Assembly (NCBI GenBank): GCA_019638595.1
Contig: JAHBTJ010000007.1
Coordinates: 165,674 to 229,673 of the forward strand
Source of the DNA: Chitinophagaceae bacterium
GTDB taxonomy: Bacteria > Bacteroidota > Bacteroidia > Chitinophagales > Chitinophagaceae
Direction of reading: 5' to 3'
DNA: 64,000 nucleotides
The notes beneath the pieces were generated by a model. That model made no database searches, had not been told where the DNA came from, and saw only the letters and a list, made by a program, of their open reading frames with translations. The translations under genes and the position numbers were made by a program. Positions 1 through 64,000 of the stretch are shown here, in pieces; the stretch's first letter is position 1, and the number at the start of each line of letters is the position of its first letter.

Positions 1-1
1 T

Positions 2-616
2 GAGATGATCTCCGATCTTGGCTACGAGGATGAAAACAGGCTGATCCTGGCTGTTCAGACGTATGTGGCACAGGAAAAGCCCGGGGTAATTATATTGGAA
101 GATTATAATAAAGGTGTTCTTACAAAATTGGTTGTTCAAAAGGTAATTGATATATGCAGGCATAACAATATAATTACCGCGGTAGATCCCAAACGAAAAA
201 ATTTCTTCAGCTATAAACATGTCAACATATTCAAACCTAACCTGAAAGAAGCTACGGAGGCGCTGAATATTTTATATACTACGGTTGATGAAAAGCTCCT
301 GCAAAGTATACATAACGCTTTGTATGAAAAGCTGCAACATCATATTTCATTTATCACCTTATCGGAAAAAGGCGTTTTTTATCAATACGGCGATAGCGCT
401 TCCATTGTTCCATCTCATCTTCGCAGCATTGCCGATGTGAGTGGAGCCGGAGATACCGTAATAGCGGTGGCTTCGCTGGTATATGCTGCCACAAAGGATG
501 TGCAGTTAATGGCGAAAGTGGCAAATATTGCCGGCGGACTTGTTTGCGAAGAGGTTGGTACGGCGGCTATTAACAGAGAAAAGCTGGCGGAAGAATGCAA
601 AAAATTGTTAGCCTGA
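2..616 (+). CDS. rfaE1: PfkB-family heptose-7-phosphate kinase (RfaE domain I-like), 5' truncated by the window
   Basis: The frame is open from base 2 and ends at TGA 614-616, so the gene starts outside the window and about 205 C-terminal residues remain. The ribokinase-fold ATP/anion-hole signature DVSGAGDT lies near the C-terminus, with the catalytic Asp in GAGD. The segments VDPKRKNFF and FKPNLKEA are typical of RfaE1/HldE kinase domains, which phosphorylate D-glycero-D-manno-heptose 7-phosphate at C1 for lipopolysaccharide core synthesis in the cytoplasm. The protein ends just after the kinase fold, so the nucleotidyltransferase half of a bifunctional HldE is not fused here. Another PfkB sugar kinase is possible because the substrate-binding N-terminus is not visible. 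A hairpin at 662-678 follows. Confidence 0.72.
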   Translation, partial: EMISDLGYEDENRLILAVQTYVAQEKPGVIILEDYNKGVLTKLVVQKVIDICRHNNIITAVDPKRKNFFSYKHVNIFKPNLKEATEALNILYTTVDEKLLQSIHNALYEKLQHHISFITLSEKGVFYQYGDSASIVPSHLRSIADVSGAGDTVIAVASLVYAATKDVQLMAKVANIAGGLVCEEVGTAAINREKLAEECKKLLA

Positions 617-661
617 GGTGAACGCTTGGCCCGGGGATTTCCATTGTTTGATATAAGGAGG

Positions 662-678
662 GCGCTCTGTAAGAGCGC
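662..678 (+). terminator. Rho-independent-type terminator after the PfkB kinase
   Basis: Stem GCGCTCT (662-668), 3-nt loop, stem AGAGCGC (672-678), then a short T-rich stretch (tttatt). It sits 46 bases after the kinase stop codon. The rest of 617-810 is AT-rich and I see no further gene in it. Confidence 0.6.
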
Positions 679-810
679 TTTATTGTATGATCTCTTTTGT
701 TCCATCGGGTAAAAAGTAGTGTTGATATAGAAAGATAAATCAATTGACCATAATAACATAACGCTAACAGGCTTGCAAAATATTATTGCTTTATAAAAAC
801 CAATACTGTT

Positions 811-1413
811 ATGCAAGTTTTAAGGTATACGCTCATTATCGTGTTGTTTTTTGGGGGAACCGTAAGTCTTTACTCACAAAAGCTGGCATATGGAGTAAAT
901 CTTGATTTGAACTACTCCTCCGGAAGCGGAAAAGGCTTGCAGGATAAAATGAAGCCCGGATATGGTGGAGGAATATGGATTAATTATCCGGCAACAAAAA
1001 AATTGAAACTGCAACCGGAGCTATGGCTTACGCAATACAACTATATCAAAGCCGATGATTTTGATAAGTATTATAAGAATAATGCAGGCAGGATAGGCGC
1101 CCGTACTAAAATAAGATTAGCTAATGCTAACCTGCCCCTGTTGTTGCGATATGACATTATTCCCTGGATAATAGTATTTGCAGGGCCGCAGATCGGGATC
1201 GTTGTATTTGAAGATGAGAACCTGAGAAAAGACGGAGTAAATGCTTTCAGGAAAACGGAGCTGTCGGCTGTTGGCGGATTGGAGTTTAATTTGGGAACTG
1301 TAGGTGTTTTTGGAAGATATACGCAGGGCGTTTCCAATATTAATAACATGGACAGCAGGTATCAATGGAAATCGCAACACATTGACCTCGGTATATCGTT
1401 GAGAGTTAGGTAA
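811..1413 (+). CDS. Outer-membrane beta-barrel protein (PF13568-like porin family)
   Basis: A 200-residue protein. An N-terminal signal peptide of about 22 residues (hydrophobic LIIVLFFGG followed by a Ser-Gln cleavage context) precedes alternating amphipathic strands. The mature part has Gly- and aromatic-rich strands, including a repeated Tyr pattern near GYGGGIW and QPELWLTQYNY. It finishes with HIDLGISLRVR, a typical closing strand of small Bacteroidota barrels. No catalytic motif is visible, so function beyond outer-membrane location is unknown. It stands alone, 194 bases after the kinase and convergent with the pseudouridine synthases that follow. Confidence 0.75.
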   Translation: MQVLRYTLIIVLFFGGTVSLYSQKLAYGVNLDLNYSSGSGKGLQDKMKPGYGGGIWINYPATKKLKLQPELWLTQYNYIKADDFDKYYKNNAGRIGARTKIRLANANLPLLLRYDIIPWIIVFAGPQIGIVVFEDENLRKDGVNAFRKTELSAVGGLEFNLGTVGVFGRYTQGVSNINNMDSRYQWKSQHIDLGISLRVR

Positions 1414-1459
1414 GGCTGCCCTTTTTTGAAAAAAGATCAAAGGAATAAGCGGAGTACAG

Positions 1460-2182
1460 CTACGATTTCCACTTTCTTAACTGTTGTAAAAAAGCGCGTA
1501 TGTCTTTGGGAACAGCAGCTTCTATAATATGTTCCTGTTTTTGCTGATCGGTGAAAATGAGCTTTTCTGCATGTAAAGCCAGCCGGTTAAATAAGGGGCG
1601 CTCTTCTTCCTCTTTTTTTGAAAGATTGAATTTTTTCTTGATAGAAGAAAGCAATACGGGTTCCCCGTTGCCATATAAGGGGTCGCAAACAATAGGATGT
1701 CCTATATGTTTCATATGCACACGTATCTGGTGCGTTCTGCCGGTATGAATGCGGAACTGCATCAAAGAAAAATTGCCAAAGCACTCTGCCACTTCGTAAT
1801 CGGTTAGCGCGTATTTACCTTTTTTATTGGTTACCATTACGCCTCTTTTGGCAGAATGTTCCATGATGGCAGCATCAATACTTCCTTTATTGTCGGGCGG
1901 CGTACCATGAACAATTCCCGTATAATATTTTGCAACCTCTCTTCCTTCAAACAATCCCGAAAGGTATTTATGCGCCCGCTCGTTTTTGGCAAATACAATT
2001 ACACCGCTGGTATCCTTATCAAGCCGGTGAACGGTCCATATCTGCCCTAATCTTTCTGCCAGTATATCCTTGAGGGAAATTTCATTGCCTTCCCGCGCCG
2101 GTACTGATAATAGCCCCGATGGCTTATTGATGGCAATAAAATGTTCATTTTCTACGAGTATTTCTGCCTTATTTTTTTGCAC
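1460..2182 (-). CDS. RluA-family RNA pseudouridine synthase
   Basis: A 240-residue enzyme that isomerises uridine to pseudouridine in rRNA or tRNA. The RluA catalytic block HRLDKDTSG (Asp nucleophile, about residue 56) and the family motif GRTHQIRVHM with HPIVCDPLYG are present. There is no S4 domain, so it resembles the short RluA/TruC class rather than RluC/D; the exact target base cannot be read from sequence. Its start overlaps the end of the RluB-type gene by 14 bases, so the two are probably co-transcribed and translationally coupled. Confidence 0.88.
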   Translation of the reverse strand: MQKNKAEILVENEHFIAINKPSGLLSVPAREGNEISLKDILAERLGQIWTVHRLDKDTSGVIVFAKNERAHKYLSGLFEGREVAKYYTGIVHGTPPDNKGSIDAAIMEHSAKRGVMVTNKKGKYALTDYEVAECFGNFSLMQFRIHTGRTHQIRVHMKHIGHPIVCDPLYGNGEPVLLSSIKKKFNLSKKEEEERPLFNRLALHAEKLIFTDQQKQEHIIEAAVPKDIRAFLQQLRKWKS

Positions 2183-3254
2183 TTATTGCGGAGATTTTTT
2201 GTTTTCGGAAGGAAGTGTTCAGGTGCTTAAGCAGGCGTATTTCCTTTTCTGTTAAAAAACGCCACTTACCCCGGTCTACATTTTTTTTGGTGAATATACC
2301 ATACATCACCCTGTCGAGGTTTTTAACTTTAAAGCCGAGCTGTTCAAAAATGCGGCGAACAATACGGTTTCGCCCGCTATGTATTTCAATACCAATTACA
2401 CTTTTGTCTTTGCTGTCTGCATATGCTACCGCATCCGGTTGAATAAATCCATCCTCAAGCGTAATACCGCCGGCAATAGTATCCAACTGTTGTTTGGTAA
2501 CGGGCTGGTCTACCCGCACTTCGTATATTTTTTTTACTTCATATCTGGGGTGAGTAAGGCGTTGTGCAAGCTCTCCGTCGTTTGTTAACAGCAATACGCC
2601 GGTGGTATTCCTGTCAAGCCTTCCCACGGGGAATACACGCTCGGTGGTGGCGCTCCTTACCAGGTCCATTACGGTTTTTCGTCCTTCAGGGTCGTCTGTA
2701 GTGGTAATATAATCTTTTGGCTTATTTAAAAGGATATATACCAGGTTTTTTTGAAGAGATATCTTTTTACCGCTTACACGGATATTATCCTGCTGACTTA
2801 CCCGGTAAGGAGGTTCGGTAATAACCTGCCCGTTTACCAGCACTTTACCGGCTTTTATTAAATCCGCTGCCTCCCTTCTGCCACAAATACCGCTCCAGGC
2901 AATGAATTTGTTGAGGGGCATTTCGTTATTTGAGGTTTGAGATTTCTGATTCGCCGCGGTGGAAAGGTTCGGGGTTCCTGTTTTTTTGTTGATAACTGTT
3001 TTGGGGCGATCATCTTTTACAGATCGCTGATTGCTGATTGCCGGCTGCTGACCGCCGGCTGCTGACCGCTGATAGCTGACCGCTGACTGCTTATTGCTAC
3101 CGGCTGCTTTTCTCTTTTCATGCGCTAAACGTTTCTGCTCTTCAAAATAGGCGTTTTTCTCTGCCCGCACTTTTCTTTTTTCCTGCCGGATGCGTTCTTT
3201 CTTTTTCGCGCCGCTTTCTTTATTAATAAACTTGTCAAAAGGTTTCTTGCTCAT
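2169..3254 (-). CDS. S4-domain pseudouridine synthase (RluB/RsuA type) with repeat-derived N-terminal tail
   Basis: A 361-residue protein. The C-terminal about 245 residues hold an S4 RNA-binding domain (MPLNKFIAWSGICGRREA, then KVLVNGQVI) and the RsuA/RluB catalytic block PVGRLDRNTTGVLLLTNDG. The family converts a uridine in 23S or 16S rRNA to pseudouridine; RluB is the usual Bacteroidota annotation. The first about 115 residues are a Lys/Arg/Gln/Ser-rich, probably disordered extension. Its middle part (3022-3105) is encoded by short tandem repeats and its end (2927-2946) by a second dispersed repeat. Basic N-terminal tails occur in Bacteroidota RluB proteins, but the repeat origin here is unusual. 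It is the first gene of a two-gene operon. Confidence 0.85.
   Translation of the reverse strand: MSKKPFDKFINKESGAKKKERIRQEKRKVRAEKNAYFEEQKRLAHEKRKAAGSNKQSAVSYQRSAAGGQQPAISNQRSVKDDRPKTVINKKTGTPNLSTAANQKSQTSNNEMPLNKFIAWSGICGRREAADLIKAGKVLVNGQVITEPPYRVSQQDNIRVSGKKISLQKNLVYILLNKPKDYITTTDDPEGRKTVMDLVRSATTERVFPVGRLDRNTTGVLLLTNDGELAQRLTHPRYEVKKIYEVRVDQPVTKQQLDTIAGGITLEDGFIQPDAVAYADSKDKSVIGIEIHSGRNRIVRRIFEQLGFKVKNLDRVMYGIFTKKNVDRGKWRFLTEKEIRLLKHLNTSFRKQKISAISAKK
2927..3105 (-). repeat. Dispersed simple repeats inside the RluB-type coding sequence
   Basis: Two kinds of repeat are visible. The 14-mer CCGGCTGCTGACCG occurs twice in perfect tandem (3041-3054, 3055-3068) and GCTGACCGCTGA occurs at 3061-3072 and 3075-3086. 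Separately, TATTTGAGGTTTGAGATTTC (2927-2946) matches 18 of 20 bases of 18413-18432, upstream of recO. They keep the reading frame of the pseudouridine synthase and encode its Gln/Ser-rich tail. Confidence 0.8.
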
Positions 3255-3290
3255 AAAGCTTGCTGTTTTACAACAGTAATAAAAATATAG

Positions 3291-4346
3291 TTAATGTAGA
3301 GTACCCTTATTGGCCAACTGTCCGCAAGCGGCATCTATATCTTTGCCCCTGCTTTTTCTCAATCTGGCGTTTACCCTGTTTTTTTCAAGCTGCTGCATAA
3401 ATAGTTCTGTTGTGGTTTCATCCGGCCTGGAAAACGAAGCCATGTCAATAGGGTTGTATTCTATGATATTTACCAGGTCGGCGGGTATTTGCCTGTATAT
3501 TTTTATCAGCTCATCCGCATCCTGCAGGGAATCATTAAAATCTTTGAACAGGATATACTCCAGGGTTATTTCATTTCCTGTTTTCCGGTAAAAATAATTA
3601 AGCGCTTCAATTAAAGATTTGATATCATTCGTATCATTGATCGGCATTATTTCGTGCCTTTTTTGATCGTTGGCGGCGTGCAGCGAAAGCGCCAGCTTAA
3701 ACTTAACTTCGTCATCACCCAGTTGCCTGATCATTTTAGCAACTCCGGCAGTTGATACAGTAATACGCCGCGGGCTCATACCCAAACCATCCGGAGAAGA
3801 AATCCTTTCAATGGCTTTTAATACGTTTTTATAATTCAGCAGCGGTTCCCCCATTCCCATAAACACAATATTGCTGAGCTTTTTGTGGTAGCTGCTTTCG
3901 GCCTGTTTGCTAATATGCACTACCTCATCGTATATTTCGTCATAATGCAGGTTGCGCTTTCGGTCCATATAGCCGGTTGCGCAAAATTTACAGCTCAGGC
4001 TGCACCCGATTTGCGAAGACACACAAGCTGTTTGCCTGGATTCAGTGGGTATCAAAACACCTTCCACCAGGTGTCCGTCAACTGTTCTGAACCTGCTTTT
4101 AATGGTGCCATCTGCCGAGTATTGAGAAGTATCAACCGTAAGGGCTGGTAAATCAAAATGATCGGAAAGCCGGGTACGAAGCTCTTTGCTCAGGTTGGTC
4201 ATAGCGTTAAAGCTGTGCGCGTGCTTTTGCCATAACCATTCATATACCTGTTTGGCCCTGAACTTTTTATCGCCCAGCTCCTCAAAGTAGGCCTGCAGCT
4301 CTTCCAGGGTTAAATGCCGTATATTTTGCTTTTTTGCCACCTGCAT
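3291..4346 (-). CDS. rlmN: Dual-specificity 23S rRNA/tRNA adenine C2-methyltransferase RlmN
   Basis: A radical-SAM enzyme of 351 residues that methylates A2503 of 23S rRNA and A37 of some tRNAs. The cluster motif CSLSCKFCATG (CxxxCxxC), the GMGEPLLN block, the SLHA block and the C-terminal catalytic Cys in DIDAACGQL are all present. The frame stays open 62 codons further upstream, to 4532, but the start at 4346 (MQVAKKQNIRHLTL) gives the normal family length. A perfect -7 element (4354-4361) lies only 7 bases before this ATG, so a longer protein is unlikely. The gene is divergent from the sulfatase at 4535. Confidence 0.93.
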   Translation of the reverse strand: MQVAKKQNIRHLTLEELQAYFEELGDKKFRAKQVYEWLWQKHAHSFNAMTNLSKELRTRLSDHFDLPALTVDTSQYSADGTIKSRFRTVDGHLVEGVLIPTESRQTACVSSQIGCSLSCKFCATGYMDRKRNLHYDEIYDEVVHISKQAESSYHKKLSNIVFMGMGEPLLNYKNVLKAIERISSPDGLGMSPRRITVSTAGVAKMIRQLGDDEVKFKLALSLHAANDQKRHEIMPINDTNDIKSLIEALNYFYRKTGNEITLEYILFKDFNDSLQDADELIKIYRQIPADLVNIIEYNPIDMASFSRPDETTTELFMQQLEKNRVNARLRKSRGKDIDAACGQLANKGTLH

Positions 4347-4353
4347 AACACTG

Positions 4354-4385
4354 CAAAGATAGGCAAAGCCGCTGCCGTTAAGAAA
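4354..4385 (-). promoter_or_regulatory. Bacteroidota-type promoter of rlmN
   Basis: On the minus strand TATCTTTG (4354-4361) matches TAnnTTTG exactly, and TTTC (4382-4385) lies 20 bases upstream in the -33 position, a partial match to TTTG. The -7 element ends 7 bases before the rlmN ATG, so transcription would begin at or next to the start codon. Confidence 0.55.
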
Positions 4386-4534
4386 TTTGCCCTGCCCTTC
4401 ACCTAAAAGAAAGTCCTGCCCGGGTTTAACCGGGCTCTTTAACAAAAAGAGGTATTCTCCTGGACTAACATCTTCAGTAATCCTGGCGTAAATACACTTA
4501 AATTGCGCTGTTAATTTATAATAGCGAGCCATTC

Positions 4535-6421
4535 ATGACTATCCTAAAAACAGATCTCAGCAACAGGTTTATTCTCCGGTATTTTGTACGCCATTATATC
4601 TTCTGGATACTCATTTTTTTTGTTCAGCGCCTCACCTTTGTGCTGTATTACTCCCGCTCGTTTGCAGAAGCAGGAGTTACACGGGGAATAGAGAGCTTTT
4701 GGCATGGCTTGCAGCTTGATCTTTCATTGGCAGGCTACTTTGCCCTGCTGCCATTTTTAGTATTAGTGATACAGTACTTTGCCGGCGGCTCTTTTTTTAA
4801 AACATTTATAAAATGGTACACTTTCATATTGATAATACTCACTGTTATAATTTCCGGCAGCGATTTGGGTTTATATGAAAACTGGGGCGTTAAGCTCAAC
4901 TACCGGGCTGTTACAATGCTGGCCCATCCTGCAGAAGCCTTTGAAACAATTCAATCCGCCCCTCTTTTTTTGTTAACGGCGATAATGCTGGCTCAGGGTT
5001 TTATTTGCTGGCTGTTGTATAAAGCGATCATGGCGCCGGTTGCCGGCTGGCGTTTTCATAATAGGAAGGCAATACAATTTTCAATCAGTATGCTGGTTGC
5101 AGCCGCTGTTATTATAACAAGCATACGGGGAGGGGTACAGCAAATTCCGGTAAATGAAAGTACCGCCTATTTCTGCTCGTTACCAATAGCCAATCATGCG
5201 GCCGTAAATACAACCTGGCATCTTTTTAAAAGTATTTCCAAAAACAGCGGTCATGGGCACGCCAATATTTATTCGTATCTGCCATTGCAGGAAGCTGAAG
5301 ATCTGCTGCAAAAGTTATATACCGTCCCAGGTATTGATTCAACAGTATCAATATTAAAAGAGCCAACGCCTAATATTGTTTTTATACAGTTGGAGAGCTT
5401 TACCGCGGGAGTGGTAAAAGAACTGGGTGGTGATAGCGGAATAACACCCGTATTAAGCAGGCTGATTGATCAGGGATTATTGTTCACGAATATCTATTCA
5501 AGCGGTGTGCGAACCGACCAGGGCATCATTGCCTTGCTTAGCGGTTTCCCCGCCCAGCCGCAAACCAGTATTATTTACCAGCCTGATAAAATTGAACACC
5601 TCCCCTTCCTCTCTCTTGAGTTTAAGAAAAAGGGATACGGGAATAACTTTTATTATGGAGGAGAGCTGGGCTTTGGCAGGTTTAATACCATCGCCCATCA
5701 TGCGGGTTTCGACCGGGTTATAGGTAAGGATGATTTTTCGGAAGCCCGGCAGTTTAACAAATGGGGAGTTGACGATAAATCGCTTTTCGAAAAATTTGCA
5801 AATGAAAGCAAAACATTTACTCAGCCATTTTTTTCGTACGTGATTACTTCAAGCAGTCACGAGCCGTTTACTGTACCCATGGAGCCGGTATTTAAAGGCA
5901 ACAGCCTGGAAGAAAGGTTTAAGAATGCCTGCTATTTTACGGATCAATCATTGGGAGAGTTGCTGGATTCGGTTAAGAATACAGCATGGTATAAGCATAC
6001 CTTATTTGTGCTGGTAGCGGATCATGGGCATGTTTTACCATTGAACAGAAAATTTGATGAGCCTGCCCGTTATCATATTCCGCTGCTGCTTTTTGGAGAG
6101 GCATTAAAGGAAGAATACAAGGCAGTAACAATAAATGCCCTCGGCTCTCAAACAGATATAGCCGGTACGCTTGCAAAACAACTGGGACTAAACGACAAAT
6201 TGTTTAAATGGAGCAATGATCTTTTATTGCCGCAAAGGCAGCAATTTGCTTTTTATACTTTTGATGATGGCTTTGGGTGGCTGACGCCCGGCGATACGGT
6301 TATTTTCGACAATCGCGCACAAAAGATCCTGCAGGGCAGCGCAACCGGAGATAAGGAGTCAAATCTTATAAAGGGAAAGGCATATATGCAGATGCTCTAT
6401 GATGCTTTTTTGAAGTATTGA
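4535..6421 (+). CDS. LtaS-like membrane sulfatase / phosphoglycerol-transferase family protein
   Basis: A 628-residue protein. About five hydrophobic segments in the first roughly 200 residues (for example FWILIFFVQRL, FALLPFLVLVIQYF, ISMLVAAAVIITS) anchor it in the inner membrane. An alkaline-phosphatase-fold sulfatase domain follows from about residue 280. Visible landmarks are NIVFIQLES, the probable nucleophile Thr in SSGVRTDQG, YGGELGFG and the metal ligands in VADHGH. The family transfers phosphoglycerol or phosphoethanolamine groups or cleaves such esters outside the membrane. Gram-negative members are of uncertain substrate, so lipid or glycan modification is an inference. No partner genes are adjacent. 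Confidence 0.85.
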   Translation: MTILKTDLSNRFILRYFVRHYIFWILIFFVQRLTFVLYYSRSFAEAGVTRGIESFWHGLQLDLSLAGYFALLPFLVLVIQYFAGGSFFKTFIKWYTFILIILTVIISGSDLGLYENWGVKLNYRAVTMLAHPAEAFETIQSAPLFLLTAIMLAQGFICWLLYKAIMAPVAGWRFHNRKAIQFSISMLVAAAVIITSIRGGVQQIPVNESTAYFCSLPIANHAAVNTTWHLFKSISKNSGHGHANIYSYLPLQEAEDLLQKLYTVPGIDSTVSILKEPTPNIVFIQLESFTAGVVKELGGDSGITPVLSRLIDQGLLFTNIYSSGVRTDQGIIALLSGFPAQPQTSIIYQPDKIEHLPFLSLEFKKKGYGNNFYYGGELGFGRFNTIAHHAGFDRVIGKDDFSEARQFNKWGVDDKSLFEKFANESKTFTQPFFSYVITSSSHEPFTVPMEPVFKGNSLEERFKNACYFTDQSLGELLDSVKNTAWYKHTLFVLVADHGHVLPLNRKFDEPARYHIPLLLFGEALKEEYKAVTINALGSQTDIAGTLAKQLGLNDKLFKWSNDLLLPQRQQFAFYTFDDGFGWLTPGDTVIFDNRAQKILQGSATGDKESNLIKGKAYMQMLYDAFLKY

Positions 6422-6431
6422 CCGCTCCTTA

Positions 6432-8396
6432 TTACATATTACGCCGGTATTGCCCGCCTGCTTCGTATAAGGCCTGTGTTATTTGCCCAAGCGAACAATA
6501 TTTAACCGTATTCATCAGTTCGGCAAAAACATTCCCGTTTTGCGCAGCAACTTCCTTTAACGATTGTAAAGCCTCCCTGCTTTTAGCTGCATTTACTTTT
6601 TGAAATTGTAATACATTATTTATCTGTTGTTCTTTTTCTGCCTGTGTACTGCGTATTACCTGCTCTGGAATAATTACCGGGCTTCCTTTACTGCTTAAAA
6701 AAGTGTTTACACCTATTATAGGAAGCTCACCCGTATGTTTCAGATGTTCGTAGTGCAGGCTTTCTTCCTGTATTTTGTTGCGCTGGTACATTCTTTCCAT
6801 AGCTCCTAAAACACCGCCCCGGTCGGCAATCCGGTCAAACTCCTTTAATACGGCTTCTTCCACCAGGTCGGTCAATTCCTCCATAGCAAAAGAACCCTGT
6901 ATAAAATTTTCCGTTTTAGCTGTACCCAGCTCCCGGTTTATAATAAGCTGTATTGCCATTGCTCTTCGCACACTTTCTTCGGTAGGGGTAGTAATGGCTT
7001 CATCGTATGCATTGGTATGTAAAGAATTGCAGTTATCGTAAATGGCGTATAATGCCTGCAGGGTGGTGCGTATGTCGTTAAAGTCAATTTCCTGGGCGTG
7101 CAGGCTGCGCCCGCTTGTTTGTATATGATATTTCAGCTTTTGAGAACGTTCATTGCCATTGTACCTGTATTTCATCGCTTTGGCCCATATGCGCCTGGCA
7201 ACCCGGCCAATTACACTGTACTCCGGGTCCATGCCATTACTGAAAAAGAAAGAAAGATTAGGTGCGAAATCATCGATATGCATTCCGCGGCTGAGGTAGT
7301 ATTCAACATACGTAAAACCATTTGCCAGCGTAAAAGCCAATTGTGTAACAGGATTAGCGCCTGCTTCTGCTATGTGATAGCCGCTGATGCTTACACTGTA
7401 AAAATTTCTTACTTTATTTTGGATGAAATATTCCTGTACATCACCCATTAATTTTAATGCGAACTCGGTAGAGAAAATACAGGTATTCTGCGCCTGGTCT
7501 TCTTTCAGGATATCTGCCTGCACCGTACCTCTTACCTGTTGCAACGCTGTGGCTTTCAGTTGCTCATATATACCCGGTGGCACAACTGTATCTCCGCTGA
7601 TGCCAAGTAAGGTAAGTCCCAGTTCATCATTACCTGCCGGTATAATGCCGGGAGATGCAGTATCGTTGTAAAACGGCAATTCATTACCGGAAAATTTTTC
7701 TCTTTTACGCGCTGATACTTTGTGTTCCTCTTTGTGTTCTTTTATCCATTTTTCGCATAGCTGGTCAATTGCGGCATTCATATAAAATGCCAGTATTATT
7801 GGAGCAGGTCCATTAATGGTCATGCTTACCGAGGTATATGGATCACAAAGATCAAATCCGCTGTAAAGTTTTTTAGCGTCATCCAGCGTAGCAATGCTTA
7901 CACCGGCATTGCCAATTTTGCCATAAATGTCGGGCCTGTAGGCAGGATCCTGTCCATACAGCGTAACACTATCAAAAGCGGTTGATAATCTTTTTGCCTG
8001 CTGCCCGGCAGATACATAATGAAAGCGTTTATTGGTTCTTTCGGGGCCTCCTTCTCCCGCGAACATTCTTGTTGGATCTTCTCCCTGCCGCTTCAGCTCA
8101 AAAACACCGGCAGTATACGGAAATGAGCCGGGTACATTTTCCTGCAATTGCCAGCGCAGGATATCACCCCAATCATTGTATGCAGGCAAAACCACTTTTT
8201 TAATGGAAGTGCCGCTCAGCGATGTTGTTGTCATATTCTGCCTGATGACTTTACCTCGTACGGTATATTCAAATACTTCCTTTCCATATTTTTCCTGCAG
8301 GTCTTTCCATTCGCTCAGCAGCTTTTGCAGCTCCGGATCTAATTTGTTTTGCAGCGATGTGTATTTCTCTTCAAGTTCGGTATACAGCATGATCAT
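6432..8396 (-). CDS. icmF: Acyl-CoA mutase catalytic domain: 3' half of a split IcmF
   Basis: A 654-residue methylmalonyl-CoA-mutase-family TIM barrel. Visible blocks include [36 protein letters not shown] and [15 protein letters not shown]. It has no cobalamin-binding or GTPase domain; these lie on the separate gene at 9360-10787. Together they match the domain order of fused isobutyryl-CoA mutase (B12 domain, MeaB-type GTPase, linker, mutase), about 1,130 residues in sum. The enzyme interconverts isobutyryl-CoA and n-butyryl-CoA, or related acyl-CoAs. The ATG overlaps the stop codon of the DUF1016 gene (ATGA); a second ATG is two codons later. Whether the two polypeptides assemble is unknown. 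Confidence 0.85.
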
Positions 8397-9358
8397 TGTT
8401 TTTTAGTACGCCTGCCGCGTATTATTTTTTGAACTTCCTGCTGCAATTGCTTTGCAGAAGGAAGATTGTCTTTTAACGATTTGGGCAACGATTTAATATA
8501 TTGATATTCACTTACACCTATCGGATGATTAATATTTTGCAAATAAAGATGATAGAATAACAAATCCAGCTTTCTGAATTTTCCTCCTACCCGCATTTTG
8601 ATCTGCCTTCCTACAAAAGCGAATCCTGCACCTAATTCAATAAGGAATTCTTCAATGTGTTTTATGATCTGCTGTTCGAGCTCAAATTCCGTAATTTGTT
8701 CCCCGAGCTGGATAAAACCGAATTTGTAGGGGTCTTTTAATATCTGGTTGGCCAAATCGCTTTGGGCTTTCGGTAGTGTAAGATGAAAGTTGTTTACTTT
8801 TTTCGCTTTCTCCTGTCGTTGATATAAATCAGTATCTACCTGGTATTTTAAAACCGACCGGCTCCAGTTGTTTTCAATGGTTTTTTTTACATACCATATC
8901 CGTTGGTCATGGTCTTCTATCTTGTCCATCAGGTAAATGTGATGCCCCCATGGAATGCTTACCAGTTCTTCGTTGGTTATATGCCACAGCGTATTGCCAA
9001 ATTGCGCAGCAAGCTGCTGCGTAATTTGGTTTTTTCCTTTTTGTTGTATTTGCGCAGCAGCTTGCTGCGTAATTAAGAAATATGGATAAGCAACGGCAAA
9101 TTGCTTCATATACAGCAGGTTCCTTTCAGAAAATCCTTCAAGCTCAGGGAATGCCTTGTTGAGATCTCCGGACAAAGAAGATATAATTTTTGCTCCCCAG
9201 TTTTCAATGTCTATTTTTTGTTCAATCTGCTTGCCGATATACCAATACAATATTATCAGGTTCTTGTTTGCCTGCAGCGAAGTTTGCAGCCTTGATTGAT
9301 CTATGCTTTTTTTAAGTACAGCCAGCCATTGCTGGTACTGTTTGGCGGTGTTTTTCAT
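8393..9358 (-). CDS. DUF1016 / YhcG-family PDDEXK nuclease homologue with internally deleted catalytic domain
   Basis: A 321-residue protein. The N-terminal DUF1016_N part is intact ([48 protein letters not shown]). The C-terminal PDDEXK part begins normally ([11 protein letters not shown], then LDLLFYHL) but jumps directly to [12 protein letters not shown], the normal C-terminal element. About 60 residues that in full-length relatives carry the E-x-K catalytic residues are missing, with the frame kept (junction near 8530-8550). The gene lies 1 base after the icmF GTPase half and overlaps the mutase half by 4 bases. A 17-bp inverted repeat pair lies within it. A nuclease activity is doubtful; DNA or partner binding may survive. 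Confidence 0.85.
9002..9074 (-). repeat. Paired palindrome-like repeats inside the DUF1016 gene
   Basis: CGCAGCAAGCTGCTGCG (9005-9021) is the exact reverse complement of 9053-9069, giving a 17-bp perfect inverted repeat with a 31-base loop. The flanking TTG and TAATT are also shared in direct orientation, so 9002-9026 and 9050-9074 are near-identical 25-mers that differ only at the centre. They encode the two ITQQ(A/L)AAQ segments of the protein. Confidence 0.85.
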
Positions 9359-9359
9359 A

Positions 9360-10787
9360 TCATTTGTTTTTAAGTATTTCTATTGCGCCGTTAAGCTGGT
9401 ATAGTTGCGAAGCCGTTTTGCTTTGCTCTGTTGCCCAGTTATTATAGTCACGTACACATTTACTGATCTCACTTAAATATCTCACCCTGTCAGCCGGTAT
9501 AATAATTTCATTTTTTGGCGGTTGCTGTAATACATTATTAAATGCTTCAGCTTCGTCTATCCATGGTATCTGCAACCTGCTTTTTATTGTTTCCAGTAAT
9601 AATTGAAAAAGCCTGTTTACACCCGCGTCATTAAATTTGTTCGCGCACATATTGATAACCGGCAACTGTTCCGGTGCTGCTGAAAATAGCAGGTGGTTTC
9701 GTTTGTATTGCTTCCTCACATCATTCAAAGCATCATCCGCGCCTGGTTTATCTGCCTTGTTAATAGCAATAATATTGGCATAATCCAGCATGTTTATTTT
9801 CTCAAGCTGGGATGCCGCCCCATATTCCGGGGTCATTACATACATGCAGATATCGCTGTACCCGGTAATGCTTACGTCGCTTTGCCCTGTGCCTGCGGTT
9901 TCCAGTATAATACAATCGTAGCCTGCTTTTTTACAGATATCAATGGCTGCTTTTGCAGATTTACTTACTGACGCATTGTCTTCGCGTGTAGCCAACGATC
10001 GCATGTATACTCTTGGGTTTGATACTGCATTCATGCGGATGCGGTCGCCCAGTAAAGCGCCTCCCGTTTTTCTTTGGCTGGGATCAACAGCAATAACGGC
10101 TATTGTTCTTGCCGGAAAAACCTGCAGATACCTTCTGACCAATTCATCGGTAACCGAAGATTTACCTGCGCCACCGGTTCCTGTAATACCAATAACCGGA
10201 ATGATTGCTTCCTGCCTGGCGGGTTGCAGCTTTTCCAGCAGGTCATCGTATATGTCATCGCTTTCCGCCAGCGAAATAGCTCTTGCAACGACTCTTATAT
10301 CCTTTAGCTCACCCAGTGGTAATGCCGCATTCCATTTGCTAACAGCCTCATCATAATTGGCGGTATCTGCGCATTGGGCTATTACATCCTGTATCATTCC
10401 GTCCAGTCCCATTTTCCTTCCGTCGTCGGGACTGTAAATACGATTGATGCCATACTGGTGAAGCGTTTCCGCCTCATGTGGCAGGATAGTTCCACCGCCG
10501 CCGCCAAAAATTTTAATATGGCTGCATCCGCTTTCCTGCAGCAGGTCTTTCATGTACTTGAAAAATTCCATGTGACCACCCTGGTAACTGGTAACAGCTA
10601 CCGCGTGCGCGTCTTCTTCAATAGCGCATTCAACTATTTCGTGCACCGACCGGTCGTGACCCAGGTGTATCACCTCTGCTCCCTTTTGCTGCAACAGCCT
10701 CCTCATAATATTAATGGCGGCATCATGCCCGTCAAAAAGGCTGGCTGCTGTTACAATTCTTACCCGGGAAGCATTTTGTTTGTTCAT
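9360..10787 (-). CDS. icmF: Cobalamin-binding plus MeaB-type GTPase protein: 5' half of a split IcmF
   Basis: About 475 residues from MNKQNASRVRIVTAAS; an in-frame codon 20 residues upstream is less likely because relatives start near here. Residues about 5-140 form a B12-binding domain with the DRSVHE and GGGGTILPHE region; the usual DxHxxG box is represented by SLFDGHDA and HLGHDRSV. From about residue 190 follows a G-protein chaperone domain with P-loop GITGTGGAGKSS, AVDPSQRKTGGALLGDRIRMN, the ETAGTGQSD switch and NKAD. In IcmF this domain gates cofactor loading and repair. The polypeptide stops exactly where the linker to the mutase domain would begin; the mutase lies at 6432-8396, after an intervening DUF1016 gene. 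Confidence 0.85.
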   Translation of the reverse strand: MNKQNASRVRIVTAASLFDGHDAAINIMRRLLQQKGAEVIHLGHDRSVHEIVECAIEEDAHAVAVTSYQGGHMEFFKYMKDLLQESGCSHIKIFGGGGGTILPHEAETLHQYGINRIYSPDDGRKMGLDGMIQDVIAQCADTANYDEAVSKWNAALPLGELKDIRVVARAISLAESDDIYDDLLEKLQPARQEAIIPVIGITGTGGAGKSSVTDELVRRYLQVFPARTIAVIAVDPSQRKTGGALLGDRIRMNAVSNPRVYMRSLATREDNASVSKSAKAAIDICKKAGYDCIILETAGTGQSDVSITGYSDICMYVMTPEYGAASQLEKINMLDYANIIAINKADKPGADDALNDVRKQYKRNHLLFSAAPEQLPVINMCANKFNDAGVNRLFQLLLETIKSRLQIPWIDEAEAFNNVLQQPPKNEIIIPADRVRYLSEISKCVRDYNNWATEQSKTASQLYQLNGAIEILKNK

Positions 10788-10855
10788 GAAAGGCAGTTCT
10801 CCCTTAAAATTAGCACTAATGCGCGTTAGCACGGCAAACGATTGCAAAAAAATGG

Positions 10856-10887
10856 TTTGGCGCTGATAAAAAATGGAAGTAGTTTAG
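10856..10887 (+). promoter_or_regulatory. Probable promoter of the fucose operon
   Basis: TTTG (10856-10859), a 20-base spacer and TAGTTTAG (10880-10887) match the Bacteroidota -33/-7 pattern with one mismatch in the -7 box. Transcription would start about 25 bases before the FAH gene. I see no CRP-like or repressor palindrome in the 124-base divergent gap. Confidence 0.5.
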
Positions 10888-10911
10888 TCCACTCAAAAAG
10901 GCAAATATTAT

Positions 10912-11772
10912 ATGAAATTAATTCGTTTTGGACAGGCTGGAAAAGAAAAGCCCGGCATTGTGCTTCAAGATGGCAAACGCATTGATGTATCTGCATTCGG
11001 AGAAGATTATACCGAGCGGTTTTTTGAAACAAATGGGCCGGATCGTCTGGGCAAATGGCTTAGCGACAATGCCGGCAGGGCGCCGGTAGTCAGCAATGCA
11101 GAAAGGCTTGGGGCTCCCATTGTTCGCCCTTCTAAACTGATATGTATTGGTTTGAACTATTCTGATCATGCTGCGGAAAGTAATATGCAGCTTCCGGCAG
11201 AACCTATTATCTTTTTTAAAGCGACCAGTGCCATTGTTGGGCCTGAAGATGATATTACTATTCCTAAAAACAGTATAAAAACCGATTGGGAAGTGGAGCT
11301 TGCCGTGGTAATTGGTAAAAAAGCATCGTATGTTGAAGAAAAGGACGCGATGGATTATGTTGCCGGTTATTTGCTGCACAACGATTACAGCGAGCGGGCG
11401 TTTCAACTGGAAAGAAGCGGCCAATGGGTAAAAGGAAAAAGCTGCGATACGTTCGCGCCGCTGGGTCCCTGGCTGGCAACCAAAGACGAGATAAAGGATA
11501 TTAATAACCTTCGGTTATGGCTTACCGTAAATGGTAAAACCATGCAGGACGGGAATACCAAAAATCTCATCTTTAAAATTCCTTTCCTGGTATCTTACTT
11601 AAGCCAGTTTATGAGCCTGCTGCCGGGCGATATTATTACTACCGGCACACCTGCAGGGGTAGGACTGGGGCAAAAACCCGAACCGGTTTACCTGAAGGCG
11701 GGCGATGTGGTGGAGCTTGGTATAGATGGATTGGGGCAGGCGAAGCAAACGCTTGTGGCCTGGAAAGGATAA
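10912..11772 (+). CDS. Fumarylacetoacetate-hydrolase-family protein, probably 2,4-diketo-3-deoxy-L-fuconate hydrolase
   Basis: A 286-residue FAH-fold enzyme. The divalent-metal ligands are visible as the E-x-E pair in TDWEVELAVVIG and the downstream Asp in LLHNDYSERAFQ. KGKSCDTFAPLGPW and TGTPAGVGLG are standard family blocks. FAH proteins hydrolyse C-C bonds of beta-diketo acids. In the oxidative L-fucose pathway such an enzyme splits 2,4-diketo-3-deoxy-L-fuconate to pyruvate and lactate. The substrate is inferred from the neighbours (mutarotase, lactonase, dehydrogenase, FucP); an ureidoglycolate-lyase-like or acylpyruvase role cannot be excluded from sequence. It is the first gene of the operon. 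Confidence 0.78.
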   Translation: MKLIRFGQAGKEKPGIVLQDGKRIDVSAFGEDYTERFFETNGPDRLGKWLSDNAGRAPVVSNAERLGAPIVRPSKLICIGLNYSDHAAESNMQLPAEPIIFFKATSAIVGPEDDITIPKNSIKTDWEVELAVVIGKKASYVEEKDAMDYVAGYLLHNDYSERAFQLERSGQWVKGKSCDTFAPLGPWLATKDEIKDINNLRLWLTVNGKTMQDGNTKNLIFKIPFLVSYLSQFMSLLPGDIITTGTPAGVGLGQKPEPVYLKAGDVVELGIDGLGQAKQTLVAWKG

Positions 11773-11793
11773 TATTATTAAAACAAAGCTTGC

Positions 11794-12126
11794 ATGAAAC
11801 GATACTGCCTTACAGTGGATCTAAAGAATGACCCCGCTGTTATTGAAGCGTATAAAAAAATACACAAAAATGTATGGCCCGATATACTTGAAAGAATAAA
11901 AGCTGACGGCATAACGGTTATGGATATATACAATGCCGGTAACCGGTTGTTTATGATCATGGAAGTGAAAGACGACTTTTCATTTGAAAGAAAAGCTGCT
12001 TCCGACGCTGCTGATCCGAGAGTGCAGGAATGGGAAAATTTTATGTGGACCTTTCAGCAGGAATTGCCCTGGGCAAAGCCGGGAGAAAAATGGGTTTTAA
12101 TGGACAAAATTTTTGAGCTTACATAG
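11794..12126 (+). CDS. L-rhamnose/L-fucose mutarotase family protein (RhaM-like)
   Basis: A 110-residue dimeric alpha-beta barrel protein of the RhaM family, with the conserved opening KRYCLTVDL, the HKNVWPDI segment, NRLFMIMEV, and WEN.MWTFQQELPWA near the end. Members interconvert alpha and beta anomers of L-rhamnose or L-fucose, supplying the anomer used by the downstream dehydrogenase. It follows the FAH gene by 21 bases in the same operon. In this setting L-fucose is the likely sugar (inference). Confidence 0.85.
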   Translation: MKRYCLTVDLKNDPAVIEAYKKIHKNVWPDILERIKADGITVMDIYNAGNRLFMIMEVKDDFSFERKAASDAADPRVQEWENFMWTFQQELPWAKPGEKWVLMDKIFELT

Positions 12127-12147
12127 CAATTCTTTATTTCTGAATAT

Positions 12148-12816
12148 ATGAAACGATTGTTTTTAATTCTTCCGGGATTATTGATGGTACTTTTATCTGC
12201 GTTTACTGTGATGCAAAAAAAGAAAGTAATTTTTTTTGGAGACTCCATTACCCAGGCCGGGGTGGGACCTCAGGGATATATTACAGTATTGCAGCAAACA
12301 CTTGCTAAAATGGGAAAGTCGGATCAGTTTGATTTGATCGGCGCCGGCATAGGAGGCAATAAAGTATATGATTTATACCTGCGGCTGGAAGAGGATGTGC
12401 TTTCTAAAAAGCCGGACCTTGTTTTTGTTTATATAGGCATTAACGATGTATGGCATAAAAGAACACATGGTACCGGTACAGACGCGGATAAATTTGAAAA
12501 GTTCTATAATAAGCTGATTGATAAAATTCAGGCTACCGGCGCAAAAGTAGTAATATGTACGCCTACTGTAATAGGAGAGAAAAAGGACAATGTGAATGAG
12601 CTGGATGGCGACTTGAACAAGTATGCTGAAATTATAAGGAGTATTGCAAAGAATAAAAGTGTAGCATTGCTGGATTTGCATAAAAGTGTAGTGAATTATA
12701 TCCATCAGCACAATCCTGAAAATAAGTATTCGGGAGTGCTTACGTCTGATGGTGTACATATGAATGAGGAAGGAAACCGGTTCCTGGCGGAGCAGTTTTT
12801 GCCGTATATAAAGTGA
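12148..12816 (+). CDS. SGNH/GDSL hydrolase, exported
   Basis: A 222-residue protein with an N-terminal hydrophobic signal (LFLILPGLLMVLLSAFTV). The four SGNH blocks are present: FFGDSITQAG (Ser nucleophile), GAGIGGNKV (Gly and Asn), GINDVW (Asn) and SDGVHMNEEG (Asp and His). Such enzymes deacylate carbohydrates or lipids; removal of acetyl groups from fucosylated glycans would fit the operon, but this is inference. The stop codon (12814-12816) lies within the left copy of the inverted repeat that flanks the following gene relic. Confidence 0.85.
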   Translation: MKRLFLILPGLLMVLLSAFTVMQKKKVIFFGDSITQAGVGPQGYITVLQQTLAKMGKSDQFDLIGAGIGGNKVYDLYLRLEEDVLSKKPDLVFVYIGINDVWHKRTHGTGTDADKFEKFYNKLIDKIQATGAKVVICTPTVIGEKKDNVNELDGDLNKYAEIIRSIAKNKSVALLDLHKSVVNYIHQHNPENKYSGVLTSDGVHMNEEGNRFLAEQFLPYIK

Positions 12817-13048
12817 TAAGTGGTAGGTGATTTTGATTTCAGAAGTCAGGTGCATTCTGCTGCAGTATCGGTGTCGAATAATATTGCAGGAGGCTTTGAT
12901 TCAAGAAGTAAGAAGGGTTTCATAAGATTTTTAAATATTCCGGGAAATGCTTGCAATGAAGTAACTAAAATTACTGTCGGATTAATACGGTTAATTGAAA
13001 AACAACTAAATACTTAAATTTACTTACCACTTATCACCTACCACTTAT
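12816..13048. repeat. 15-bp inverted repeats flanking a gene relic
   Basis: ATAAGTGGTAGGTGA at 12816-12830 is the perfect reverse complement of 13034-13048. The right copy is preceded by a further CCACTTAT unit (13028-13035). The left copy overlaps the GDSL stop codon, and the right copy contains the ATG of the lactonase. The interior is the four-helix-bundle fragment. Confidence 0.85.
12820..13017 (+). pseudogene. Decayed four-helix-bundle (23S rRNA intervening-sequence-protein family) gene
   Basis: About 65 residues are open from a GTG at 12820. The core HSAAVSVSNNIAGGFDSRS and KGFIRFLNIPGNACNEV is the recognisable signature of the S23/IVP four-helix-bundle family, whose members are about 115-130 residues. 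Here the first helix (about 30 residues) is missing. The sequence also jumps from the ACNEV region straight to the C-terminal TVGLIRLIEKQLN helix, so about 30 internal residues are gone too. It is therefore a relic, unless a minimal form is functional. It interrupts the fucose operon and is bracketed by 15-bp inverted repeats. Confidence 0.7.
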
Positions 13049-13868
13049 GACTATAGACGCTCATGTTCATTTCTGGAAATACGACCGCAAGCGGGATGCC
13101 TGGATGGACAGCATGAAAGTGCTGCAGCAGGATTATCTTCCTGAAACAATAGCATCTACCCTTAAACGAAACGGCGTGGATGGATGTGTGGCGGTACAGG
13201 CCGATCAGTCGGAGCTGGAAACAAGGTTTTTAACGGAATTGGCAAAGACACATCCGGTTATAAAAGGAGTGGTAGGATGGATTGATCTGAAAGCGCCTGA
13301 TATAGAAGAACGACTGCAGCATTTTGCGCCACATACCATTATAAAAGGATACCGGCATATACTGCAGGCCGAGGCGCCGGAGTTTTTTTTGCGTGAAGAT
13401 TTTCAAAGAGGTGTAGCGGCATTGAAAAACTTCGGATATACTTACGATGTGCTGATCTATCATTACCAGTTGAAACCTGCATTGAAGTTTATATCATTGT
13501 ACCCCGATCAAAAGCTGGTAATTGACCATTGCGCCAAGCCCGATATAAAGGATAAGGAAATAACCGAATGGGCAAAGCTGATAAAGGAAATTGCCGCTCA
13601 GCCCAATGTTTACTGCAAGCTTTCCGGCTTATTTACAGAAGCCGTTTGGAAAGAATGGAGCGCCGGTGATTTTTATCCTTATCTTGATGTGGTATTTGAA
13701 GCTTTTGGTACCGACAGGCTGATGTTTGGCAGCGATTGGCCTGTGATACTGGTATCGGGTATGTACGTACAATGGAAAAGCCTGCTGGAAAAATATATGG
13801 AAAACTACCCGGAGGAGGAAAGAGAAAAAGTGTTTGGATCGAATGCCGTACAGTTTTATAACTTATGA
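13047..13868 (+). CDS. Amidohydrolase-family L-fuconolactonase-like lactonase
   Basis: A 273-residue metal-dependent TIM-barrel hydrolase of the COG3618 group. The metal-binding HxH is in IDAHVHFW at the N-terminus, with downstream ligand regions VIDHCAKPDI and the late Asp in MFGSDWPV. Members hydrolyse sugar 1,4/1,5-lactones, and L-fuconolactone fits the operon (mutarotase, dehydrogenase, FucP). The start codon is inside the right arm of the 15-bp inverted repeat, so its upstream signals must have been replaced when that element arrived. Confidence 0.83.
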   Translation: MTIDAHVHFWKYDRKRDAWMDSMKVLQQDYLPETIASTLKRNGVDGCVAVQADQSELETRFLTELAKTHPVIKGVVGWIDLKAPDIEERLQHFAPHTIIKGYRHILQAEAPEFFLREDFQRGVAALKNFGYTYDVLIYHYQLKPALKFISLYPDQKLVIDHCAKPDIKDKEITEWAKLIKEIAAQPNVYCKLSGLFTEAVWKEWSAGDFYPYLDVVFEAFGTDRLMFGSDWPVILVSGMYVQWKSLLEKYMENYPEEEREKVFGSNAVQFYNL

Positions 13869-13938
13869 TTTTTTTAAAGAGTATGAGTACAGAAGCCGCT
13901 TCTCTTAGCTGCTTTTATTTTATAAAAACAAAACGAAT

Positions 13939-14718
13939 ATGAATCTTAACCTGGCAAGCAAAGTATATATAGTTACAGGAGGTGCGAAAGGAATTGGTGC
14001 AGCCATCAGCAAAACCATTGCGGCGGAAGGAGCTGTGGTAGTAGTGGTAGGTCGCGGAAAAGAAGACAATATCAGAATTGTTGATGAAATTATTAAAGCA
14101 GGTGGAAAAGCCAGCTACTTTACCGCTGAACTTTCTGTGGCACAGGCATGCCAGGATGTGATCAATTTTACGGCTGAAAAATATGGGAGGATTGACGGGC
14201 TGGTAAATAATGCCGGCATCAACGATGGAGTTGGACTGGAAAAAGGTTCTCCCGAAAAATTCTTTCAGTCGCTGCATAAAAACCTGAGCCATTATTATAA
14301 CCTTGCACATTATGCTTTGCCCTATCTGAAAAAAGTGAAAGGCAACATTGTAAATATTGGTTCAAAGGTAGCGGTAACCGGACAGGGGAACACTTCCGGC
14401 TACGCGGCTTCAAAAGGCGCTATTAACGCGCTAACACGCGAGTGGGCAGTAGAATTATTACCGTATTCCATTCGGGTAAACACTGTGCTGCCTGCGGAAG
14501 TATGGACACCGTTATACGAAAACTGGATCAACAGCTTACCTGACCCGAAAGAAAAGCTGGAGCAAATCGTTGCTAAAATTCCATTTGAAAAAAGAATGAC
14601 CACCGCCGAAGAAATAGCTGATATGGCAGTGTTCCTGCTGAGCGACCGTTCCAGCCATACCACCGGCCAGATTATTTATGTGGATGGCGGGTATACGCAT
14701 TTAGACAGGTCGTTGTAG
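13939..14718 (+). CDS. Short-chain dehydrogenase, probable L-fucose dehydrogenase
   Basis: A 259-residue classical SDR: the Rossmann motif TGGAKGIG (about residues 13-20), NNAG, a catalytic Ser in VNIGSKVAV, the YAASK active-site pair and the C-terminal substrate loop. SDR enzymes of this size oxidise L-fucose to L-fuconolactone with NAD(P)+. Position between lactonase and fucP supports that role; oxidation of 2-keto-3-deoxy-L-fuconate is the alternative, since the pathway needs both steps and only one SDR is here. Confidence 0.82.
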   Translation: MNLNLASKVYIVTGGAKGIGAAISKTIAAEGAVVVVVGRGKEDNIRIVDEIIKAGGKASYFTAELSVAQACQDVINFTAEKYGRIDGLVNNAGINDGVGLEKGSPEKFFQSLHKNLSHYYNLAHYALPYLKKVKGNIVNIGSKVAVTGQGNTSGYAASKGAINALTREWAVELLPYSIRVNTVLPAEVWTPLYENWINSLPDPKEKLEQIVAKIPFEKRMTTAEEIADMAVFLLSDRSSHTTGQIIYVDGGYTHLDRSL

Positions 14719-14755
14719 AATACATATTCTTTTATAAAGCATTTAAACAGATTGC

Positions 14756-16024
14756 ATGGCATTACATTCAACCACAGCCCCAACTGCTGTAAACTCTAAC
14801 GGATCAAAAAGTTATCTGTTCCCGTTCATTTTGGTTACAAGCCTGTTTTTTTTGTGGGGACTGGCATATGGGCTGCTGGACGTGCTGAATAAACATTTCC
14901 AGGAAGCGTTGAATGTAACCAAAGCAAGATCAACCCTGCTCCAGGCAGCATATTTTGGCGCCTATTTCTTAATTGCTTTGCCTGCAGGATTATTTATGAA
15001 TAAATACGGGTATAAAAAAGGTATTATACTCGGGCTTTTATTATATGCATTGGGCGCTTTCCTGTTTTTTCCTTCTGCCCAGGCAGGAAGCTTCAATTTT
15101 TTCCTGGGGGCTCTGTTTGTTTTAGCTTCGGGCCTTACCTGCCTGGAAACGGCGGCAAACCCGTATGTAACAGTTTTAGGGAAACCGGAAACTTCTGAAT
15201 TCAGGCTTAACTTATCGCAATGCTTTAATGGAGTTGGATCTTTCATCGGCCCCATAATAGCTGCCAAAGTATTTTTTGGCGAGTCTTCGTCTGATGATGC
15301 CGGGAGTCTTGATTCCGTTAAGATGGTATATGTTATTATAGCTATTGTGGTTTTGTTTATCGCATTTTTATTTTGGAGAACCTATCTGCCCGAAATAAAA
15401 GAATCAAAAACAGGAGACGACCTGGTTGATCAATTACCCGGGAAAAGCGTTGACCGGCAAAAGCCACTTTTTCAGCATAGCCATTTTGTATATGGTGTGA
15501 TCGCTCAATTTTTTTATGTGGCGGCGCAGGTGGGTATAGCCGCGCTTTTTATCAACTACTGCGCTGAGGCAGGAATAGGAATAGATAATGCAAAAGCTGC
15601 TTACCTGCTTTCTATAAGCCTGGCACTTTTTACCGCAGGGCGTTTTGTAGGCACAGCTTTAATGAGGAAAATAGCGCCTAATATTTTATTAATGATTTTC
15701 GCGTTGATCAATATTGTGCTTTGTGCGGTTGTGGTGTGGGGAAGTAATTGGTTATCTGTGTATTCGCTGATGGCTGTTTTCTTTTTTGAATCAATCATGT
15801 TTCCTACCATTTTTGCGTTAGGGGTAAAAGACCTGGGCCATCATACAAAAAAGGGGTCTTCTTTCCAGATCATGTCAATAGTGGGCGGCGCCTTAATGCC
15901 TTTTGTAATGGGCTTGCTTGCTGAAAAAGGCACAGCACATTCCTATATCGTTCCCCTTCTTTGCTTTATTGTGGTTGCCTGGTATGGCTGGAAAGGGTAT
16001 AAGATAAAACCTGCCGGAGCCTAA
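14756..16024 (+). CDS. fucP: L-fucose:H+ symporter, major facilitator superfamily
   Basis: A 422-residue inner-membrane protein with about 12 hydrophobic segments. FucP-family marks are seen: FFLWGLAYGLLDVLNKHFQ, QAAYFGAYF, LETAANPYV and LAQCFNGVGS-like LNLSQCFNGVG. The family imports L-fucose, or related 6-deoxysugars, with protons. It ends the operon, and its last four bases overlap the end of the convergent ricT gene. Confidence 0.9.
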   Translation: MALHSTTAPTAVNSNGSKSYLFPFILVTSLFFLWGLAYGLLDVLNKHFQEALNVTKARSTLLQAAYFGAYFLIALPAGLFMNKYGYKKGIILGLLLYALGAFLFFPSAQAGSFNFFLGALFVLASGLTCLETAANPYVTVLGKPETSEFRLNLSQCFNGVGSFIGPIIAAKVFFGESSSDDAGSLDSVKMVYVIIAIVVLFIAFLFWRTYLPEIKESKTGDDLVDQLPGKSVDRQKPLFQHSHFVYGVIAQFFYVAAQVGIAALFINYCAEAGIGIDNAKAAYLLSISLALFTAGRFVGTALMRKIAPNILLMIFALINIVLCAVVVWGSNWLSVYSLMAVFFFESIMFPTIFALGVKDLGHHTKKGSSFQIMSIVGGALMPFVMGLLAEKGTAHSYIVPLLCFIVVAWYGWKGYKIKPAGA

Positions 16025-17331
16025 TTGGTTTTGGGCTTATTGTCGCGGGGTGGCTGGTTCCCTCCGCGGTTATTATCGCGGTCGCGATTGTTTCCCCTGT
16101 TTTTATCCCTGCGCGGGTCGGAGCCACGTTGCTGCTGCGGGTTAAATTGCCTGGGGCTGTTCTGAGCTTTGTCCTTGTTCTCTTTTTGTTCGGATCTTTG
16201 TTCTTTTCCTTTACCGAACCTGCGCTTTTTATCGTTTCTTTCTAATGTGCGCAGGCTTATCTGTCCAACAACATCTACAAACTCAGGCTCAATTTCCTTC
16301 GGCTTGTTACTTACAATTTCCTCGGTTTCGAGCGTTTCGGCCTTCACACCCTTCATATTCATGCTCTTTATTTTTCGCACAGTGGCAATAGACAATGCGT
16401 ATTGCTTGTTGCTGTCGGGTAGCGTATACCACATCATGCTCCTGAAAATATCTTTCTTAATGAGCAATGCGTTGCCTTTTATTGTTTCAAGCATGTCGGC
16501 ATTATCCGGAAATCCCTGCAGCGCATCCAGATAAGTATCCAGTTCGTAATTCAGGCAACATTTCAGGCGGCCGCATTGTCCGCTCAATTTGGTTTGATTG
16601 ATGCTGAGATTTTGATAGCGTGCGGCAATGGTGGTAACACTTTTAAAGCTGGTGAGCCAGGTGCTGCAGCACAGTTCGCGCCCGCAACTACCAATGCCAC
16701 CTACTTTCGCGGCTTCCTGGCGGGTGCCGATCTGTTTCATTTCTACTTTAACCTTAAACTCCGACGCATAAGCTTTTATCAGCTCCCTGAAGTCAACCCG
16801 TCCGTCAGCAGTATAAAAAAAAGTCGCTTTTCTTCCATCCGCCTGAAATTCTACTTCCGACAGCTTCATTTCCAGCTTTAAGTGCCTGGCAATAGACCTG
16901 GCACGCATTAAAGCCTGTGGTTCACGACTCTTGTTCTGCTTCATCAATTCCAGGTCGCGATCTCCTGCACGTCTTAATATTTTCTTTATCTCGGGGTTAT
17001 TTTCATCTATTCCCTTCTTTTTTAATTGCAGCCTTACCAACTCTCCGCTCAGGCTTACTTCTCCGGTATCGAAGCCGCTAACGCCTTCTACGGTAACCAT
17101 ATCCCCTTTTTCGTACCAATGAACGGTAGTATTCCTGAAAAACTCCTTCCGACTTCCTTTGTTGAAAGATACTTCTATAATGCGGCAGGTCATATCAGCG
17201 TCTGCCATAGGTAAATTGGTCAGCCAGTCGTGAACATTCATCCTGTTACAACCACCTGTACTGCATCCTCCATTGCTTTTGCATCCATTCGGCTTTCCAC
17301 CCGTATTAGTGCCACAGCTACTGCAACTCAT
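16021..17331 (-). CDS. ricT: RicT/YaaT-like PSP1-domain iron-sulfur protein
   Basis: About 436 residues from MSCSSCGTN; the frame continues 22 codons upstream but a promoter lies just before this ATG. Five Cys residues (3, 6, 17, 23, 28) form a Gly-rich N-terminal stretch. The PSP1 core contains GGIGSCGRELCCSTW and SGQCGRLKCCLNYE, the Cys residues thought to bind Fe-S clusters. In Bacillus, RicT works with RicA and RicF to steer RNase Y-dependent mRNA processing; neither partner is visible here. The last about 70 residues are Asn/Arg/Asp-rich and probably disordered, with RGNNRDRDNNRGGN-like composition suited to RNA contact (inference). Confidence 0.85.
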   Translation of the reverse strand: MSCSSCGTNTGGKPNGCKSNGGCSTGGCNRMNVHDWLTNLPMADADMTCRIIEVSFNKGSRKEFFRNTTVHWYEKGDMVTVEGVSGFDTGEVSLSGELVRLQLKKKGIDENNPEIKKILRRAGDRDLELMKQNKSREPQALMRARSIARHLKLEMKLSEVEFQADGRKATFFYTADGRVDFRELIKAYASEFKVKVEMKQIGTRQEAAKVGGIGSCGRELCCSTWLTSFKSVTTIAARYQNLSINQTKLSGQCGRLKCCLNYELDTYLDALQGFPDNADMLETIKGNALLIKKDIFRSMMWYTLPDSNKQYALSIATVRKIKSMNMKGVKAETLETEEIVSNKPKEIEPEFVDVVGQISLRTLERNDKKRRFGKGKEQRSEQKENKDKAQNSPRQFNPQQQRGSDPRRDKNRGNNRDRDNNRGGNQPPRDNKPKTN

Positions 17332-17338
17332 ATATGTG

Positions 17339-17370
17339 CAAACATTAAAAGTTAAAAATAGCCTGACAAA
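17339..17370 (-). promoter_or_regulatory. Promoter of ricT
   Basis: On the minus strand TTTG (17367-17370), a 20-base spacer and AATGTTTG (17339-17346; one mismatch to TAnnTTTG) precede ATG at 17331 by 7 bases. This suggests a leaderless or nearly leaderless transcript, as for rlmN. The rest of the 324-base gap 17332-17655 is AT-rich, and I see no gene, tRNA or strong terminator in it. Confidence 0.5.
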
Positions 17371-17655
17371 GGAAATATTGTTAAGGAAGGGATACACACA
17401 CTATTACCCTGATGATGAACACCCGCGTTGAAAAAAATGGATGTCTTATCACACAAGCCGGTATACTGGATAAGTATATAACCGGTTAATTCAGAATAAG
17501 TTATATTGAAATATGAGGAACGTATTCAATACTTTTAATACAAACAACACAAATTCCGTAACAATATATATCGAATCCTTTTCAGGACAATTGTTACCAA
17601 AAATAACAAAATATGTTTATAATCGGGTCACTTGTTTTAAAAACAGGGCAGTGTA

Positions 17656-18390
17656 CTAACCCAACACCTCCTGCAATACCGGCAGCGACTTCATGGTTCC
17701 AAAATCCTGTATATGCAGCGCATAAAAAAGGAGCAGCGACTCTGTAAGCTGCCGCCTCAGGGTATTGTTCAGTGTTATGTGCTGAAGTTCATTGGGGTGC
17801 ATTACTTTAAGCAACTGCGAAACCAGTGATCCTTTTACCGGTTCTATATAATATGGATGAATGGGATGCTCCTTTACAAAATTACCCTCTTTTAAATCAA
17901 GCACCTGCTTTTCGGACGAATAGTTGTCCTGCAGGTTAAACCCCAAAAAGGATGTTAAATGCAGTAAAAAGAAAAGGGGATAATTTAAAACGATCTTTTT
18001 TTCGGCTTTATCAAGCTCTATATAAGCATCCTCTATAAAGCTGTAGAGGTTGGGATTATGTTCGGGCTGGCGTATAACTTTTTGAAGCAATTCCGTCATA
18101 AACAGGATCACCGCGTTTTTGTGCACATCAAACAATACCTGCTGATAGATATAATGCCACCGGGCTTCTTTAATGCGTTGAAGGTTTTTAAGCTCATTGT
18201 GGTATACTTCAATGTCTATAATGGAAGCCGGTTGAAAAAGATTTCCTTTGGTATTTGTTTTTTTACTACTCCGTACCCCATTTACCAGGTACGACTGCAG
18301 CCCGTACAGTTCGGTGTATACGGATGCTATTACCGACGTTTCACCGTAAATAACGGTTCTTAATACAATTCCCCTGGTGGCGTGTACCAT
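17656..18390 (-). CDS. recO: DNA repair protein RecO
   Basis: About 244 residues from MVHATRGIVLRTVIYGETSVIA, the conserved N-terminal OB-fold of RecO; an upstream in-frame TTG three codons earlier is less likely. A helical region (about residues 85-160) with the hydrophobic LNYPLFFLLHLTSFLGF block follows. RecO loads RecA on SSB-coated DNA with RecR. The usual C-terminal zinc Cys set of some RecO proteins is not seen, as is common in Bacteroidota. It is monocistronic and downstream of the DUF6089 gene in the same direction. Confidence 0.88.
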   Translation of the reverse strand: MVHATRGIVLRTVIYGETSVIASVYTELYGLQSYLVNGVRSSKKTNTKGNLFQPASIIDIEVYHNELKNLQRIKEARWHYIYQQVLFDVHKNAVILFMTELLQKVIRQPEHNPNLYSFIEDAYIELDKAEKKIVLNYPLFFLLHLTSFLGFNLQDNYSSEKQVLDLKEGNFVKEHPIHPYYIEPVKGSLVSQLLKVMHPNELQHITLNNTLRRQLTESLLLFYALHIQDFGTMKSLPVLQEVLG

Positions 18391-18412
18391 ACAATGCAAA
18401 CAGCTAAGGTAA

Positions 18413-18432
18413 TATTTGAAATTTGAGATTTC
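18413..18432. repeat. Copy of a dispersed 20-bp repeat upstream of recO
   Basis: TATTTGAAATTTGAGATTTC is 18/20 identical to 2927-2946 within the RluB-type gene. It lies in the 57-base gap between recO and the DUF6089 gene. Confidence 0.7.
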
Positions 18433-18447
18433 GCCATACTCTTTCCG

Positions 18448-19371
18448 CTATCTTCTTTCCCTGCCCATAATAAGGCCCAGCTTAAGCTGGAGGGTAAAGT
18501 AGGAGTCGTTTTTATTACTATGCCCTCTTTTAGATCCTGGTACAGTAATATGCTGTGGTTCAAGAACTGCCTGCCTGTCGTGAAGGGTACGTGCCATCAG
18601 GGCGTTCTCGGGGGAAAGGTACTGATCAAACAGCGATGGATCAATATAGCGGGTGCTCACGTCATCCAGGTAATCTGTGCGGGTAATGCGATGAAGGATC
18701 TCAAGCCTTATATTGAACAGGGCAGACAATTCGTATTTACAGCCTACGCCTACAGGAAAGCAGAGTTGTGTGAGCCTGTAAGTTTTTCTTTCGGGATATT
18801 CGGCAAATCCCTGTCCTTCGGTGTGCAGGGGGGCAAGATCAACCCATATACCGTTCAGGTTAGCCTGGGGGCGGAACCGGAAAACGCCTATACCGCCAGT
18901 AATGTAAGGAGCAAATGCCGGGGCTTTTTCATCTTCTTTAACCGGGAACAATGCTTTCAGCGGGTATAATTCCGCCAACAGCAATAACTCTGAAACAGGA
19001 CTTCTGAAGTTCAGGTTGCGTTTATACCGGTATCTTCCTTCCGAAGGGTCATTTTTTAAGATACTGTCATATGCCTGGATGGCGCCTGTATTCGCTTCTA
19101 TCCTTAATCCTATGGCATACCGGTATATAAAGCCGCCGCTTACACCGGCCGAAAACCTGGTATTGGCAATATTGAGGTCTTTAAGAAAACCTCTTCCTAT
19201 TCCTTCAGTACCGCCTATATCTGTAAGACAGTTCATGGCGCCGGCTGAAGCGCTGACCTCAAAAAGCAGATCCCGGTCGTAATAATAGTTATTGTAATAA
19301 TAGTGCTGGCTAAACAGGGAGTTAACGGTGGCAATATAAAGCAATAGTAACGGCAGCGCTTTGGTGTTCAT
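18448..19371 (-). CDS. DUF6089-like outer-membrane beta-barrel protein
   Basis: A 307-residue protein with a signal peptide (LPLLLLYIATVNSLFSQ), then a Tyr/Asn-rich start of the mature protein. Family-like landmarks are FRSPVSELLLLAE, PYITGGIGVFRFRPQA, GIWVDLAPLHTEGQGF and YPERKTY. The C-terminal strand FTLQLKLGLIMG fits a barrel. These proteins are predicted outer-membrane barrels of unknown function, common in Bacteroidota near surface-protein assembly genes; none of those is adjacent here. Confidence 0.72.
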   Translation of the reverse strand: MNTKALPLLLLYIATVNSLFSQHYYYNNYYYDRDLLFEVSASAGAMNCLTDIGGTEGIGRGFLKDLNIANTRFSAGVSGGFIYRYAIGLRIEANTGAIQAYDSILKNDPSEGRYRYKRNLNFRSPVSELLLLAELYPLKALFPVKEDEKAPAFAPYITGGIGVFRFRPQANLNGIWVDLAPLHTEGQGFAEYPERKTYRLTQLCFPVGVGCKYELSALFNIRLEILHRITRTDYLDDVSTRYIDPSLFDQYLSPENALMARTLHDRQAVLEPQHITVPGSKRGHSNKNDSYFTLQLKLGLIMGRERR

Positions 19372-19569
19372 AACTGATAGTTATTCAGGTTAACAATAAA
19401 GGCTCAGGGGGTGCTATGGGTGCCGGATCAGTAATTGAAGTTAAATAAAAATAAATATAGCTATGCAATATTTTGTTGAAAAAATATTATACGGCTGCGG
19501 AGCACGAGTGTAAGCGTGCCTTCAGTTTTTTTGCGGAAATATGTACATTTTCTAAAACTTTAAAGCCAG

Positions 19570-19601
19570 TTGTAATTAAGCCAAATCAAACGCTAATTTT
19601 G
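19570..19601 (+). promoter_or_regulatory. Promoter of purU
   Basis: TTG (19570-19572), 21-base spacer, TAATTTTG (19594-19601), a perfect -7 match. Start of transcription near 19607 leaves an untranslated leader of about 44 bases before ATG 19651 and argues against the in-frame ATG at 19606. Confidence 0.6.
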
Positions 19602-19650
19602 GAAAATGCGCCCGGCGCCTGTTTTACGTTTTTCACCTATAATTTATTTC

Positions 19651-20487
19651 ATGGCTAAGGTTCTCACCATACTGGTTGATTCCCCCGACGAAAAGGGGTT
19701 GATTTATAAGATAACCGGCATATTGTATAACCGTTCATTAAATATTGTTAAGAACCGGGAATTTGTTGACAGCGATAGTAACCGTTTTTTTATGCGTACC
19801 GAAGTAGAAGGGGTAGTGGATGAGTGCTTGTTGGAGGAGGAGCTGACAAGTGTGCTTCCTGATCAGAGTAAGATTAAAGTAGTATCTGACAGGCGGAAAA
19901 AGCTGGTAATACTGGTTACCAAAGAAAATCATTGTTTGGGAGATTTGCTGGTACGCAACCATTTTAAGGAATGGAATGCCGATATTCTTGCTGTAATAGG
20001 TAATTATGATGTGCTGAAAAGCTTTACTGAAAAATTTAATGTGCCTTTTCATTTTGTTGATGCCACCAATATGTCGCGTGATATGCACGAGCAGGCTATG
20101 CTGAAAATAATTGATGGTTATGCCCCCGACTACCTGGTGCTGGCTAAATACATGCGGGTGCTTACGCCTGAGTTTGTAAAAAATTACGAAGAGCGGATCA
20201 TTAATATTCATCATTCATTCCTGCCTGCCTTTATTGGCGGGCATCCTTACAGGCAGGCCTATTTACGGGGGGTAAAAATTATTGGTGCAACTGCCCACTT
20301 TGTAAATAACAGCCTGGATGAAGGCCCTATCATTTGCCAGAATGTAATACCCGTAGATCATTCGCAAAATGCTTCCGATATGGCGCGGGCGGGCAAGGAT
20401 ATTGAAAAAATAGTATTGGCTCAATCTTTAAAGATGGTATTAGAGGACAGGGTAATGCTGAGCGGCAATAAAACAGTGATCTTGTGA
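19651..20487 (+). CDS. purU: Formyltetrahydrofolate deformylase PurU
   Basis: About 278 residues. An N-terminal ACT domain (VLTILVDSPDEKGLIYKITGILY) is followed by a formyltransferase-fold domain. The active-site set is visible: Asn-His in INIHHSFLPAF, with GGHPYRQAYLRGVKIIGAT and the Asp in NSLDEGPII. It releases formate from 10-formyl-tetrahydrofolate, feeding formate to PurT-type purine synthesis and balancing one-carbon pools. The start at 19651 (MAKVLTIL) fits the ACT domain; the frame opens 15 codons earlier. Confidence 0.92.
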   Translation: MAKVLTILVDSPDEKGLIYKITGILYNRSLNIVKNREFVDSDSNRFFMRTEVEGVVDECLLEEELTSVLPDQSKIKVVSDRRKKLVILVTKENHCLGDLLVRNHFKEWNADILAVIGNYDVLKSFTEKFNVPFHFVDATNMSRDMHEQAMLKIIDGYAPDYLVLAKYMRVLTPEFVKNYEERIINIHHSFLPAFIGGHPYRQAYLRGVKIIGATAHFVNNSLDEGPIICQNVIPVDHSQNASDMARAGKDIEKIVLAQSLKMVLEDRVMLSGNKTVIL

Positions 20488-20543
20488 GTTTTTTTGGATT
20501 GCGCACAGCTTTCCACGCATATCCAGTTCACGCTGAATTATAC

Positions 20544-20551
20544 TATTTTTG
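20544..20551 (+). promoter_or_regulatory. -7 promoter element of the deoxyhypusine-synthase-like gene
   Basis: TATTTTTG is a perfect TAnnTTTG match 27 bases before the ATG at 20579; no clear TTTG is seen at -33. It also shows that the in-frame ATG at 20549 is unlikely to be the start. Confidence 0.45.
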
Positions 20552-20578
20552 CCACCTCTAACTTTAAAAGCATATTTT

Positions 20579-21553
20579 ATGAGCAAGGGTCCCGTGTCTC
20601 AATACATTCAGCATCACTACCGCCACTTTAATGCAGCCGCCTTAATGGATGCGGCAAAAGGATATGAAACGCATTTGCTGGAAGGCGGTAAAATGATGAT
20701 TACACTTGCCGGTGCAATGAGTACCGCGGAGCTTGGCTTGTCGCTGGCTGAAATGATCCGGCAGGACAAAGTGCAAATCATCAGTTGTACTGGCGCGAAT
20801 CTTGAAGAAGATATAATGAACCTGGTGGCCCACAGTCATTATAAAAGAGTTCCTCACTACCGCGATCTGAGCCCGCAGGATGAATGGGATCTGCTGGAAA
20901 ATCACTATAACCGTGTTACCGATACCTGCATTCCGGAAGAAGAGGCTTTCAGGAGAATACAGCAGCATATAGCTAAACTATGGAAGGAGGCTGACGCAAA
21001 AGGAGAGCGTTATTTTCCGCATGAGTATATGTACAAAATGTTGCTGAGCGGGGTGCTGGAACAGCATTACGAAATAGATCCTAAAAACAGTTGGATGCTG
21101 GCAGCGGCCCAAAAGAATATCCCAATTGTTGTGCCCGGTTGGGAAGACAGTACCATGGGAAATATATTCGCATCGTATGTTATAAAGAATGAAATAAAAG
21201 CTTCTGCCATGAAAAGTGGCATAGAATACATGGTGTGGCTTGCCGACTGGTATCGCAATAACAGTGGCGGAAAAGGGGTTGGCTTTTTCCAGATAGGCGG
21301 AGGCATTGCCGGCGATTTTCCTATCTGCGTTGTTCCCATGATGTACCAGGATCTTGAATGGCATGATGTTCCTTTCTGGAGCTATTTCTGCCAGATCAGC
21401 GATTCCACCACTTCTTACGGGTCTTACTCCGGAGCGGTACCGAACGAAAAAATTACATGGGGAAAGCTTGATATTAATACTCCCAAGTTTATTGTAGAAA
21501 GCGATGCTACCATTGTAGCGCCGTTGATATTTGCCTGGATATTAGGTTGGTAA
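20579..21553 (+). CDS. Deoxyhypusine synthase family protein
   Basis: About 324 residues from MSKGPVSQYIQHHYRHFNA. The fold marks of deoxyhypusine synthase are present: LAGAMSTAELG, SCTGANLEEDIMN, GWEDSTMGNIFASY (NAD region), GGGIAGDFPI, and GAVPNEKITWGKLDI, which contains the Lys that forms the enzyme-imine in the eukaryotic enzyme. The His pair that follows GGGxx in eukaryotic enzymes is replaced by GDFP. Bacteria lack eIF5A, so the butylamine acceptor is unknown; polyamine (homospermidine-like) synthesis is a possibility. It is convergent, 9 bases apart, with an arginyltransferase-like gene. Confidence 0.88.
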   Translation: MSKGPVSQYIQHHYRHFNAAALMDAAKGYETHLLEGGKMMITLAGAMSTAELGLSLAEMIRQDKVQIISCTGANLEEDIMNLVAHSHYKRVPHYRDLSPQDEWDLLENHYNRVTDTCIPEEEAFRRIQQHIAKLWKEADAKGERYFPHEYMYKMLLSGVLEQHYEIDPKNSWMLAAAQKNIPIVVPGWEDSTMGNIFASYVIKNEIKASAMKSGIEYMVWLADWYRNNSGGKGVGFFQIGGGIAGDFPICVVPMMYQDLEWHDVPFWSYFCQISDSTTSYGSYSGAVPNEKITWGKLDINTPKFIVESDATIVAPLIFAWILGW

Positions 21554-21562
21554 TAAGCTGAG

Positions 21563-22255
21563 TTATATACTACCTGAGCCGAGGTTGCTGATCACATCTT
21601 TGTTATACGGATGCCATCCATATAGCTCAGGCAGAAATACTTCCACATTCGGTTCGCCCAAAAAAAGCTTGTAATCAAATGCCGGGTAGCCATATGTTAT
21701 ATAGCCCGGGTAATACCATTTGCAATGAAAGGCTTTGGCATATTGTACTTTTAAGAGAACAAGGTATTTGCCCAGGCTGAACTTCCTATATTGGGGGTGA
21801 TAAAAATTCATGATGCCCGCAATGCTGTTTTTTCCCTTATCGTATATACCTGCGGCTATAAGCTTATCTGCATCCCTTATTTCAATAACATGCGTGTCAA
21901 AGATCCCTTTATCCCCTTCCTCTCCGTATAGCCATTCTGCTACAGAGGGCGATGGTTCAAAGGCAATGACGGTTTTATACAGGGCGTACAGCTCCTCCAT
22001 TTCGTCGGTTATTATTATGGGTTTGTTTACTACAGAAAAACGTTGATTTTGCTGTAACAGCTTTTGTTGTTTTTTACTGAACTGTAAAGCGGGTATTACA
22101 TACCTTAACCAAAACACTCTCAAAGACCTGTCTTCCATAAAAATATGGGTAGTGGTAAAAACGCTTTGGTGCATCCGGTACCATCCCATGGATAGTAAAG
22201 CATCCAGTTGCTCGTGGTAAAGATGTTCGGGATTATAATAAACCGGCGTGGTCAT
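21563..22255 (-). CDS. Arginyl/leucyl-tRNA--protein transferase-like (ATE family)
   Basis: About 230 residues from MTTPVYYNPEHLYHEQL; an ATG 15 codons upstream is also in frame. The C-terminal GNAT-like half has GIMNFYHPQYRKFSLGKYLVLLKVQYAKAF and YYPGYITYGYPAFDYK, the characteristic ATE C-terminal block. Such enzymes attach Arg or Leu from tRNA to N-terminal acidic residues, marking proteins for ClpAP-type degradation. The N-terminal Cys cluster of eukaryotic ATE1 is not seen, so the acceptor specificity is uncertain. It is divergent from the alcohol dehydrogenase, with 84 bases between starts. Confidence 0.75.
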   Translation of the reverse strand: MTTPVYYNPEHLYHEQLDALLSMGWYRMHQSVFTTTHIFMEDRSLRVFWLRYVIPALQFSKKQQKLLQQNQRFSVVNKPIIITDEMEELYALYKTVIAFEPSPSVAEWLYGEEGDKGIFDTHVIEIRDADKLIAAGIYDKGKNSIAGIMNFYHPQYRKFSLGKYLVLLKVQYAKAFHCKWYYPGYITYGYPAFDYKLFLGEPNVEVFLPELYGWHPYNKDVISNLGSGSI

Positions 22256-22339
22256 TGCCCGAAATGTATATATTTTTCTCTGGATGCGGAAATCTCTCAT
22301 TCGGAAAATAATTTATATTCATACTTAAAATTAAGCCGG

Positions 22340-23455
22340 ATGTCTATTAATTGCAGGGCTGCCCTGACCACAGGAAAAGGAGATTTTTTTATTGATCAGA
22401 TCCGGGTGGATGACCCCGGTCCGGATGAAGTGCTGGTGCAGATGAAAGCCGCTGGTGTATGTCATACGGACTATGATTCGCTGAACTGGAAGAAGACAAT
22501 GGTACTGGGGCATGAGGGTGCAGGTGTGATAGTGGCTACAGGCATGCAGGTAACCGGGTTAAAGGCTGGAGACAAAGTAATGCTCAACTGGTCAATACCC
22601 TGCGGTCATTGTTTCCAGTGCACCGAAGGAAACCAGCATATATGCGAAAACAATTCACCCGTTACCGGGGGAAAATATGGCACAAATGGCGGACATGCAC
22701 ACGCCGGCGGCACTACCTTTAATAATGCGCCGGTAGAACGTTCCTTTAATTTAGGTACGCTGTCGGAGTATGCACTGGTGAAGCAGGCGGCGGTGGTAGT
22801 AAATACATCTTCAAAAATGTCGTTTGAAGCGGCCAGCATTATAGGTTGCGGTGTTATGACCGGCTACGGTTCGGTGGTGAATGCCGCTAAGGTAAAACCC
22901 GGCAGCACGGTGGTTGTATTAGGTACCGGGGGAGTAGGTTTGAGTGTGATACAGGGCGCCCGGATCGCCGGTGCGGCCAGCATCATTGCGGTAGATATAA
23001 ACCCGGTACGGCTGGAAATGGCCCAGCGCTTTGGCGCCACCACTATCATACAGGCCGATAAAGCTGATACGGGTTTGCTGCAGGCCGCTGCAAAGGTAAA
23101 GGAACTCACTGCTGGAAGGGGTGCAGATTATGCTTTTGAATGCACCGCTATACCTCAACTGGGAGCGGCGCCGCTGGCTATGGTGCGCAATGCCGGCACT
23201 GCCGTGCAGGTAAGTGGAATTGAGGAGGAGATCACGATAGATATGAACCTTTTTGAATGGGATAAAGTGTATATTAACCCGCTTTACGGAAAGTGCCGGC
23301 CGCAGATTGATTTCCCGGCGATCACCGCCCTGTACAACAATGGCCGTTTTTTGCTGGAGGAAATGATCACGCGCCGCTATGCCTTACATGAGCTAAGTAA
23401 TGCGTTTGATGATATGCTGCACGGCAGGAATGCCAAAGGAGTAATTATTTTTTAA
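22340..23455 (+). CDS. Zinc-dependent alcohol dehydrogenase (class III-like MDR)
   Basis: About 371 residues from MSINCRAALTTGKG. The catalytic zinc ligands are seen in AGVCHTDYDS and GHEGAG, the structural zinc Cys set in IPCGHCFQCTEGNQHICE, and the Rossmann motif VLGTGGVGLSVIQGA. The arrangement resembles class III and mycothiol/bacillithiol-linked formaldehyde dehydrogenases. The next gene is an esterase-D-like hydrolase 15 bases away, so the pair may oxidise a thiol adduct and hydrolyse the product; the cofactor thiol is unknown. The frame extends 44 codons upstream but overlaps the divergent gene. Confidence 0.85.
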   Translation: MSINCRAALTTGKGDFFIDQIRVDDPGPDEVLVQMKAAGVCHTDYDSLNWKKTMVLGHEGAGVIVATGMQVTGLKAGDKVMLNWSIPCGHCFQCTEGNQHICENNSPVTGGKYGTNGGHAHAGGTTFNNAPVERSFNLGTLSEYALVKQAAVVVNTSSKMSFEAASIIGCGVMTGYGSVVNAAKVKPGSTVVVLGTGGVGLSVIQGARIAGAASIIAVDINPVRLEMAQRFGATTIIQADKADTGLLQAAAKVKELTAGRGADYAFECTAIPQLGAAPLAMVRNAGTAVQVSGIEEEITIDMNLFEWDKVYINPLYGKCRPQIDFPAITALYNNGRFLLEEMITRRYALHELSNAFDDMLHGRNAKGVIIF

Positions 23456-23470
23456 TGAAAACCAGGTGAT

Positions 23471-24271
23471 ATGGCCGGATTCAGAACCATAGAAATATCC
23501 AATCCTCTTTTTGAACAGCAGCATCTGCGTTTTCTAACGGTTAAAGCCAATTCCCTGAAAGGAAGAGGAGACATCTGCATTTTTGTTCCCCCGGGAACAA
23601 CGGGATTACAGCATATACCGGTATGCCTGTTACTTCACGGCGTGTATGGCAGCGCCTGGAGCTGGGCCTTCAATGCCGGTGTGCACAGGAAAACCCAGCA
23701 GATGATTGAAAACGGAGAGATAGCGCCGGTATTGATTGCCATGCCATCAGATGGTTTATGGGGCGATGGCTCGGCTTACCTGCCGCATCATTCCCTGGAT
23801 TTTGAAAAATGGATCGCTGCCGATGTGCCGGAAGTGCTTATCACCAGCTTCCCCCAGGTATCGGAACAATCGCCGTTCTTTATTGCTGGTTTATCCATGG
23901 GGGGATTTGGCGCGCTGCGTATCGGTGCAAAATATCATCAGCGGTTCAAAGGAATGGCAGGCCATTCTTCCATCACGGAACTGAGCCAGATGCCGCTGTT
24001 TGTGGAAGAAAGCCTGGATGGTTATTCACAACCGGTTAAAGCGGATGAAAGTGTACTGGATACTATCTTAAAATACAGGACACAGTTGCCGCCATTCCGT
24101 TTTGACTGTGGAAGCAGTGACTTGCTGATCAATGAAAACAGGCTGTTGCACCGGCAGATGGAAGCGCATAATATCCCACATATATACGAGGAATTTGAGG
24201 GGGGGCATGAATGGCCTTACTGGGAGAAACATGTGGAAGACACGCTCCGGTTCTTCAATACATTGCTGTGA
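23471..24271 (+). CDS. Alpha/beta-hydrolase esterase (esterase D / S-formylthiol hydrolase-like)
   Basis: A 266-residue alpha/beta hydrolase with the oxyanion segment LLLHGVYGSAWSW, nucleophile elbow GLSMGGFGA, and late Asp and His in CGSSDLLINEN and FEGGHEWPYW. This is the esterase-D pattern that includes S-formylglutathione hydrolases. It follows the dehydrogenase by 15 bases and is probably co-expressed. No signal peptide is seen, so it is cytoplasmic. Confidence 0.83.
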   Translation: MAGFRTIEISNPLFEQQHLRFLTVKANSLKGRGDICIFVPPGTTGLQHIPVCLLLHGVYGSAWSWAFNAGVHRKTQQMIENGEIAPVLIAMPSDGLWGDGSAYLPHHSLDFEKWIAADVPEVLITSFPQVSEQSPFFIAGLSMGGFGALRIGAKYHQRFKGMAGHSSITELSQMPLFVEESLDGYSQPVKADESVLDTILKYRTQLPPFRFDCGSSDLLINENRLLHRQMEAHNIPHIYEEFEGGHEWPYWEKHVEDTLRFFNTLL

Positions 24272-24421
24272 TCAGTTGTTCCGTACATTATTAATAAACC
24301 GCTTGCGGTAATGAAGCGGGCTCTCCGGAACCTGCCATCCTTTGTGAATAGCTGTTTCGGGTTTTAAGAGAAACCCGAAATAAAGACTGGGCTGACTAAA
24401 AGGGTCGTCATTCAGCTTACC

Positions 24422-25066
24422 TTAGTCGGCCAGCGGCTTTACCATAATATCCTTATAGTACACAATACTTTTAGGATCATGAGCCTGCAGGGCAAAAGTG
24501 CCTCCGGTTATTAAACGCAACGGGTGATTGTCTTCCCGTTTTACATCGCAGGGTTCTGTATAGTCTACCACAACCTTGTCGTTTATTTTAATAATAACAT
24601 GTTTGCCTTCTACCTTAATATATTCCGTATACCATTCGTCGTCTTTGGCGTATGTTTCTTTAATATCAACTATATCATACAGGCTGCCGGTTCTGCGCCA
24701 GTCGGTATGTGAATTGTTTACCTGTACTTCATAGCCTCTGTCGGGCCAACCGGCTTCCTGGTAGCTGGTATGAAAATAGATGCCGGAATTGGCTCCGGGT
24801 TTGGTCATTACCCGGGCTTTAAATTCAAAATTCCTGAAAATGTGCTTTTTTACGGGACCATCGTAATATAAATGTCCTACTGGTCCATTTACTTTAATGG
24901 TGCCGTCTTCAATACTGAAGCTTGAAGCGTTTTTGCCTACTTTCCAGTTATTCATAGTGCCATCAAAGATAGATATCCAACCATCGCCCTCCTGCTGGGC
25001 GCTTGCAGGTGTTTTACACGATAAAATACAAATGGCAGCCGTAACAAATAATAAACACTTTTTCAT
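24422..25066 (-). CDS. DUF1080 (3-keto-disaccharide hydrolase family) lipoprotein
   Basis: A 214-residue protein with a lipoprotein signal ending ICILSC, so lipidated at Cys16 or nearby and periplasmic or surface-exposed. The concanavalin-like fold shows GWISIFDGTMNNWKV at the start, the SGIYFH motif, and GYEVQVNNSH. Members bind or hydrolyse (3-keto-)glycans and are abundant in Bacteroidota. No sugar genes adjoin it closely. The 150 bases downstream to 24271 hold nothing I recognise. Confidence 0.82.
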   Translation of the reverse strand: MKKCLLFVTAAICILSCKTPASAQQEGDGWISIFDGTMNNWKVGKNASSFSIEDGTIKVNGPVGHLYYDGPVKKHIFRNFEFKARVMTKPGANSGIYFHTSYQEAGWPDRGYEVQVNNSHTDWRRTGSLYDIVDIKETYAKDDEWYTEYIKVEGKHVIIKINDKVVVDYTEPCDVKREDNHPLRLITGGTFALQAHDPKSIVYYKDIMVKPLAD

Positions 25067-25203
25067 ATCAATTAAAGTTGGTAATAAAAAGAGTTATGAA
25101 GCTACGGTATTTGATGTTATTATAAAAAGGAAACTACTCATCTTTTGTTAACCCTGTGTTTTTAACGCATATCCCTCTGTAAGGGGATCTACAAAGGCAA
25201 AGC

Positions 25204-25223
25204 CCCGATGTGGAAACATCGGG
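25204..25223 (-). terminator. Hairpin terminator after the M3 peptidase
   Basis: Stem CCCGATGT (25204-25211), loop GGAA, stem ACATCGGG (25216-25223), lying 42 bases beyond the peptidase stop. The T-run is weak on both strands. Confidence 0.5.
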
Positions 25224-25265
25224 ACTTTTGGTTAAGGCTCTGATTAGTAGCTATTTTAAGTTGTT

Positions 25266-26984
25266 CTATGCCGGCATTTCGGTATGAACGAACTCCATTA
25301 ATTCTTTTATGTAGGTTGGTGAAAAGTTGAATGATAACCCTGCGGTTTTATACAGCTCCGGCAGCGTTTTTGTACCCCCCAAACTTAATGCTTTCATATA
25401 ATTATCCAAAGCATTTTCTTTATTTTCTTTGAACTGTTTCCACATGCCTATAGCACCCAGTTGCGCTATCCCATACTCTATGTAGTAAAATGGCACTTCA
25501 AACAAGTGTAACTGGCGTTGCCACGCCGATTGACGATAGTTTTCTAACCCATTGAAATCTATTTCTGTAGACGAAAATTCCTGTAATATCTCCATCCATT
25601 TTGAGGTTCTTTCTTCCGCAGTATGGAACGGGTTTTCGTATATCCAGTGCTGGAACTTATCAATGGTTGCAATCCAGGGCATTACAGTTATTACCCTTTC
25701 CAACTGGTGCTCTTTTGCTCTTGCCAGGTCGTTTGCATTATCAAAAAAACTATCCCAGTAATTCATGCTGAATAATTCCATAGACATGCTTGCCACTTCA
25801 GCCATTTCAATAGGGTATTCTTTAAACGATGCAAGCTCTAACGGATGTGATAAAAAGGAATGAATGGCATGTCCGCCTTCGTGTACCATGGTAGTAACAT
25901 CGTGCATTTGGCCGGCAGCATTCATAAAAATAAAAGGAGCGCCACTTTCTGACAATGGCATGTTGTATCCTCCGGGGGCCTTACCTTTCCGGCTGTCAAG
26001 GTCAAGGTGCTTTAACTCATCCATTTTACGCAGGCAATCTGCAAAAAACGGGCGAAGGCGGTTAAAACATTCAATGGATTTTTGAAGAAGCTCTTTACCA
26101 TCTTTAAATGGAGTTAATGGCTTTACTCCTTCCGGTTCAGCCTCTGTATCCCAGGGCTTTAACGGATCAAGCCCCAGTTTCTTTTTCTTTTTCCTGTTAA
26201 TGATATCTACCAGCGGCAGTACATATTTTTTTACTCCTTCGTGAAAATCGAAGCAATCCTCCTTCGTATAATCAAATCGCCCTTTGTCTACAAAAATATA
26301 ATCGCGATAATTACTGAAACCGGCATTCAGCGCTACCTGGTGGCGTTTCTGCACCAGTTGGGTAAACAAATCATTCAGGGCGTCTTTATCCTGCAATCTT
26401 CTTTCATTAATTTTCCTGTGTACAGATTCTCTTACAGTCCTGTCGGGGTTTTCAAGAAATTTAGAAGCCTGCTGAAGCGTATATTCCCTGCCGTCCACAT
26501 CAATCGTCATTTTACCGGCAATGGCTCCGTACTGCTGTTGCATTACATTCAGTTCCGAAAACAACGGTATGCTTTCTTCACGGAACAGTTCTATGTTCTT
26601 TTTTACGGCGCGCAGGTAAGTAAAATACTTATCCTTATCCAACTCTTCTGTATATGCGCAGTTAACAAGCTTTTTGTTCAATATATCCACATACGGTTGC
26701 ATATGTGGTTGTATGTCGGTATAAAAATAATTAAAAGCATCCCTTAACTCCGGGCTTTCCGTATTACAGGTCATACGTACCTGGCGCCAGCAGGCGTCTT
26801 CAGAACTAACAGCCTCCAGCTCGCTACAATCTTTCAGCCATTTTTCCAGGGCTGCTTTCGACCCGATGGGTCTTTCAGCAAGCTCTTTAAAGTAAGGTTC
26901 CAGTTTATCCCATGTGGTTACCTGGAAATCAGCGGGCAAAAAATGTCTTTCAATCTTGCGGATATCAGCACTTGCGTTTATCAT
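25266..26984 (-). CDS. M3-family oligoendopeptidase
   Basis: About 572 residues, beginning at the ATG of MINASADIRK; a GTG three codons upstream is the only earlier start. The zinc metalloprotease motif HEGGHAIH with a downstream Glu in AEVASMSMELF identifies an M3B oligoendopeptidase (PepF-like), which cuts short cytoplasmic peptides. GKAPGGYNMPLSESGAPFIFMN is also typical. It is monocistronic, with a hairpin at 25204-25223 after it. Confidence 0.92.
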   Translation of the reverse strand: MINASADIRKIERHFLPADFQVTTWDKLEPYFKELAERPIGSKAALEKWLKDCSELEAVSSEDACWRQVRMTCNTESPELRDAFNYFYTDIQPHMQPYVDILNKKLVNCAYTEELDKDKYFTYLRAVKKNIELFREESIPLFSELNVMQQQYGAIAGKMTIDVDGREYTLQQASKFLENPDRTVRESVHRKINERRLQDKDALNDLFTQLVQKRHQVALNAGFSNYRDYIFVDKGRFDYTKEDCFDFHEGVKKYVLPLVDIINRKKKKKLGLDPLKPWDTEAEPEGVKPLTPFKDGKELLQKSIECFNRLRPFFADCLRKMDELKHLDLDSRKGKAPGGYNMPLSESGAPFIFMNAAGQMHDVTTMVHEGGHAIHSFLSHPLELASFKEYPIEMAEVASMSMELFSMNYWDSFFDNANDLARAKEHQLERVITVMPWIATIDKFQHWIYENPFHTAEERTSKWMEILQEFSSTEIDFNGLENYRQSAWQRQLHLFEVPFYYIEYGIAQLGAIGMWKQFKENKENALDNYMKALSLGGTKTLPELYKTAGLSFNFSPTYIKELMEFVHTEMPA

Positions 26985-27000
26985 AACAAACACACTTCGT

Positions 27001-27026
27001 TTAGTGGTAGGCGATAGGTAGTGATA
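27001..27026. repeat. Degenerate copy of the GTGGTAGG repeat
   Basis: AGTGGTAGGCGATA (27003-27016) resembles AAGTGGTAGGTGAT from 12818-12832, the arm that flanks the gene relic in the fucose operon. It lies in the 60-base gap between the M3 peptidase and DUF5606 genes. Confidence 0.5.
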
Positions 27027-27044
27027 AAATTGTAAAAGAACAGC

Positions 27045-27680
27045 TTATTCCTTAGCCTTTTTCTTTGGAGCTGCTTTCTTTTTAGGAGCTGCTTCTTTAT
27101 CTTCTTTAACGGCCGCTTTTTTAGGAGCTGCCTTTTTCTTTGGAGCCTTTATTTCTTCTTCTTTTACATCTTCTTTTTCTTTTGCAGGAGCCGCTTCTTT
27201 CTTTTTGGTGGTCTTTTTGGGCTGTTCTGTTTCAGGGGCGGGTTCCTGCTCTGCCTCCTGTTCCGTAGCAACCGTTGTTTCTTCTTCCGGTTCAGGTACC
27301 GGTGCTTTTATTTCAATATTGTTCCTTTTTAATATCTCCAGCCATTTAACTATCTTTTTCATATCACTGGTATACACGCGCTCAAAATCCATATCGGGGT
27401 ATACTGCTTCAAAATACCCTTTTACCGCAGCATTGTCTTTACCGTTGGGAAATGCTTTATCGCTGTTTTGCATGGCAAGAAAAACGTCTGCAAGGTTTAC
27501 ATTCTCGCGGATCGTAAATATTTCAATACTTTCGAGATGCGAAAAATTGTGTACCCGCGAGGATACAAAACGGGTAGACTTATCGTCGAGCGAACGAACA
27601 ATGGCGCCATCACCCTTGGAACTTAACAATTCAAATAAACCCGGTAAGCCGGTTACAGAAATGATTTTGCTGTACTCCAT
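27045..27680 (-). CDS. DUF5606-family protein with Lys/Ala/Pro-rich C-terminal tail
   Basis: About 211 residues from MEYSKIISVTGLPGLFELLSS. The first about 130 residues match the DUF5606 pattern (SSRVHNFSHLESIEIFT, NVNLADVFLAMQ), a Bacteroidota family of unknown function. From about residue 133 the chain becomes acidic and Pro/Glu-rich and then repeats KKKAAPKK-like blocks to the end, much like eukaryotic histone H1 tails and bacterial Hc1/AlgP-type tails. Nucleic-acid binding by the tail is an inference. It stands alone between the M3 peptidase and the amidohydrolase. Confidence 0.78.
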   Translation of the reverse strand: MEYSKIISVTGLPGLFELLSSKGDGAIVRSLDDKSTRFVSSRVHNFSHLESIEIFTIRENVNLADVFLAMQNSDKAFPNGKDNAAVKGYFEAVYPDMDFERVYTSDMKKIVKWLEILKRNNIEIKAPVPEPEEETTVATEQEAEQEPAPETEQPKKTTKKKEAAPAKEKEDVKEEEIKAPKKKAAPKKAAVKEDKEAAPKKKAAPKKKAKE

Positions 27681-27731
27681 AATCGTCAAAACTTTTTAAG
27701 GACGTGCAAGATAACGGTAAATTCGGAAAAT

Positions 27732-28817
27732 TCAGTCCGGGAACAGGGTTTTATCAATATTAGGGATAATACGCAAGGCGTTTTTGTAATACACTTTTTT
27801 CAGCACATCATCACTCAGCCCCATACCGTACATGCGCCAGAACGCATGGTATTTTTTATGATAAGGAAAGTATTCGTCCTGGGTTTCCAATACCCTGAAA
27901 TACGTATTATATTCATCAGGTACCCAACTGTCTTTTCCAAACAGGATCCTGTCCTGGTATTTATCAAAAAACTGTTTGGCAGCGCGGGGCTGACGTCCCA
28001 GCTCCGCAATAACGGCGCCGAACTCCACAACTATATTGGGCATTTCATTCATCAGGCTGCCCAGTTTTTGCAGGTCGTTAGGGTACCAGCCAAAATGCGC
28101 TGCTATAAAGGTCGTTTTAGGATGTTTTTTGAACATGCGGTGTTGCTCCTCTATCAATTGCTCCCAGGGTTCAGGATTATCCGCCTCTCTTTTTCTGCCG
28201 GGATGCGTTACCAGCTCTAACCAACGTTCGTTATGTTCATCCAGCGGATCCCAGAAAGGTTTGGGGTCGGCAGTATGAATCAATACAGGGATTTTGAGCT
28301 CACCGCATTTTGCCCAGATAGCGTCCAGCCGGGGATCATCCACAGCCACCCGTTTCCCGTTATTGTCTTTTACCGAAAAGCCAAGATTCTTGAAAATCTT
28401 CAACCCGTTGGCTCCATTCTTTACATCTTCCTCCAGTTGTTTTACCGCTTTTGCCGTCCAGTCGGGGCTGCCTATTCCGCCAAAATCAATATTGGAGAAA
28501 ACAATGAATCTTTTGGGAGCTGCTTTTTTTACACTGGAAGCCATATCCTTTAGTTTGTTACCGCTACCGCCGCTAAGGTTCACCATTACTGCCATGTTCA
28601 TCTTATCCATTGTGGCTATTAGTGAGGGAATGACCTGCTCCGATAAGTTCCATTGATGGTTATGTACATCTATAAAAGGATATTTGGCCCTGGTAGGTTT
28701 ATGCTCAGGTACTACCAGTGTTGAAACAGGATCATACTTTTCAAAATCCATTGATTTTTGTTGTGCGCCTGCCGATAGTGTAACAAAAACCGCAATACTT
28801 ATAAAAAACCTTTTCAT
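27732..28817 (-). CDS. Exported amidohydrolase-family (TIM-barrel) protein
   Basis: A 361-residue protein with a signal peptide (FFISIAVFVTLSAGAQ). The metal-binding HxH is in FIDVHNHQW; further likely ligands are in PVLIHTADPKPF, IAAHFGWYPNDL and the late Asp in ILFGKDSWVP. This is the amidohydrolase_2 fold, whose members act as decarboxylases, lactonases or hydrolases. The periplasmic location and lack of metabolic neighbours leave the substrate open. Confidence 0.8.
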   Translation of the reverse strand: MKRFFISIAVFVTLSAGAQQKSMDFEKYDPVSTLVVPEHKPTRAKYPFIDVHNHQWNLSEQVIPSLIATMDKMNMAVMVNLSGGSGNKLKDMASSVKKAAPKRFIVFSNIDFGGIGSPDWTAKAVKQLEEDVKNGANGLKIFKNLGFSVKDNNGKRVAVDDPRLDAIWAKCGELKIPVLIHTADPKPFWDPLDEHNERWLELVTHPGRKREADNPEPWEQLIEEQHRMFKKHPKTTFIAAHFGWYPNDLQKLGSLMNEMPNIVVEFGAVIAELGRQPRAAKQFFDKYQDRILFGKDSWVPDEYNTYFRVLETQDEYFPYHKKYHAFWRMYGMGLSDDVLKKVYYKNALRIIPNIDKTLFPD

Positions 28818-28846
28818 GACCGCTTGTTCATTTGTTGAAGATTATT

Positions 28847-30127
28847 TTAATCATTTAGAGCCTGGTATACCAGCACTTTAAATTTTTCGTGAATATTACC
28901 GTGACTAAAAGGATATATATTCAAAAATAACTGGGCAACAATTTTTTCTTTAGGGTCTATCCAGTAGGAAGAGCTGAACATGCCGCCCCAACTGAAAGTT
29001 CCTTCGGGTAACGGCGAATAGTAGCTGCCTTTGGCGGTAACTACCTCAAAGCCCAGTCCAAATACATTGCCGCGGCTGAAGCCGATATCGCCAATCTGGT
29101 TGCTGGTCATCATACGTACTGTATTTCTTCCAAGTATGCGCTGACCATTATAAACGCCCCCATTCAATAACATCTGCATAAATATCGCATAGTCGTACGC
29201 GGTAGAAGACAATCCGCCGCCGCCGGAATAATAGGTTCCATCGGAATTGGGATAGTCAGCGTAAAATGCTCCGTTGATATCAAAGGAAGGCTCCGATTTT
29301 TTAATATGTTTGGTTTCATCATCGCCGTAAAGTGTAACGAGGCGGTTTTTTTTGTTGTCAGGAAGATAGAAATAGGTATCCTTCATACCCAATGGCGTAA
29401 AAATCCTTTTCTGAAAAAAATCTGCCAGGCTCATCCCCGATACTACTTCAACCAGGTAACCCAAAACATCCGTATTTAATCCATACGTAAATTTTTCCCC
29501 CGGCTGATGAGCCAGCGGCAGTCTGCCCAGTTTTTTAATAACATCCCCTAACTTTATTTTATCCACTCCTATCCCTGCTACAATACCGGCCCTGGCATAA
29601 ATAGCGTTAAATGTTTTATTGCCGATCTGCGCATAATGTAACCCGGAAGTATGTGTAAGCAGTTGCCGGATGGTGATCTCGCTTTTGGCAGGCACCGTAG
29701 TATAAGTAGTATCTGCCTCATTGAAAGTATTGAGCACTACGGGATTTTTAAACTCGGGGATATACCTGCTGACAGGATCATCCAGCAAAAACTTCCCTTC
29801 TTCGTACAACATCATTACTGCTACGCTGGTAACAGCTTTGGTTTGCGAAGCAATGCGCATAATGGCATCTTTTTGCAAAGGCGTTTTTTTAGCGATATCG
29901 TTATAGCCAATGCCTTTGTGGTATATTACTTTTCCATTACGGGCTATAATAGCGGTTGCACCGTTAATCCAGCCGCTGTCTATATATTGTTGGATGAGCC
30001 CGTCAATACGTGCCAGCCGTTTTTCATCTGTGTGAGCCGCGGCAGGAAGATCTGCTTTTAGTACCTGGGCTGCTATATAATTGCAGGTAAAACAAACAAG
30101 CAATAAAAAAAGCAAAGTCTTTTTCAT
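28847..30127 (-). CDS. Serine hydrolase of the class C beta-lactamase / esterase family
   Basis: A 426-residue exported protein (LLFLLLVCFTCNYIAAQ signal). The catalytic Ser-x-x-Lys is in IASQTKAVTS and the Tyr-x-Asn in TYGLNTDVLGYL; a third element is probably the Gly-rich GTFSWGGMFSS. Such enzymes are D-Ala-D-Ala peptidases, esterases or beta-lactamases, and class alone does not imply drug resistance. It lies 29 bases before the amidohydrolase gene in the same direction, suggesting a two-gene unit. Confidence 0.85.
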   Translation of the reverse strand: MKKTLLFLLLVCFTCNYIAAQVLKADLPAAAHTDEKRLARIDGLIQQYIDSGWINGATAIIARNGKVIYHKGIGYNDIAKKTPLQKDAIMRIASQTKAVTSVAVMMLYEEGKFLLDDPVSRYIPEFKNPVVLNTFNEADTTYTTVPAKSEITIRQLLTHTSGLHYAQIGNKTFNAIYARAGIVAGIGVDKIKLGDVIKKLGRLPLAHQPGEKFTYGLNTDVLGYLVEVVSGMSLADFFQKRIFTPLGMKDTYFYLPDNKKNRLVTLYGDDETKHIKKSEPSFDINGAFYADYPNSDGTYYSGGGGLSSTAYDYAIFMQMLLNGGVYNGQRILGRNTVRMMTSNQIGDIGFSRGNVFGLGFEVVTAKGSYYSPLPEGTFSWGGMFSSSYWIDPKEKIVAQLFLNIYPFSHGNIHEKFKVLVYQALND

Positions 30128-30130
30128 AAA

Positions 30131-30152
30131 CCGGGTAAAAATTTATACCCGG
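30131..30152 (-). terminator. Hairpin between the copper oxidase and the serine hydrolase
   Basis: Stem CCGGGTA (30131-30137 on plus) and TACCCGG (30146-30152), 8-base loop, followed on the minus strand by TTT and then the serine hydrolase ATG. It may end the copper operon or hide the ribosome entry of the next gene. Confidence 0.4.
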
Positions 30153-30189
30153 AAAGGTAAGCTTTTACAAATACAAATACCGGCGTAAA

Positions 30190-32451
30190 TCAATAAGTAA
30201 GCGTAATACCACCTCCCCAGCCCATGTCACTGTCGTAGTGCGTTGATAAGGAAAAATATTTAGTGACGATGTACCGGAAACCTGCCATATATTCTTTATC
30301 GGTGTTCAACATAAAGTTGAAGCGCAGTCTTGGAGATACAGGTATATCTTCCCTTGCCAACTGGATGCGGGCTTTGCCCTCCATATCCAACCGGGCGTCT
30401 GCAATTACCAGCCAGGGTAAAGTATATTGTATACCCGCGCATATAACACCGCGCTGGTTTTTAGTGTTTGCCTGACCGAAAATATTTTTTTCGGGATGAG
30501 TGCTTTTCCTGTAACGGTAATCAAAGCCAGCATAAGGCATCAGCCACTGCATCACGCCTATTCTTCGCCCTATATGCGTTTCACTTTCCCAACCATGCCG
30601 TTTGTTTAATCCTAAGCGCCATTCTGTTTGAATTTCCCAGCGTGTATTCATCAGCGTCAGTTCTCCGTCGCTGCCGTTGCTTTCAAGTCCTGCCTTCCCC
30701 ATCAGGTGAAACCGGCGGTCGTCGGCATATACTTTTCTGAGTGCTTTTACAGGATCATCTATTTCGGGATTGGGAGGAGAGTCTTCATACCTGAAGATCC
30801 GGCCCATGCCGCTCATCATGTGGTACAGTATATGGCAATGAAAAAACCAGTCGCCACTTTCAGACGCTGCAAATTCAAGCGTGTCGGTTTCCATCGGCAT
30901 AATATCAAGTGTGTTTTTCAGTGGCGCATAGTCGCCCTGCCCGTTCAGCACTCTAAAGAAATGCCCGTGCAGGTGCATAGGGTGGCGCATCATGGTGCCG
31001 TTATACAGTATAATGCGCACATTTTCTCCTTTTTTAATGGGTATCATATCTGTTTCCGATACGGTTTTATTATCAATGCTCCATACATAGCGGTTCATAT
31101 TGCCGGTAAGATTAAAACGTAGCTCTTTTACAGGGCCGTCGGGCAGCACGGTTGTAACCGGGGAACGAAGCATGGTATAGTTCAGTGTTACTATGTTGTT
31201 GTCATCTTCATTGGCATGAATTTCATGCGCAGAATGATCGGTGATTTTATTTTCTTTTGTTTCATTATGAGTTTTGTGACTGCTGTGATCCATTGTATGT
31301 TCTTCCACCTCATTCCCTTCTTTCTTTTCGCTTTTTACCTCCCCTGTTATTTCAGGATACATCACCGCGTTCATATCCATTTGCTGCAGGCTCATCTGCA
31401 TACCCATATCATCCATTTGCCCGTTCATCTTCATCATACTGTTCATCATCTTCATACCTTCAAAATAGTTCAGGCGTGGCAGCGCTCCCGCTTTCACATC
31501 CATTCCTTTGCCCAGCCAGAGCGATACACTACCAGTACGGTCTTCTGAAGTAGCAAGAAACTCGTAACGCATGTTTTGAGGTACGGTTACTTCCACATCG
31601 TAGGTTTCTGCCACACCTACTATTAACCGGTCTACCGCTACGGGTTCTGTATCCATTCCATCGTTGGCAATGACTGTTATTTTACCGCCGGCATATTTCA
31701 GCCAGAAATAAGTAGAAGAACTACCGTTAACAATTCTTAATCTTATTTTATCGCCGGCTTTTAAATCCGGCAAGCTGTCGCTTGTTGTTCCATTATTAAA
31801 GAAGCGATTGTAGTACACATCGCTTACATCCATCGCGAGCATACGTTTCCATTCGTTGGCAAGCTTGGTTTTGAAATGTCCTTCACGAATGGCTTCTGTG
31901 TAGCTCTGCGTGCTTTTCTTTTGGATGGCATACCAGTCGGTAGCGGCATACAGGCTGCGAAAAACCTGCTGCGGATTTTCATTGGTCCAGTCGCTCAGCA
32001 GCATGGTATGTTCTTTCACAGGTTTTTCGTTGCGTTTGTGAATGATAAACGCTCCATACATGCCACTCTGCTCCTGCAGCATAGTATGCGAATGATACCA
32101 GTAAGTGCCGCTTTGCACTAATGGAAAAGTGAACAATTTAGTTTCGCCGGCAAGGATAGGAGCAGTAGTAAGATAAGGCACCCCGTCGTACCGGTTGGGC
32201 AATACCAGTCCGTGCCAGTGTACCGATGTTTCCATTGGCATAAGATTGTGCACGTATACTTCGGCGGTATCTCCTTCTGTAAAATGCAGTTCCGGCGCCG
32301 GTATAGCGCCATTGATGGCAATAGCATGCACATGCTTTCCCGTATAATGTACCATGGTATCTTTCACATACAGATCGTACCGTACTTTTTTTTGAGCATA
32401 CATTTCGTTTGTAATCAAAAGTATACTTATCAGGATAAGCGCTGTTTTCAT
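30190..32451 (-). CDS. CopA-type multicopper oxidase fused to a CopB-like outer-membrane barrel domain
   Basis: A 753-residue protein with a signal peptide (LILISILLITNEMYAQ). Cupredoxin domains carry all four copper motifs: VHWHG, YWYHSHTMLQEQSG, HPMHLHGHFF and FHCHILYHMMSGMG. Between domains (about residues 345-420) lies a Met- and His-rich stretch (MMNSMMKMNGQMDDMGMQM, then DHSSHKTHNE) suited to binding extra Cu(I). After residue about 560 the chain changes to amphipathic strands ending FSLSTHYDSDMGWGGGITLTY, as in CopB barrels. The fusion would tie periplasmic Cu(I) oxidation to the outer membrane (inference). It is last in the copper cluster. Confidence 0.88.
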   Translation of the reverse strand: MKTALILISILLITNEMYAQKKVRYDLYVKDTMVHYTGKHVHAIAINGAIPAPELHFTEGDTAEVYVHNLMPMETSVHWHGLVLPNRYDGVPYLTTAPILAGETKLFTFPLVQSGTYWYHSHTMLQEQSGMYGAFIIHKRNEKPVKEHTMLLSDWTNENPQQVFRSLYAATDWYAIQKKSTQSYTEAIREGHFKTKLANEWKRMLAMDVSDVYYNRFFNNGTTSDSLPDLKAGDKIRLRIVNGSSSTYFWLKYAGGKITVIANDGMDTEPVAVDRLIVGVAETYDVEVTVPQNMRYEFLATSEDRTGSVSLWLGKGMDVKAGALPRLNYFEGMKMMNSMMKMNGQMDDMGMQMSLQQMDMNAVMYPEITGEVKSEKKEGNEVEEHTMDHSSHKTHNETKENKITDHSAHEIHANEDDNNIVTLNYTMLRSPVTTVLPDGPVKELRFNLTGNMNRYVWSIDNKTVSETDMIPIKKGENVRIILYNGTMMRHPMHLHGHFFRVLNGQGDYAPLKNTLDIMPMETDTLEFAASESGDWFFHCHILYHMMSGMGRIFRYEDSPPNPEIDDPVKALRKVYADDRRFHLMGKAGLESNGSDGELTLMNTRWEIQTEWRLGLNKRHGWESETHIGRRIGVMQWLMPYAGFDYRYRKSTHPEKNIFGQANTKNQRGVICAGIQYTLPWLVIADARLDMEGKARIQLAREDIPVSPRLRFNFMLNTDKEYMAGFRYIVTKYFSLSTHYDSDMGWGGGITLTY

Positions 32452-32531
32452 AACATACAGTAATCAATTATTATGCTGGTATTTCGCATAAATTTGTATG
32501 GCGATACAAGAACTTTAAACAATAAGGCATC

Positions 32532-33020
32532 TTACTTTATTGTTTTGGTAACCTTTCCGCAATTCAGCATTTGTTTTCCATAGTATGGATTTTGAATGAT
32601 TTGTTCATTGCTCAGCCAATATGCTTTCTTCATGGGGCAGTACTGCTGATAGATGGGCTGATCGCTCAGTTTAATGGATTCAGCCAGGAGGAACATATTA
32701 TCTGACAGTGCCTGAAAATGCTTTCTCTGTGTTTCGGTATTCTTCCCGCCTGCTATTTGCTCTGCATCTTTTTGTAGTTTGATAACTATTGACTGGAAAA
32801 TTTTTCGCCCCGGCTCTGTTAGTGAATCTCCATTTATTGCATCTGCCAATGTAATGAACGCTGTTGCATTTGAGGCAGCTTTTTTACTATCTGCTTCTAC
32901 CAGGGCATCTTTAATGTTGTAGTAGGAAGTAAGCAGTTGCGTAAAACTTTCCTGTTGTGCATTTACAGTAAATGAAGCTGCCGTTGCTATTGCTGCGAGA
33001 ACAAAAGTTTTCATATACAT
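32532..33020 (-). CDS. DUF3347 periplasmic protein of the copper cluster
   Basis: A 162-residue exported protein (FVLAAIATAASFTVNAQ signal). The helical DUF3347 pattern is visible: LLTSYYNIKDALVEADSKKA, FQALSDNMFLLAESI, and the closing YQQYCPMKKAYWLSNEQIIQNPYYGKQMLNCGK with two Cys and Met near the end. The domain often accompanies CusB-type exporters and copper oxidases; a metal-binding or transfer role is inferred from the setting. Confidence 0.8.
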   Translation of the reverse strand: MYMKTFVLAAIATAASFTVNAQQESFTQLLTSYYNIKDALVEADSKKAASNATAFITLADAINGDSLTEPGRKIFQSIVIKLQKDAEQIAGGKNTETQRKHFQALSDNMFLLAESIKLSDQPIYQQYCPMKKAYWLSNEQIIQNPYYGKQMLNCGKVTKTIK

Positions 33021-33044
33021 TTATTTATTGGTGATAAATAGTGC

Positions 33045-33254
33045 TCATATCTTCTCAATGGTAAATCCTGCTTTTTTTACTGCATGGGTAACTGCCGGTT
33101 CAGCGTCATCCTCTGCCTGAACGGTTAATATTTTAGCCGGATCCTGTACGTTTACGTTCCAGCTCTTAATTGTCTTTATTTCATTGAGCAATGGCGTAAC
33201 CCTGGCTACACAACCGCTGCAATTAATGTTTGTTTTAAAGGTGATCTCTTTCAT
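33045..33254 (-). CDS. HMA-domain copper chaperone (CopZ-like)
   Basis: About 69 residues from MKEITFKTNINCSGC. The metal-binding motif is NCSGCV (CxxC) in the first loop of a ferredoxin-like fold, followed by INEIKTIKSWNVN-like and VTHAVKKAGFTIEKI segments. It would carry Cu(I) to the CPC ATPase encoded upstream. It lies 25 bases before the DUF3347 gene in one operon. An in-frame ATG seven codons upstream exists. Confidence 0.85.
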   Translation of the reverse strand: MKEITFKTNINCSGCVARVTPLLNEIKTIKSWNVNVQDPAKILTVQAEDDAEPAVTHAVKKAGFTIEKI

Positions 33255-33358
33255 ATCATGTATTTTATCGTGCAAAGTTCAATTTGATGCCTGGCATTCA
33301 TGTTATATAATTATGTCTATCATTTATACCATTTACAGAATATAGCTTAGTGTAGTGG

Positions 33359-35779
33359 TTATAATGATGACCATTTTAATCGCAGGCTGTTGCTTACCAC
33401 GCTGATGCTGCTGAGCGCCATGGCTGCGCCGGCAATCATGGGATCAAGGACAAAACCATTTATGGGATGCAGTACGCCTGCCGCAATGGGTATACCAATC
33501 ATATTATAAATAAAGGCCCAGAATAAATTCTGACGGATAGTACTGACTGTTTTACGCGATAGCCTGATGGCTTCAGGTACCTTAGCCAGGTCGCCTGAAA
33601 CAATGGTCATTTTCGCGGACTCGATTGCGATGTCGCTTCCTTTGCCCATTGCAATGCCTACATCGGCCTGTGCAAGCGCTGCACTATCGTTCACCCCGTC
33701 ACCCACCATTGCTACTGTTTTTTTCTGCTGTTGCAGTTGTTTTATAAACTCCAGCTTCTGACCGGGCAGCACATTCGCTTTAAAATGTAATATGCCGGCT
33801 TCTTTTGCTATAGCCCTGGCTGTTGCTTCGTTATCGCCTGTAAGCATATGCACTTCAATGCCTGCTTGCTGTAACTTATGTACCGCCCGCCTCGAAGTAG
33901 GTTTAATTTTATCTGCAATACCAATAATTGCTTTTACCGCCTGTTCGTCAGAAAAGTATATTACGGTTTTCGCATTGGTTTCCCATTCTATCGCAGCCTG
34001 TTCAATTTTGAGGGGAATATTGATACCGTATTGGTGCATTAATGCCTTGTTCCCTGCCAGCCAGGTATGATCGTGCACGGTAGCTTTTATGCCCTGCCCT
34101 GTAATATTTTCAAATTTATCTACAGCTATTCCCTTCTGTTCGTGTAAATGATGAACAATGGCTTCCGCAAGCGGATGTTCTGATTTTTTTTCAATGGAGT
34201 ACAGTATATCAGCATGTGTGCCGGTTTCATCCGTCCAACAGGTATTGGTAACAACCGGGTGTCCCTCTGTAATAGTGCCTGTTTTATCTAATACCACCAC
34301 GTTGATGTTTTTTGAAAGCTCAAGGCTTTCAGCGTCTTTGATCAGTATGCCATTAGTAGCGCCTTTACCCACACCCACCATAATGGCGGTAGGCGTTGCC
34401 AGTCCTAACGCGCAGGGACATGCGATAATAAGCACGGTAACCATCGCCATTAATCCCTGTGTAAACCCATTTTCTCCCCCCCATACCAGCCAGGTAATAA
34501 ATGTAATAACAGCAATGCCTATTACTATGGGAACGAAAATTGCAGCTATTTTATCTACCAGCTTTTGAACAGGGGCCCTGCTGCCCTGCGCGTCTTTTAC
34601 CATTTGTATGATTTGCGCCAGCAGGGTATCGCCGCCTACTTTTTCAGCCATAAATTCCAGGCTGCCTTTTTGGTTGATGGTACCGGCGAAAACTTTGCTT
34701 TCTTTCCTTTTTTCAACAGGTACCGGCTCGCCACTGATCAGGCTTTCATCTATATACGAGCTGCCCGCAGTTACAATCCCGTCTACCGCTATTTTTTCAC
34801 CAGGTTTTACCAGTATAACAGCTCCTTTGTTCACTTCAGCCAGGGGAACCTGCACCTGGTGACCACCAGGATGGATCACTGTAACCGTTTTAGGCTGTAA
34901 GCCTATCAGCTTTTTTAGCGCGGATGAAGTATTGTTTTTTGCTTTTTCTTCCAGGAGCTTCCCTAAGAGGATAAATGCGATCACTACCGCTGCTGCTTCA
35001 AAATACACGTGCGGATGCAGTCCCCTGCTATGCCAAAACCCGGGAAACAGGGTGTTGAATATGCTGAAAATATAAGCTACTCCGGTACTCAAAGCTACCA
35101 GGGTGTCCATATTGGCTGACCTGTGTTTTAATTGTTTCCATGCATTAACGAAAAAGCCACTTCCTATCCACAGCACCACGGGAGTGGCAAGCGCCCACAT
35201 AATATAATTCGCATACGGAATGTTCATGAAAAACATGCCTATTATTACAAGGGGAACTGAGAATATGATGGCGGCGATCGTTTTTGCCCTTAATGAGCTC
35301 AACTTTTTTTGTTGAATATTCTCTAGCTCATCTTTGGCATCTTCGGTTTCATCTGTCATCAGGTCGTAGCCGACAGACTGAAGGGCTGATCTTAGCTTCC
35401 CCGGATCCGTCATTCCCGGGATGTATTCTATTGCGGCGCTTGTGTTGGCATAGTTAACCTCTGCTTTTACCACGCCCGGCTGGTTTTCCAGTATGCTTTG
35501 CGAACTGGCAGCGCACGAAGCGCAGCTCATATTTAAAACAGGATAGTGCTTTTTTACGGTGGTTACATTATAACCTAAGTCACGGATGGCTTTTACAGCC
35601 TGTGGCAATACTGCCGGGTCTCCGTTTGTTTCTATAACCACCTGCTTATTATTGAGCTCTACACGATGGTTGACAATGCCATCCACCTTGTTCAATCCCT
35701 TATCAACAATAAGGGCACAATGTTCGCTGTCTACTCCTTCCAATGGCAAACTGATATGATTGCTGCTGTAATCTCGCAT
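33359..35779 (-). CDS. copA: Cu(I)-translocating P1B-type ATPase
   Basis: An 806-residue inner-membrane exporter. The first HMA-like domain (residues 1-75) has EHC but lost the CxxC pair. The second has NMSCASCAAS. The membrane part contains CPCALGLATPTA, the phosphorylation site DKTGTITEG, HP (SEHPLAEA), and MVGDGVNDSAAL. These define a copper-type P1B ATPase that pumps Cu(I) into the periplasm, where the oxidase and DUF3347 protein act. The gene order with AraC regulator upstream fits a copper-induced unit. Confidence 0.93.
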   Translation of the reverse strand: MRDYSSNHISLPLEGVDSEHCALIVDKGLNKVDGIVNHRVELNNKQVVIETNGDPAVLPQAVKAIRDLGYNVTTVKKHYPVLNMSCASCAASSQSILENQPGVVKAEVNYANTSAAIEYIPGMTDPGKLRSALQSVGYDLMTDETEDAKDELENIQQKKLSSLRAKTIAAIIFSVPLVIIGMFFMNIPYANYIMWALATPVVLWIGSGFFVNAWKQLKHRSANMDTLVALSTGVAYIFSIFNTLFPGFWHSRGLHPHVYFEAAAVVIAFILLGKLLEEKAKNNTSSALKKLIGLQPKTVTVIHPGGHQVQVPLAEVNKGAVILVKPGEKIAVDGIVTAGSSYIDESLISGEPVPVEKRKESKVFAGTINQKGSLEFMAEKVGGDTLLAQIIQMVKDAQGSRAPVQKLVDKIAAIFVPIVIGIAVITFITWLVWGGENGFTQGLMAMVTVLIIACPCALGLATPTAIMVGVGKGATNGILIKDAESLELSKNINVVVLDKTGTITEGHPVVTNTCWTDETGTHADILYSIEKKSEHPLAEAIVHHLHEQKGIAVDKFENITGQGIKATVHDHTWLAGNKALMHQYGINIPLKIEQAAIEWETNAKTVIYFSDEQAVKAIIGIADKIKPTSRRAVHKLQQAGIEVHMLTGDNEATARAIAKEAGILHFKANVLPGQKLEFIKQLQQQKKTVAMVGDGVNDSAALAQADVGIAMGKGSDIAIESAKMTIVSGDLAKVPEAIRLSRKTVSTIRQNLFWAFIYNMIGIPIAAGVLHPINGFVLDPMIAGAAMALSSISVVSNSLRLKWSSL

Positions 35780-35866
35780 ATAGTATGCATTTTAGAACAG
35801 CAAAGTTCAGGCAACGCACAGCCGGAGCGTTATACAATTCAGTGGAATGTTTACAGCTTTTACGGG

Positions 35867-36430
35867 TTATATTTCATCGAGCGACCGGCGTTTGTTTTCT
35901 TTTACCTGTTTAAAGTGTGAAGGAGTAAGCCCTGTTACTTTTTTAAACTGGTTGCTGAGGTGGGCGGTGCTGCTGTAACCCAATTGCCAGGCAATTTCAT
36001 TTAAAGTGAGCTCGTCATATACCAGCAACTCTTTAACGCGTTCAATTTTTTGCGCAATAAGATATTTTTCAATAGTAGTACCTTCTATTTCAGAAAACAG
36101 GTTGCTGAGATAATTGTAATCGTAATGGAGCGCGGCGGAGAGTATTTCTGAAAGGTTTTGTGTTGGGGTTCCTCCTTCTTCATTCCGGGCATAAGCGATA
36201 ATGATCTTTTTAATATGTTCTATGACCCTGCTTTTTCGATCATCTATCAATGAAAATCCAACAGCCGTGAAAGCCAGCTGCAATTGTCGCAGCTTTTCAT
36301 CATCAGGCGTTTGAGGTGTTTCCACTTCTCCCAACAGTACAGATGTATAATCAATATGCTGTTGTTCCAGTATTTGCTTTACCGTCATTATACAGCGCGG
36401 ACAAACCATGTTTTTGATAAAAAGTTTCAT
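35867..36430 (-). CDS. AraC-family regulator with HMA-like N-terminal metal-binding segment
   Basis: About 187 residues from MKLFIKNMVCPRCIMTVKQ; an in-frame ATG three codons earlier lies before the predicted transcription start. The first about 70 residues look like a heavy-metal-associated fold with MVCPRC (CxxC) in the usual loop position. Residues about 90-185 are an AraC helix-turn-helix pair (LTLNEIAWQLGYSSTAHLSNQFKKVTG, TPSHFKQVK). A sensor that binds Cu(I) directly through this domain and switches the adjoining copA operon is inferred. It lies 87 bases upstream of copA in the same direction. Confidence 0.85.
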   Translation of the reverse strand: MKLFIKNMVCPRCIMTVKQILEQQHIDYTSVLLGEVETPQTPDDEKLRQLQLAFTAVGFSLIDDRKSRVIEHIKKIIIAYARNEEGGTPTQNLSEILSAALHYDYNYLSNLFSEIEGTTIEKYLIAQKIERVKELLVYDELTLNEIAWQLGYSSTAHLSNQFKKVTGLTPSHFKQVKENKRRSLDEI

Positions 36431-36440
36431 AGCGATCATG

Positions 36441-36448
36441 CAAATTTA
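36441..36448 (-). promoter_or_regulatory. -7 element upstream of the copper AraC gene
   Basis: TAAATTTG on the minus strand is a perfect TAnnTTTG match. It ends 10 bases before ATG 36430, giving a leader of only a few bases. No clear -33 is seen. Confidence 0.4.
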
Positions 36449-36542
36449 TGAATACATTCACACTGCGGATATAGAAATAGGGTTGAAAGTATTTTACCGG
36501 GTTTTAGTAAATTTATGATCGTTTTTTAGAATTGATGACAAT

Positions 36543-37469
36543 ATGGAATTCATAGACTATTATAAAGCATTGGGCCTTGAAAAAAGTGCAAGCCAGGAAG
36601 ATATAAAGAAAGCATACAGGAAGTTAGCCAGGCAATACCACCCGGATTTGAATCCGAATGACAAGGAGGCGCATCAAAAATTTCAGCGGATCAATGAAGC
36701 GCATGAGGTATTGAGCGACCCTGAAAAGCGGAAAAAATACGACCAGTATGGTGAAAACTGGAAGCATGCGGAAGAATTTGAAAAAGCGCAGCAATCACGT
36801 CAAAGCAGGAGCGCCCATTCACAGGGAAGATCGTCGTATGGCGAAGGGTTTTCATCGGAAGACTTTTCGTCGGGAGATTTTTCTGACTTTTTCAACAGTA
36901 TGTTTGGAGGAGGCGGCGGATTTGGGGAAAGCGGCGGCCGAAGCCGGCAGGCAAAATTCAGAGGGCAGGATTACAATGCAGAAATGCAGCTTACATTAAA
37001 GGAGGCTTCGGTTACGCATCAGCGTACGTTTACCATAAACGATAAGAACGTAAGGATCACTGTTCCTGCAGGTATTGCCGATGGACAAACCATTAAACTG
37101 AAGGGACATGGCGCCCCGGGCGTTAACGGTGGCCCTGCCGGGGATCTTTATATTACATTTCATATAACAGAAGACCCTGTGTTTAAAAGGCTGGGAGATG
37201 ACTTGTATACTACCGTTGAACTGGATTTATATACCGCAGTATTGGGTGGCGAAAAAGTTGTTGACACATTTGACGGCAAAGTCAAATTAAAAGTAAATGC
37301 CGGTACACAAAACGGGGCAAAAACAAGACTAAAAGGAAAAGGTTTTCCCGTATACAAGAAAGATGGCGCAGCCGGGGATCTGATCATTACCTGGAATGTG
37401 AAGCTGCCTGTAAATCTTACAGAAAAACAGAAAGAGCTGTTTAAAGAGCTTGCTCAATTGTCCAATTAA
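36543..37469 (+). CDS. cbpA: DnaJ-family co-chaperone CbpA
   Basis: A 308-residue protein. The J domain (residues 4-70) contains the essential HPD in [10 protein letters not shown] Gly/Phe/Ser-rich linker (about residues 85-135) is followed by two C-terminal client-binding domains ([31 protein letters not shown]). There is no zinc finger, so it is the class II/CbpA type that stimulates DnaK. The cbpM gene follows after 10 bases. Confidence 0.9.
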
Positions 37470-37479
37470 AAACAAGTGT

Positions 37480-37788
37480 ATGCCAGTTACCAATGATCTT
37501 ATTTTAAGGGATGAATGTTGCATTCATTATAATATTGAGGTATCCTTCCTAGACAGACTGCATGAGTATGGACTGATTGAAATGGTCTCTTTGGAGGAAA
37601 AGCAATTTATACATACCGGGCAATTGAGTGAGCTTGAAAAATTCATCCGCCTTCACCGCGACCTGGAGCTCAATGTTGAAGGTATTGGAGTGGTGTCGAA
37701 CCTGCTGGATAGGATGAAACGTATGCAACAGGAGATGGCCGAACTCAGGAACAGGCTTTACCTGTACCGGGATGTGGATGAGTTGTAA
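37480..37788 (+). CDS. cbpM: Chaperone modulator CbpM
   Basis: About 102 residues from MPVTNDLILRDECC; the frame opens 10 codons earlier inside the cbpA end. A short MerR-like winged-helix (DECCIHYNIEVSFLDRLHEYGLIE) is followed by a helical and coiled part (VVSNLLDRMKRMQQEMAELRNRLY). CbpM binds the J domain of CbpA and restrains it. Linkage to cbpA is the main support. Confidence 0.85.
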   Translation: MPVTNDLILRDECCIHYNIEVSFLDRLHEYGLIEMVSLEEKQFIHTGQLSELEKFIRLHRDLELNVEGIGVVSNLLDRMKRMQQEMAELRNRLYLYRDVDEL

Positions 37789-37805
37789 TTACAACCACTA
37801 GTACA

Positions 37806-38981
37806 ATGCGAAAAATAATGCTTACCGCCGTTCTGGTATGGTGTGTTTCTTTTGTTTTGGCCCAGTCATCACCGGTTATCCGTTCAGGTTTGATTTTTCC
37901 ACCCCAGGAAAAACACGTGCATGCCAGTACTTTAGTAGCGCTGCCTAATGGCGATTACCTGGCTGCGTGGTTTTATGGCAGCGGCGAAAGAACGGCAGAT
38001 GATGTAAAGATCATGGGCGCCCGGTTAAAAAAAGGAGAGCAAACATGGAGTGAACCTTTTGAAATGGCAGATACACCGGGCTTGCCCGACTGTAACCCCG
38101 TATTATTTTTAAATAAGTCCGGCAAATTGTTTTTGGTTTGGATAGCGGTTCAATCCAACCGTTGGGAATATTCCATACTGCGTGTTCGTACCTCTGTCAG
38201 TTATCTTAAAGCCGGGGCGCCTGTTTGGCAATGGCAGGATAATATTTTGCTGAAACCGGGCAATGAATTTGCAGATGAAGTAGCAAAAAAATTCAAACAG
38301 TTGCCCAAAAGGAGTGTTGCCTGGGCTGAATATGCACCATCGTACGATGACATGATCATTGAAGCAAGCAAAGATTTACGCAAACGGAGCATTGGCTGGA
38401 TGACAAGGATCAAACCTCTTATTACTACTAAAGGGAAAATATTATTGCCCCTGTATTCTGACGGATTAAACCTGTCGCTGGTAGCTGTTTCTGATGATGA
38501 TGGTACCACCTGGCAGGCGGGCTTGCCTATTGTTGGGAGGGGACCTATTCAGCCTGCCCTGGCTGAGAAAAAAGATGGTACCATAGCAGCGTATATGCGT
38601 GACAGTGGTGATGATCCTTCAAGAGTACAATACAGCGAATCGGCAGACGAGGGTAAAACCTGGACGCCTGCTTATAAAACCGGAATACCAAATACGGCAA
38701 GTGTGGAAGTATGCGTATTGAAAAATGGCAAATGGGCTTTTTTAGGAAATGATATAGACGATGGAAGGTACAGGCTGAGCTTGTTTTTGTCGGATGATGA
38801 AGGCAAAACCTGGAAATGGAAAATGCGTATAGAAGATCATCCTAAAAACGAAGGCGGCTATTCTTATCCGGCTCTTATACAGGGCGCTGATGGGTTGCTG
38901 CATATGACCTACTCGCATCATGCATCCAAAAACGGCAAGTCTATAAGGTATGTAGTGGTAGATCCGGAAAAAATAAAATGA
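37806..38981 (+). CDS. Exported sialidase-family (BNR repeat) protein
   Basis: A 391-residue beta-propeller with a signal peptide (LTAVLVWCVSFVLAQ). Three Asp boxes are visible (SDDDGTTW, SADEGKTW, SDDEGKTW), and early blocks HASTLVALPNGDYLAAWF and LPDCNPVLF match the exo-sialidase-like group common in Bacteroidota. Because many such proteins act on other sugars, sialic acid is not certain. It lies 17 bases after cbpM but begins a sugar-handling run with the aldolase and Gfo/Idh genes. Confidence 0.8.
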   Translation: MRKIMLTAVLVWCVSFVLAQSSPVIRSGLIFPPQEKHVHASTLVALPNGDYLAAWFYGSGERTADDVKIMGARLKKGEQTWSEPFEMADTPGLPDCNPVLFLNKSGKLFLVWIAVQSNRWEYSILRVRTSVSYLKAGAPVWQWQDNILLKPGNEFADEVAKKFKQLPKRSVAWAEYAPSYDDMIIEASKDLRKRSIGWMTRIKPLITTKGKILLPLYSDGLNLSLVAVSDDDGTTWQAGLPIVGRGPIQPALAEKKDGTIAAYMRDSGDDPSRVQYSESADEGKTWTPAYKTGIPNTASVEVCVLKNGKWAFLGNDIDDGRYRLSLFLSDDEGKTWKWKMRIEDHPKNEGGYSYPALIQGADGLLHMTYSHHASKNGKSIRYVVVDPEKIK

Positions 38982-39039
38982 ACTATTGATACGATTGGCG
39001 TTTGAATAAACAACAATATTACAGTCATAAACTATAATT

Positions 39040-39849
39040 ATGCTTCAGAAATTAAAGCAGGGAAAAAATGTATATGGCACCTGTCTTACATCGGTTTCAC
39101 CAGGGTGGCCGCTGGTATTTAAAAAATCGGGATTAGACTTTGCCTTTATTGATACGGAACATATTCCCATTCACAGAAATGAGATGGCTAAAATGTGCCA
39201 GGTCATGCAGGCATATGATATTACACCTGTTTTGCGCATTCCTTCGCCTGATCCTTACCTTGTATGCCAGGCCATTGATGCAGGCGCAAAAGGAGTAATA
39301 GCGCCCTATCTTGAATCGGTGGAGCAGATACGGGACCTGGTTGGCGCAACAAAGCTGCGGCCGCTGAAAGGCGAAATATTGCAGCAGGTATTAAATGGCG
39401 AAAAAGAACTGAGTGGCGAAATGCAACAGTACCTGGAGAATTATAATCGCGGAAATATAGCAATCGCAAACATAGAAAGCGTGCCGGCCATGGAAAAGCT
39501 GGAAGAGCTTTTGAGTGTTCCCGGCCTGGATGCCGTTTTTATCGGTCCGCATGATCTTTCTATCAGCCTGGGTATACCCGAGCAATACGATCATCCTGAA
39601 TTTGAAAAAGCAGTTACCTATATTATCCGGACAACACGAAAAATGGGGCTTTCCATCGGTATTCACTTTTCACTGGAGCCGCAAAGACAATTGCGATGGA
39701 TAAAGGAAGGGGTAAATATAATAGTGCATAGCTCAGATATTGCGTTGTTTAGTCAGAAGTTACAGGCTGACATGCGCGTTATTAAAGAAGCTGTAGGAGA
39801 TATTACCCCGGGTGACAACACGGTTCAGGAAGAAGTGCCTGTAGTATAG
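39040..39849 (+). CDS. HpcH/HpaI-type class II aldolase (2-keto-3-deoxy sugar acid aldolase-like)
   Basis: A 269-residue TIM-barrel protein. The metal ligands are in FIDTEHIPI region (Glu) and FIGPHDLSIS (Asp after the GPxD block); GAKGVIAPYLES and ANIESVPAMEKLEELL are standard. Family members cleave 2-keto-3-deoxy acids to pyruvate and an aldehyde. The neighbouring sialidase and oxidoreductase suggest sugar-acid use, but the substrate is unknown. Confidence 0.82.
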   Translation: MLQKLKQGKNVYGTCLTSVSPGWPLVFKKSGLDFAFIDTEHIPIHRNEMAKMCQVMQAYDITPVLRIPSPDPYLVCQAIDAGAKGVIAPYLESVEQIRDLVGATKLRPLKGEILQQVLNGEKELSGEMQQYLENYNRGNIAIANIESVPAMEKLEELLSVPGLDAVFIGPHDLSISLGIPEQYDHPEFEKAVTYIIRTTRKMGLSIGIHFSLEPQRQLRWIKEGVNIIVHSSDIALFSQKLQADMRVIKEAVGDITPGDNTVQEEVPVV

Positions 39850-39928
39850 TACCTTCCTTCCCGGCAGGTTATGCCTTGCTGACAAGGATTATTTTTTCAT
39901 CTTTAACTTTTCACAATTACATACCTAT

Positions 39929-40915
39929 ATGCACGAAATAAAATGGGGGATGATAGGATGCGGCAATGTTACCGAAAAGAAAAGCGGCGCACCCGCTATT
40001 AATAAAATAGCGCATTCCGTGCTGGTGGCTGTAATGGCAAGACAAAAAGAAAAAGCGGAAGATTACGCCAAAAGACACGGGGTGCCACGCTGGTATACCG
40101 ATGTAGATGCGTTAATAGCCGATGATGAGGTAAATGCGGTTTATATTGCCACTCCGCCTGATGTGCATTTGGAATATGCCGCTAAAGCTATCAAAGCAGG
40201 TAAGGCGGTATACATTGAAAAACCCATGGCCAGGAATTTTGCGGAATGTGAGGAGATTAACCGGTTAGGACGTGAGGCCGGTGTGCCTGTATTTGTTGCC
40301 TACTACCGGCGAACGCTACCCTATTTTGTACAATTGAAAGCGCTGATTGATTCAGGAGTGATAGGAGAGATCCGTCTCGTAAATATTTTACTCCATTGGC
40401 AGCCTTACGATGAAGAAACAGGCGAAAACCCAAAGCCGCGGTGGAGGGTGTTCCCGGAAATATCGGGCGGCGGGCATTTTCACGACCTGGCGTCTCACCA
40501 GTTTGATTTCCTGGAGTATGCTTTGGGCAAAATAAAATATGCCCGGGGTATTGCACGCAACCAGGCGGGCTTGTATCCTGCCGATGATATTGTAGTAGCC
40601 AACTTTGAGTTTGAGAACGGTATACTGGGCAACGGAAGCTGGTGCTATACTGTTAATAAAGAGCAGCGTATTGACCAGTCGCAGTTGATCGGTTCAAAAG
40701 GAAAGATCATATTTTCTTTTTTTGAGAGCAGCCTTATAAAGGTAGAGACTGCTGAAGGCACTCAGCAATATGAGGTGCCTTATCCGCCACATGTGCAGCA
40801 ACCGTTGCTGGAAACCATTGTGAAAGAACTAAGAGGAGAAGGAAAATGCCCCGGCACAGGCGAGACCGGCGCACGGGCAAACTGGATAATGGATGAAATT
40901 GTTAAGCGGCGTTAA
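39929..40915 (+). CDS. Gfo/Idh/MocA-family oxidoreductase
   Basis: A 328-residue NAD(P)-dependent sugar oxidoreductase. The Rossmann motif is GMIGCGNVTEKKS; the catalytic EKP is in AVYIEKPMARN; the C-terminal beta-sheet domain includes GGGHFHDLASHQFDFLEYALG. Such enzymes oxidise or dehydrate sugars and are frequently paired with aldolases. It ends 5 bases from the convergent serpin gene. Confidence 0.87.
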   Translation: MHEIKWGMIGCGNVTEKKSGAPAINKIAHSVLVAVMARQKEKAEDYAKRHGVPRWYTDVDALIADDEVNAVYIATPPDVHLEYAAKAIKAGKAVYIEKPMARNFAECEEINRLGREAGVPVFVAYYRRTLPYFVQLKALIDSGVIGEIRLVNILLHWQPYDEETGENPKPRWRVFPEISGGGHFHDLASHQFDFLEYALGKIKYARGIARNQAGLYPADDIVVANFEFENGILGNGSWCYTVNKEQRIDQSQLIGSKGKIIFSFFESSLIKVETAEGTQQYEVPYPPHVQQPLLETIVKELRGEGKCPGTGETGARANWIMDEIVKRR

Positions 40916-40919
40916 GGTA

Positions 40920-42140
40920 TTATTTTACGAACCTGCCTATAAAAATAATTACACCGGTACGATTGTCAACGATGAGGAAAACAAAAGGATGGTTGGCATT
41001 AAAAACTTTTGGTACCGGTGGTGGTGGAGGCTCTCCGCCGCCATATCCTGTTATCACCATGTCAACCTTTGACACTGCTGCCGCTTCGGTTCTTTTTTCA
41101 TCCAGTTCAATAAAAGTTTTATGGATGATCTCGTCAATCTTTAATGGATCACCTGATATCCCGGTAAAATCGGCCTTATCGGAAAACATCTCAGTATAAC
41201 CCATCCGGAGCATGGCAGGTTTGGGCAACAGCTCGGTTTCAATTTTAAATTTCGGCAATGAAAGGATAACCTCGCTTCCTCCCCTTGATCCTATTATGCG
41301 TGATAAATAGTCATGGTTTAGCCGGGGCTCTATTTGATTAATCCCGTATCTGTCATGCGGCAGCAAAACTATCATGGAGAACTGGTCACACTTATAATCC
41401 AATGTAACAGCCTGGATGTCGTCATCTTCGTAATACCTGTACCAGGCCCTTTTGTTCATAAAATCAATCCTCACCTTATTCTTATCAATGGTGCGAAAAA
41501 TTTTCGCCCTGGTTTTTTTCTTCTCGAAAGGGCTGTCCCATTCTCCCATAAAATAAATGGCATTTATGATGCTTAGTTTGATATCCGGGTTAAGTCCGGA
41601 TATTTCTTTTATTTTATTATTTGTTTTTCCGGATACCCATTTGTTCAGCTCCTGGTTTGCTGTTATGATATTACTCCTGTCGAAAGAACGGAATTCCGAA
41701 TGGTATTTCTCCCCGATTGTTTGCCTGAAGGTATCGTTGATTATAAGGTCATTATTGATCCATAAGGAATTGGCCAGGTAAAGCTCGTTTCCCTCAGCAG
41801 ACTTGTTGTCCGACCATTCCGGGCATTTATAAAAGCCGGAATCTTTCAGCATGGTTGTCCTTTTTATCAGGGCGCTGTACAGATCATTCCTTTGTGACAG
41901 ATTACGGATGCACAAAAGGCTATCCATTTCCGCTCGTGTAGTTGATCTTGCCCCTTCATTGGGAGCGGACAATGCAATGTGCAAGCTGAACGGGGAAATA
42001 ATGAAGTTAGCCGTATCTGGTTTGGCAGCCTTATAGATAGTAAAAGCAAATTCATTATTGGCATCTGCCAGTTTATCCTGCGCGTAAGCATGCATAAGGG
42101 CTATGCCCCCGCTTAGCAAAAACAAAGTCTTTTTTTTCAT
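40920..42140 (-). CDS. Exported serpin-family protease inhibitor
   Basis: A 406-residue protein with a signal peptide (TLFLLSGGIALMHAYAQ). Serpin marks are present: NFIISPFSLHIALS, SIINAIYFMGEWDSPF, the hinge region DEKRTEAAAVS and the C-terminal NHPFVFLIVDNRTGVIIFIGR. The reactive-centre region is long and ends in GGGEPPPPPVPKVF, with Arg at P15, where Gly is usual. Whether it inhibits a serine or a cysteine protease cannot be read. Serpins are uncommon in bacteria. A -7 box lies at 42182-42189. Confidence 0.9.
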   Translation of the reverse strand: MKKKTLFLLSGGIALMHAYAQDKLADANNEFAFTIYKAAKPDTANFIISPFSLHIALSAPNEGARSTTRAEMDSLLCIRNLSQRNDLYSALIKRTTMLKDSGFYKCPEWSDNKSAEGNELYLANSLWINNDLIINDTFRQTIGEKYHSEFRSFDRSNIITANQELNKWVSGKTNNKIKEISGLNPDIKLSIINAIYFMGEWDSPFEKKKTRAKIFRTIDKNKVRIDFMNKRAWYRYYEDDDIQAVTLDYKCDQFSMIVLLPHDRYGINQIEPRLNHDYLSRIIGSRGGSEVILSLPKFKIETELLPKPAMLRMGYTEMFSDKADFTGISGDPLKIDEIIHKTFIELDEKRTEAAAVSKVDMVITGYGGGEPPPPPVPKVFNANHPFVFLIVDNRTGVIIFIGRFVK

Positions 42141-42181
42141 AATTACAACAACAGGTGGTAAAATAGTATTGAATCGGATAG

Positions 42182-42189
42182 CAAATATA
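42182..42189 (-). promoter_or_regulatory. -7 element upstream of the serpin gene
   Basis: TATATTTG on the minus strand matches TAnnTTTG, 41 bases before the ATG. The -33 site is not evident. Confidence 0.35.
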
Positions 42190-42274
42190 CCCTCCTTTCC
42201 GGCTTTTTATTTTTGGGTAAAAAGCAACAAATATTATTGCCGTATAAAAAGCAAAATAACAAATAGCATAGTTC

Positions 42275-44698
42275 CTATTTCCTCATCAGCCAAATTTCAC
42301 AAACCTGCGAGCCTCTTTGTCCTTCGCCGCAGGTCCAGCTAAAGGTTACTGTGCCGGATGAAGTTGCTGACCGGGGAACATCAAATTCATACATCGGCTT
42401 TGTGCCTGTTTCTATAAAATCGTGGATCACAATATCATTGTTGGCAACCAGTCTTAATTTAGAACGGAACCTGCCGGTATAGGTAATACGCATTGTATAG
42501 CCGGCGGTTGTGTCAAGATCTGTATATTTTATTTGCAGCGGCGTGTCGTACAATGTATTGATCTGGCTCATCCAGGCGCCGGGCGTAGCCTGCCCCGAAA
42601 AGCCCTGTGATCTTACTTCATGCACCCATTCTTCCCCAATGATCCCAACTCCAAAGCTGATGCGGGGCGATTGCAGGCTGCCGGGATCTTCTGCCCGGGT
42701 TTTACCGGAAACGATCCTGTATTTGCTGCGCGGATTGCCAAAGTGATCGTAAAACCCTCCGGGTCCCGGGTCGGTGCGATGCAATAATTCCTGTATTTTG
42801 TTATAACAGGCACGCTCGTCCGAAATTTTTTCAAAAGCGTTCAACTGGTCGTTCAGCCATACCGCGTCATTTAAAGTAATGTCAATATTGTCAATAAAAT
42901 TTCCCCTGCCGGGCATAGCGCCATGTTTTTCAATGGTAAGCTGCGCGCCTATACTGCTGAAAAGTGAATCAGCCAGCACAAAACATTTTTCCTTCAGCGC
43001 TGTACCAACCGGTTCGGTTTGGGCTTTTTCCAGTATGATTTTGGCTTTTAATACGGACAGTTGTGCGTTTTCGGGAGTGGCGCTTTGCAATATATCCCTT
43101 GCCTGTGCTTCCAGCGCTGTTTCGTAAATCAGCCTTTGCTTTACATACGCATCGTAGTAAGCCCGCAGCACACACATCTGGAACCGGAAGTTTTTTTTCA
43201 GCTCAGGTGTTGCATTTTTTTCAAGCCGTTGCCAGTGCAACAGGGTTTCATCTACCGTTGTATTGGTAAGCAAAGCGCCCCTGATGTTATTTTCCAGCAT
43301 CATAATGCCTCTTGCCGCTGCTTCGGTTATATCTGTTCCCATAAACAACCGCGCATAATCACGCATCGTTTCTATTACAGGCGTAGCAGGATCCCAATCC
43401 TGGTCGCTCCACACAAATTTGTTTACATCATCATTGGTGCCTTCCGAATAACTGATGCTGCCCGAAGCATAAGGCGCAAATACATTGTGTATATGTTTTT
43501 CATCTTCCGGCCGTGGATTGATACATTCTCTTCCTAACGTCATTGCATATGCAAGATCCCAGTCGGGAACAGGATACTGACAGCTAAGACTATGCGTAAT
43601 ATCAGGATATCTCCTGATAGGAATTTCTGGCTTTACCAGCTTACGCAGTTCTTCTATAGGTATTTTAACCCAGGGGCCAAATACCACACCGCCAAACCAG
43701 GAATAACTGCCGCTGTTTACATGACGGAAAAAATCGTCGAACCATTTTTGCGTGGGGCGGAATACCTGCGGCGATACCCATATTTTTGCGTTGGGGTGAT
43801 ACTGCCTCAAACCAATAGACATGGTATTCAGCCATTTGAACAATACGTCCGGCTCCACATCACCGGGGTCGCCGCCGGGAACAAACAAATGATCGAGCTT
43901 AGGCAGTGCGGCAAACACTTCCAGCCGTTCTGCCATTTCCTTCCGCTGGGTTTCACGGCTGGTATAATCTTCTCCCATATTCGGGTACCACATCCATACA
44001 TCAAGGTTGTAGCTTTTGCAAATGCGCGATTGCTCCACCATCATCTTAAACGACGATAATTTCATATGCACGCTGCTATCGTCATCGTCGGTGCGCGGGG
44101 GCATTATTTCAATGCTGTTGGCGCCGAACAAAGCCAGATCTCTTATATACTGGTCAAATTGCTGCACCGAAAAAGCGTCGTACGAATTGGTTTTAGGGCG
44201 ATAGCCAAGCTGGTGCCCCCTTATCGGGTATGCAGGAGTGCTTACAAGCGATACATTATCCGGTGCAAGAAACGCACCCTGGTGCATAAACGACTTTCTC
44301 AACAGTCTTCCAATGCCAAACAATACGCTTCGGGCATCTTTTCCAACAATTATAACCGATGCCTTTTCTTTAATAACAAGCAGTCTGAAGCCATCGTTGC
44401 CGGGCTGGGGCATAGCGGTTACCAAAGCCCTTATGCTTTTGGGCAGTTTAGATTCCCTGCCTGTTGTTAAAAGGTATATAGCGGATTGTTCCTCTTCCGG
44501 TACTTTGGAAGCAGATGCCAGCTCCAGTCCAGTTCTTTTTTCTACTTCTTCTTTAAGCACCTGTACCTGCCGGGCAAGCGATATGTTTTTTGCATCATCT
44601 GCCCAAATAATGGCCTTGGAAAGGTCAATGGTTTGCGAATAAGTAATACCACATAAAAGAACAGATACAATAGTGGCAAGGGAATGCTTCAATCTCAT
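42275..44698 (-). CDS. Exported glycoside-hydrolase-like protein with GH20b/GH67N-type N-terminal domain
   Basis: About 807 residues from MRLKHSLATIVSVLLCGITYSQ (signal peptide). Residues about 25-150 form the zincin-like N-terminal domain seen in GH20, GH67 and GH84 proteins (SVIIVGKDARSVLFGIGRLLR). A TIM barrel follows (AYPIRGHQLGYRPKTN, then IEIMPPRTDDDD, WMWYPNMGEDY, HLFVPGGDPGDVEPD), and a C-terminal beta domain with SKTRAEDPGSLQSPRISF. The catalytic acid is not certain, so family assignment stays open. It probably attacks an unknown periplasmic or surface glycan. Confidence 0.68.
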   Translation of the reverse strand: MRLKHSLATIVSVLLCGITYSQTIDLSKAIIWADDAKNISLARQVQVLKEEVEKRTGLELASASKVPEEEQSAIYLLTTGRESKLPKSIRALVTAMPQPGNDGFRLLVIKEKASVIIVGKDARSVLFGIGRLLRKSFMHQGAFLAPDNVSLVSTPAYPIRGHQLGYRPKTNSYDAFSVQQFDQYIRDLALFGANSIEIMPPRTDDDDSSVHMKLSSFKMMVEQSRICKSYNLDVWMWYPNMGEDYTSRETQRKEMAERLEVFAALPKLDHLFVPGGDPGDVEPDVLFKWLNTMSIGLRQYHPNAKIWVSPQVFRPTQKWFDDFFRHVNSGSYSWFGGVVFGPWVKIPIEELRKLVKPEIPIRRYPDITHSLSCQYPVPDWDLAYAMTLGRECINPRPEDEKHIHNVFAPYASGSISYSEGTNDDVNKFVWSDQDWDPATPVIETMRDYARLFMGTDITEAAARGIMMLENNIRGALLTNTTVDETLLHWQRLEKNATPELKKNFRFQMCVLRAYYDAYVKQRLIYETALEAQARDILQSATPENAQLSVLKAKIILEKAQTEPVGTALKEKCFVLADSLFSSIGAQLTIEKHGAMPGRGNFIDNIDITLNDAVWLNDQLNAFEKISDERACYNKIQELLHRTDPGPGGFYDHFGNPRSKYRIVSGKTRAEDPGSLQSPRISFGVGIIGEEWVHEVRSQGFSGQATPGAWMSQINTLYDTPLQIKYTDLDTTAGYTMRITYTGRFRSKLRLVANNDIVIHDFIETGTKPMYEFDVPRSATSSGTVTFSWTCGEGQRGSQVCEIWLMRK

Positions 44699-44930
44699 GG
44701 CAACGATTTGAGGTTCAGGAACAAAGAATAAATACAATTATATGCAATAAATATGAGTTACACAGAGCAGGACAACCAAAAACTGCTATATATCCTTTTT
44801 ATTGCTTTATCAATAAAAACAAACATCTTTTCCTGCTGTGCTAATTTTGTAATAACATATTATTTACAGATACTATCCAACAAAATTCCAAATAGTACGT
44901 TAATTGCTGTAAATCAACATGCTTTTTAAA

Positions 44931-44938
44931 TAGATTTG
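44931..44938 (+). promoter_or_regulatory. -7 element of the TlpA-like/foldase operon
   Basis: TAGATTTG matches TAnnTTTG exactly, 21 bases before ATG 44960. TTG at 44904-44906 is 24 bases away, a little far for -33. The rest of the 44699-44959 gap is AT-rich and has nothing else I recognise. Confidence 0.45.
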
Positions 44939-44959
44939 TGAATCAGGTTTTATTACGAC

Positions 44960-46393
44960 ATGAAGACACGTATACTATTTTTGTTCTCATTCCTGTTTTT
45001 TTTGTCCTCGTTCGCCCAGAATGGTTACCAGATCAAAGTAACTCTTAAGCCATTCAGCAGCGGATTCCTTTATCTCGGGCACCATTTCGGCGCCAAACAA
45101 TATATTATAGATTCTGTGGCCATCAACAGCAAAAGCGAAGTTGTTTTTTCAGGTAAGGAAAAGCTGATGGGTGGCGTGTACATGGTTATTTTTCCGCAAA
45201 AGAACGGGTGGTTTGAAATGCTGGTGGATAAGCAGCAGTTTTTTTCCGTAAGTGCAGATACCAGCGATATTATTGGTACTACTAACTTTACGGGGTCTGG
45301 TGATAATGACCTTTTCCAGGCATACCAAAAAATGGCCCAGGAAAAAGGCAAACGCATGTACGCGTTGCAAAAGCAGCTAAAGGATAATGCCGCCCACCCG
45401 GATTCTGTAAAAATCAGGTTGGAAATAGCAAAGTTGAACAGTGAAATGCAGGAATATCGCGAGCAGTTCGCAAAAGCTCATCCTGCACATTTACTTACTG
45501 CTATCTTTAACGTATTGCAGGAACCCCAAGTGCCCGAGGCATCGAAACACCCGGGAGGGAAATACGACTCTGCGTTTGCTTACCAGTACTATAAGCAGCA
45601 TTATTGGGATGGCGTATCGTTTACAGATGAAAGATTGGCCCGTACACCTGTATTTGAGCCTAAGCTGCAACGTTATTTTAATTCCGTCCTTATTCAGCAT
45701 CCTGATACTTTAAGCAAGGCAGCCAATAAAATAATTGATGCCGCGCAACCGAATAAGGAAATGTTTAAAGTCATCCTTTCCACGCTTACCGAAAAATACA
45801 TTAACCCTGCCTATATGGGGCAGGATGCTGTGTTTGTAAATTTATTTGAACGGTACTATGCGCCGGGCAAGGCCGATTACTGGTTGAATGAAAATTACAG
45901 GAAGGTTGTTTTTGACAGGGCTTATAGCCTGATGGCTAATTTGATTGGTGAAAAAGCCGCCAATATGGATATGGTAGATACAACAGGTAAATCAAGACCA
46001 TTGTATAGCGTTAATGCCCCTTACACGGTAGTATGTTTTTGGGATCCCACCTGTGGTCACTGCCAGGTTGAAGTGCCCAGGCTGGATTCGCTTTTTCAGC
46101 ATAAATGGAAACAGCAGGGAATAAAAATATATGGAGTAATGACGGATGGAGGCAAAGAAGCCTGGTTGAAATTTATTCGCGAGCATCAGCTCAAAGACTG
46201 GATACATGTATACCAGTTGCCTGAAGTAAAAGACGCGGAATATGCCGCCGGCAAGCCCAGCTACAAGCAGTTGTTTGACGTGTATCAAACCCCGGTTTTG
46301 TATTTGCTTGACAAGGATAAGAATATTGTGGCAAAAAAGCTGAATCACGAACAGATGGACGATTTCCTGCAGGTTAAAATGAAGCAACAGTAG
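44960..46393 (+). CDS. TlpA-family thioredoxin-like protein with DUF4369/DUF5106-type N-terminus
   Basis: A 477-residue exported protein (RILFLFSFLFFLSSFAQ). The first about 100 residues are a beta-rich DUF4369-like domain (SGFLYLGHHFGAKQYIIDSVAIN). A helical middle part follows. The last about 140 residues are a thioredoxin fold with CxxC in WDPTCGHCQVEVPRLDSLF and the cis-Pro in VYQTPVLYLLDKD. It likely reduces or oxidises disulfides of envelope proteins. It precedes the parvulin foldase gene by 41 bases, so the two may act together in envelope protein folding. Confidence 0.83.
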   Translation: MKTRILFLFSFLFFLSSFAQNGYQIKVTLKPFSSGFLYLGHHFGAKQYIIDSVAINSKSEVVFSGKEKLMGGVYMVIFPQKNGWFEMLVDKQQFFSVSADTSDIIGTTNFTGSGDNDLFQAYQKMAQEKGKRMYALQKQLKDNAAHPDSVKIRLEIAKLNSEMQEYREQFAKAHPAHLLTAIFNVLQEPQVPEASKHPGGKYDSAFAYQYYKQHYWDGVSFTDERLARTPVFEPKLQRYFNSVLIQHPDTLSKAANKIIDAAQPNKEMFKVILSTLTEKYINPAYMGQDAVFVNLFERYYAPGKADYWLNENYRKVVFDRAYSLMANLIGEKAANMDMVDTTGKSRPLYSVNAPYTVVCFWDPTCGHCQVEVPRLDSLFQHKWKQQGIKIYGVMTDGGKEAWLKFIREHQLKDWIHVYQLPEVKDAEYAAGKPSYKQLFDVYQTPVLYLLDKDKNIVAKKLNHEQMDDFLQVKMKQQ

Positions 46394-46434
46394 TTCTAAG
46401 CCGGAGACTGTAATCATTATATTCTTTCTGAATT

Positions 46435-48393
46435 ATGAAGAAACTTGTTATTATAAGTTGCCTGCTGTTTGGTGGAATATCCCTGTATGCGCAAACGCTT
46501 TTTACCTATGGCAAACATGCGGTAAATAAGGATGAGTTTCTTCGCGCCTTTTATAAGAACAATCCCGGCGACCACTCACCGCAGGCAATGCGCGATTACC
46601 TGGACCTGTATATAGCGTTTAAATTAAAGGTGCAGGCTGCAAAGGACATGAAGCTGGACACTTCTGCTGCTCAAAAAAATGAACTGCTCAATTTTCGCCG
46701 GCAAATTGAGGAAGACTATCTTTCCGACGACAGCGCTATACAGGCTCTATGCAGGGAAGCATTTACCCGCAGTCTTCGGGATGTAAGGGTATCGCATATT
46801 TTTATTCCCTTTAACCCCGGTTACGTAAATGGGCCTGCTACTTTTTTTACATTAGAACCGGATGATACTGCTAATGCATCTGCAAATATTCAAAAAGCAT
46901 ATCGCGAGTTGCAACAAGGTGCAGACTTTGGAACGGTCGCTCAAAAGTATTCGCTGGATCCATCTGTAAAAATAAATAAAGGAGATATAGGGTATATTAC
47001 CGTTTTTACATTGCCTTATCAATTAGAGAGTATCGCCTATCAATTAAAAAAGGGAGCGTATTCAGCGCCCTGTAAAAGTAATGCGGGTTATCATATATTG
47101 ATGAAAACAGATGAACGTCCCGGTTTCGGAAGGATGAAGGCCGCACAAATATTATTATCGTACCCGCCGGGAATTACAACAGGCGAAAAGCAGGTATTAA
47201 AGAAGCGTGCCGACTCACTATACCGGGCTTTGCAGCAAGGGACCTCAATGGAGTTGCTGGCAAAACAATTCAGCTCCGGGTTCAATGTTTCATCCACGGG
47301 AGGCATGCTGAATCCTGATTTTAGCATTGGCAGGTACGATGCAGCTTTTGAGAAGGCGGTTACAGAGCTGAAAAATGACGGAGAGTATACCTTACCGTTT
47401 GAAACGGAATATGGTATTCATATTGTAAAGCGCCTGGCGCATATACCGCCTGCTACAGATACTACTCAAATACTCAGCTTATTTAAAAATAGTGTGTTGC
47501 AGGACTCCCGCATGAAACTGGCAAACGAAAAGCAGGACGATACAATTTTGAAGCTGCTGCAATACAATGTTGTTTTTAAGGATAAAGAGCTGCTGTGGCA
47601 GGTTACAGACAGCTTGCTGGTGAACCCGGGCTATTTACCTGTTAAAAATATAACATCCGAAACCGTTGTTTTTTCGCTTGGCAGTGAAAAGAAAAGGCTG
47701 AAAGACTGGTGGGAGCATATCCATACTATCCGGAATAACTACAGGGTGGGTGTCAGGTTGCCTTACGAAGCCATATTGCGCCGGTATGCCGCTTCCATTG
47801 CAAGAATATATTATAAAGATCATTTGGAGGAGTATAACCCTGCGTTCAAAAACCAGTTGGAAGAGTTTGCGGAGGGCAACCAGTTGTTTGAAATAATGGA
47901 AAGACAGGTATGGAATAAAGGAGCCGAAGACCAGGCGGGGCTAAAAAAGCTGTATGAATCTAACAAGGCAAAATATGTGTGGGGAGCCAGTGTAAATGCT
48001 GTTTTTTTTACAGCGGTGGATAAAAGAACGGCGGAGGAAATGCGGGCTGCTCCTGACGGGTACATAAAAAACTGGAGAACTATTTCCGAAGCGTCTTCCG
48101 GGAAAATAATTGCTGATTCTGCCAGGTTCGAAACAGACCTGCTGCCGGGTTATACAGACGATATACCGGCAGGACAGCTAGTTGAACTGATTGGCGATGG
48201 AAGCGGGGGTACCATAAGCTTACTATATATTATAGCAAAACACAACGATGCTGCTCAAAAGAGCTTTGAAGAGGCTAAGGGTTTGGTGATAAGCGATTAC
48301 CAAAGCCTGCTTGAACAAAATTGGGTACGATCCCTGAAAAAGAAATACCCGGTGCGGGTAAACGAAAAGATACTGCAGGACATTATTCCATAG
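46435..48393 (+). CDS. Periplasmic parvulin-type peptidyl-prolyl isomerase (SurA/PpiD-like)
   Basis: A 652-residue exported protein (LVIISCLLFGGISLYAQ). Two parvulin domains are visible: the first around VSHIFIPFNPGY, GADFGTVAQKYSLDPSVKINKGDIGYIT; the second around AAQILLSYPPGI, and STGGMLNPDFSIG with EYGIHIVKRL. Helical chaperone segments flank them. SurA-like proteins help outer-membrane barrels fold. Following a TlpA-like gene supports an envelope quality-control role. The terminator at 48426-48461 follows. Confidence 0.85.
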   Translation: MKKLVIISCLLFGGISLYAQTLFTYGKHAVNKDEFLRAFYKNNPGDHSPQAMRDYLDLYIAFKLKVQAAKDMKLDTSAAQKNELLNFRRQIEEDYLSDDSAIQALCREAFTRSLRDVRVSHIFIPFNPGYVNGPATFFTLEPDDTANASANIQKAYRELQQGADFGTVAQKYSLDPSVKINKGDIGYITVFTLPYQLESIAYQLKKGAYSAPCKSNAGYHILMKTDERPGFGRMKAAQILLSYPPGITTGEKQVLKKRADSLYRALQQGTSMELLAKQFSSGFNVSSTGGMLNPDFSIGRYDAAFEKAVTELKNDGEYTLPFETEYGIHIVKRLAHIPPATDTTQILSLFKNSVLQDSRMKLANEKQDDTILKLLQYNVVFKDKELLWQVTDSLLVNPGYLPVKNITSETVVFSLGSEKKRLKDWWEHIHTIRNNYRVGVRLPYEAILRRYAASIARIYYKDHLEEYNPAFKNQLEEFAEGNQLFEIMERQVWNKGAEDQAGLKKLYESNKAKYVWGASVNAVFFTAVDKRTAEEMRAAPDGYIKNWRTISEASSGKIIADSARFETDLLPGYTDDIPAGQLVELIGDGSGGTISLLYIIAKHNDAAQKSFEEAKGLVISDYQSLLEQNWVRSLKKKYPVRVNEKILQDIIP

Positions 48394-48425
48394 CGGTTAC
48401 CATTTACATTGGCCTGCAAATAAAA

Positions 48426-48461
48426 AAAGCGTAAATGCTTTATAAGTTGCATTTACGCTTT
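48426..48461. terminator. Bidirectional terminator between the foldase gene and ssb
   Basis: A 13-bp perfect stem AAAGCGTAAATGC (48426-48438) and GCATTTACGCTTT (48449-48461), with A-run before and T-run after, placed between convergent genes. Confidence 0.75.
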
Positions 48462-48489
48462 ATTGGGCATACCCAATGTTTTTAGCACA

Positions 48490-48906
48490 TCAAAAAGGAA
48501 GATCATCTGATGTAACCGGCATGTCTCCCTGGTTAACAGGAGCTGTTGCCTCCTGGTTGTAGCCGGCGCCTCCTGCCGAATCGCCACGTCCACCGCTGCC
48601 AAGCAATTGTATGCTAAACACCCTCATGGTAAGCGAAGCGCCCGAAGTGCCGTCATTCCTGGTAAATGTTCTTACTTCCGGTGCGCCTTCCGCATATATC
48701 TGTGTGCCTTTTTTCAGGTAGGGAGCAATCCCGGTCCTGTCTGTCCAGTAAGCACACTCCACCCAGGTAGTCTTTTCTTTTTGCTGCCCCGAGGAGTCGC
48801 GGAACTTTTCGGTGTGGGCTACACTAAAATTAATAACCGATTTTCCATTTACTGTGTTGGTAATGCAATCCTTACCCAGATTTCCAATTACTTGTAACTT
48901 GATCAT
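48490..48906 (-). CDS. ssb: Single-stranded DNA-binding protein
   Basis: A 138-residue SSB. The OB-fold (residues 1-105) begins MIKLQVIGNLGKDC and contains WVECAYWTDRTGIAPYLKKGTQIYAEG. A short Gly-rich linker leads to the acidic tip SDDLPF, which docks DNA repair partners. The gene stands alone and not in the rpsF-rpsR operon, which here lies at 60254-60878. Confidence 0.92.
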   Translation of the reverse strand: MIKLQVIGNLGKDCITNTVNGKSVINFSVAHTEKFRDSSGQQKEKTTWVECAYWTDRTGIAPYLKKGTQIYAEGAPEVRTFTRNDGTSGASLTMRVFSIQLLGSGGRGDSAGGAGYNQEATAPVNQGDMPVTSDDLPF

Positions 48907-49065
48907 AGCATTCGCTTTTTAAGTTTTTAAAGTCTCAAGTTAATATTTTATTTCTCTTGTTAAGCGGCAGAATTTCTGACGCCAAAATGTCAGGAGAAAG
49001 AAGTGGCATATTTATTGAATTGATGTTTAAACATTGAAATATTACGAATATCAAATTATAGCAAT

Positions 49066-49635
49066 ATGAACATACCAGCAGAAGAACCTGTAATATCTCT
49101 TATAAAAGAAAGACGGAGCATCCGGGCTTTTTCAAACAAAGAAGTGGAGCCGGAAAAAATAACTGAGCTGTTTGAAGCGGCGAGGTGGGCGCCCAGCGCT
49201 ATGAACGAGCAGCCATGGATGTATGTATATGCCGGCAAGGGCCAGCAGCTTCATTCGGATATAGTGGAAACTCTTTTTCCTGGAAATCAATCATGGGCGG
49301 GCAAGGCGCCATTGCTGATCGTGAGTATTATGCGCGATACGTTTATTAATAACGGCAATCCTAACAATAGCGCCCTGCATGATACCGGAATGGCAAATTA
49401 TGCAATAAGTCTTGGAGCCGTTTCTTTAGGCTTACATACACATATGATGGGCGGCTTTCACCAGGAAGCTTTAAAGCAAAAGTTGAATTTATCCGAAGGG
49501 CTGCATCCTGTGGTTGTGATGGCGGTAGGATACGCTGGCAGTCCCGATGATTTACCTGAAGGATTAAAGCACCGGGAGCTTGCCGCGCGAACCCGCAAAC
49601 CTGTTTCAGCTTTTACATTCAATCAAATTTTATAA
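49066..49635 (+). CDS. Nitroreductase-family flavoprotein
   Basis: A 189-residue FMN enzyme: RRSIRAFSNKEVEPEKI at the start, EAARWAPSAMNEQPW (FMN contact), and LGLHTHMMGGF followed by VVMAVGYAGSPD. Members reduce nitroaromatics, quinones or enals with NAD(P)H. The YceI gene starts 20 bases after it, so they may be co-transcribed. Confidence 0.88.
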   Translation: MNIPAEEPVISLIKERRSIRAFSNKEVEPEKITELFEAARWAPSAMNEQPWMYVYAGKGQQLHSDIVETLFPGNQSWAGKAPLLIVSIMRDTFINNGNPNNSALHDTGMANYAISLGAVSLGLHTHMMGGFHQEALKQKLNLSEGLHPVVVMAVGYAGSPDDLPEGLKHRELAARTRKPVSAFTFNQIL

Positions 49636-49654
49636 AACCTCAAAAATATCTTGT

Positions 49655-50185
49655 ATGTCTACAACAAAATGGGTAATAGATCCCGCTCACAGCGAAATTG
49701 AATTCAAGATCAGGCACCTGATGATCACAAATGTAACAGGCAGCTTTAAAAGCTTTAGTTCGGAAGTTGAAACGGAAGGGGAAGCATTTGATACTGCCAA
49801 AATACTGTTTACCGGTAAGGTTGATTCAATAACCACGGGTAATGAACAAAGAGACGGGCACCTGAAAAGCGCAGACTTTTTTGATGTGGAAAAATACCCG
49901 GAGTTTACTTTTAAAAGTACCGGGTTTAAGAAAACGGGAGAAGGCGATTTTGAATTGCCCGGAGACCTTACCTTACATGGTATTACCAGGCCGGTTAAGC
50001 TGCAGGTAGAGGCAGGAGGCGTTGTAAAAGATCCTTACGGACAGGTTAAGGCGGGTTTTTCAGTTACCGGTAAAATAAACCGGAAAGATTATGGATTGAA
50101 CTGGAGCGCCGTTACGGAAGCCGGTGGGGTAGTAGTGGGCGACGAGGTAAAAATTCAGGCGGAAGTACAATACGTGAAGCAGTAG
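49655..50185 (+). CDS. YceI-family lipocalin-like protein
   Basis: About 176 residues from MSTTKWVIDPAHSEIEFKIRHLM, the YceI start pattern. The beta-barrel continues with DFFDVEKYPEFTFKSTGF and GDLTLHGITRPVKLQV. YceI proteins bind isoprenoid or fatty lipids. No signal peptide precedes it, so this copy is cytoplasmic. An earlier in-frame ATG overlaps the nitroreductase. A strong terminator follows at 50239-50260. Confidence 0.88.
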   Translation: MSTTKWVIDPAHSEIEFKIRHLMITNVTGSFKSFSSEVETEGEAFDTAKILFTGKVDSITTGNEQRDGHLKSADFFDVEKYPEFTFKSTGFKKTGEGDFELPGDLTLHGITRPVKLQVEAGGVVKDPYGQVKAGFSVTGKINRKDYGLNWSAVTEAGGVVVGDEVKIQAEVQYVKQ

Positions 50186-50238
50186 CGTGTATAATAAATA
50201 CATAAGGCAATTGCCCCATTAATAATCATGAGCGAAAG

Positions 50239-50260
50239 AGAGGCATTTTGCCTCTTTTTT
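50239..50260 (+). terminator. Terminator after the YceI gene
   Basis: Stem AGAGGCA (50239-50245), loop TTT, stem TGCCTCT (50249-50255) and T-run to 50260. The ATG at 50259, which could be taken as the GtrA start, lies inside it. Confidence 0.75.
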
Positions 50261-50322
50261 GTTTTTGGTCGAAAAAAAACATCACATTTTCGCAGGCTCC
50301 CCTACCTTGCATGAGTTTGTAT

Positions 50323-50330
50323 TATTTTTG
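50323..50330 (+). promoter_or_regulatory. -7 element of the GtrA-family gene
   Basis: TATTTTTG, a perfect -7 match, lies 30 bases before the proposed TTG start at 50361. No clear -33. Confidence 0.4.
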
Positions 50331-50360
50331 ATTGTAATACGGTATAATTTTCTTCAAGTT

Positions 50361-50840
50361 TTGAAAAAGATCATTACAAGTCTGCTCGATTCCCTGTATG
50401 TTCCTGTGAGAAAATTACTGGATAAACAAACCTTTCGATATATAGCCTGCGGGGGCGGAAATACGTTGCTGGATATACTGATCTATTTTGTTTCGTATAA
50501 TTTTATCCTGAAAAAGCAAATAGTTCATACGCCTGTAATAAGTATAAGCCCTTATATAGCGGCTTTTATGATATCTTTTATTATTACCTTCCCTATTGGC
50601 TTTTATCTCATGCGCAATATTGTTTTTCCGGGGTCGCATCTGCGGGGCAGGATACAACTGTTCCGTTATTTTATGCTGGTAGTAATATGTGTGTTGCTGA
50701 ATTACCTGTTTATCAAGCTGTTTGTAGAGCGGTTTCATATGTACCCTACCATTGCAAAAATTGTTACTACCGCCATTGTTATTTCATTCAGCTACCTTAC
50801 GCAACGGAACTATACATTTAAAAGCAAAAAAATGGAATAA
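50361..50840 (+). CDS. GtrA-family membrane protein
   Basis: About 159 residues if started at TTG 50361 (TTG AAA AAG, giving LKKIITSLLDSLYVPV). The in-frame ATG at 50259 lies inside the preceding terminator and upstream of the -7 element. Four hydrophobic segments (NTLLDILIYFVSYNFIL, YIAAFMISFIITFPIGFYLM, FRYFMLVVICVLLNYLFIKL, IVTTAIVISFSYLTQR) and the terminal NYTFKSKK fit GtrA. Members flip or carry undecaprenyl-linked sugars for glycan modification. No glycosyltransferase partner is adjacent. Confidence 0.75.
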   Translation: MKKIITSLLDSLYVPVRKLLDKQTFRYIACGGGNTLLDILIYFVSYNFILKKQIVHTPVISISPYIAAFMISFIITFPIGFYLMRNIVFPGSHLRGRIQLFRYFMLVVICVLLNYLFIKLFVERFHMYPTIAKIVTTAIVISFSYLTQRNYTFKSKKME

Positions 50841-51213
50841 AATACCCGGATCGCGGCTTCCATTGTATTTACATACGGAACAAATAAGATGTTGGGTGTC
50901 TTTTCCTTATTTTTTAGCGCGCGGTCTAAGTAAATTATTCCTTCCGGTCTTAACCGTTTTTACAGGTGAGCAACAGCTGGTAGCAAAAAAAAAGGATAAG
51001 GTTTACTGGTAGCTTACTGCATATAAGCATATACTTAAAAACAAACTCGGGTATTTTTTGAAATTTGCACCGGTTTTTCGATCAATGAATTTTTACAGGA
51101 TATTGCAATAGGTATATTGCACTTATTGCTTTGGTTTTTACTTTGAATGCTTGGAGCATGTACTATATACACTAAAGGTCAGGTAAAATAGAATAACTGC
51201 CCTCAAATAAAAC

Positions 51214-51320
51214 ACCGTATTTTACTACCGTTTTTTAGCGGTATTTTACTACCGTTTTTTAACGGTATTTTTGCTACCGTTTTTAAACGGTTTTTTTACC
51301 TATAAAAAACGGTTTTTTTT
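51214..51320. repeat. Tandem 24-25-bp palindromic repeat array
   Basis: Three full units each contain TACCG, an 8-base T/A spacer and CGG(TA): 51226-51243, 51250-51267 and 51275-51291, so the period is 24 then 25 bases. Partial units precede (51214-51225) and follow (51294-51320). Each unit can form a 4-5-bp hairpin. It occupies the middle of the 636-base gene-free gap 50841-51476; I see no convincing gene in the rest of that gap. Confidence 0.8.
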
Positions 51321-51437
51321 AAAAAAAATTAGCATTTGTTATTGTTTGTCTTTTTAGTATGAATAATGTTAATTCATAATTGATTGAATTACATGTTTTT
51401 GTATGCATGCTTTCGCTCTTTCTGTTGCTAGCTTTAT

Positions 51438-51461
51438 AGTGAATTTATTTTTTAATTCACT
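51438..51461 (+). promoter_or_regulatory. Hairpin just upstream of the 51477 gene
   Basis: AGTGAATT (51438-51445) and AATTCACT (51454-51461) can pair around an 8-base loop, 15 bases before the start codon; it could be an operator or a leader hairpin. Confidence 0.4.
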
Positions 51462-51476
51462 TAAACCATTTATGTC

Positions 51477-51971
51477 ATGCTTACAATTGAGAAAAAAACC
51501 CTTAAAGTAGGAAAGTACGTATCCACCGAACATGTAAACACCGTAATCAGAACATACAAACAGGAAAGATGGGCCCAGAATTCTGAGCGTATTGGTAAAG
51601 AAGATTCATTAACTGTTTGGTATAGTATAGAAGAGCTGGAAGATTTTTTGGCTACCGCTAAATCAAATTCGGCCGATGGCGTAAAATTCTGTTTTGCTGC
51701 CTATCCTGAAAACTACACGGAAAAACCTGAGTATGCAGGAAGGCAAACCATTGTGATGGTAGCTACCAGGAGCAAGGAACAGGAAAATGGTCTTGGTCAA
51801 AGGGATGTATATATCCCGGGAGAAAACGGCCCTAAAATTCTTGCTTACAATGCAGGAAGAATATGCCCGCCTGCATGCCCTCCTCCTCCAAAACCAACAG
51901 GCGCCGATACATGGGGCGACATTGGTACCGCTTTGGTAGATAAGGGAGAAAACGGTATGTTGATCATTTAA
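51477..51971 (+). CDS. Unrecognised 164-residue cytoplasmic protein with Pro/Cys-rich C-terminus
   Basis: No signal peptide, membrane segment or enzyme motif is visible. The first half is charged (LKVGKYVSTEHVNTVIRTYKQ, SLTVWYSIEELEDFLATAK), then comes a compact GVKFCFAAYPENYTEKPEYAGRQTIVMVATRS stretch. Near the end a Cys/Pro motif (RICPPACPPPPKP) precedes GDIGTALVDKGENGMLII. I recall similar unnamed proteins in Chitinophagaceae but cannot name a family. It is monocistronic, ended by a strong terminator, preceded by the palindromic array, and next to a signalling operon. Confidence 0.75.
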   Translation: MLTIEKKTLKVGKYVSTEHVNTVIRTYKQERWAQNSERIGKEDSLTVWYSIEELEDFLATAKSNSADGVKFCFAAYPENYTEKPEYAGRQTIVMVATRSKEQENGLGQRDVYIPGENGPKILAYNAGRICPPACPPPPKPTGADTWGDIGTALVDKGENGMLII

Positions 51972-51993
51972 GCGTTATCATATAATTAATAAT

Positions 51994-52023
51994 AAAAAAA
52001 CCTCTTGTACAAGAGGTTTTTTT
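51994..52023 (+). terminator. Strong intrinsic terminator after the 51477 gene
   Basis: A 13-bp A-rich/CCTCTT stem (51994-52006), loop GTAC and the complementary arm AAGAGG plus T-run (52011-52023); symmetrical, so active on both strands. Confidence 0.85.
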
Positions 52024-52062
52024 ATTGTCACGTATTGACTCTTAAAGTTATATTGCAATGCA

Positions 52063-52713
52063 ATGTTTGGGGATGCATATATTATTTTCATATTCCTGGC
52101 TGCTTTAGCTAGTACACTTGCATGTTTCCAAAGCACCAAGCCTCCCCAATTTTTACGCCTTTTCCCCGTTTATTTATTTGTAACATTTGCTGTAGAGTTC
52201 ATAGGTATGCGGATGTCTTATAGAGGTATCAATACAACTAATCTTTATAATGTTTTTACCACCATCGAATTTGTTTTTTATTTGTGGATGTTCAGTCAGA
52301 TAATAGGTAATCAAAAAGTGAAAAAAATACTCAATAATTGTCTCTGGATATACCCTCTATCTTTTGTAGCTAACAAACTGTTTATCCAAACGGGAAAACA
52401 ATATCACACCTTTACAGCAGGAATAGGAAGCATTTTAATAGTTCTGGCCGCCATCTATTATTTTTACGAGCTATTCCAATCTGAAAAATCTATTGATTTA
52501 AAAAGAGAGCCTGCTTTTTGGCTTTCCTCAGGGCTGCTCTTTTTTTATAGCTGCAGCTTTCCGTTATTTTCACTCATCAATTATTTTTACAGTCCATCTG
52601 ACATTATTGTACGTTATATACTTTCCCTTTTATCCCTTTCAAATATTTTATTATATTCATCCTTTATCGTTGCCTTTTTATGCAGGATCAGAATCAGGAA
52701 ATTCTCTTCTTAA
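52063..52713 (+). CDS. Multi-pass membrane protein upstream of a histidine kinase
   Basis: A 216-residue protein with about six to seven hydrophobic segments (YIIFIFLAALASTLACF, LFPVYLFVTFAVEFIGM, FTTIEFVFYLWMFSQII, GIGSILIVLAAIYYFYELF, FWLSSGLLFFYSCSFPL, ILSLLSLSNILLYSSFIVAF). The family is not recognised. Its last 34 bases overlap the kinase gene, so the two are coupled; the membrane protein may be the sensing partner of a kinase whose own input is only one membrane helix. Confidence 0.75.
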   Translation: MFGDAYIIFIFLAALASTLACFQSTKPPQFLRLFPVYLFVTFAVEFIGMRMSYRGINTTNLYNVFTTIEFVFYLWMFSQIIGNQKVKKILNNCLWIYPLSFVANKLFIQTGKQYHTFTAGIGSILIVLAAIYYFYELFQSEKSIDLKREPAFWLSSGLLFFYSCSFPLFSLINYFYSPSDIIVRYILSLLSLSNILLYSSFIVAFLCRIRIRKFSS

Positions 52714-53486
52714 TTGTAATGGGAGGCTTGTTGGCTCTTGTTCTTGTTGGTTTTATAGTAACGATATTATTCTTATATCAACGAAAGCAGCATAAACAGG
52801 AAGAAGAGCTGACGAGGTTAAAGGAGGAATACGACCAGGAACTACTGAAATCGCAACTGGAAATACAGGAAACAACCCTTAAATCCATAGCACAGGAGCT
52901 TCATGACAATATTGGCCAGGTATTATCTGTGGTTAAACTTTCGCTGGCAGTGCTGCCGCTGGAAAAAGAGCACCAGGCCTATGCCCCGCTGCAGCATATA
53001 AGGGATGTATTGAATAAAGCGGTATACGACCTTGCCGACCTGACCAAAAGTCTCCATACGGACCGGATAGCACAAATAGGCCTGGTTGAATCCATCAGGT
53101 TTGACCTGGAAACTTTACGCAAAACCGGGCTTATGGAGGTAAAGTTTGATTTGCGGGGAGAAGAATACAGGTTGGGTGAACAGAAAGAGATATTCATTTT
53201 CAGGATTTTCCAGGAACTGGTAAACAATATCCTGAAACACGCTAAGGCAACCCAATTGATTATTTCACTGAATTACACATCGGAAGATGTTTTTCTTTTT
53301 TCAGTGAAGGATAACGGGGTGGGATTTAGCTTGCAGGAAAAGAAAGATTCAACATCTCCTTTAAATGGGGTAGGACTAAAAAGCATGCTGAACAGGTCAA
53401 AGCTGATAGGGGCAAAAATGGTATTTAACAGCCAACCCGGAAAGGGAACAACTGTAAATATGGAAGTACCTTTGAGTAGGGCGTAG
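52680..53486 (+). CDS. NarL-type sensor histidine kinase
   Basis: A 268-residue kinase. One N-terminal membrane helix (VMGGLLALVLVGFIVTILFLY) is followed by a coiled segment and a HisKA_3 domain with the phosphorylated His in QELHDNIGQVLSVVKL. The ATPase domain has QELVNNILKHAKA (N box), DNGVGFSL and GVGLKSMLNRSKLIGA. No extracytoplasmic sensor domain is present, consistent with the overlapping membrane protein gene as the input module. It pairs with the response regulator 20 bases downstream. Confidence 0.9.
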   Translation: MQDQNQEILFLIVMGGLLALVLVGFIVTILFLYQRKQHKQEEELTRLKEEYDQELLKSQLEIQETTLKSIAQELHDNIGQVLSVVKLSLAVLPLEKEHQAYAPLQHIRDVLNKAVYDLADLTKSLHTDRIAQIGLVESIRFDLETLRKTGLMEVKFDLRGEEYRLGEQKEIFIFRIFQELVNNILKHAKATQLIISLNYTSEDVFLFSVKDNGVGFSLQEKKDSTSPLNGVGLKSMLNRSKLIGAKMVFNSQPGKGTTVNMEVPLSRA

Positions 53487-53506
53487 AACAAAGAATAAGT
53501 CAGATT

Positions 53507-54166
53507 ATGCCGAATAATATCTCTAAAATAAAGGTGGCGGTGGTAGACGATCATACGTTGTTACGCAACGCATTGTGTAAGCTTATTGATTCTTTTGCCA
53601 GGTTTACGGCCTATTTTGATGCTCAGAACGGAGAGGAGCTGAAAGAGAGGATCAGGAAAAAAATGATACCAGACATTATTTTGCTGGATGTAAACATGCC
53701 TGGTATGAATGGCTTTGAAACAGCAGAATGGCTGTATAAAAACTACCCCCAGATAAAAGTGCTGGCACTCTCTATGTTCAGCGATGAAAATACCATTATC
53801 CGTATGTTAAAGATGGGCGCAAAGGGGTACATTATGAAAACGGCCGAACCGGAAGAACTGGAGCTTGCACTCGAATCGGTAATGCAAAAAAACTTCTATT
53901 TATCTGAACATATCACCGGGAAAATTATTGGCGGGCTGAATAAAAACGTGGATATTTCGGACAATACGGCTGTGCTAACGGATAAGGAAAGGGAGTTCTT
54001 AAAATGGGTTTGTTCCGATTTATCGTATAAGGAAATAGCCGAAAAAATGTTTGTGAGCACCAGGAGGATAGAAGATCACCGGAATATGTTATTTGACAAG
54101 CTAAAGCTAAAATCAAGAGTGGGGTTGGTGATGTATGCCATTAAAAATGGTATTGTGGAAGTATAG
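53507..54166 (+). CDS. NarL/LuxR-family response regulator
   Basis: A 219-residue regulator: receiver domain with acidic pair VVDDHTLLRNAL, phosphoacceptor Asp in LLDVNMPGMNG and conserved Lys in GYIMKTAEP. A LuxR helix-turn-helix follows (LTDKEREFLKWVCSDLSYKEIAEKMFVSTRRIEDHR). It is the natural partner of the preceding kinase. Targets are unknown; the palindromic array upstream of 51477 is a candidate. Confidence 0.92.
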   Translation: MPNNISKIKVAVVDDHTLLRNALCKLIDSFARFTAYFDAQNGEELKERIRKKMIPDIILLDVNMPGMNGFETAEWLYKNYPQIKVLALSMFSDENTIIRMLKMGAKGYIMKTAEPEELELALESVMQKNFYLSEHITGKIIGGLNKNVDISDNTAVLTDKEREFLKWVCSDLSYKEIAEKMFVSTRRIEDHRNMLFDKLKLKSRVGLVMYAIKNGIVEV

Positions 54167-54171
54167 CAATC

Positions 54172-55608
54172 CTACAATGAAAGCTCAAGAGCATCTATTT
54201 TTAGCGACAGCTCTCCTTTAGTATTACATCTTAAAACAAGATGGTCTGCCAATGGATATATGCCTGCTATCTGCAGGCTGGTTACATTGCCCGATGAAAA
54301 TATGCCTTTTTTCCACTCACGGTTTATCTGGTCATTTATTTTTTGCAGCAGGGTGTCCGTATAATCCTGTATGTTAAATGTTGAGTATTTATTGAGCTCA
54401 TTAATGATCCTTTTGTTAAACAGCCATTTGGCGGTTGTAACCAGCATATCCCGGGTTTTAATATCGTAGTCTATGTTTTTAACCTGGAGCTGGTTCTTTT
54501 CTTTATCAAATACCGGTTTGCCCGTTAAGTATAATACGCCTTTGTCTGGTCCGCTGAACTGTATTTTAATAATAAGCTTTTCGTTTCCCTCTCCGTAAAT
54601 GTCGCATTTTTCAACAATAATGTATTTGCCCACCTTTTCCATATCTATCCTTTTTTTATACAGTTGTGAAGTTAGCAGGTTACTGAGCGAATCATAATTC
54701 ATAATAGCGTCTACATAAATGCTAAAGCCCTTTCGCTGGCTAAAATCGCTGATGTCGGGAACAACGGTCTTATAGTCTGTTGGCTTTGAAAGGCTGGCAA
54801 GCGGCCTGGCGGAAATGCCTATGGAAATATTTAATGTATCATTTTTTACATATAATGTGCTCAAACGTAATTTTTCGGGGTTGATCTGCAAATAACCTGC
54901 GTCGTACATCCGTATGCTGGTATTCAGTATATCCCATAGCTGTTGAAACTGGGGGCGGAGAGAAAGCTTATTCAGGGAGTCCTGTATATCCTTACCCGCA
55001 ATGTCAAGCTGCTCTTTCAACTGTTTTATTACCGTAGGCGTAATATCCTGCCCCCAAAAGCATACCGTGCATTTATCAATGGCTTTAGGCTCCAGGCTCC
55101 GCATGCTGGTTACAATGTTATAGTTATTTTTTAGGGATAGCAATATTCTGTAGCCAATGTCAACACGGGGCTCCGCTTCGTTTAATCCGCAGGTGCATGT
55201 TGGCGACCAGGGCGTTACAGGCACCCTGTTGCTGCCGCTGCCTGTGCAGGCGCGTTGCGACCCGGCAATAATATAGCTGCCTGTAAAATTAAAGTTAAAT
55301 GCGTTTCCGGTAGATGAAATACGGAGCGGTCCCCTTTTAAACCGGTACATATATCGTGTATCACAGTTATCTACTACAAACTCATTCGGCCATCCTTCCG
55401 ATGTATAGATCGTTTGTACGTTTTTGTCTATAATGCCATAAAATGGCTTCAGGTTAATGCTCAGGGGAATGTCTATTTCGCTTACCGGCAGGCTGTCGGT
55501 TATAAAATTGGTTTTGCCCAAAGCGGGTTTTTCGGGAATAAGCTTTTTAGAACAGGCGGTGAAAACAGTACACAGGAAGAGAAGGGCAACAAAAGAAACC
55601 GGTTTCAT
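54172..55608 (-). CDS. DUF4403-family lipoprotein
   Basis: A 478-residue protein with a lipoprotein signal ending LFLCTVFTAC, so lipidated near Cys19. The DUF4403 pattern includes DIPLSINLKPFYGIIDKNV at the start and GVLYLTGKPVFDKEKNQLQVKNIDYDI and WLFNKRIINELNKYSTFNIQDY later, reminiscent of tubular lipid-binding folds. Two Cys pairs (STSC-like CTCGLNE and CTVCF) appear in the N-terminal half. Function is unknown; a lipid-handling role is only an inference. Confidence 0.8.
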   Translation of the reverse strand: MKPVSFVALLFLCTVFTACSKKLIPEKPALGKTNFITDSLPVSEIDIPLSINLKPFYGIIDKNVQTIYTSEGWPNEFVVDNCDTRYMYRFKRGPLRISSTGNAFNFNFTGSYIIAGSQRACTGSGSNRVPVTPWSPTCTCGLNEAEPRVDIGYRILLSLKNNYNIVTSMRSLEPKAIDKCTVCFWGQDITPTVIKQLKEQLDIAGKDIQDSLNKLSLRPQFQQLWDILNTSIRMYDAGYLQINPEKLRLSTLYVKNDTLNISIGISARPLASLSKPTDYKTVVPDISDFSQRKGFSIYVDAIMNYDSLSNLLTSQLYKKRIDMEKVGKYIIVEKCDIYGEGNEKLIIKIQFSGPDKGVLYLTGKPVFDKEKNQLQVKNIDYDIKTRDMLVTTAKWLFNKRIINELNKYSTFNIQDYTDTLLQKINDQINREWKKGIFSSGNVTSLQIAGIYPLADHLVLRCNTKGELSLKIDALELSL

Positions 55609-55813
55609 TATATTGAAAATTACAGGCTAAAGATAAGAATAGTTGCCGGCTTGCATATTGGCATTCAGTTAAAATACAAATGATAATATTGCATATGTAA
55701 TTCAACCCACAGCTTACGGAACTGCCATTTTTGCACTAATGCGAGGGATGGCATAATGCTTGTCGAATAGCTAGTGCTATTACATTTTATAAAAGGAGAA
55801 TAAAAATAAAAAT

Positions 55814-57724
55814 ATGGGAAAAATAATAGGAATAGATTTAGGAACAACAAACAGTTGTGTTGCCGTAATGGAAGGCAATGAACCGGTAGTGATTGCCAAT
55901 GATGAAGGGCGCCGTACTACGCCTTCAGTTGTTGCGTTCCTGAAAAATGGGGAACGTAAGGTGGGCGATCCTGCCAAACGCCAGGCTATTACCAATCCGG
56001 TTAATACCATTACATCGGTAAAGCGTTTTATGGGGCGCAGGTTTGATGAAGTAAGCGAGGAAATAAAGCACTGGAGCTATAAAGTAGTAAAAGGCGACAA
56101 TAATACAGTTCGCATAGATATAGATGGCAGATTGTACACGCCACAGGAAATTTCGGCAATGATCTTGCAGAAAATGAAAAAAACTGCTGAAGATTACCTG
56201 GGGCAGGAAGTTACAGAAGCGGTGATTACCGTACCTGCCTATTTTAACGATGCCCAGCGGCAGGCAACTAAAGAGGCTGGTGAAATAGCCGGGTTAACAG
56301 TTCGGCGGATTGTGAACGAACCTACTGCCGCCGCACTGGCTTATGGTTTGGATAAGAAGCATAAAGACGAGAAAATAGCTGTGTTTGACCTGGGTGGAGG
56401 TACGTTCGATATATCAATCCTTGAACTGGGCGATGGTGTATTTGAGGTAAAGTCCACCAACGGTGATACCCACCTGGGCGGTGATGACTTTGATAAAGTA
56501 ATTATTGACTGGCTGGCTGATGAGTTTAAAAAAGATGAAAATATTGATTTGAGAAAAGACCCGATGGCATTACAGCGCTTAAAAGAGGCTGCTGAAAAGG
56601 CTAAGGTAGAGCTTTCTTCTTCCAGTGAAACAGAAATCAACCTTCCCTATATAACTGCGGTAGACGGGGTGCCTAAGCACCTGGTAAAAAAGCTTACCCG
56701 CGCCAAATTTGAGCAATTGAGCGACAGCTTGTTTGAAAGGTGTTTGAAGCCTTGTGAACAGGCGCTGAAAGATGCAGGCTTGTCTACTTCTCAAATTGAT
56801 GAAGTGATACTGGTGGGCGGTAGTACACGTATACCCAAAGTGCAGGAAATAGTAGAGAAATTCTTTGGAAAGAAACCCAATAAAGGGGTAAACCCTGATG
56901 AAGTGGTAGCGATTGGGGCTGCTATACAGGGCGCTGTATTAACTGGTGAAGTAAAGGATGTATTACTGCTTGACGTAACTCCCCTTTCGCTGGGTATTGA
57001 AACAATGGGTGGCGTAATGACCCGCCTGATTGATTCTAATACCACCATCCCTACTAAAAAATCTGAAGTGTTCTCTACCGCTTCCGATAATCAGCCGGGT
57101 GTGCAGATTCATGTATTACAGGGCGAAAGACCAATGTCTTCGCAGAATAAAAGCCTGGGTATGTTTAACCTGGATGGTATACCTCCTGCCCCGCGCGGTG
57201 TACCGCAAATTGAAGTGATCTTTGATATTGACGCTAATGGTATATTGAATGTTACCGCTAAGGATAAAGGAACCGGTAAGGAACAAAAGATCAGGATTGA
57301 AGCAGGAAGTGGCTTGAGCAAAGAGGAAGTGGAAAAAATGAAAGCGGAAGCAAAGGCTAATGAAGCTTCGGATAAAGAAGCGCGTGAAAAAGTGGATAAG
57401 GTAAACCAGGCGGATAGTCTTATTTTCCAGACAGAAAAACAGTTGAAGGAGTTTGGAGATAAAATTCCCGCAGATAAAAAAGCGCCGATTGAAACAGCAT
57501 TGAACAAGCTAAAAGAAGCGCATAAGCAACAGGATATTGCTTCTATTGATGGTTCTTTAGGCGAATTAAATACTGCGTGGACAGCCGCTTCTGAAGACAT
57601 ATACAAGGCTCAGCAGGCGGGCGCCAATCCTGGTGCAGGAGCAGCAGGTCAGCAGGAACCCCAGGGCGCAGGCACTGCCGCAGGCGATAATGTTACAGAC
57701 GCGGAGTTTGAAGAAGTAAAATAA
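55814..57724 (+). CDS. dnaK: Molecular chaperone DnaK (Hsp70)
   Basis: A 636-residue Hsp70 of normal length. It has [14 protein letters not shown], the [11 protein letters not shown] phosphate motif, and [11 protein letters not shown] in the ATPase domain, a substrate-binding domain with [14 protein letters not shown], and a lid ending in a Gly/Ala/Gln-rich tail and DAEFEEVK. It works with DnaJ/CbpA and GrpE; cbpA-cbpM are at 36.5 kb, so this is not a classic dnaKJ operon. A sequence AAAGGAG lies 17-23 bases before the ATG. A terminator follows at 57752-57773. Confidence 0.97.
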
Positions 57725-57751
57725 ATAGTGAAAAGATAAACTATATAAGGT

Positions 57752-57773
57752 AAGCCCCTTTAATGAGGGGCTT
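57752..57773 (+). terminator. Terminator after dnaK
   Basis: Stem AAGCCCCT (57752-57759), loop TTAATG, stem AGGGGCTT (57766-57773), then TT; 27 bases after the dnaK stop and before the phosphoesterase start. Confidence 0.75.
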
Positions 57774-57789
57774 TTCTTTATGTACGGCT

Positions 57790-58284
57790 ATGACAAAAAT
57801 TGGAATTATAGCGGATACGCATGGTTACCTGGATGATACTATTTTCAGGCACTTTGAACAATGTGATGAAATATGGCATGCCGGTGATTTTGGAAATATT
57901 TCAGTGGCAGATCAACTGGCTTCTTTTAAATTATTGAGGGGCGTATATGGCAATATAGACGGCAATGACATAAGGGCTGTTTACCCGGAACATATATTTT
58001 TTTCTGTTGAGCAGGTACCTGTTTTTATGCAACATATTGCCGGCTATCCGGGGCGTTACGCTCCGGGAATTAAAGATAAACTGCGGGGTACCGGGGCGCG
58101 GCTGTTTGTCAGCGGGCATTCGCATATACTGAAAGTAATGTACGATGATAAGATACAATGCCTCCACATTAACCCCGGCGCTGCCGGAAAACAGGGTTGG
58201 CATAAAGTGCGCACTATCGTTCGCCTGGTGATTGATGGAAATAATATGCGCGATTGCGAAGTGATTGAATTAGGCGCAAGATAA
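57790..58284 (+). CDS. YfcE/MJ0936-type metallophosphoesterase
   Basis: About 164 residues from MTKIGIIADTHGYLDD. All metal motifs are visible: IADTHG, HAGDFGN, YGNIDGND, and GHSHI with HINPGAAG. Such small phosphodiesterases cleave model phosphodiesters; the natural substrate is unknown. An earlier in-frame start lies in the dnaK terminator. Confidence 0.85.
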   Translation: MTKIGIIADTHGYLDDTIFRHFEQCDEIWHAGDFGNISVADQLASFKLLRGVYGNIDGNDIRAVYPEHIFFSVEQVPVFMQHIAGYPGRYAPGIKDKLRGTGARLFVSGHSHILKVMYDDKIQCLHINPGAAGKQGWHKVRTIVRLVIDGNNMRDCEVIELGAR

Positions 58285-58332
58285 GCCAGGGTACATTTTC
58301 TTTTATACCTCTTGCCTGTTTTACTATAGGCC

Positions 58333-58881
58333 TCATGAATCTGCAGGCATTGCAGCAAATTCTATATGCTCAATGGGAATATCATTGTGCGAAGGCAAAA
58401 CCATTTTCTTAAAATAACTTATCAGTCCTCCGGAACGCACTGTCAGAACAGCAATATTGGTGTTTCGCGCCAGCATACTAACAGAAATGGAAGCCATAAA
58501 TCGTTTCAGGAGGTTAAACCTTGGCAGCCCCATTACCATCATATCCATTTTATAACGCTCTATATATTTTTTGAGCTGCTGTTTGGGGCGTCCCTGCATC
58601 AGGCTGATTTCAATAGTACCGCCTTCCTGTAAATCCTTTTTATAAAGCGCTTTTAAGTTGGCGAGTTTTTTTCTGCATTCCTGCATTTCAATATGCGAGG
58701 CGTAAGGTGTAAAGTGGCTTGAATCAACAGGCAGCAGGGGAAATATGGGTTTAAACAAAATATGCACCAGGTGAATATTGCAGTTGAATTGGTTGGCTAA
58801 TTCAATGGCCCTGGTGATTGCCCATTTATTTTTTTCTGTAAAATCAACCGGAACCAGGATGTTGCACAGTTTGTTTTGCAT
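58333..58881 (-). CDS. Universal stress protein (UspA) family
   Basis: A 182-residue single-domain USP. It begins NILVPVDFTEKNKWAITRAIELA. The nucleotide-binding motif that would follow MVMGLP is only partly kept (MGLPRFNLLKRFMASISVSMLAR), so ATP binding is uncertain. The end is extended by about 30 residues. No partners adjoin it. Confidence 0.83.
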   Translation of the reverse strand: MQNKLCNILVPVDFTEKNKWAITRAIELANQFNCNIHLVHILFKPIFPLLPVDSSHFTPYASHIEMQECRKKLANLKALYKKDLQEGGTIEISLMQGRPKQQLKKYIERYKMDMMVMGLPRFNLLKRFMASISVSMLARNTNIAVLTVRSGGLISYFKKMVLPSHNDIPIEHIEFAAMPADS

Positions 58882-59089
58882 GGCTGTGGTTTTTTATGGT
58901 GATTGAATTTTGCCTGATATTTTGTACAGAATAAACTACTTCTTTCTCTGCATACTGTACGTGTTAAAGGCAAAAGGCATACCCTAAATAGCCATACCGT
59001 GATAAAGTTTTCATTTGATAAGTGAAACAGGCAGGTAAACAACCATTCATTATCCTATCTCAATAGAAATACCCTGGGTATATAAAGCA

Positions 59090-59115
59090 AAAATCCTGGC
59101 GTATGCCAGGATTTT
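59090..59115 (-). terminator. Terminator after the RRM protein gene
   Basis: An 11-bp perfect stem AAAATCCTGGC (59090-59100) and GCCAGGATTTT (59105-59115), loop GTAT, with AT-rich ends on both sides. The remaining bases of 58882-59142 show nothing else. Confidence 0.75.
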
Positions 59116-59142
59116 AATATGCTTTAATTGAGCAGGTGCAGA

Positions 59143-59529
59143 TTAATAATCGTTATTGTAATCTCTCTTGTTATAGCCACCACGATCGCCACGGTCGCGG
59201 TAACCGCCACCACCGCCTTTGTTGTAGCCGCCACCGCCGCCACCAAAGCTTCTTTTCTTGTAGCCACCGCCACCGCTTGGTTTTGCTGGTCTTTCCTGGG
59301 CTTCATTGATCACGATCTTCCTGCCTAATACTTCTTTATCGTACAGGCTGCTTAAAGCGTTTTGCGCTTCAGTATCGTTTTCCATTTCAACAAAGCCAAA
59401 GCCTTTGCTTCTGCCGGTTTCGCGGTCTTTTACAATTTTGATTGAAGTAACAGTACCATACTGTTCAAATAAATTTCTAAGGTCGTCCTCCGTCATGTTC
59501 CAAGAGAGGTTGCCTACGTACAGGTTCAT
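59143..59529 (-). CDS. Glycine-rich RNA-binding protein (RRM)
   Basis: A 128-residue protein with one RRM: RNP2 LYVGNL at the start and RNP1 KGFGFVEM at about residue 46. The last about 45 residues are Gly/Tyr/Arg-rich (GGGGYKKRSFGGGGGGYN, then RDRGDRGGYNKRDYNND), like plant and cyanobacterial cold-inducible Rbp proteins. It probably binds single-stranded RNA in the cold or stress. The 268 bases upstream to rplI hold no gene and could be a long leader. Confidence 0.9.
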   Translation of the reverse strand: MNLYVGNLSWNMTEDDLRNLFEQYGTVTSIKIVKDRETGRSKGFGFVEMENDTEAQNALSSLYDKEVLGRKIVINEAQERPAKPSGGGGYKKRSFGGGGGGYNKGGGGGYRDRGDRGGYNKRDYNNDY

Positions 59530-59764
59530 TGTAACAAAAGTTTAATAAGTGAAAATTGAAATCAGTAATGGAAACCTAGTCGCTACAATGATCTGAGAAA
59601 CCCGGAGGTTAGCCGTAAAACCAGCCACAATAGGAACTAATGGACATTACTTCTTTGTGAAGATAATGCTTTCCAAAATAAAAGCATAAAATTTGGTTTA
59701 GATTTATATTATTTATAGTATGTATGAAAAATAATATAAATATAATCCGGTGATTAAATAAAGT

Positions 59765-59792
59765 TAAAAGCAGGAACCAGGTCCTGCTTTTA
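59765..59792 (-). terminator. Terminator after the ribosomal protein operon
   Basis: Stem TAAAAGCAGGA (59765-59775), loop of six, stem TCCTGCTTTTA (59782-59792), after rplI on the minus strand, with a T-rich tail. Confidence 0.75.
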
Positions 59793-59797
59793 GTATT

Positions 59798-60244
59798 TTA
59801 CTCAGCAACTACTTCAAAACTGAGCTCAGTTTCATTGCCGTTGCCAAAGTCTATTTTCGCTTTGTGAGTACCCAGTTCTTTTACTTCATCAAGAATATGA
59901 ATACGACGGCGGTCAATTTCATATCCTTTCTGGTCGCGGATTGCGCGGGCAATCTGAACGGTGGTGATACTGCCGAAAATTTTACCCGAAGTGCCGGTTT
60001 TAGCACCGATACTGATGGGGCTTTCGTTGAGTTTGCTGATTACCTGGTTGATCTCTGCCAGTAGCTTTTCTTCTTTCTTTTTCAACTGCTTTAATTTTTC
60101 TTCCAGTTGTTTTAAGTTAGAAGGAGAAGCTTCAATTGCAAATTTTTGTGGGATAAGGTAATTACGTGCATAGCCGCTTTTAACCTTTACCTTTTCGTTA
60201 GCCGAACCCAGGTTGTCTACGTCTTGTATTAAGATTACTTCCAT
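59798..60244 (-). CDS. rplI: 50S ribosomal protein L9
   Basis: A 148-residue L9. The N-terminal domain MEVILIQDVDNLGSANEKVKVKSGYARNYLIP is diagnostic, followed by the long Lys-rich connecting helix and a C-terminal domain (GKIFGSITTVQIARAI). It lies 9 bases after rpsR in the operon and is ended by the hairpin at 59765-59792. Confidence 0.97.
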   Translation of the reverse strand: MEVILIQDVDNLGSANEKVKVKSGYARNYLIPQKFAIEASPSNLKQLEEKLKQLKKKEEKLLAEINQVISKLNESPISIGAKTGTSGKIFGSITTVQIARAIRDQKGYEIDRRRIHILDEVKELGTHKAKIDFGNGNETELSFEVVAE

Positions 60245-60253
60245 GATTGCCTC

Positions 60254-60520
60254 CTACTTTAAAAGATCTGTTACATACGGCAATAACGCCATTTGACGTG
60301 CCTTTTTGATTGCCTCAGACACCTTACGCTGGTACTTTAATGAGTTACCGGTAATACGGCGAGGCAGCATTTTACCCTGTTCGTTCAGGAATTTTTTCAA
60401 AAATTCCACGTCCTTGTAATCAATGTACTTGATACCGTACTTTTTAAAGCGGCAGAATTTCTTCCTGGGCTTCTCGGTCTTAATAGCCGTCAGGTACTTA
60501 ATTTCATTTGCTTTTGCCAT
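60254..60520 (-). CDS. rpsR: 30S ribosomal protein S18
   Basis: An 88-residue S18 with [39 protein letters not shown], the normal core. The overlap region with rpsF is 1 base apart, so the genes are tightly coupled. Confidence 0.97.
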
Positions 60521-60521
60521 G

Positions 60522-60878
60522 TTATTCAGCCTCCACTTTTTCGTTTTTGTAATTTACACCACTTTTCTTCCTGGCATTGTACGCGACGGCGTATTTATCG
60601 AGTCTCGTTACCATGTGACGTAATACCTGCTCGTCACGAAGCAGTTGAATCTTCAAAGTTTCATTGAAGCTGGATGGCGCAGTAAATTCCACAACCCAGT
60701 AGATACCAGTGGTTTTCTTCTGGACGGGATACGCCAGTGATTTCAACCCCCAGGGGTTAGAATGCACGATCTCGCCGCCGGTCTGGGCTACAAGATCCGT
60801 GTATTTTTTCTGAGCATTTTTAAATTCTTCTTCGCTCAGAACAGGGGTAAAAATCACCATCAATTCATAATTGTTCAT
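60522..60878 (-). CDS. rpsF: 30S ribosomal protein S6
   Basis: A 118-residue S6 with [19 protein letters not shown] and [21 protein letters not shown]. It is the first gene of rpsF-rpsR-rplI. The -7 element at 60912-60919 lies 33 bases before the ATG. ssb, which sits between rpsF and rpsR in many other bacteria, is absent here. Confidence 0.97.
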
Positions 60879-60911
60879 TACCCTGAATTTTGGTTAAAAA
60901 AATATGGGGTG

Positions 60912-60919
60912 CAAAGGTA
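60912..60919 (-). promoter_or_regulatory. -7 element of the rpsF operon
   Basis: TACCTTTG on the minus strand is a perfect -7 match; a leader of about 26 bases would result. No clear -33 motif. The leader is short for an S6:S18 mRNA-binding feedback structure, which I cannot confirm. Confidence 0.5.
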
Positions 60920-61031
60920 GTTTTTTTTATTATATCTTCTGTTGAAAGTTTATGATTTGTTGTTTTGAGTTTAGAAATGTATAAAATATTAAAAAATAAT
61001 ACTATAGCTTAAGTTTGTAAATGATTTATAG

Positions 61032-61058
61032 CCCAAAACTCCAGACCCAAAACTCCAG
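61032..61058. repeat. 13-bp direct repeat upstream of htpG
   Basis: CCCAAAACTCCAG occurs at 61032-61044 and 61046-61058, one base apart, in the 269-base gap between rpsF and htpG. No other feature is recognised in that gap apart from the rpsF promoter. Confidence 0.7.
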
Positions 61059-61147
61059 GTTTTGCCAACCTGTCATATGCAGGCTGATGGCATTTTATTT
61101 GAACGCTCTATAAAACAAACCTAATTATAAAAATTAATAATAAGAAT

Positions 61148-62998
61148 ATGCAAAAAGGAAACATCCGGGTTCAAACTGAGAATATTTTCCCCATTATTAA
61201 GAAGTTTCTGTATAGTGAACATGATATTTTTCTACGCGAGCTGGTGAGTAATGCTGTAGACGCCACACAAAAGCTGAAAACGCTCTCTTCTCTTGGTGAG
61301 GCGAAAGGAGAGTTAGGAGAATTGCGGATTGATGTAAAACTGGATACGGATGCTAAAACCATTACTATATCTGATAAAGGAGTAGGCATGACAGCAGCAG
61401 AAGTAGACAAATACCTGAACCAGGTAGCTTTTAGCGGAGCAGAAGAGTTTCTTCAAAAATACAAAGGGCAAAATGAAGCGAACATTATCGGGCATTTTGG
61501 ATTGGGCTTTTATTCATCGTTTATGGTGAGCGATAAGGTGGAAGTAATTACAAAATCTTATCAGCAGGATCAACCTGCTGTTAAATGGGAGTGCGACGGA
61601 AGCCCCGCCTTTACGCTCGAAGAAATAGAAAAGGCAGAAAGAGGAACAGATATAGTGCTGCATATAAATGAAGAAAGCAGGGAGTTTTTGGATGCTGCAA
61701 GATTAAGGCAGATACTGGAGAAATTCTGTCGCTTTTTACCGGTGCCTATATTTTTTGAAGACAAACAAATCAACAATACATCCCCGGCGTGGACTAAAAA
61801 GCCGTCCGAATTAACTACCGAAGATTACCAGAACTTTTATAAAGAGTTATACCCGTTTAACGAAACGCCGTTGTTCTGGATCCATTTGAATGTTGACTAT
61901 CCATTCAATCTTACCGGTATTCTTTATTTCCCCAAAATCAAACAGAGCTACGAAATTCAGAAGGATAAAATACAGTTGTACAGCAACCAGGTTTTTGTTA
62001 CAGAAGAGGTAAAAGATATTGTACCTGAGTTTTTGATGCTGCTGCAGGGGGTTATTGATTCGCCAGATATTCCGCTAAATGTAAGCAGGAGTTATTTGCA
62101 GGGCGATCCTAATGTTAAGAAAATCAATAATTACATCACAAAGAAAGTAGCAGATAAGCTGGAAGAAATTTTTAATAAGGAAAGAAAAGAGTTCGAGGAA
62201 AAATGGGAAAGTATTGGGTTGTTTGTGAAGTATGGAATGATGACAGACGATAAATTTTTTGAAAAGGCAAATAAGTTCAACCTGTTTGAAGATGTTGACG
62301 GTGGTAAATTTTATACGCTGGAAGAATACCGGTTGGCTACCGAAACATTGCAGAAGAATAAAGAGGGTAAGTTGGTTGTTTTATACACAACCAATCCTGT
62401 TCAGCAGGATGCTTACATACAACAGGCAAAGGCAAAAGGTTATATAGTAGTGAAAATGGAAACCCTGGTAGATGCGGCTTTTATAAACCAGGTAGAGCAT
62501 AAGTGGGAGAACGTGAGTTTTACAAGAGTGGATGCGGATATAGCAGATAATTTGATAGATAAACAGGAAGCAGGTGAGTCTGTTCTTTCTGCAGATGAGG
62601 CGAATACTTTGAAAAGTTTGTTTGATGTAAAAGTGCAGGATATTAATATGACGGTGGAAGTAAAAGGATTAAGCCCTGAAGCGCCGCCTGTAGTAGCTAC
62701 TCGCCCTGAGTTTATGCGCCGTATGAAAGATATGGCGGCTGTAAGCGGGCCTATGGCTAACTTTTACGCCAATATGCCCGATGAGGTAGCATTAACCGTT
62801 AATGGAAACCATCCTGTGTTCCAGAATATACTCAACGAAAGCGACAGCATAAAAAAACAAAAGCTGGTTCATAACCTGGCCGATCTGGCTTTGCTGTCGC
62901 AGGGACTTTTAAAAGGGAATAACCTTACTGAGTTTATCAACAGGAGTGTGGAGTTGATTGGCGGAGAAAAGAAAAGCAAGATTATTGTTGAAGGATGA
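61148..62998 (+). CDS. htpG: Hsp90-family chaperone HtpG
   Basis: A 616-residue Hsp90. The ATPase domain has LRELVSNAVDATQK, ISDKGVGMTAAEV and IGHFGLGFYSSFMV; the middle domain has GVIDSPDIPLNVSRSYLQ; a C-terminal dimerisation part follows. It is the usual bacterial length, without a charged linker. A terminator at 63024-63045 separates it from the convergent methyltransferase. Confidence 0.96.
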   Translation: MQKGNIRVQTENIFPIIKKFLYSEHDIFLRELVSNAVDATQKLKTLSSLGEAKGELGELRIDVKLDTDAKTITISDKGVGMTAAEVDKYLNQVAFSGAEEFLQKYKGQNEANIIGHFGLGFYSSFMVSDKVEVITKSYQQDQPAVKWECDGSPAFTLEEIEKAERGTDIVLHINEESREFLDAARLRQILEKFCRFLPVPIFFEDKQINNTSPAWTKKPSELTTEDYQNFYKELYPFNETPLFWIHLNVDYPFNLTGILYFPKIKQSYEIQKDKIQLYSNQVFVTEEVKDIVPEFLMLLQGVIDSPDIPLNVSRSYLQGDPNVKKINNYITKKVADKLEEIFNKERKEFEEKWESIGLFVKYGMMTDDKFFEKANKFNLFEDVDGGKFYTLEEYRLATETLQKNKEGKLVVLYTTNPVQQDAYIQQAKAKGYIVVKMETLVDAAFINQVEHKWENVSFTRVDADIADNLIDKQEAGESVLSADEANTLKSLFDVKVQDINMTVEVKGLSPEAPPVVATRPEFMRRMKDMAAVSGPMANFYANMPDEVALTVNGNHPVFQNILNESDSIKKQKLVHNLADLALLSQGLLKGNNLTEFINRSVELIGGEKKSKIIVEG

Positions 62999-63023
62999 TG
63001 TCTTTAAAATTCTATAATCGTAC

Positions 63024-63049
63024 ATGCCTGGCAATTGCCGGGCATTTTT
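63024..63049 (+). terminator. Terminator after htpG
   Basis: Stem ATGCCTGGC (63024-63032), loop AATT, stem GCCGGGCAT (63037-63045) with one G-T pair, then T-run 63045-63049. Confidence 0.75.
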
Positions 63050-63051
63050 AT

Positions 63052-63747
63052 TTATGTTTCCTCAGAAGTGTTCGAAGGATCTTTTTTCAGGATCACGCCA
63101 TCCAGCCATTTAAGCTTTCTTTTCCTGTAAACGGGTTCGTATTCAAACTCAAAAAAAGTTTCTATATGGCGGGGGCTTGCATACAAAAAATAAACAACGC
63201 GGGGGTGCTCTTTAATGGATGTTTCCAGCTTTTCAAGAAAAGCAAAAAGCGTTTGCTGGCTGAAGGGATTGAACATAAAGAAAACACAGTCGTTTTCATT
63301 GATGGTGTAATCCAAAACATTGCAACATAATACCTGGTATTCTACCGAGAAGGCTTCAGTTGCTTTCTGCATGTTTTTCCTGGCGTTGTCGCATACTTCG
63401 CTGGCAAAGTCTACTCCTGTAATATTTGTAAAGCCATAGTGTGCCGCTACTACCATGGCGCGCCCCTTGCCACAACCCAGGTCGGTAAACCTGCGGGATG
63501 CAGTGAGTGTTATTAGCCTTGCAAGCAATGCTTCCAGTATAAAGTAATTAACAGCTTCATACCTCGATGAATGCTGGATATCACCCTTTACAATAGTAAG
63601 ATCTTTCAGCTCAGCAGGATTGGAGGTATTAAGCCCGTACTTCTTTTCTCCTTGTATTTCGTGATATAATATAAAGCACGCCAGCACAGGATTCCAGTTG
63701 GAAGCGAAATACCAGAACAGTTTTATATAGTTATACCATCTTTTCAA
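63052..63747 (-). CDS. Class I SAM-dependent methyltransferase
   Basis: A 231-residue protein starting at TTG 63747. The SAM motif I is FTDLGCGKGRAMVVAAHYG; motif II is around ITGVDFASEVC; the later FFMFNPFSQQ takes the place of the usual substrate loop. The N-terminal segment (YIKLFWYFASNWNPVLACF) is hydrophobic. The substrate is unknown. The TTG shares two bases with the TGA of recJ (TTGA), so it is probably translated by coupling. Confidence 0.78.
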   Translation of the reverse strand: MKRWYNYIKLFWYFASNWNPVLACFILYHEIQGEKKYGLNTSNPAELKDLTIVKGDIQHSSRYEAVNYFILEALLARLITLTASRRFTDLGCGKGRAMVVAAHYGFTNITGVDFASEVCDNARKNMQKATEAFSVEYQVLCCNVLDYTINENDCVFFMFNPFSQQTLFAFLEKLETSIKEHPRVVYFLYASPRHIETFFEFEYEPVYRKRKLKWLDGVILKKDPSNTSEET

Positions 63748-64000
63748 TTGCTGCTTAATGCAAAGTCTACTATTTTAAGCTGTAAGCTTTTTTCCCCATT
63801 CCATTCATTTTCATCTATTGTAAAAACAATATCAATGTTTTTTTTCTGCGCCAGCAGCTCAAATTTTCCTGCAAGGTTAAAGCCAATGCCATTCATGATC
63901 GTATTTCCCTGCTTAACGGAAAATTTTATATGCTGTTCTTTTACAAGTCTCGAATTGCCGGTATCCGATACATTTTTGCATAAAAAAACAGGGCGCAGGT
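63744..64000 (-). CDS. recJ: Single-stranded-DNA exonuclease RecJ, C-terminal part only
   Basis: The minus-strand frame is open from the window end to TGA at 63744-63746, about 85 residues. It reads LRPVFLCKNVSDTGNSRLVKE, then MNGIGFNLAGKFELLAQ, then FTIDENEWNGEKSLQLKIVDF. This is the C-terminal OB-like domain of RecJ in Bacteroidota. The catalytic DHH part lies beyond the window. Overlaps the TTG start of the methyltransferase by two bases. Confidence 0.82.
   Translation of the reverse strand, partial: LRPVFLCKNVSDTGNSRLVKEQHIKFSVKQGNTIMNGIGFNLAGKFELLAQKKNIDIVFTIDENEWNGEKSLQLKIVDFALSSN

Follow-up and report, generated by a model that had tools for sequence, protein, structure and literature searches.

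A DUF1016 gene between two halves of icmF

Within the window, by which we mean the whole 64,000-nucleotide stretch of Chitinophagaceae DNA that was analysed, a gene of the YhcG-type DUF1016 family lies between two genes that together encode the domains of IcmF (Table 1). In profile searches the N half matched positions 2-466 of the fused IcmF model NF045497 (619 bits) and the C half matched it best over positions 697-1076 (1095 bits over two stretches). Both halves aligned with the sequences of Cupriavidus IcmF structures, and a 2-hydroxyisobutyryl-CoA mutase structure was also among the structure-sequence matches of both. As in fused IcmF (NF045497; Cupriavidus 4xc6), the B12-binding, MeaB-like GTPase and mutase domains follow the IcmF order and the halves cover most of the chain; unlike fused IcmF, which is a single polypeptide, the window encodes two polypeptides from two genes, cut in the linker between G-domain and mutase domain. 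Separate chains for the substrate and B12 domains are also a feature of B12 mutases built from two subunits, IcmA/IcmB and HcmA/HcmB among them, in which the G-protein is not known to be joined to the B12 subunit. The coordinates and profile matches confirmed the layout given in a preliminary description of this DNA, namely two IcmF halves flanking a DUF1016 gene with a one-base gap on one side and an ATGA overlap on the other. An upstream ATG at 8396 provides an alternative start for the mutase half, giving 654 aa. A search of the whole genome found no fused icmF and no extra copy of either half.

Table 1. Coordinates of the split icmF locus in the window.
Feature	Position	Strand	Description
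IcmF N half	9360-10787	minus	475 aa; B12-binding domain and MeaB-like GTPase; C-terminus GAIEILKNK-stop
Single spacer base between N-half stop and DUF1016 start	9359		
DUF1016 gene of YhcG type, at the linker slot	8393-9358	minus	321 aa; PD-(D/E)XK domain truncated
ATGA overlap of DUF1016 stop and mutase-half start	8393-8396	minus	
IcmF C half	6432-8390	minus	652 aa; substrate-binding mutase domain
Deletion junction in DUF1016 relative to sibling G394	8542-8543	minus	174 nt (58 codons), in frame

The middle gene resembles the YhcG/DUF1016 family (Pfam PF17761 and PF06250; PADLOC PDC-S02) in its complete DUF1016_N domain (profile positions 2-137 of 137) and in a C-terminal domain that is still recognised. 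However, YhcG_C was matched at positions 2-71 of 157 only, a point that the preliminary description lacks, so that the PD-(D/E)XK core is incomplete and, in contrast to the family, the (D/E)xK part is missing. A motif search found no (D/E)xK in the window copy and found it retained in 12/12 other slot copies. The 58-codon loss relative to G394 takes this motif and, going by the predicted secondary structure of the sibling, could possibly take the remainder of the nuclease core as well. Since it lacks the motif, the window copy probably has no homing-nuclease activity at present. The remaining codons nevertheless look constrained, with dN 0.012 and dS 0.32 between the window and G394 outside the deletion (dN/dS about 0.04). 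The window protein matched the PADLOC models of the anti-phage defence candidate PDC-S02 (best E 2.9e-92), which makes defence a model-based candidate role. The AlphaFold model of a full-length sibling was poor (mean pLDDT 57.9), and a profile search of solved structures returned a single unconvincing match (E 0.59). DUF1016/YhcG is a common family of predicted nucleases, and the literature matches listed gave no known function for it.

Split, fused and loaded alleles

Among 12 genomes of the Terrimonas-group genus, 4/12 carried a split icmF with DUF1016, 4/12 a split icmF without it and 2/12 a fused icmF, the gene being absent from 2/12; the fused alleles in the window's own genus are those of G028 and G123. 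The half-DUF1016-half arrangement was present in 12 further genomes (in one of them the contig breaks off after the first 127 residues of half 2, and one of the 12 DUF1016 genes bears a frame lesion close to its 3' end), a recurrence showing that it is not due to chance. DUF1016 occupied the same joint in Niabella, in Ferruginibacter, in a further lineage of the same family and in a second family. The presence of the arrangement in these other genomes, genera and second family ruled out an insertion that is recent and unique to the window genome.

The position of the cut was closely similar across hosts, falling 8-14 residues past LYQL in the 16 parsed split alleles. The residues between two motifs numbered 54-60 in total in these alleles and 50-73 in the 25 parsed fused ones, bearing out the expectation that the chain continues across the insertion without gap or duplication. 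The preliminary description had proposed insertion into a once-single gene. This proposal gains from the uninterrupted residue count, from the fused relatives within the genus and from the remnants and scars of Niabella described below, but the event is not particular to the window genome, and DUF1016 is not the only cargo at the joint.

Other cargo was found at the icmF joint in G546, G509, G433 and G494; in the second family it is either an AAA-ATPase pair, in one case HEC-02-like, or a SWIM-domain gene, and such cargo lies beyond what DUF1016 homing can explain. In family f8 the two halves were located on separate contigs in 7/7 genomes checked, both still as open frames, and linkage is thus dispensable. 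One genome (G279) has kept DUF1016 at the same locus and lost both icmF halves. These observations bear on a role for DUF1016 as a functional partner, retained to help assemble or regulate the split halves, as the tight coupling of the genes and the constraint outside the deletion in the window copy might suggest. That DUF1016 is missing from many split alleles, persists in G279 without either half and is replaced by other cargo in the slot, and that seven genomes have the halves on different contigs, makes such a role most improbable; as a required partner, it is ruled out by the bare splits, G279 and the unlinked halves.

In Niabella, intact DUF1016 genes, remnants and probable 50-nt scars all occur, one or another of them in 7/9 classed split alleles. 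DUF1016 remnants in G404, G402 and G277 were matched by 0/200 shuffles each. For the DNA-level scars of G379 and G358, 0-1/300 shuffles were as good for the best-matching ends, although many comparisons were made and some ends fail (for instance the G379 5' end vs G399, 140/300). These short scars were not visible at the protein level with the spacers as cut for that comparison, where shuffles did as well in 40/200 cases for G379, 194/200 for G358, 23/200 for G336 and 151/200 for G310. At the DNA level, with 20 pairs tried, a 3' DUF1016 trace in the G310 spacer looks real (0/500 shuffles against G380), and that in the G336 spacer is weaker (14/500 against G239). Spacer comparisons detected no cargo trace in the bare splits G359, G395, G103, G397 and G309, and G536 is a further bare split without cargo.

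The remnants and DNA scars place insertion before some of the bare splits. Separate halves without DUF1016, which had been named beforehand as a finding that would count against insertion, do occur; decay would account for those of G379 and G358 and perhaps for those of G336 and G310, and it leaves G359, G395, G103, G397, G309 and G536 unexplained. The traceless splits, the unrelated cargo sharing one slot and the unlinked halves of family f8 are instead what would be expected if the linker tolerated spontaneous fission and the tight joint of a conserved gene pair later gathered DUF1016, AAA and other genes passively by homologous recombination. We regard this order of events as unlikely, though deserving real weight. 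It sits poorly with the Niabella count, and random passengers would not predict a single DUF1016 clade at a single site. Fused relatives beside loaded splits (G504 beside G430, G523 beside G509 and G311 beside Ferr115) suggest replacement in one step.

Relationships of the inserted genes and their hosts

The 13 slot DUF1016 genes, together with those of G279 (same locus) and G055 (elsewhere), formed one clade (100/100) with a long stem and deep internal branches; the other rows of the tree numbered 37 (35 distinct proteins) and included 7/8 DUF1016 paralogues of the window genome. The host icmF tree of 66 rows required 14 changes between fused and split states. In AU tests on these quick trees, with groups chosen after a first tree, a single clade of the 16 hosts with DUF1016 or a remnant was rejected (p=3.4e-24), the constrained tree being 1480 log units worse after a short search that may be poor. 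A single clade of all 23 split rows was likewise rejected in an earlier 58-row tree (p=8.5e-78), as was one of Terrimonas and Niabella splits (p=0.0057); a clade of the eight Terrimonas split alleles was not rejected (p=0.57). The fused allele of G028 adjoins those of the window and G394 at 83-87. A single nuclease lineage sits at one site across host alleles that are unrelated, and relatives carry the uninterrupted form, which is the pattern of a free-standing homing endonuclease gene. The age of the clade, with its long stem and deep branches, could also reflect a single ancient split that already carried DUF1016 in the ancestor of the family, the fused alleles of today being later replacements by transfer. 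This history is very unlikely in view of the AU rejection of a single split or DUF1016-bearing clade and of the closeness of fused to split alleles in the trees, both inside genera and in family f8. Ages judged from dS were mixed; between G239 and G380, DUF1016 (0.94) is not younger than the N half (0.91).

The linker and the body of icmF gave different pictures. In 21/23 split alleles the linker resembled that of a differently derived split allele more than that of the body-closest fused allele, vs 0/23 in the same comparison of the body, and state changes numbered 5 on the linker tree and 13 on the body tree. Such resemblance may reflect the co-conversion of flanks expected of homing, although 10/26 fused alleles used as control also have a closer split linker and convergence could give the same likeness.

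Whether DUF1016 genes insert preferentially, as had been asked, has a divided answer: the slot clade does, and little sign of a common site appeared among the other DUF1016 loci compared. Specifically, in a comparison of flanks of <=6 kb (some contigs being short), no common site appeared among the top 25 neighbourhood clusters apart from six Legionella-type loci with a downstream gene in common and a few two- or three-locus groups. A 2005 paper reported no obvious conservation of the YhcG neighbourhood (PMC1189080), and the slot clade differs from this general picture in being tied to one host gene.

A putative docking slot in the IcmF linker

Taken together, these findings make it fairly probable that the icmF linker serves repeatedly as a docking slot, where a mobile intervening cassette divides icmF and from which it spreads through recombination, perhaps by homing. 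The alleles themselves display recurrence, one DUF1016 clade, scattered hosts, no residue loss, remnants, linker resemblance and, in the window, loss of the core motif. On this reading, single-chain icmF would be entered at the linker joining G-domain and mutase domain by a nuclease gene from a single, site-specific DUF1016 clade, which would leave a coupled gene pair on either side of the nuclease. Since the Cbl domain is in half 1 and the substrate domain in half 2, with the active site between them, the halves would act in trans as a split enzyme. The cassette could reach fused alleles of other lineages via recombination in the flanking icmF, carrying short linker pieces along, and the drive may come from the nuclease cutting uninterrupted linkers. 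The cargo may then shrink by internal deletion, as it has in the window, until a scar is left, or its place may be taken by a different defence-like module, icmF staying split in either case. Cutting, homing, the order of events in Terrimonas, and the assembly and activity of the halves are what we infer beyond the alleles. It is a more tentative proposition, and less likely than not, that the DUF1016 clade represents a novel type of free-standing homing nuclease for the icmF linker in bacterial chromosomes, repeatedly making a lasting two-gene B12 enzyme whose broken joint then becomes an exchange slot for defence modules.

Gene splitting by free-standing nucleases is already known in phages. 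In Aeromonas phage Aeh1 the free-standing homing endonuclease gene mobE splits nrdA in two, the split enzyme being functional, and in phage T4 the gene is found between nrdA and nrdB, where its start overlaps the stop of nrdA, according to one report (PMC2988022). The icmF locus is similar to that of Aeh1, as described there, in having a nuclease gene within a metabolic enzyme gene that becomes two coding regions. Aeh1 mobE is a phage gene for an HNH nuclease, whereas the icmF slot is found in bacterial chromosomes of many lineages with a PD-(D/E)XK DUF1016 and interchangeable cargo, the function of the split enzyme being presumed. Among the literature matches listed on DUF1016/YhcG, IcmF, homing and split genes, no report of an icmF split by DUF1016 was found.

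Here a chromosomal metabolic gene is split repeatedly at one joint, and fused, invaded and decayed alleles can all still be seen beside probably scarred ones; such a series, if true, would let selfish-gene-driven gene fission and split-enzyme reassembly be studied. It predicts that the IcmF halves assemble in trans and offers a testable role for DUF1016/YhcG. In many related bacteria the joint often houses a nuclease-like or other defence-like gene, which suggests a mobile passenger able to divide a working gene and yet leave it usable, and linkers inside housekeeping enzymes may be a new kind of place in which to search for defence genes.

The split icmF locus and its DUF1016 gene

In the window, the B12/GTPase part of IcmF (N half) and the mutase part (C half) are encoded separately, with a DUF1016 (YhcG-type) gene at the joint within the linker where icmF is split (the slot). 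One base separates the N half from the DUF1016 gene, which overlaps the C half by 4 bases (ATGA); the coordinates agree with the preliminary description on this layout and on both junctions. A search of the window's genome found no second copy of either half, and gave eight YhcG_C (nuclease domain) matches elsewhere, one with an internal stop, so that the family is common in this genome. The palindromic stretches seen within the DUF1016 gene encode a repeat, ITQQxAAQ, around a variable-length linker, and similar repeats were present in the protein alignment of its slot relatives.

Features of the split icmF locus, of other slots and of a related DUF1016 gene
Feature	Location	Coordinates	Strand	Remarks
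IcmF N half	window	9360-10787	-	matches fused IcmF model, aligns with Cupriavidus IcmF
DUF1016 gene	window	8393-9358	-	between both IcmF halves
IcmF C half	window	6432-8390 or 8396	-	matches fused IcmF model, aligns with Cupriavidus IcmF
Two palindromic stretches	window, DUF1016 gene	8990-9080		near-identical, by eye
Slot-clade DUF1016	L182 (G055)	6025-7242		away from icmF
104-aa frame	L235 (G519)	2299-2613		by eye like AAA ATPase gene start, beside DUF1016 in slot
Slot cargo	G546			AAA ATPase + partner; match HEC-02A (3e-85) and HEC-02B (3e-24)
Slot cargo	G509			AAA_15/AAA_21 ATPase + small gene without match
Slot cargo	G494			599-aa gene with SWIM zinc finger
Slot cargo	G433 (family f16)			AAA ATPase + small gene without match

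The match of the window DUF1016 protein to the YhcG_C profile was confined to positions 2-71 of 157. Relative to the full-length slot gene (379 aa) of its sibling G394, the window gene lacks 174 nt, in frame, and the 58 missing residues contain the (D/E)xK motif that is kept in the 12 other slot copies. Given the shortened profile match and the loss of this motif, the window protein, judged from sequence, probably does not function as a PD-(D/E)XK nuclease at present and, since the gene is full-length in G394, the deletion is younger than the separation of the two. The remaining codons shared 97.5% identity (dN 0.012, dS 0.32), with dS values between the same genomes of 0.55 and 0.67 for the icmF N and C halves, respectively, and 0.40 to 1.98 for five neighbouring genes.

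Slot DUF1016 genes and icmF states across lineages

Scanning 84,980 species genomes with two peptide patterns from the slot DUF1016 alignment gave 39 loci, 10 of which lay between icmF halves (three in the Terrimonas group, to which the window belongs, three in Ferruginibacter, one each in Niabella drilacis and a second Niabella, which holds a remnant, and two in MAGs). Ten loci reached at least 54% identity, nine of them at the slot and the remaining one in G279; for the 28 loci at 45% identity or less, no icmF match was found within the flanks searched, some of which were short. Family and order searches added slot copies in another Niabella (G237) and in two genomes of a second family, f8 (G519 and G430), together with a relative in G055 located away from a fused (single-chain) icmF. 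In a DUF1016 tree of 52 rows (50 distinct; careful search), with 30 other rows chosen by us among fetched loci and one of the eight window-genome paralogues omitted for want of a usable frame, 13 slot copies and those of G279 and G055 formed one clade (100/100). A lineage tied to the slot fits the absence of any close slot-protein relative elsewhere in 14 genomes lacking a slot copy (best 46% identity).

Genomes were sampled, or placed in order, according to how similar they were to the window, and long lists of matches contributed a subset, so that frequencies are not rates except within three censuses (12 Terrimonas-group, 17 Niabella and 30 f8 genomes). The samples included draft assemblies and MAGs. 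In the Terrimonas group, window included, icmF was split with DUF1016 in four genomes (window, G394, G239, G380), split without it in four (G336, G310, G359, G395), fused in two (G028, G123) and without a match in two (G279, G396). The separate halves lacking DUF1016 that had been named as counter-evidence to an insertion thus do exist in this genus. The fused G123 allele clustered with Niabella alleles in the icmF trees. G279 has lost both halves and retains the same-clade DUF1016 at the same place, adjoining a gene that neighbours icmF in other genus genomes.

The icmF trees were quick ones, with groups named after the first had been seen, and the 66-row set omits seven fused and two poor rows of an earlier 58-row set. 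Fused and split states changed 14 times on the 66-row tree. A single clade of the eight Terrimonas splits was not rejected (p=0.57, 58 rows). A single clade of all 23 split rows was rejected (p=8.5e-78, 58 rows), as was one of the 16 alleles hosting DUF1016 or a remnant (p=3.4e-24, 66 rows), for which the constrained tree may be poorly searched.

Cargo decay and other cargo at the slot

In Niabella, the slot DUF1016 was intact in 2/17 genomes (G237, G399), a remnant in three (G404, G402, G277; 0/200 shuffles each) and a DNA-level scar in two, resembling both gene ends in G379 and the 3' end in G358. The best-matching scar ends were reached in 0-1/300 shuffles, with some end pairs not significant and a negative protein-level test. 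Two genomes were split with no trace detected (G397, G309), three fused, four had broken or fragmentary frames and one had no icmF match; no sign of refusion was seen among the 17. On these sequences, the Niabella series is one in which the cargo decays and icmF remains split.

In family f8, 9/30 genomes were fused by frame length, six were split with the region read (two with DUF1016, three with other cargo, one with none), seven had the C half alone at the locus and eight were left unclassed owing to fragments, contig ends or the lack of an icmF-type match. Beside DUF1016 in G519, the 104-aa frame, which had no Pfam match, resembles an AAA gene start, hinting at successive cargo. In all seven C-only genomes (G411, G442, G475, G483, G489, G539, G542) the N half was on a different contig, both frames being open, and these would be a natural unlinked split enzyme. 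According to the published structural report (PMC10481361), the linker joins the G-domain and the mutase domain and the active site lies between the Cbl and substrate domains, so that activity of a split enzyme requires its halves to come together.

In fused IcmF, the other linker, which joins the B12 domain to the GTPase domain, carried an in-frame DUF559 nuclease domain at the two of five loci tried that were parsable (L053 in G030, 7.6e-32; L218 in G383, 7.9e-35), and several further IcmF frames of ~1270-1300 aa may be similarly built.

Linker resemblance and the proposed cassette

With 13/54 rows not parsable, the N tail ended 8-14 residues past the LYQL motif in 16 split alleles, and the total from LYQL to the VRxK motif was 54-60 residues in these vs 50-73 in 25 fused alleles. 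The comparison proposed in the preliminary description thus revealed no residues lost or duplicated across the split.

Linkers (the first 55 residues after LYQL) were compared in 49 rows, both halves being present in 52/55 and three more lacking the motif (including G003, the fused congener of G103); origins were grouped by us from the tree and some margins were small. For 21/23 split alleles (all except G336 and G395), the linker resembled that of an other-origin split allele more than that of the fused allele nearest in the body (IcmF outside the linker); in the control, 10/26 fused alleles had a split linker as the nearer one. When the best match among all fused linkers was used instead, the values were 19/23 and 2/26. 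By body, 0/23 split alleles were closer to an other-origin split allele, and fused/split state changed five times on the linker tree (58 columns) vs 13 on the body tree. Specifically, G430 and its fused sister G504 were 92-99% identical in the body beyond residue 60 and shared only 11% and 58% in two linker parts, for which the values with the less related split allele G494 were 43% and 76%. Co-transfer of short flanks predicts this resemblance, of which convergence of split linkers is a possible alternative source.

Taken together, the sequence data favour a cassette that would enter the icmF linker, split icmF into two genes, spread together with short flanks and decay in place. The closest precedent is phage Aeh1, where nrdA is split by mobE and the split enzyme is functional (PMC2988022); there, as for icmF here, it is an enzyme gene that is split. 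The cassette may be driven by DUF1016 cutting (homing) or may ride on ordinary recombination and, to judge from the other cargo found at the slot, recombination alone may be able to use this site.
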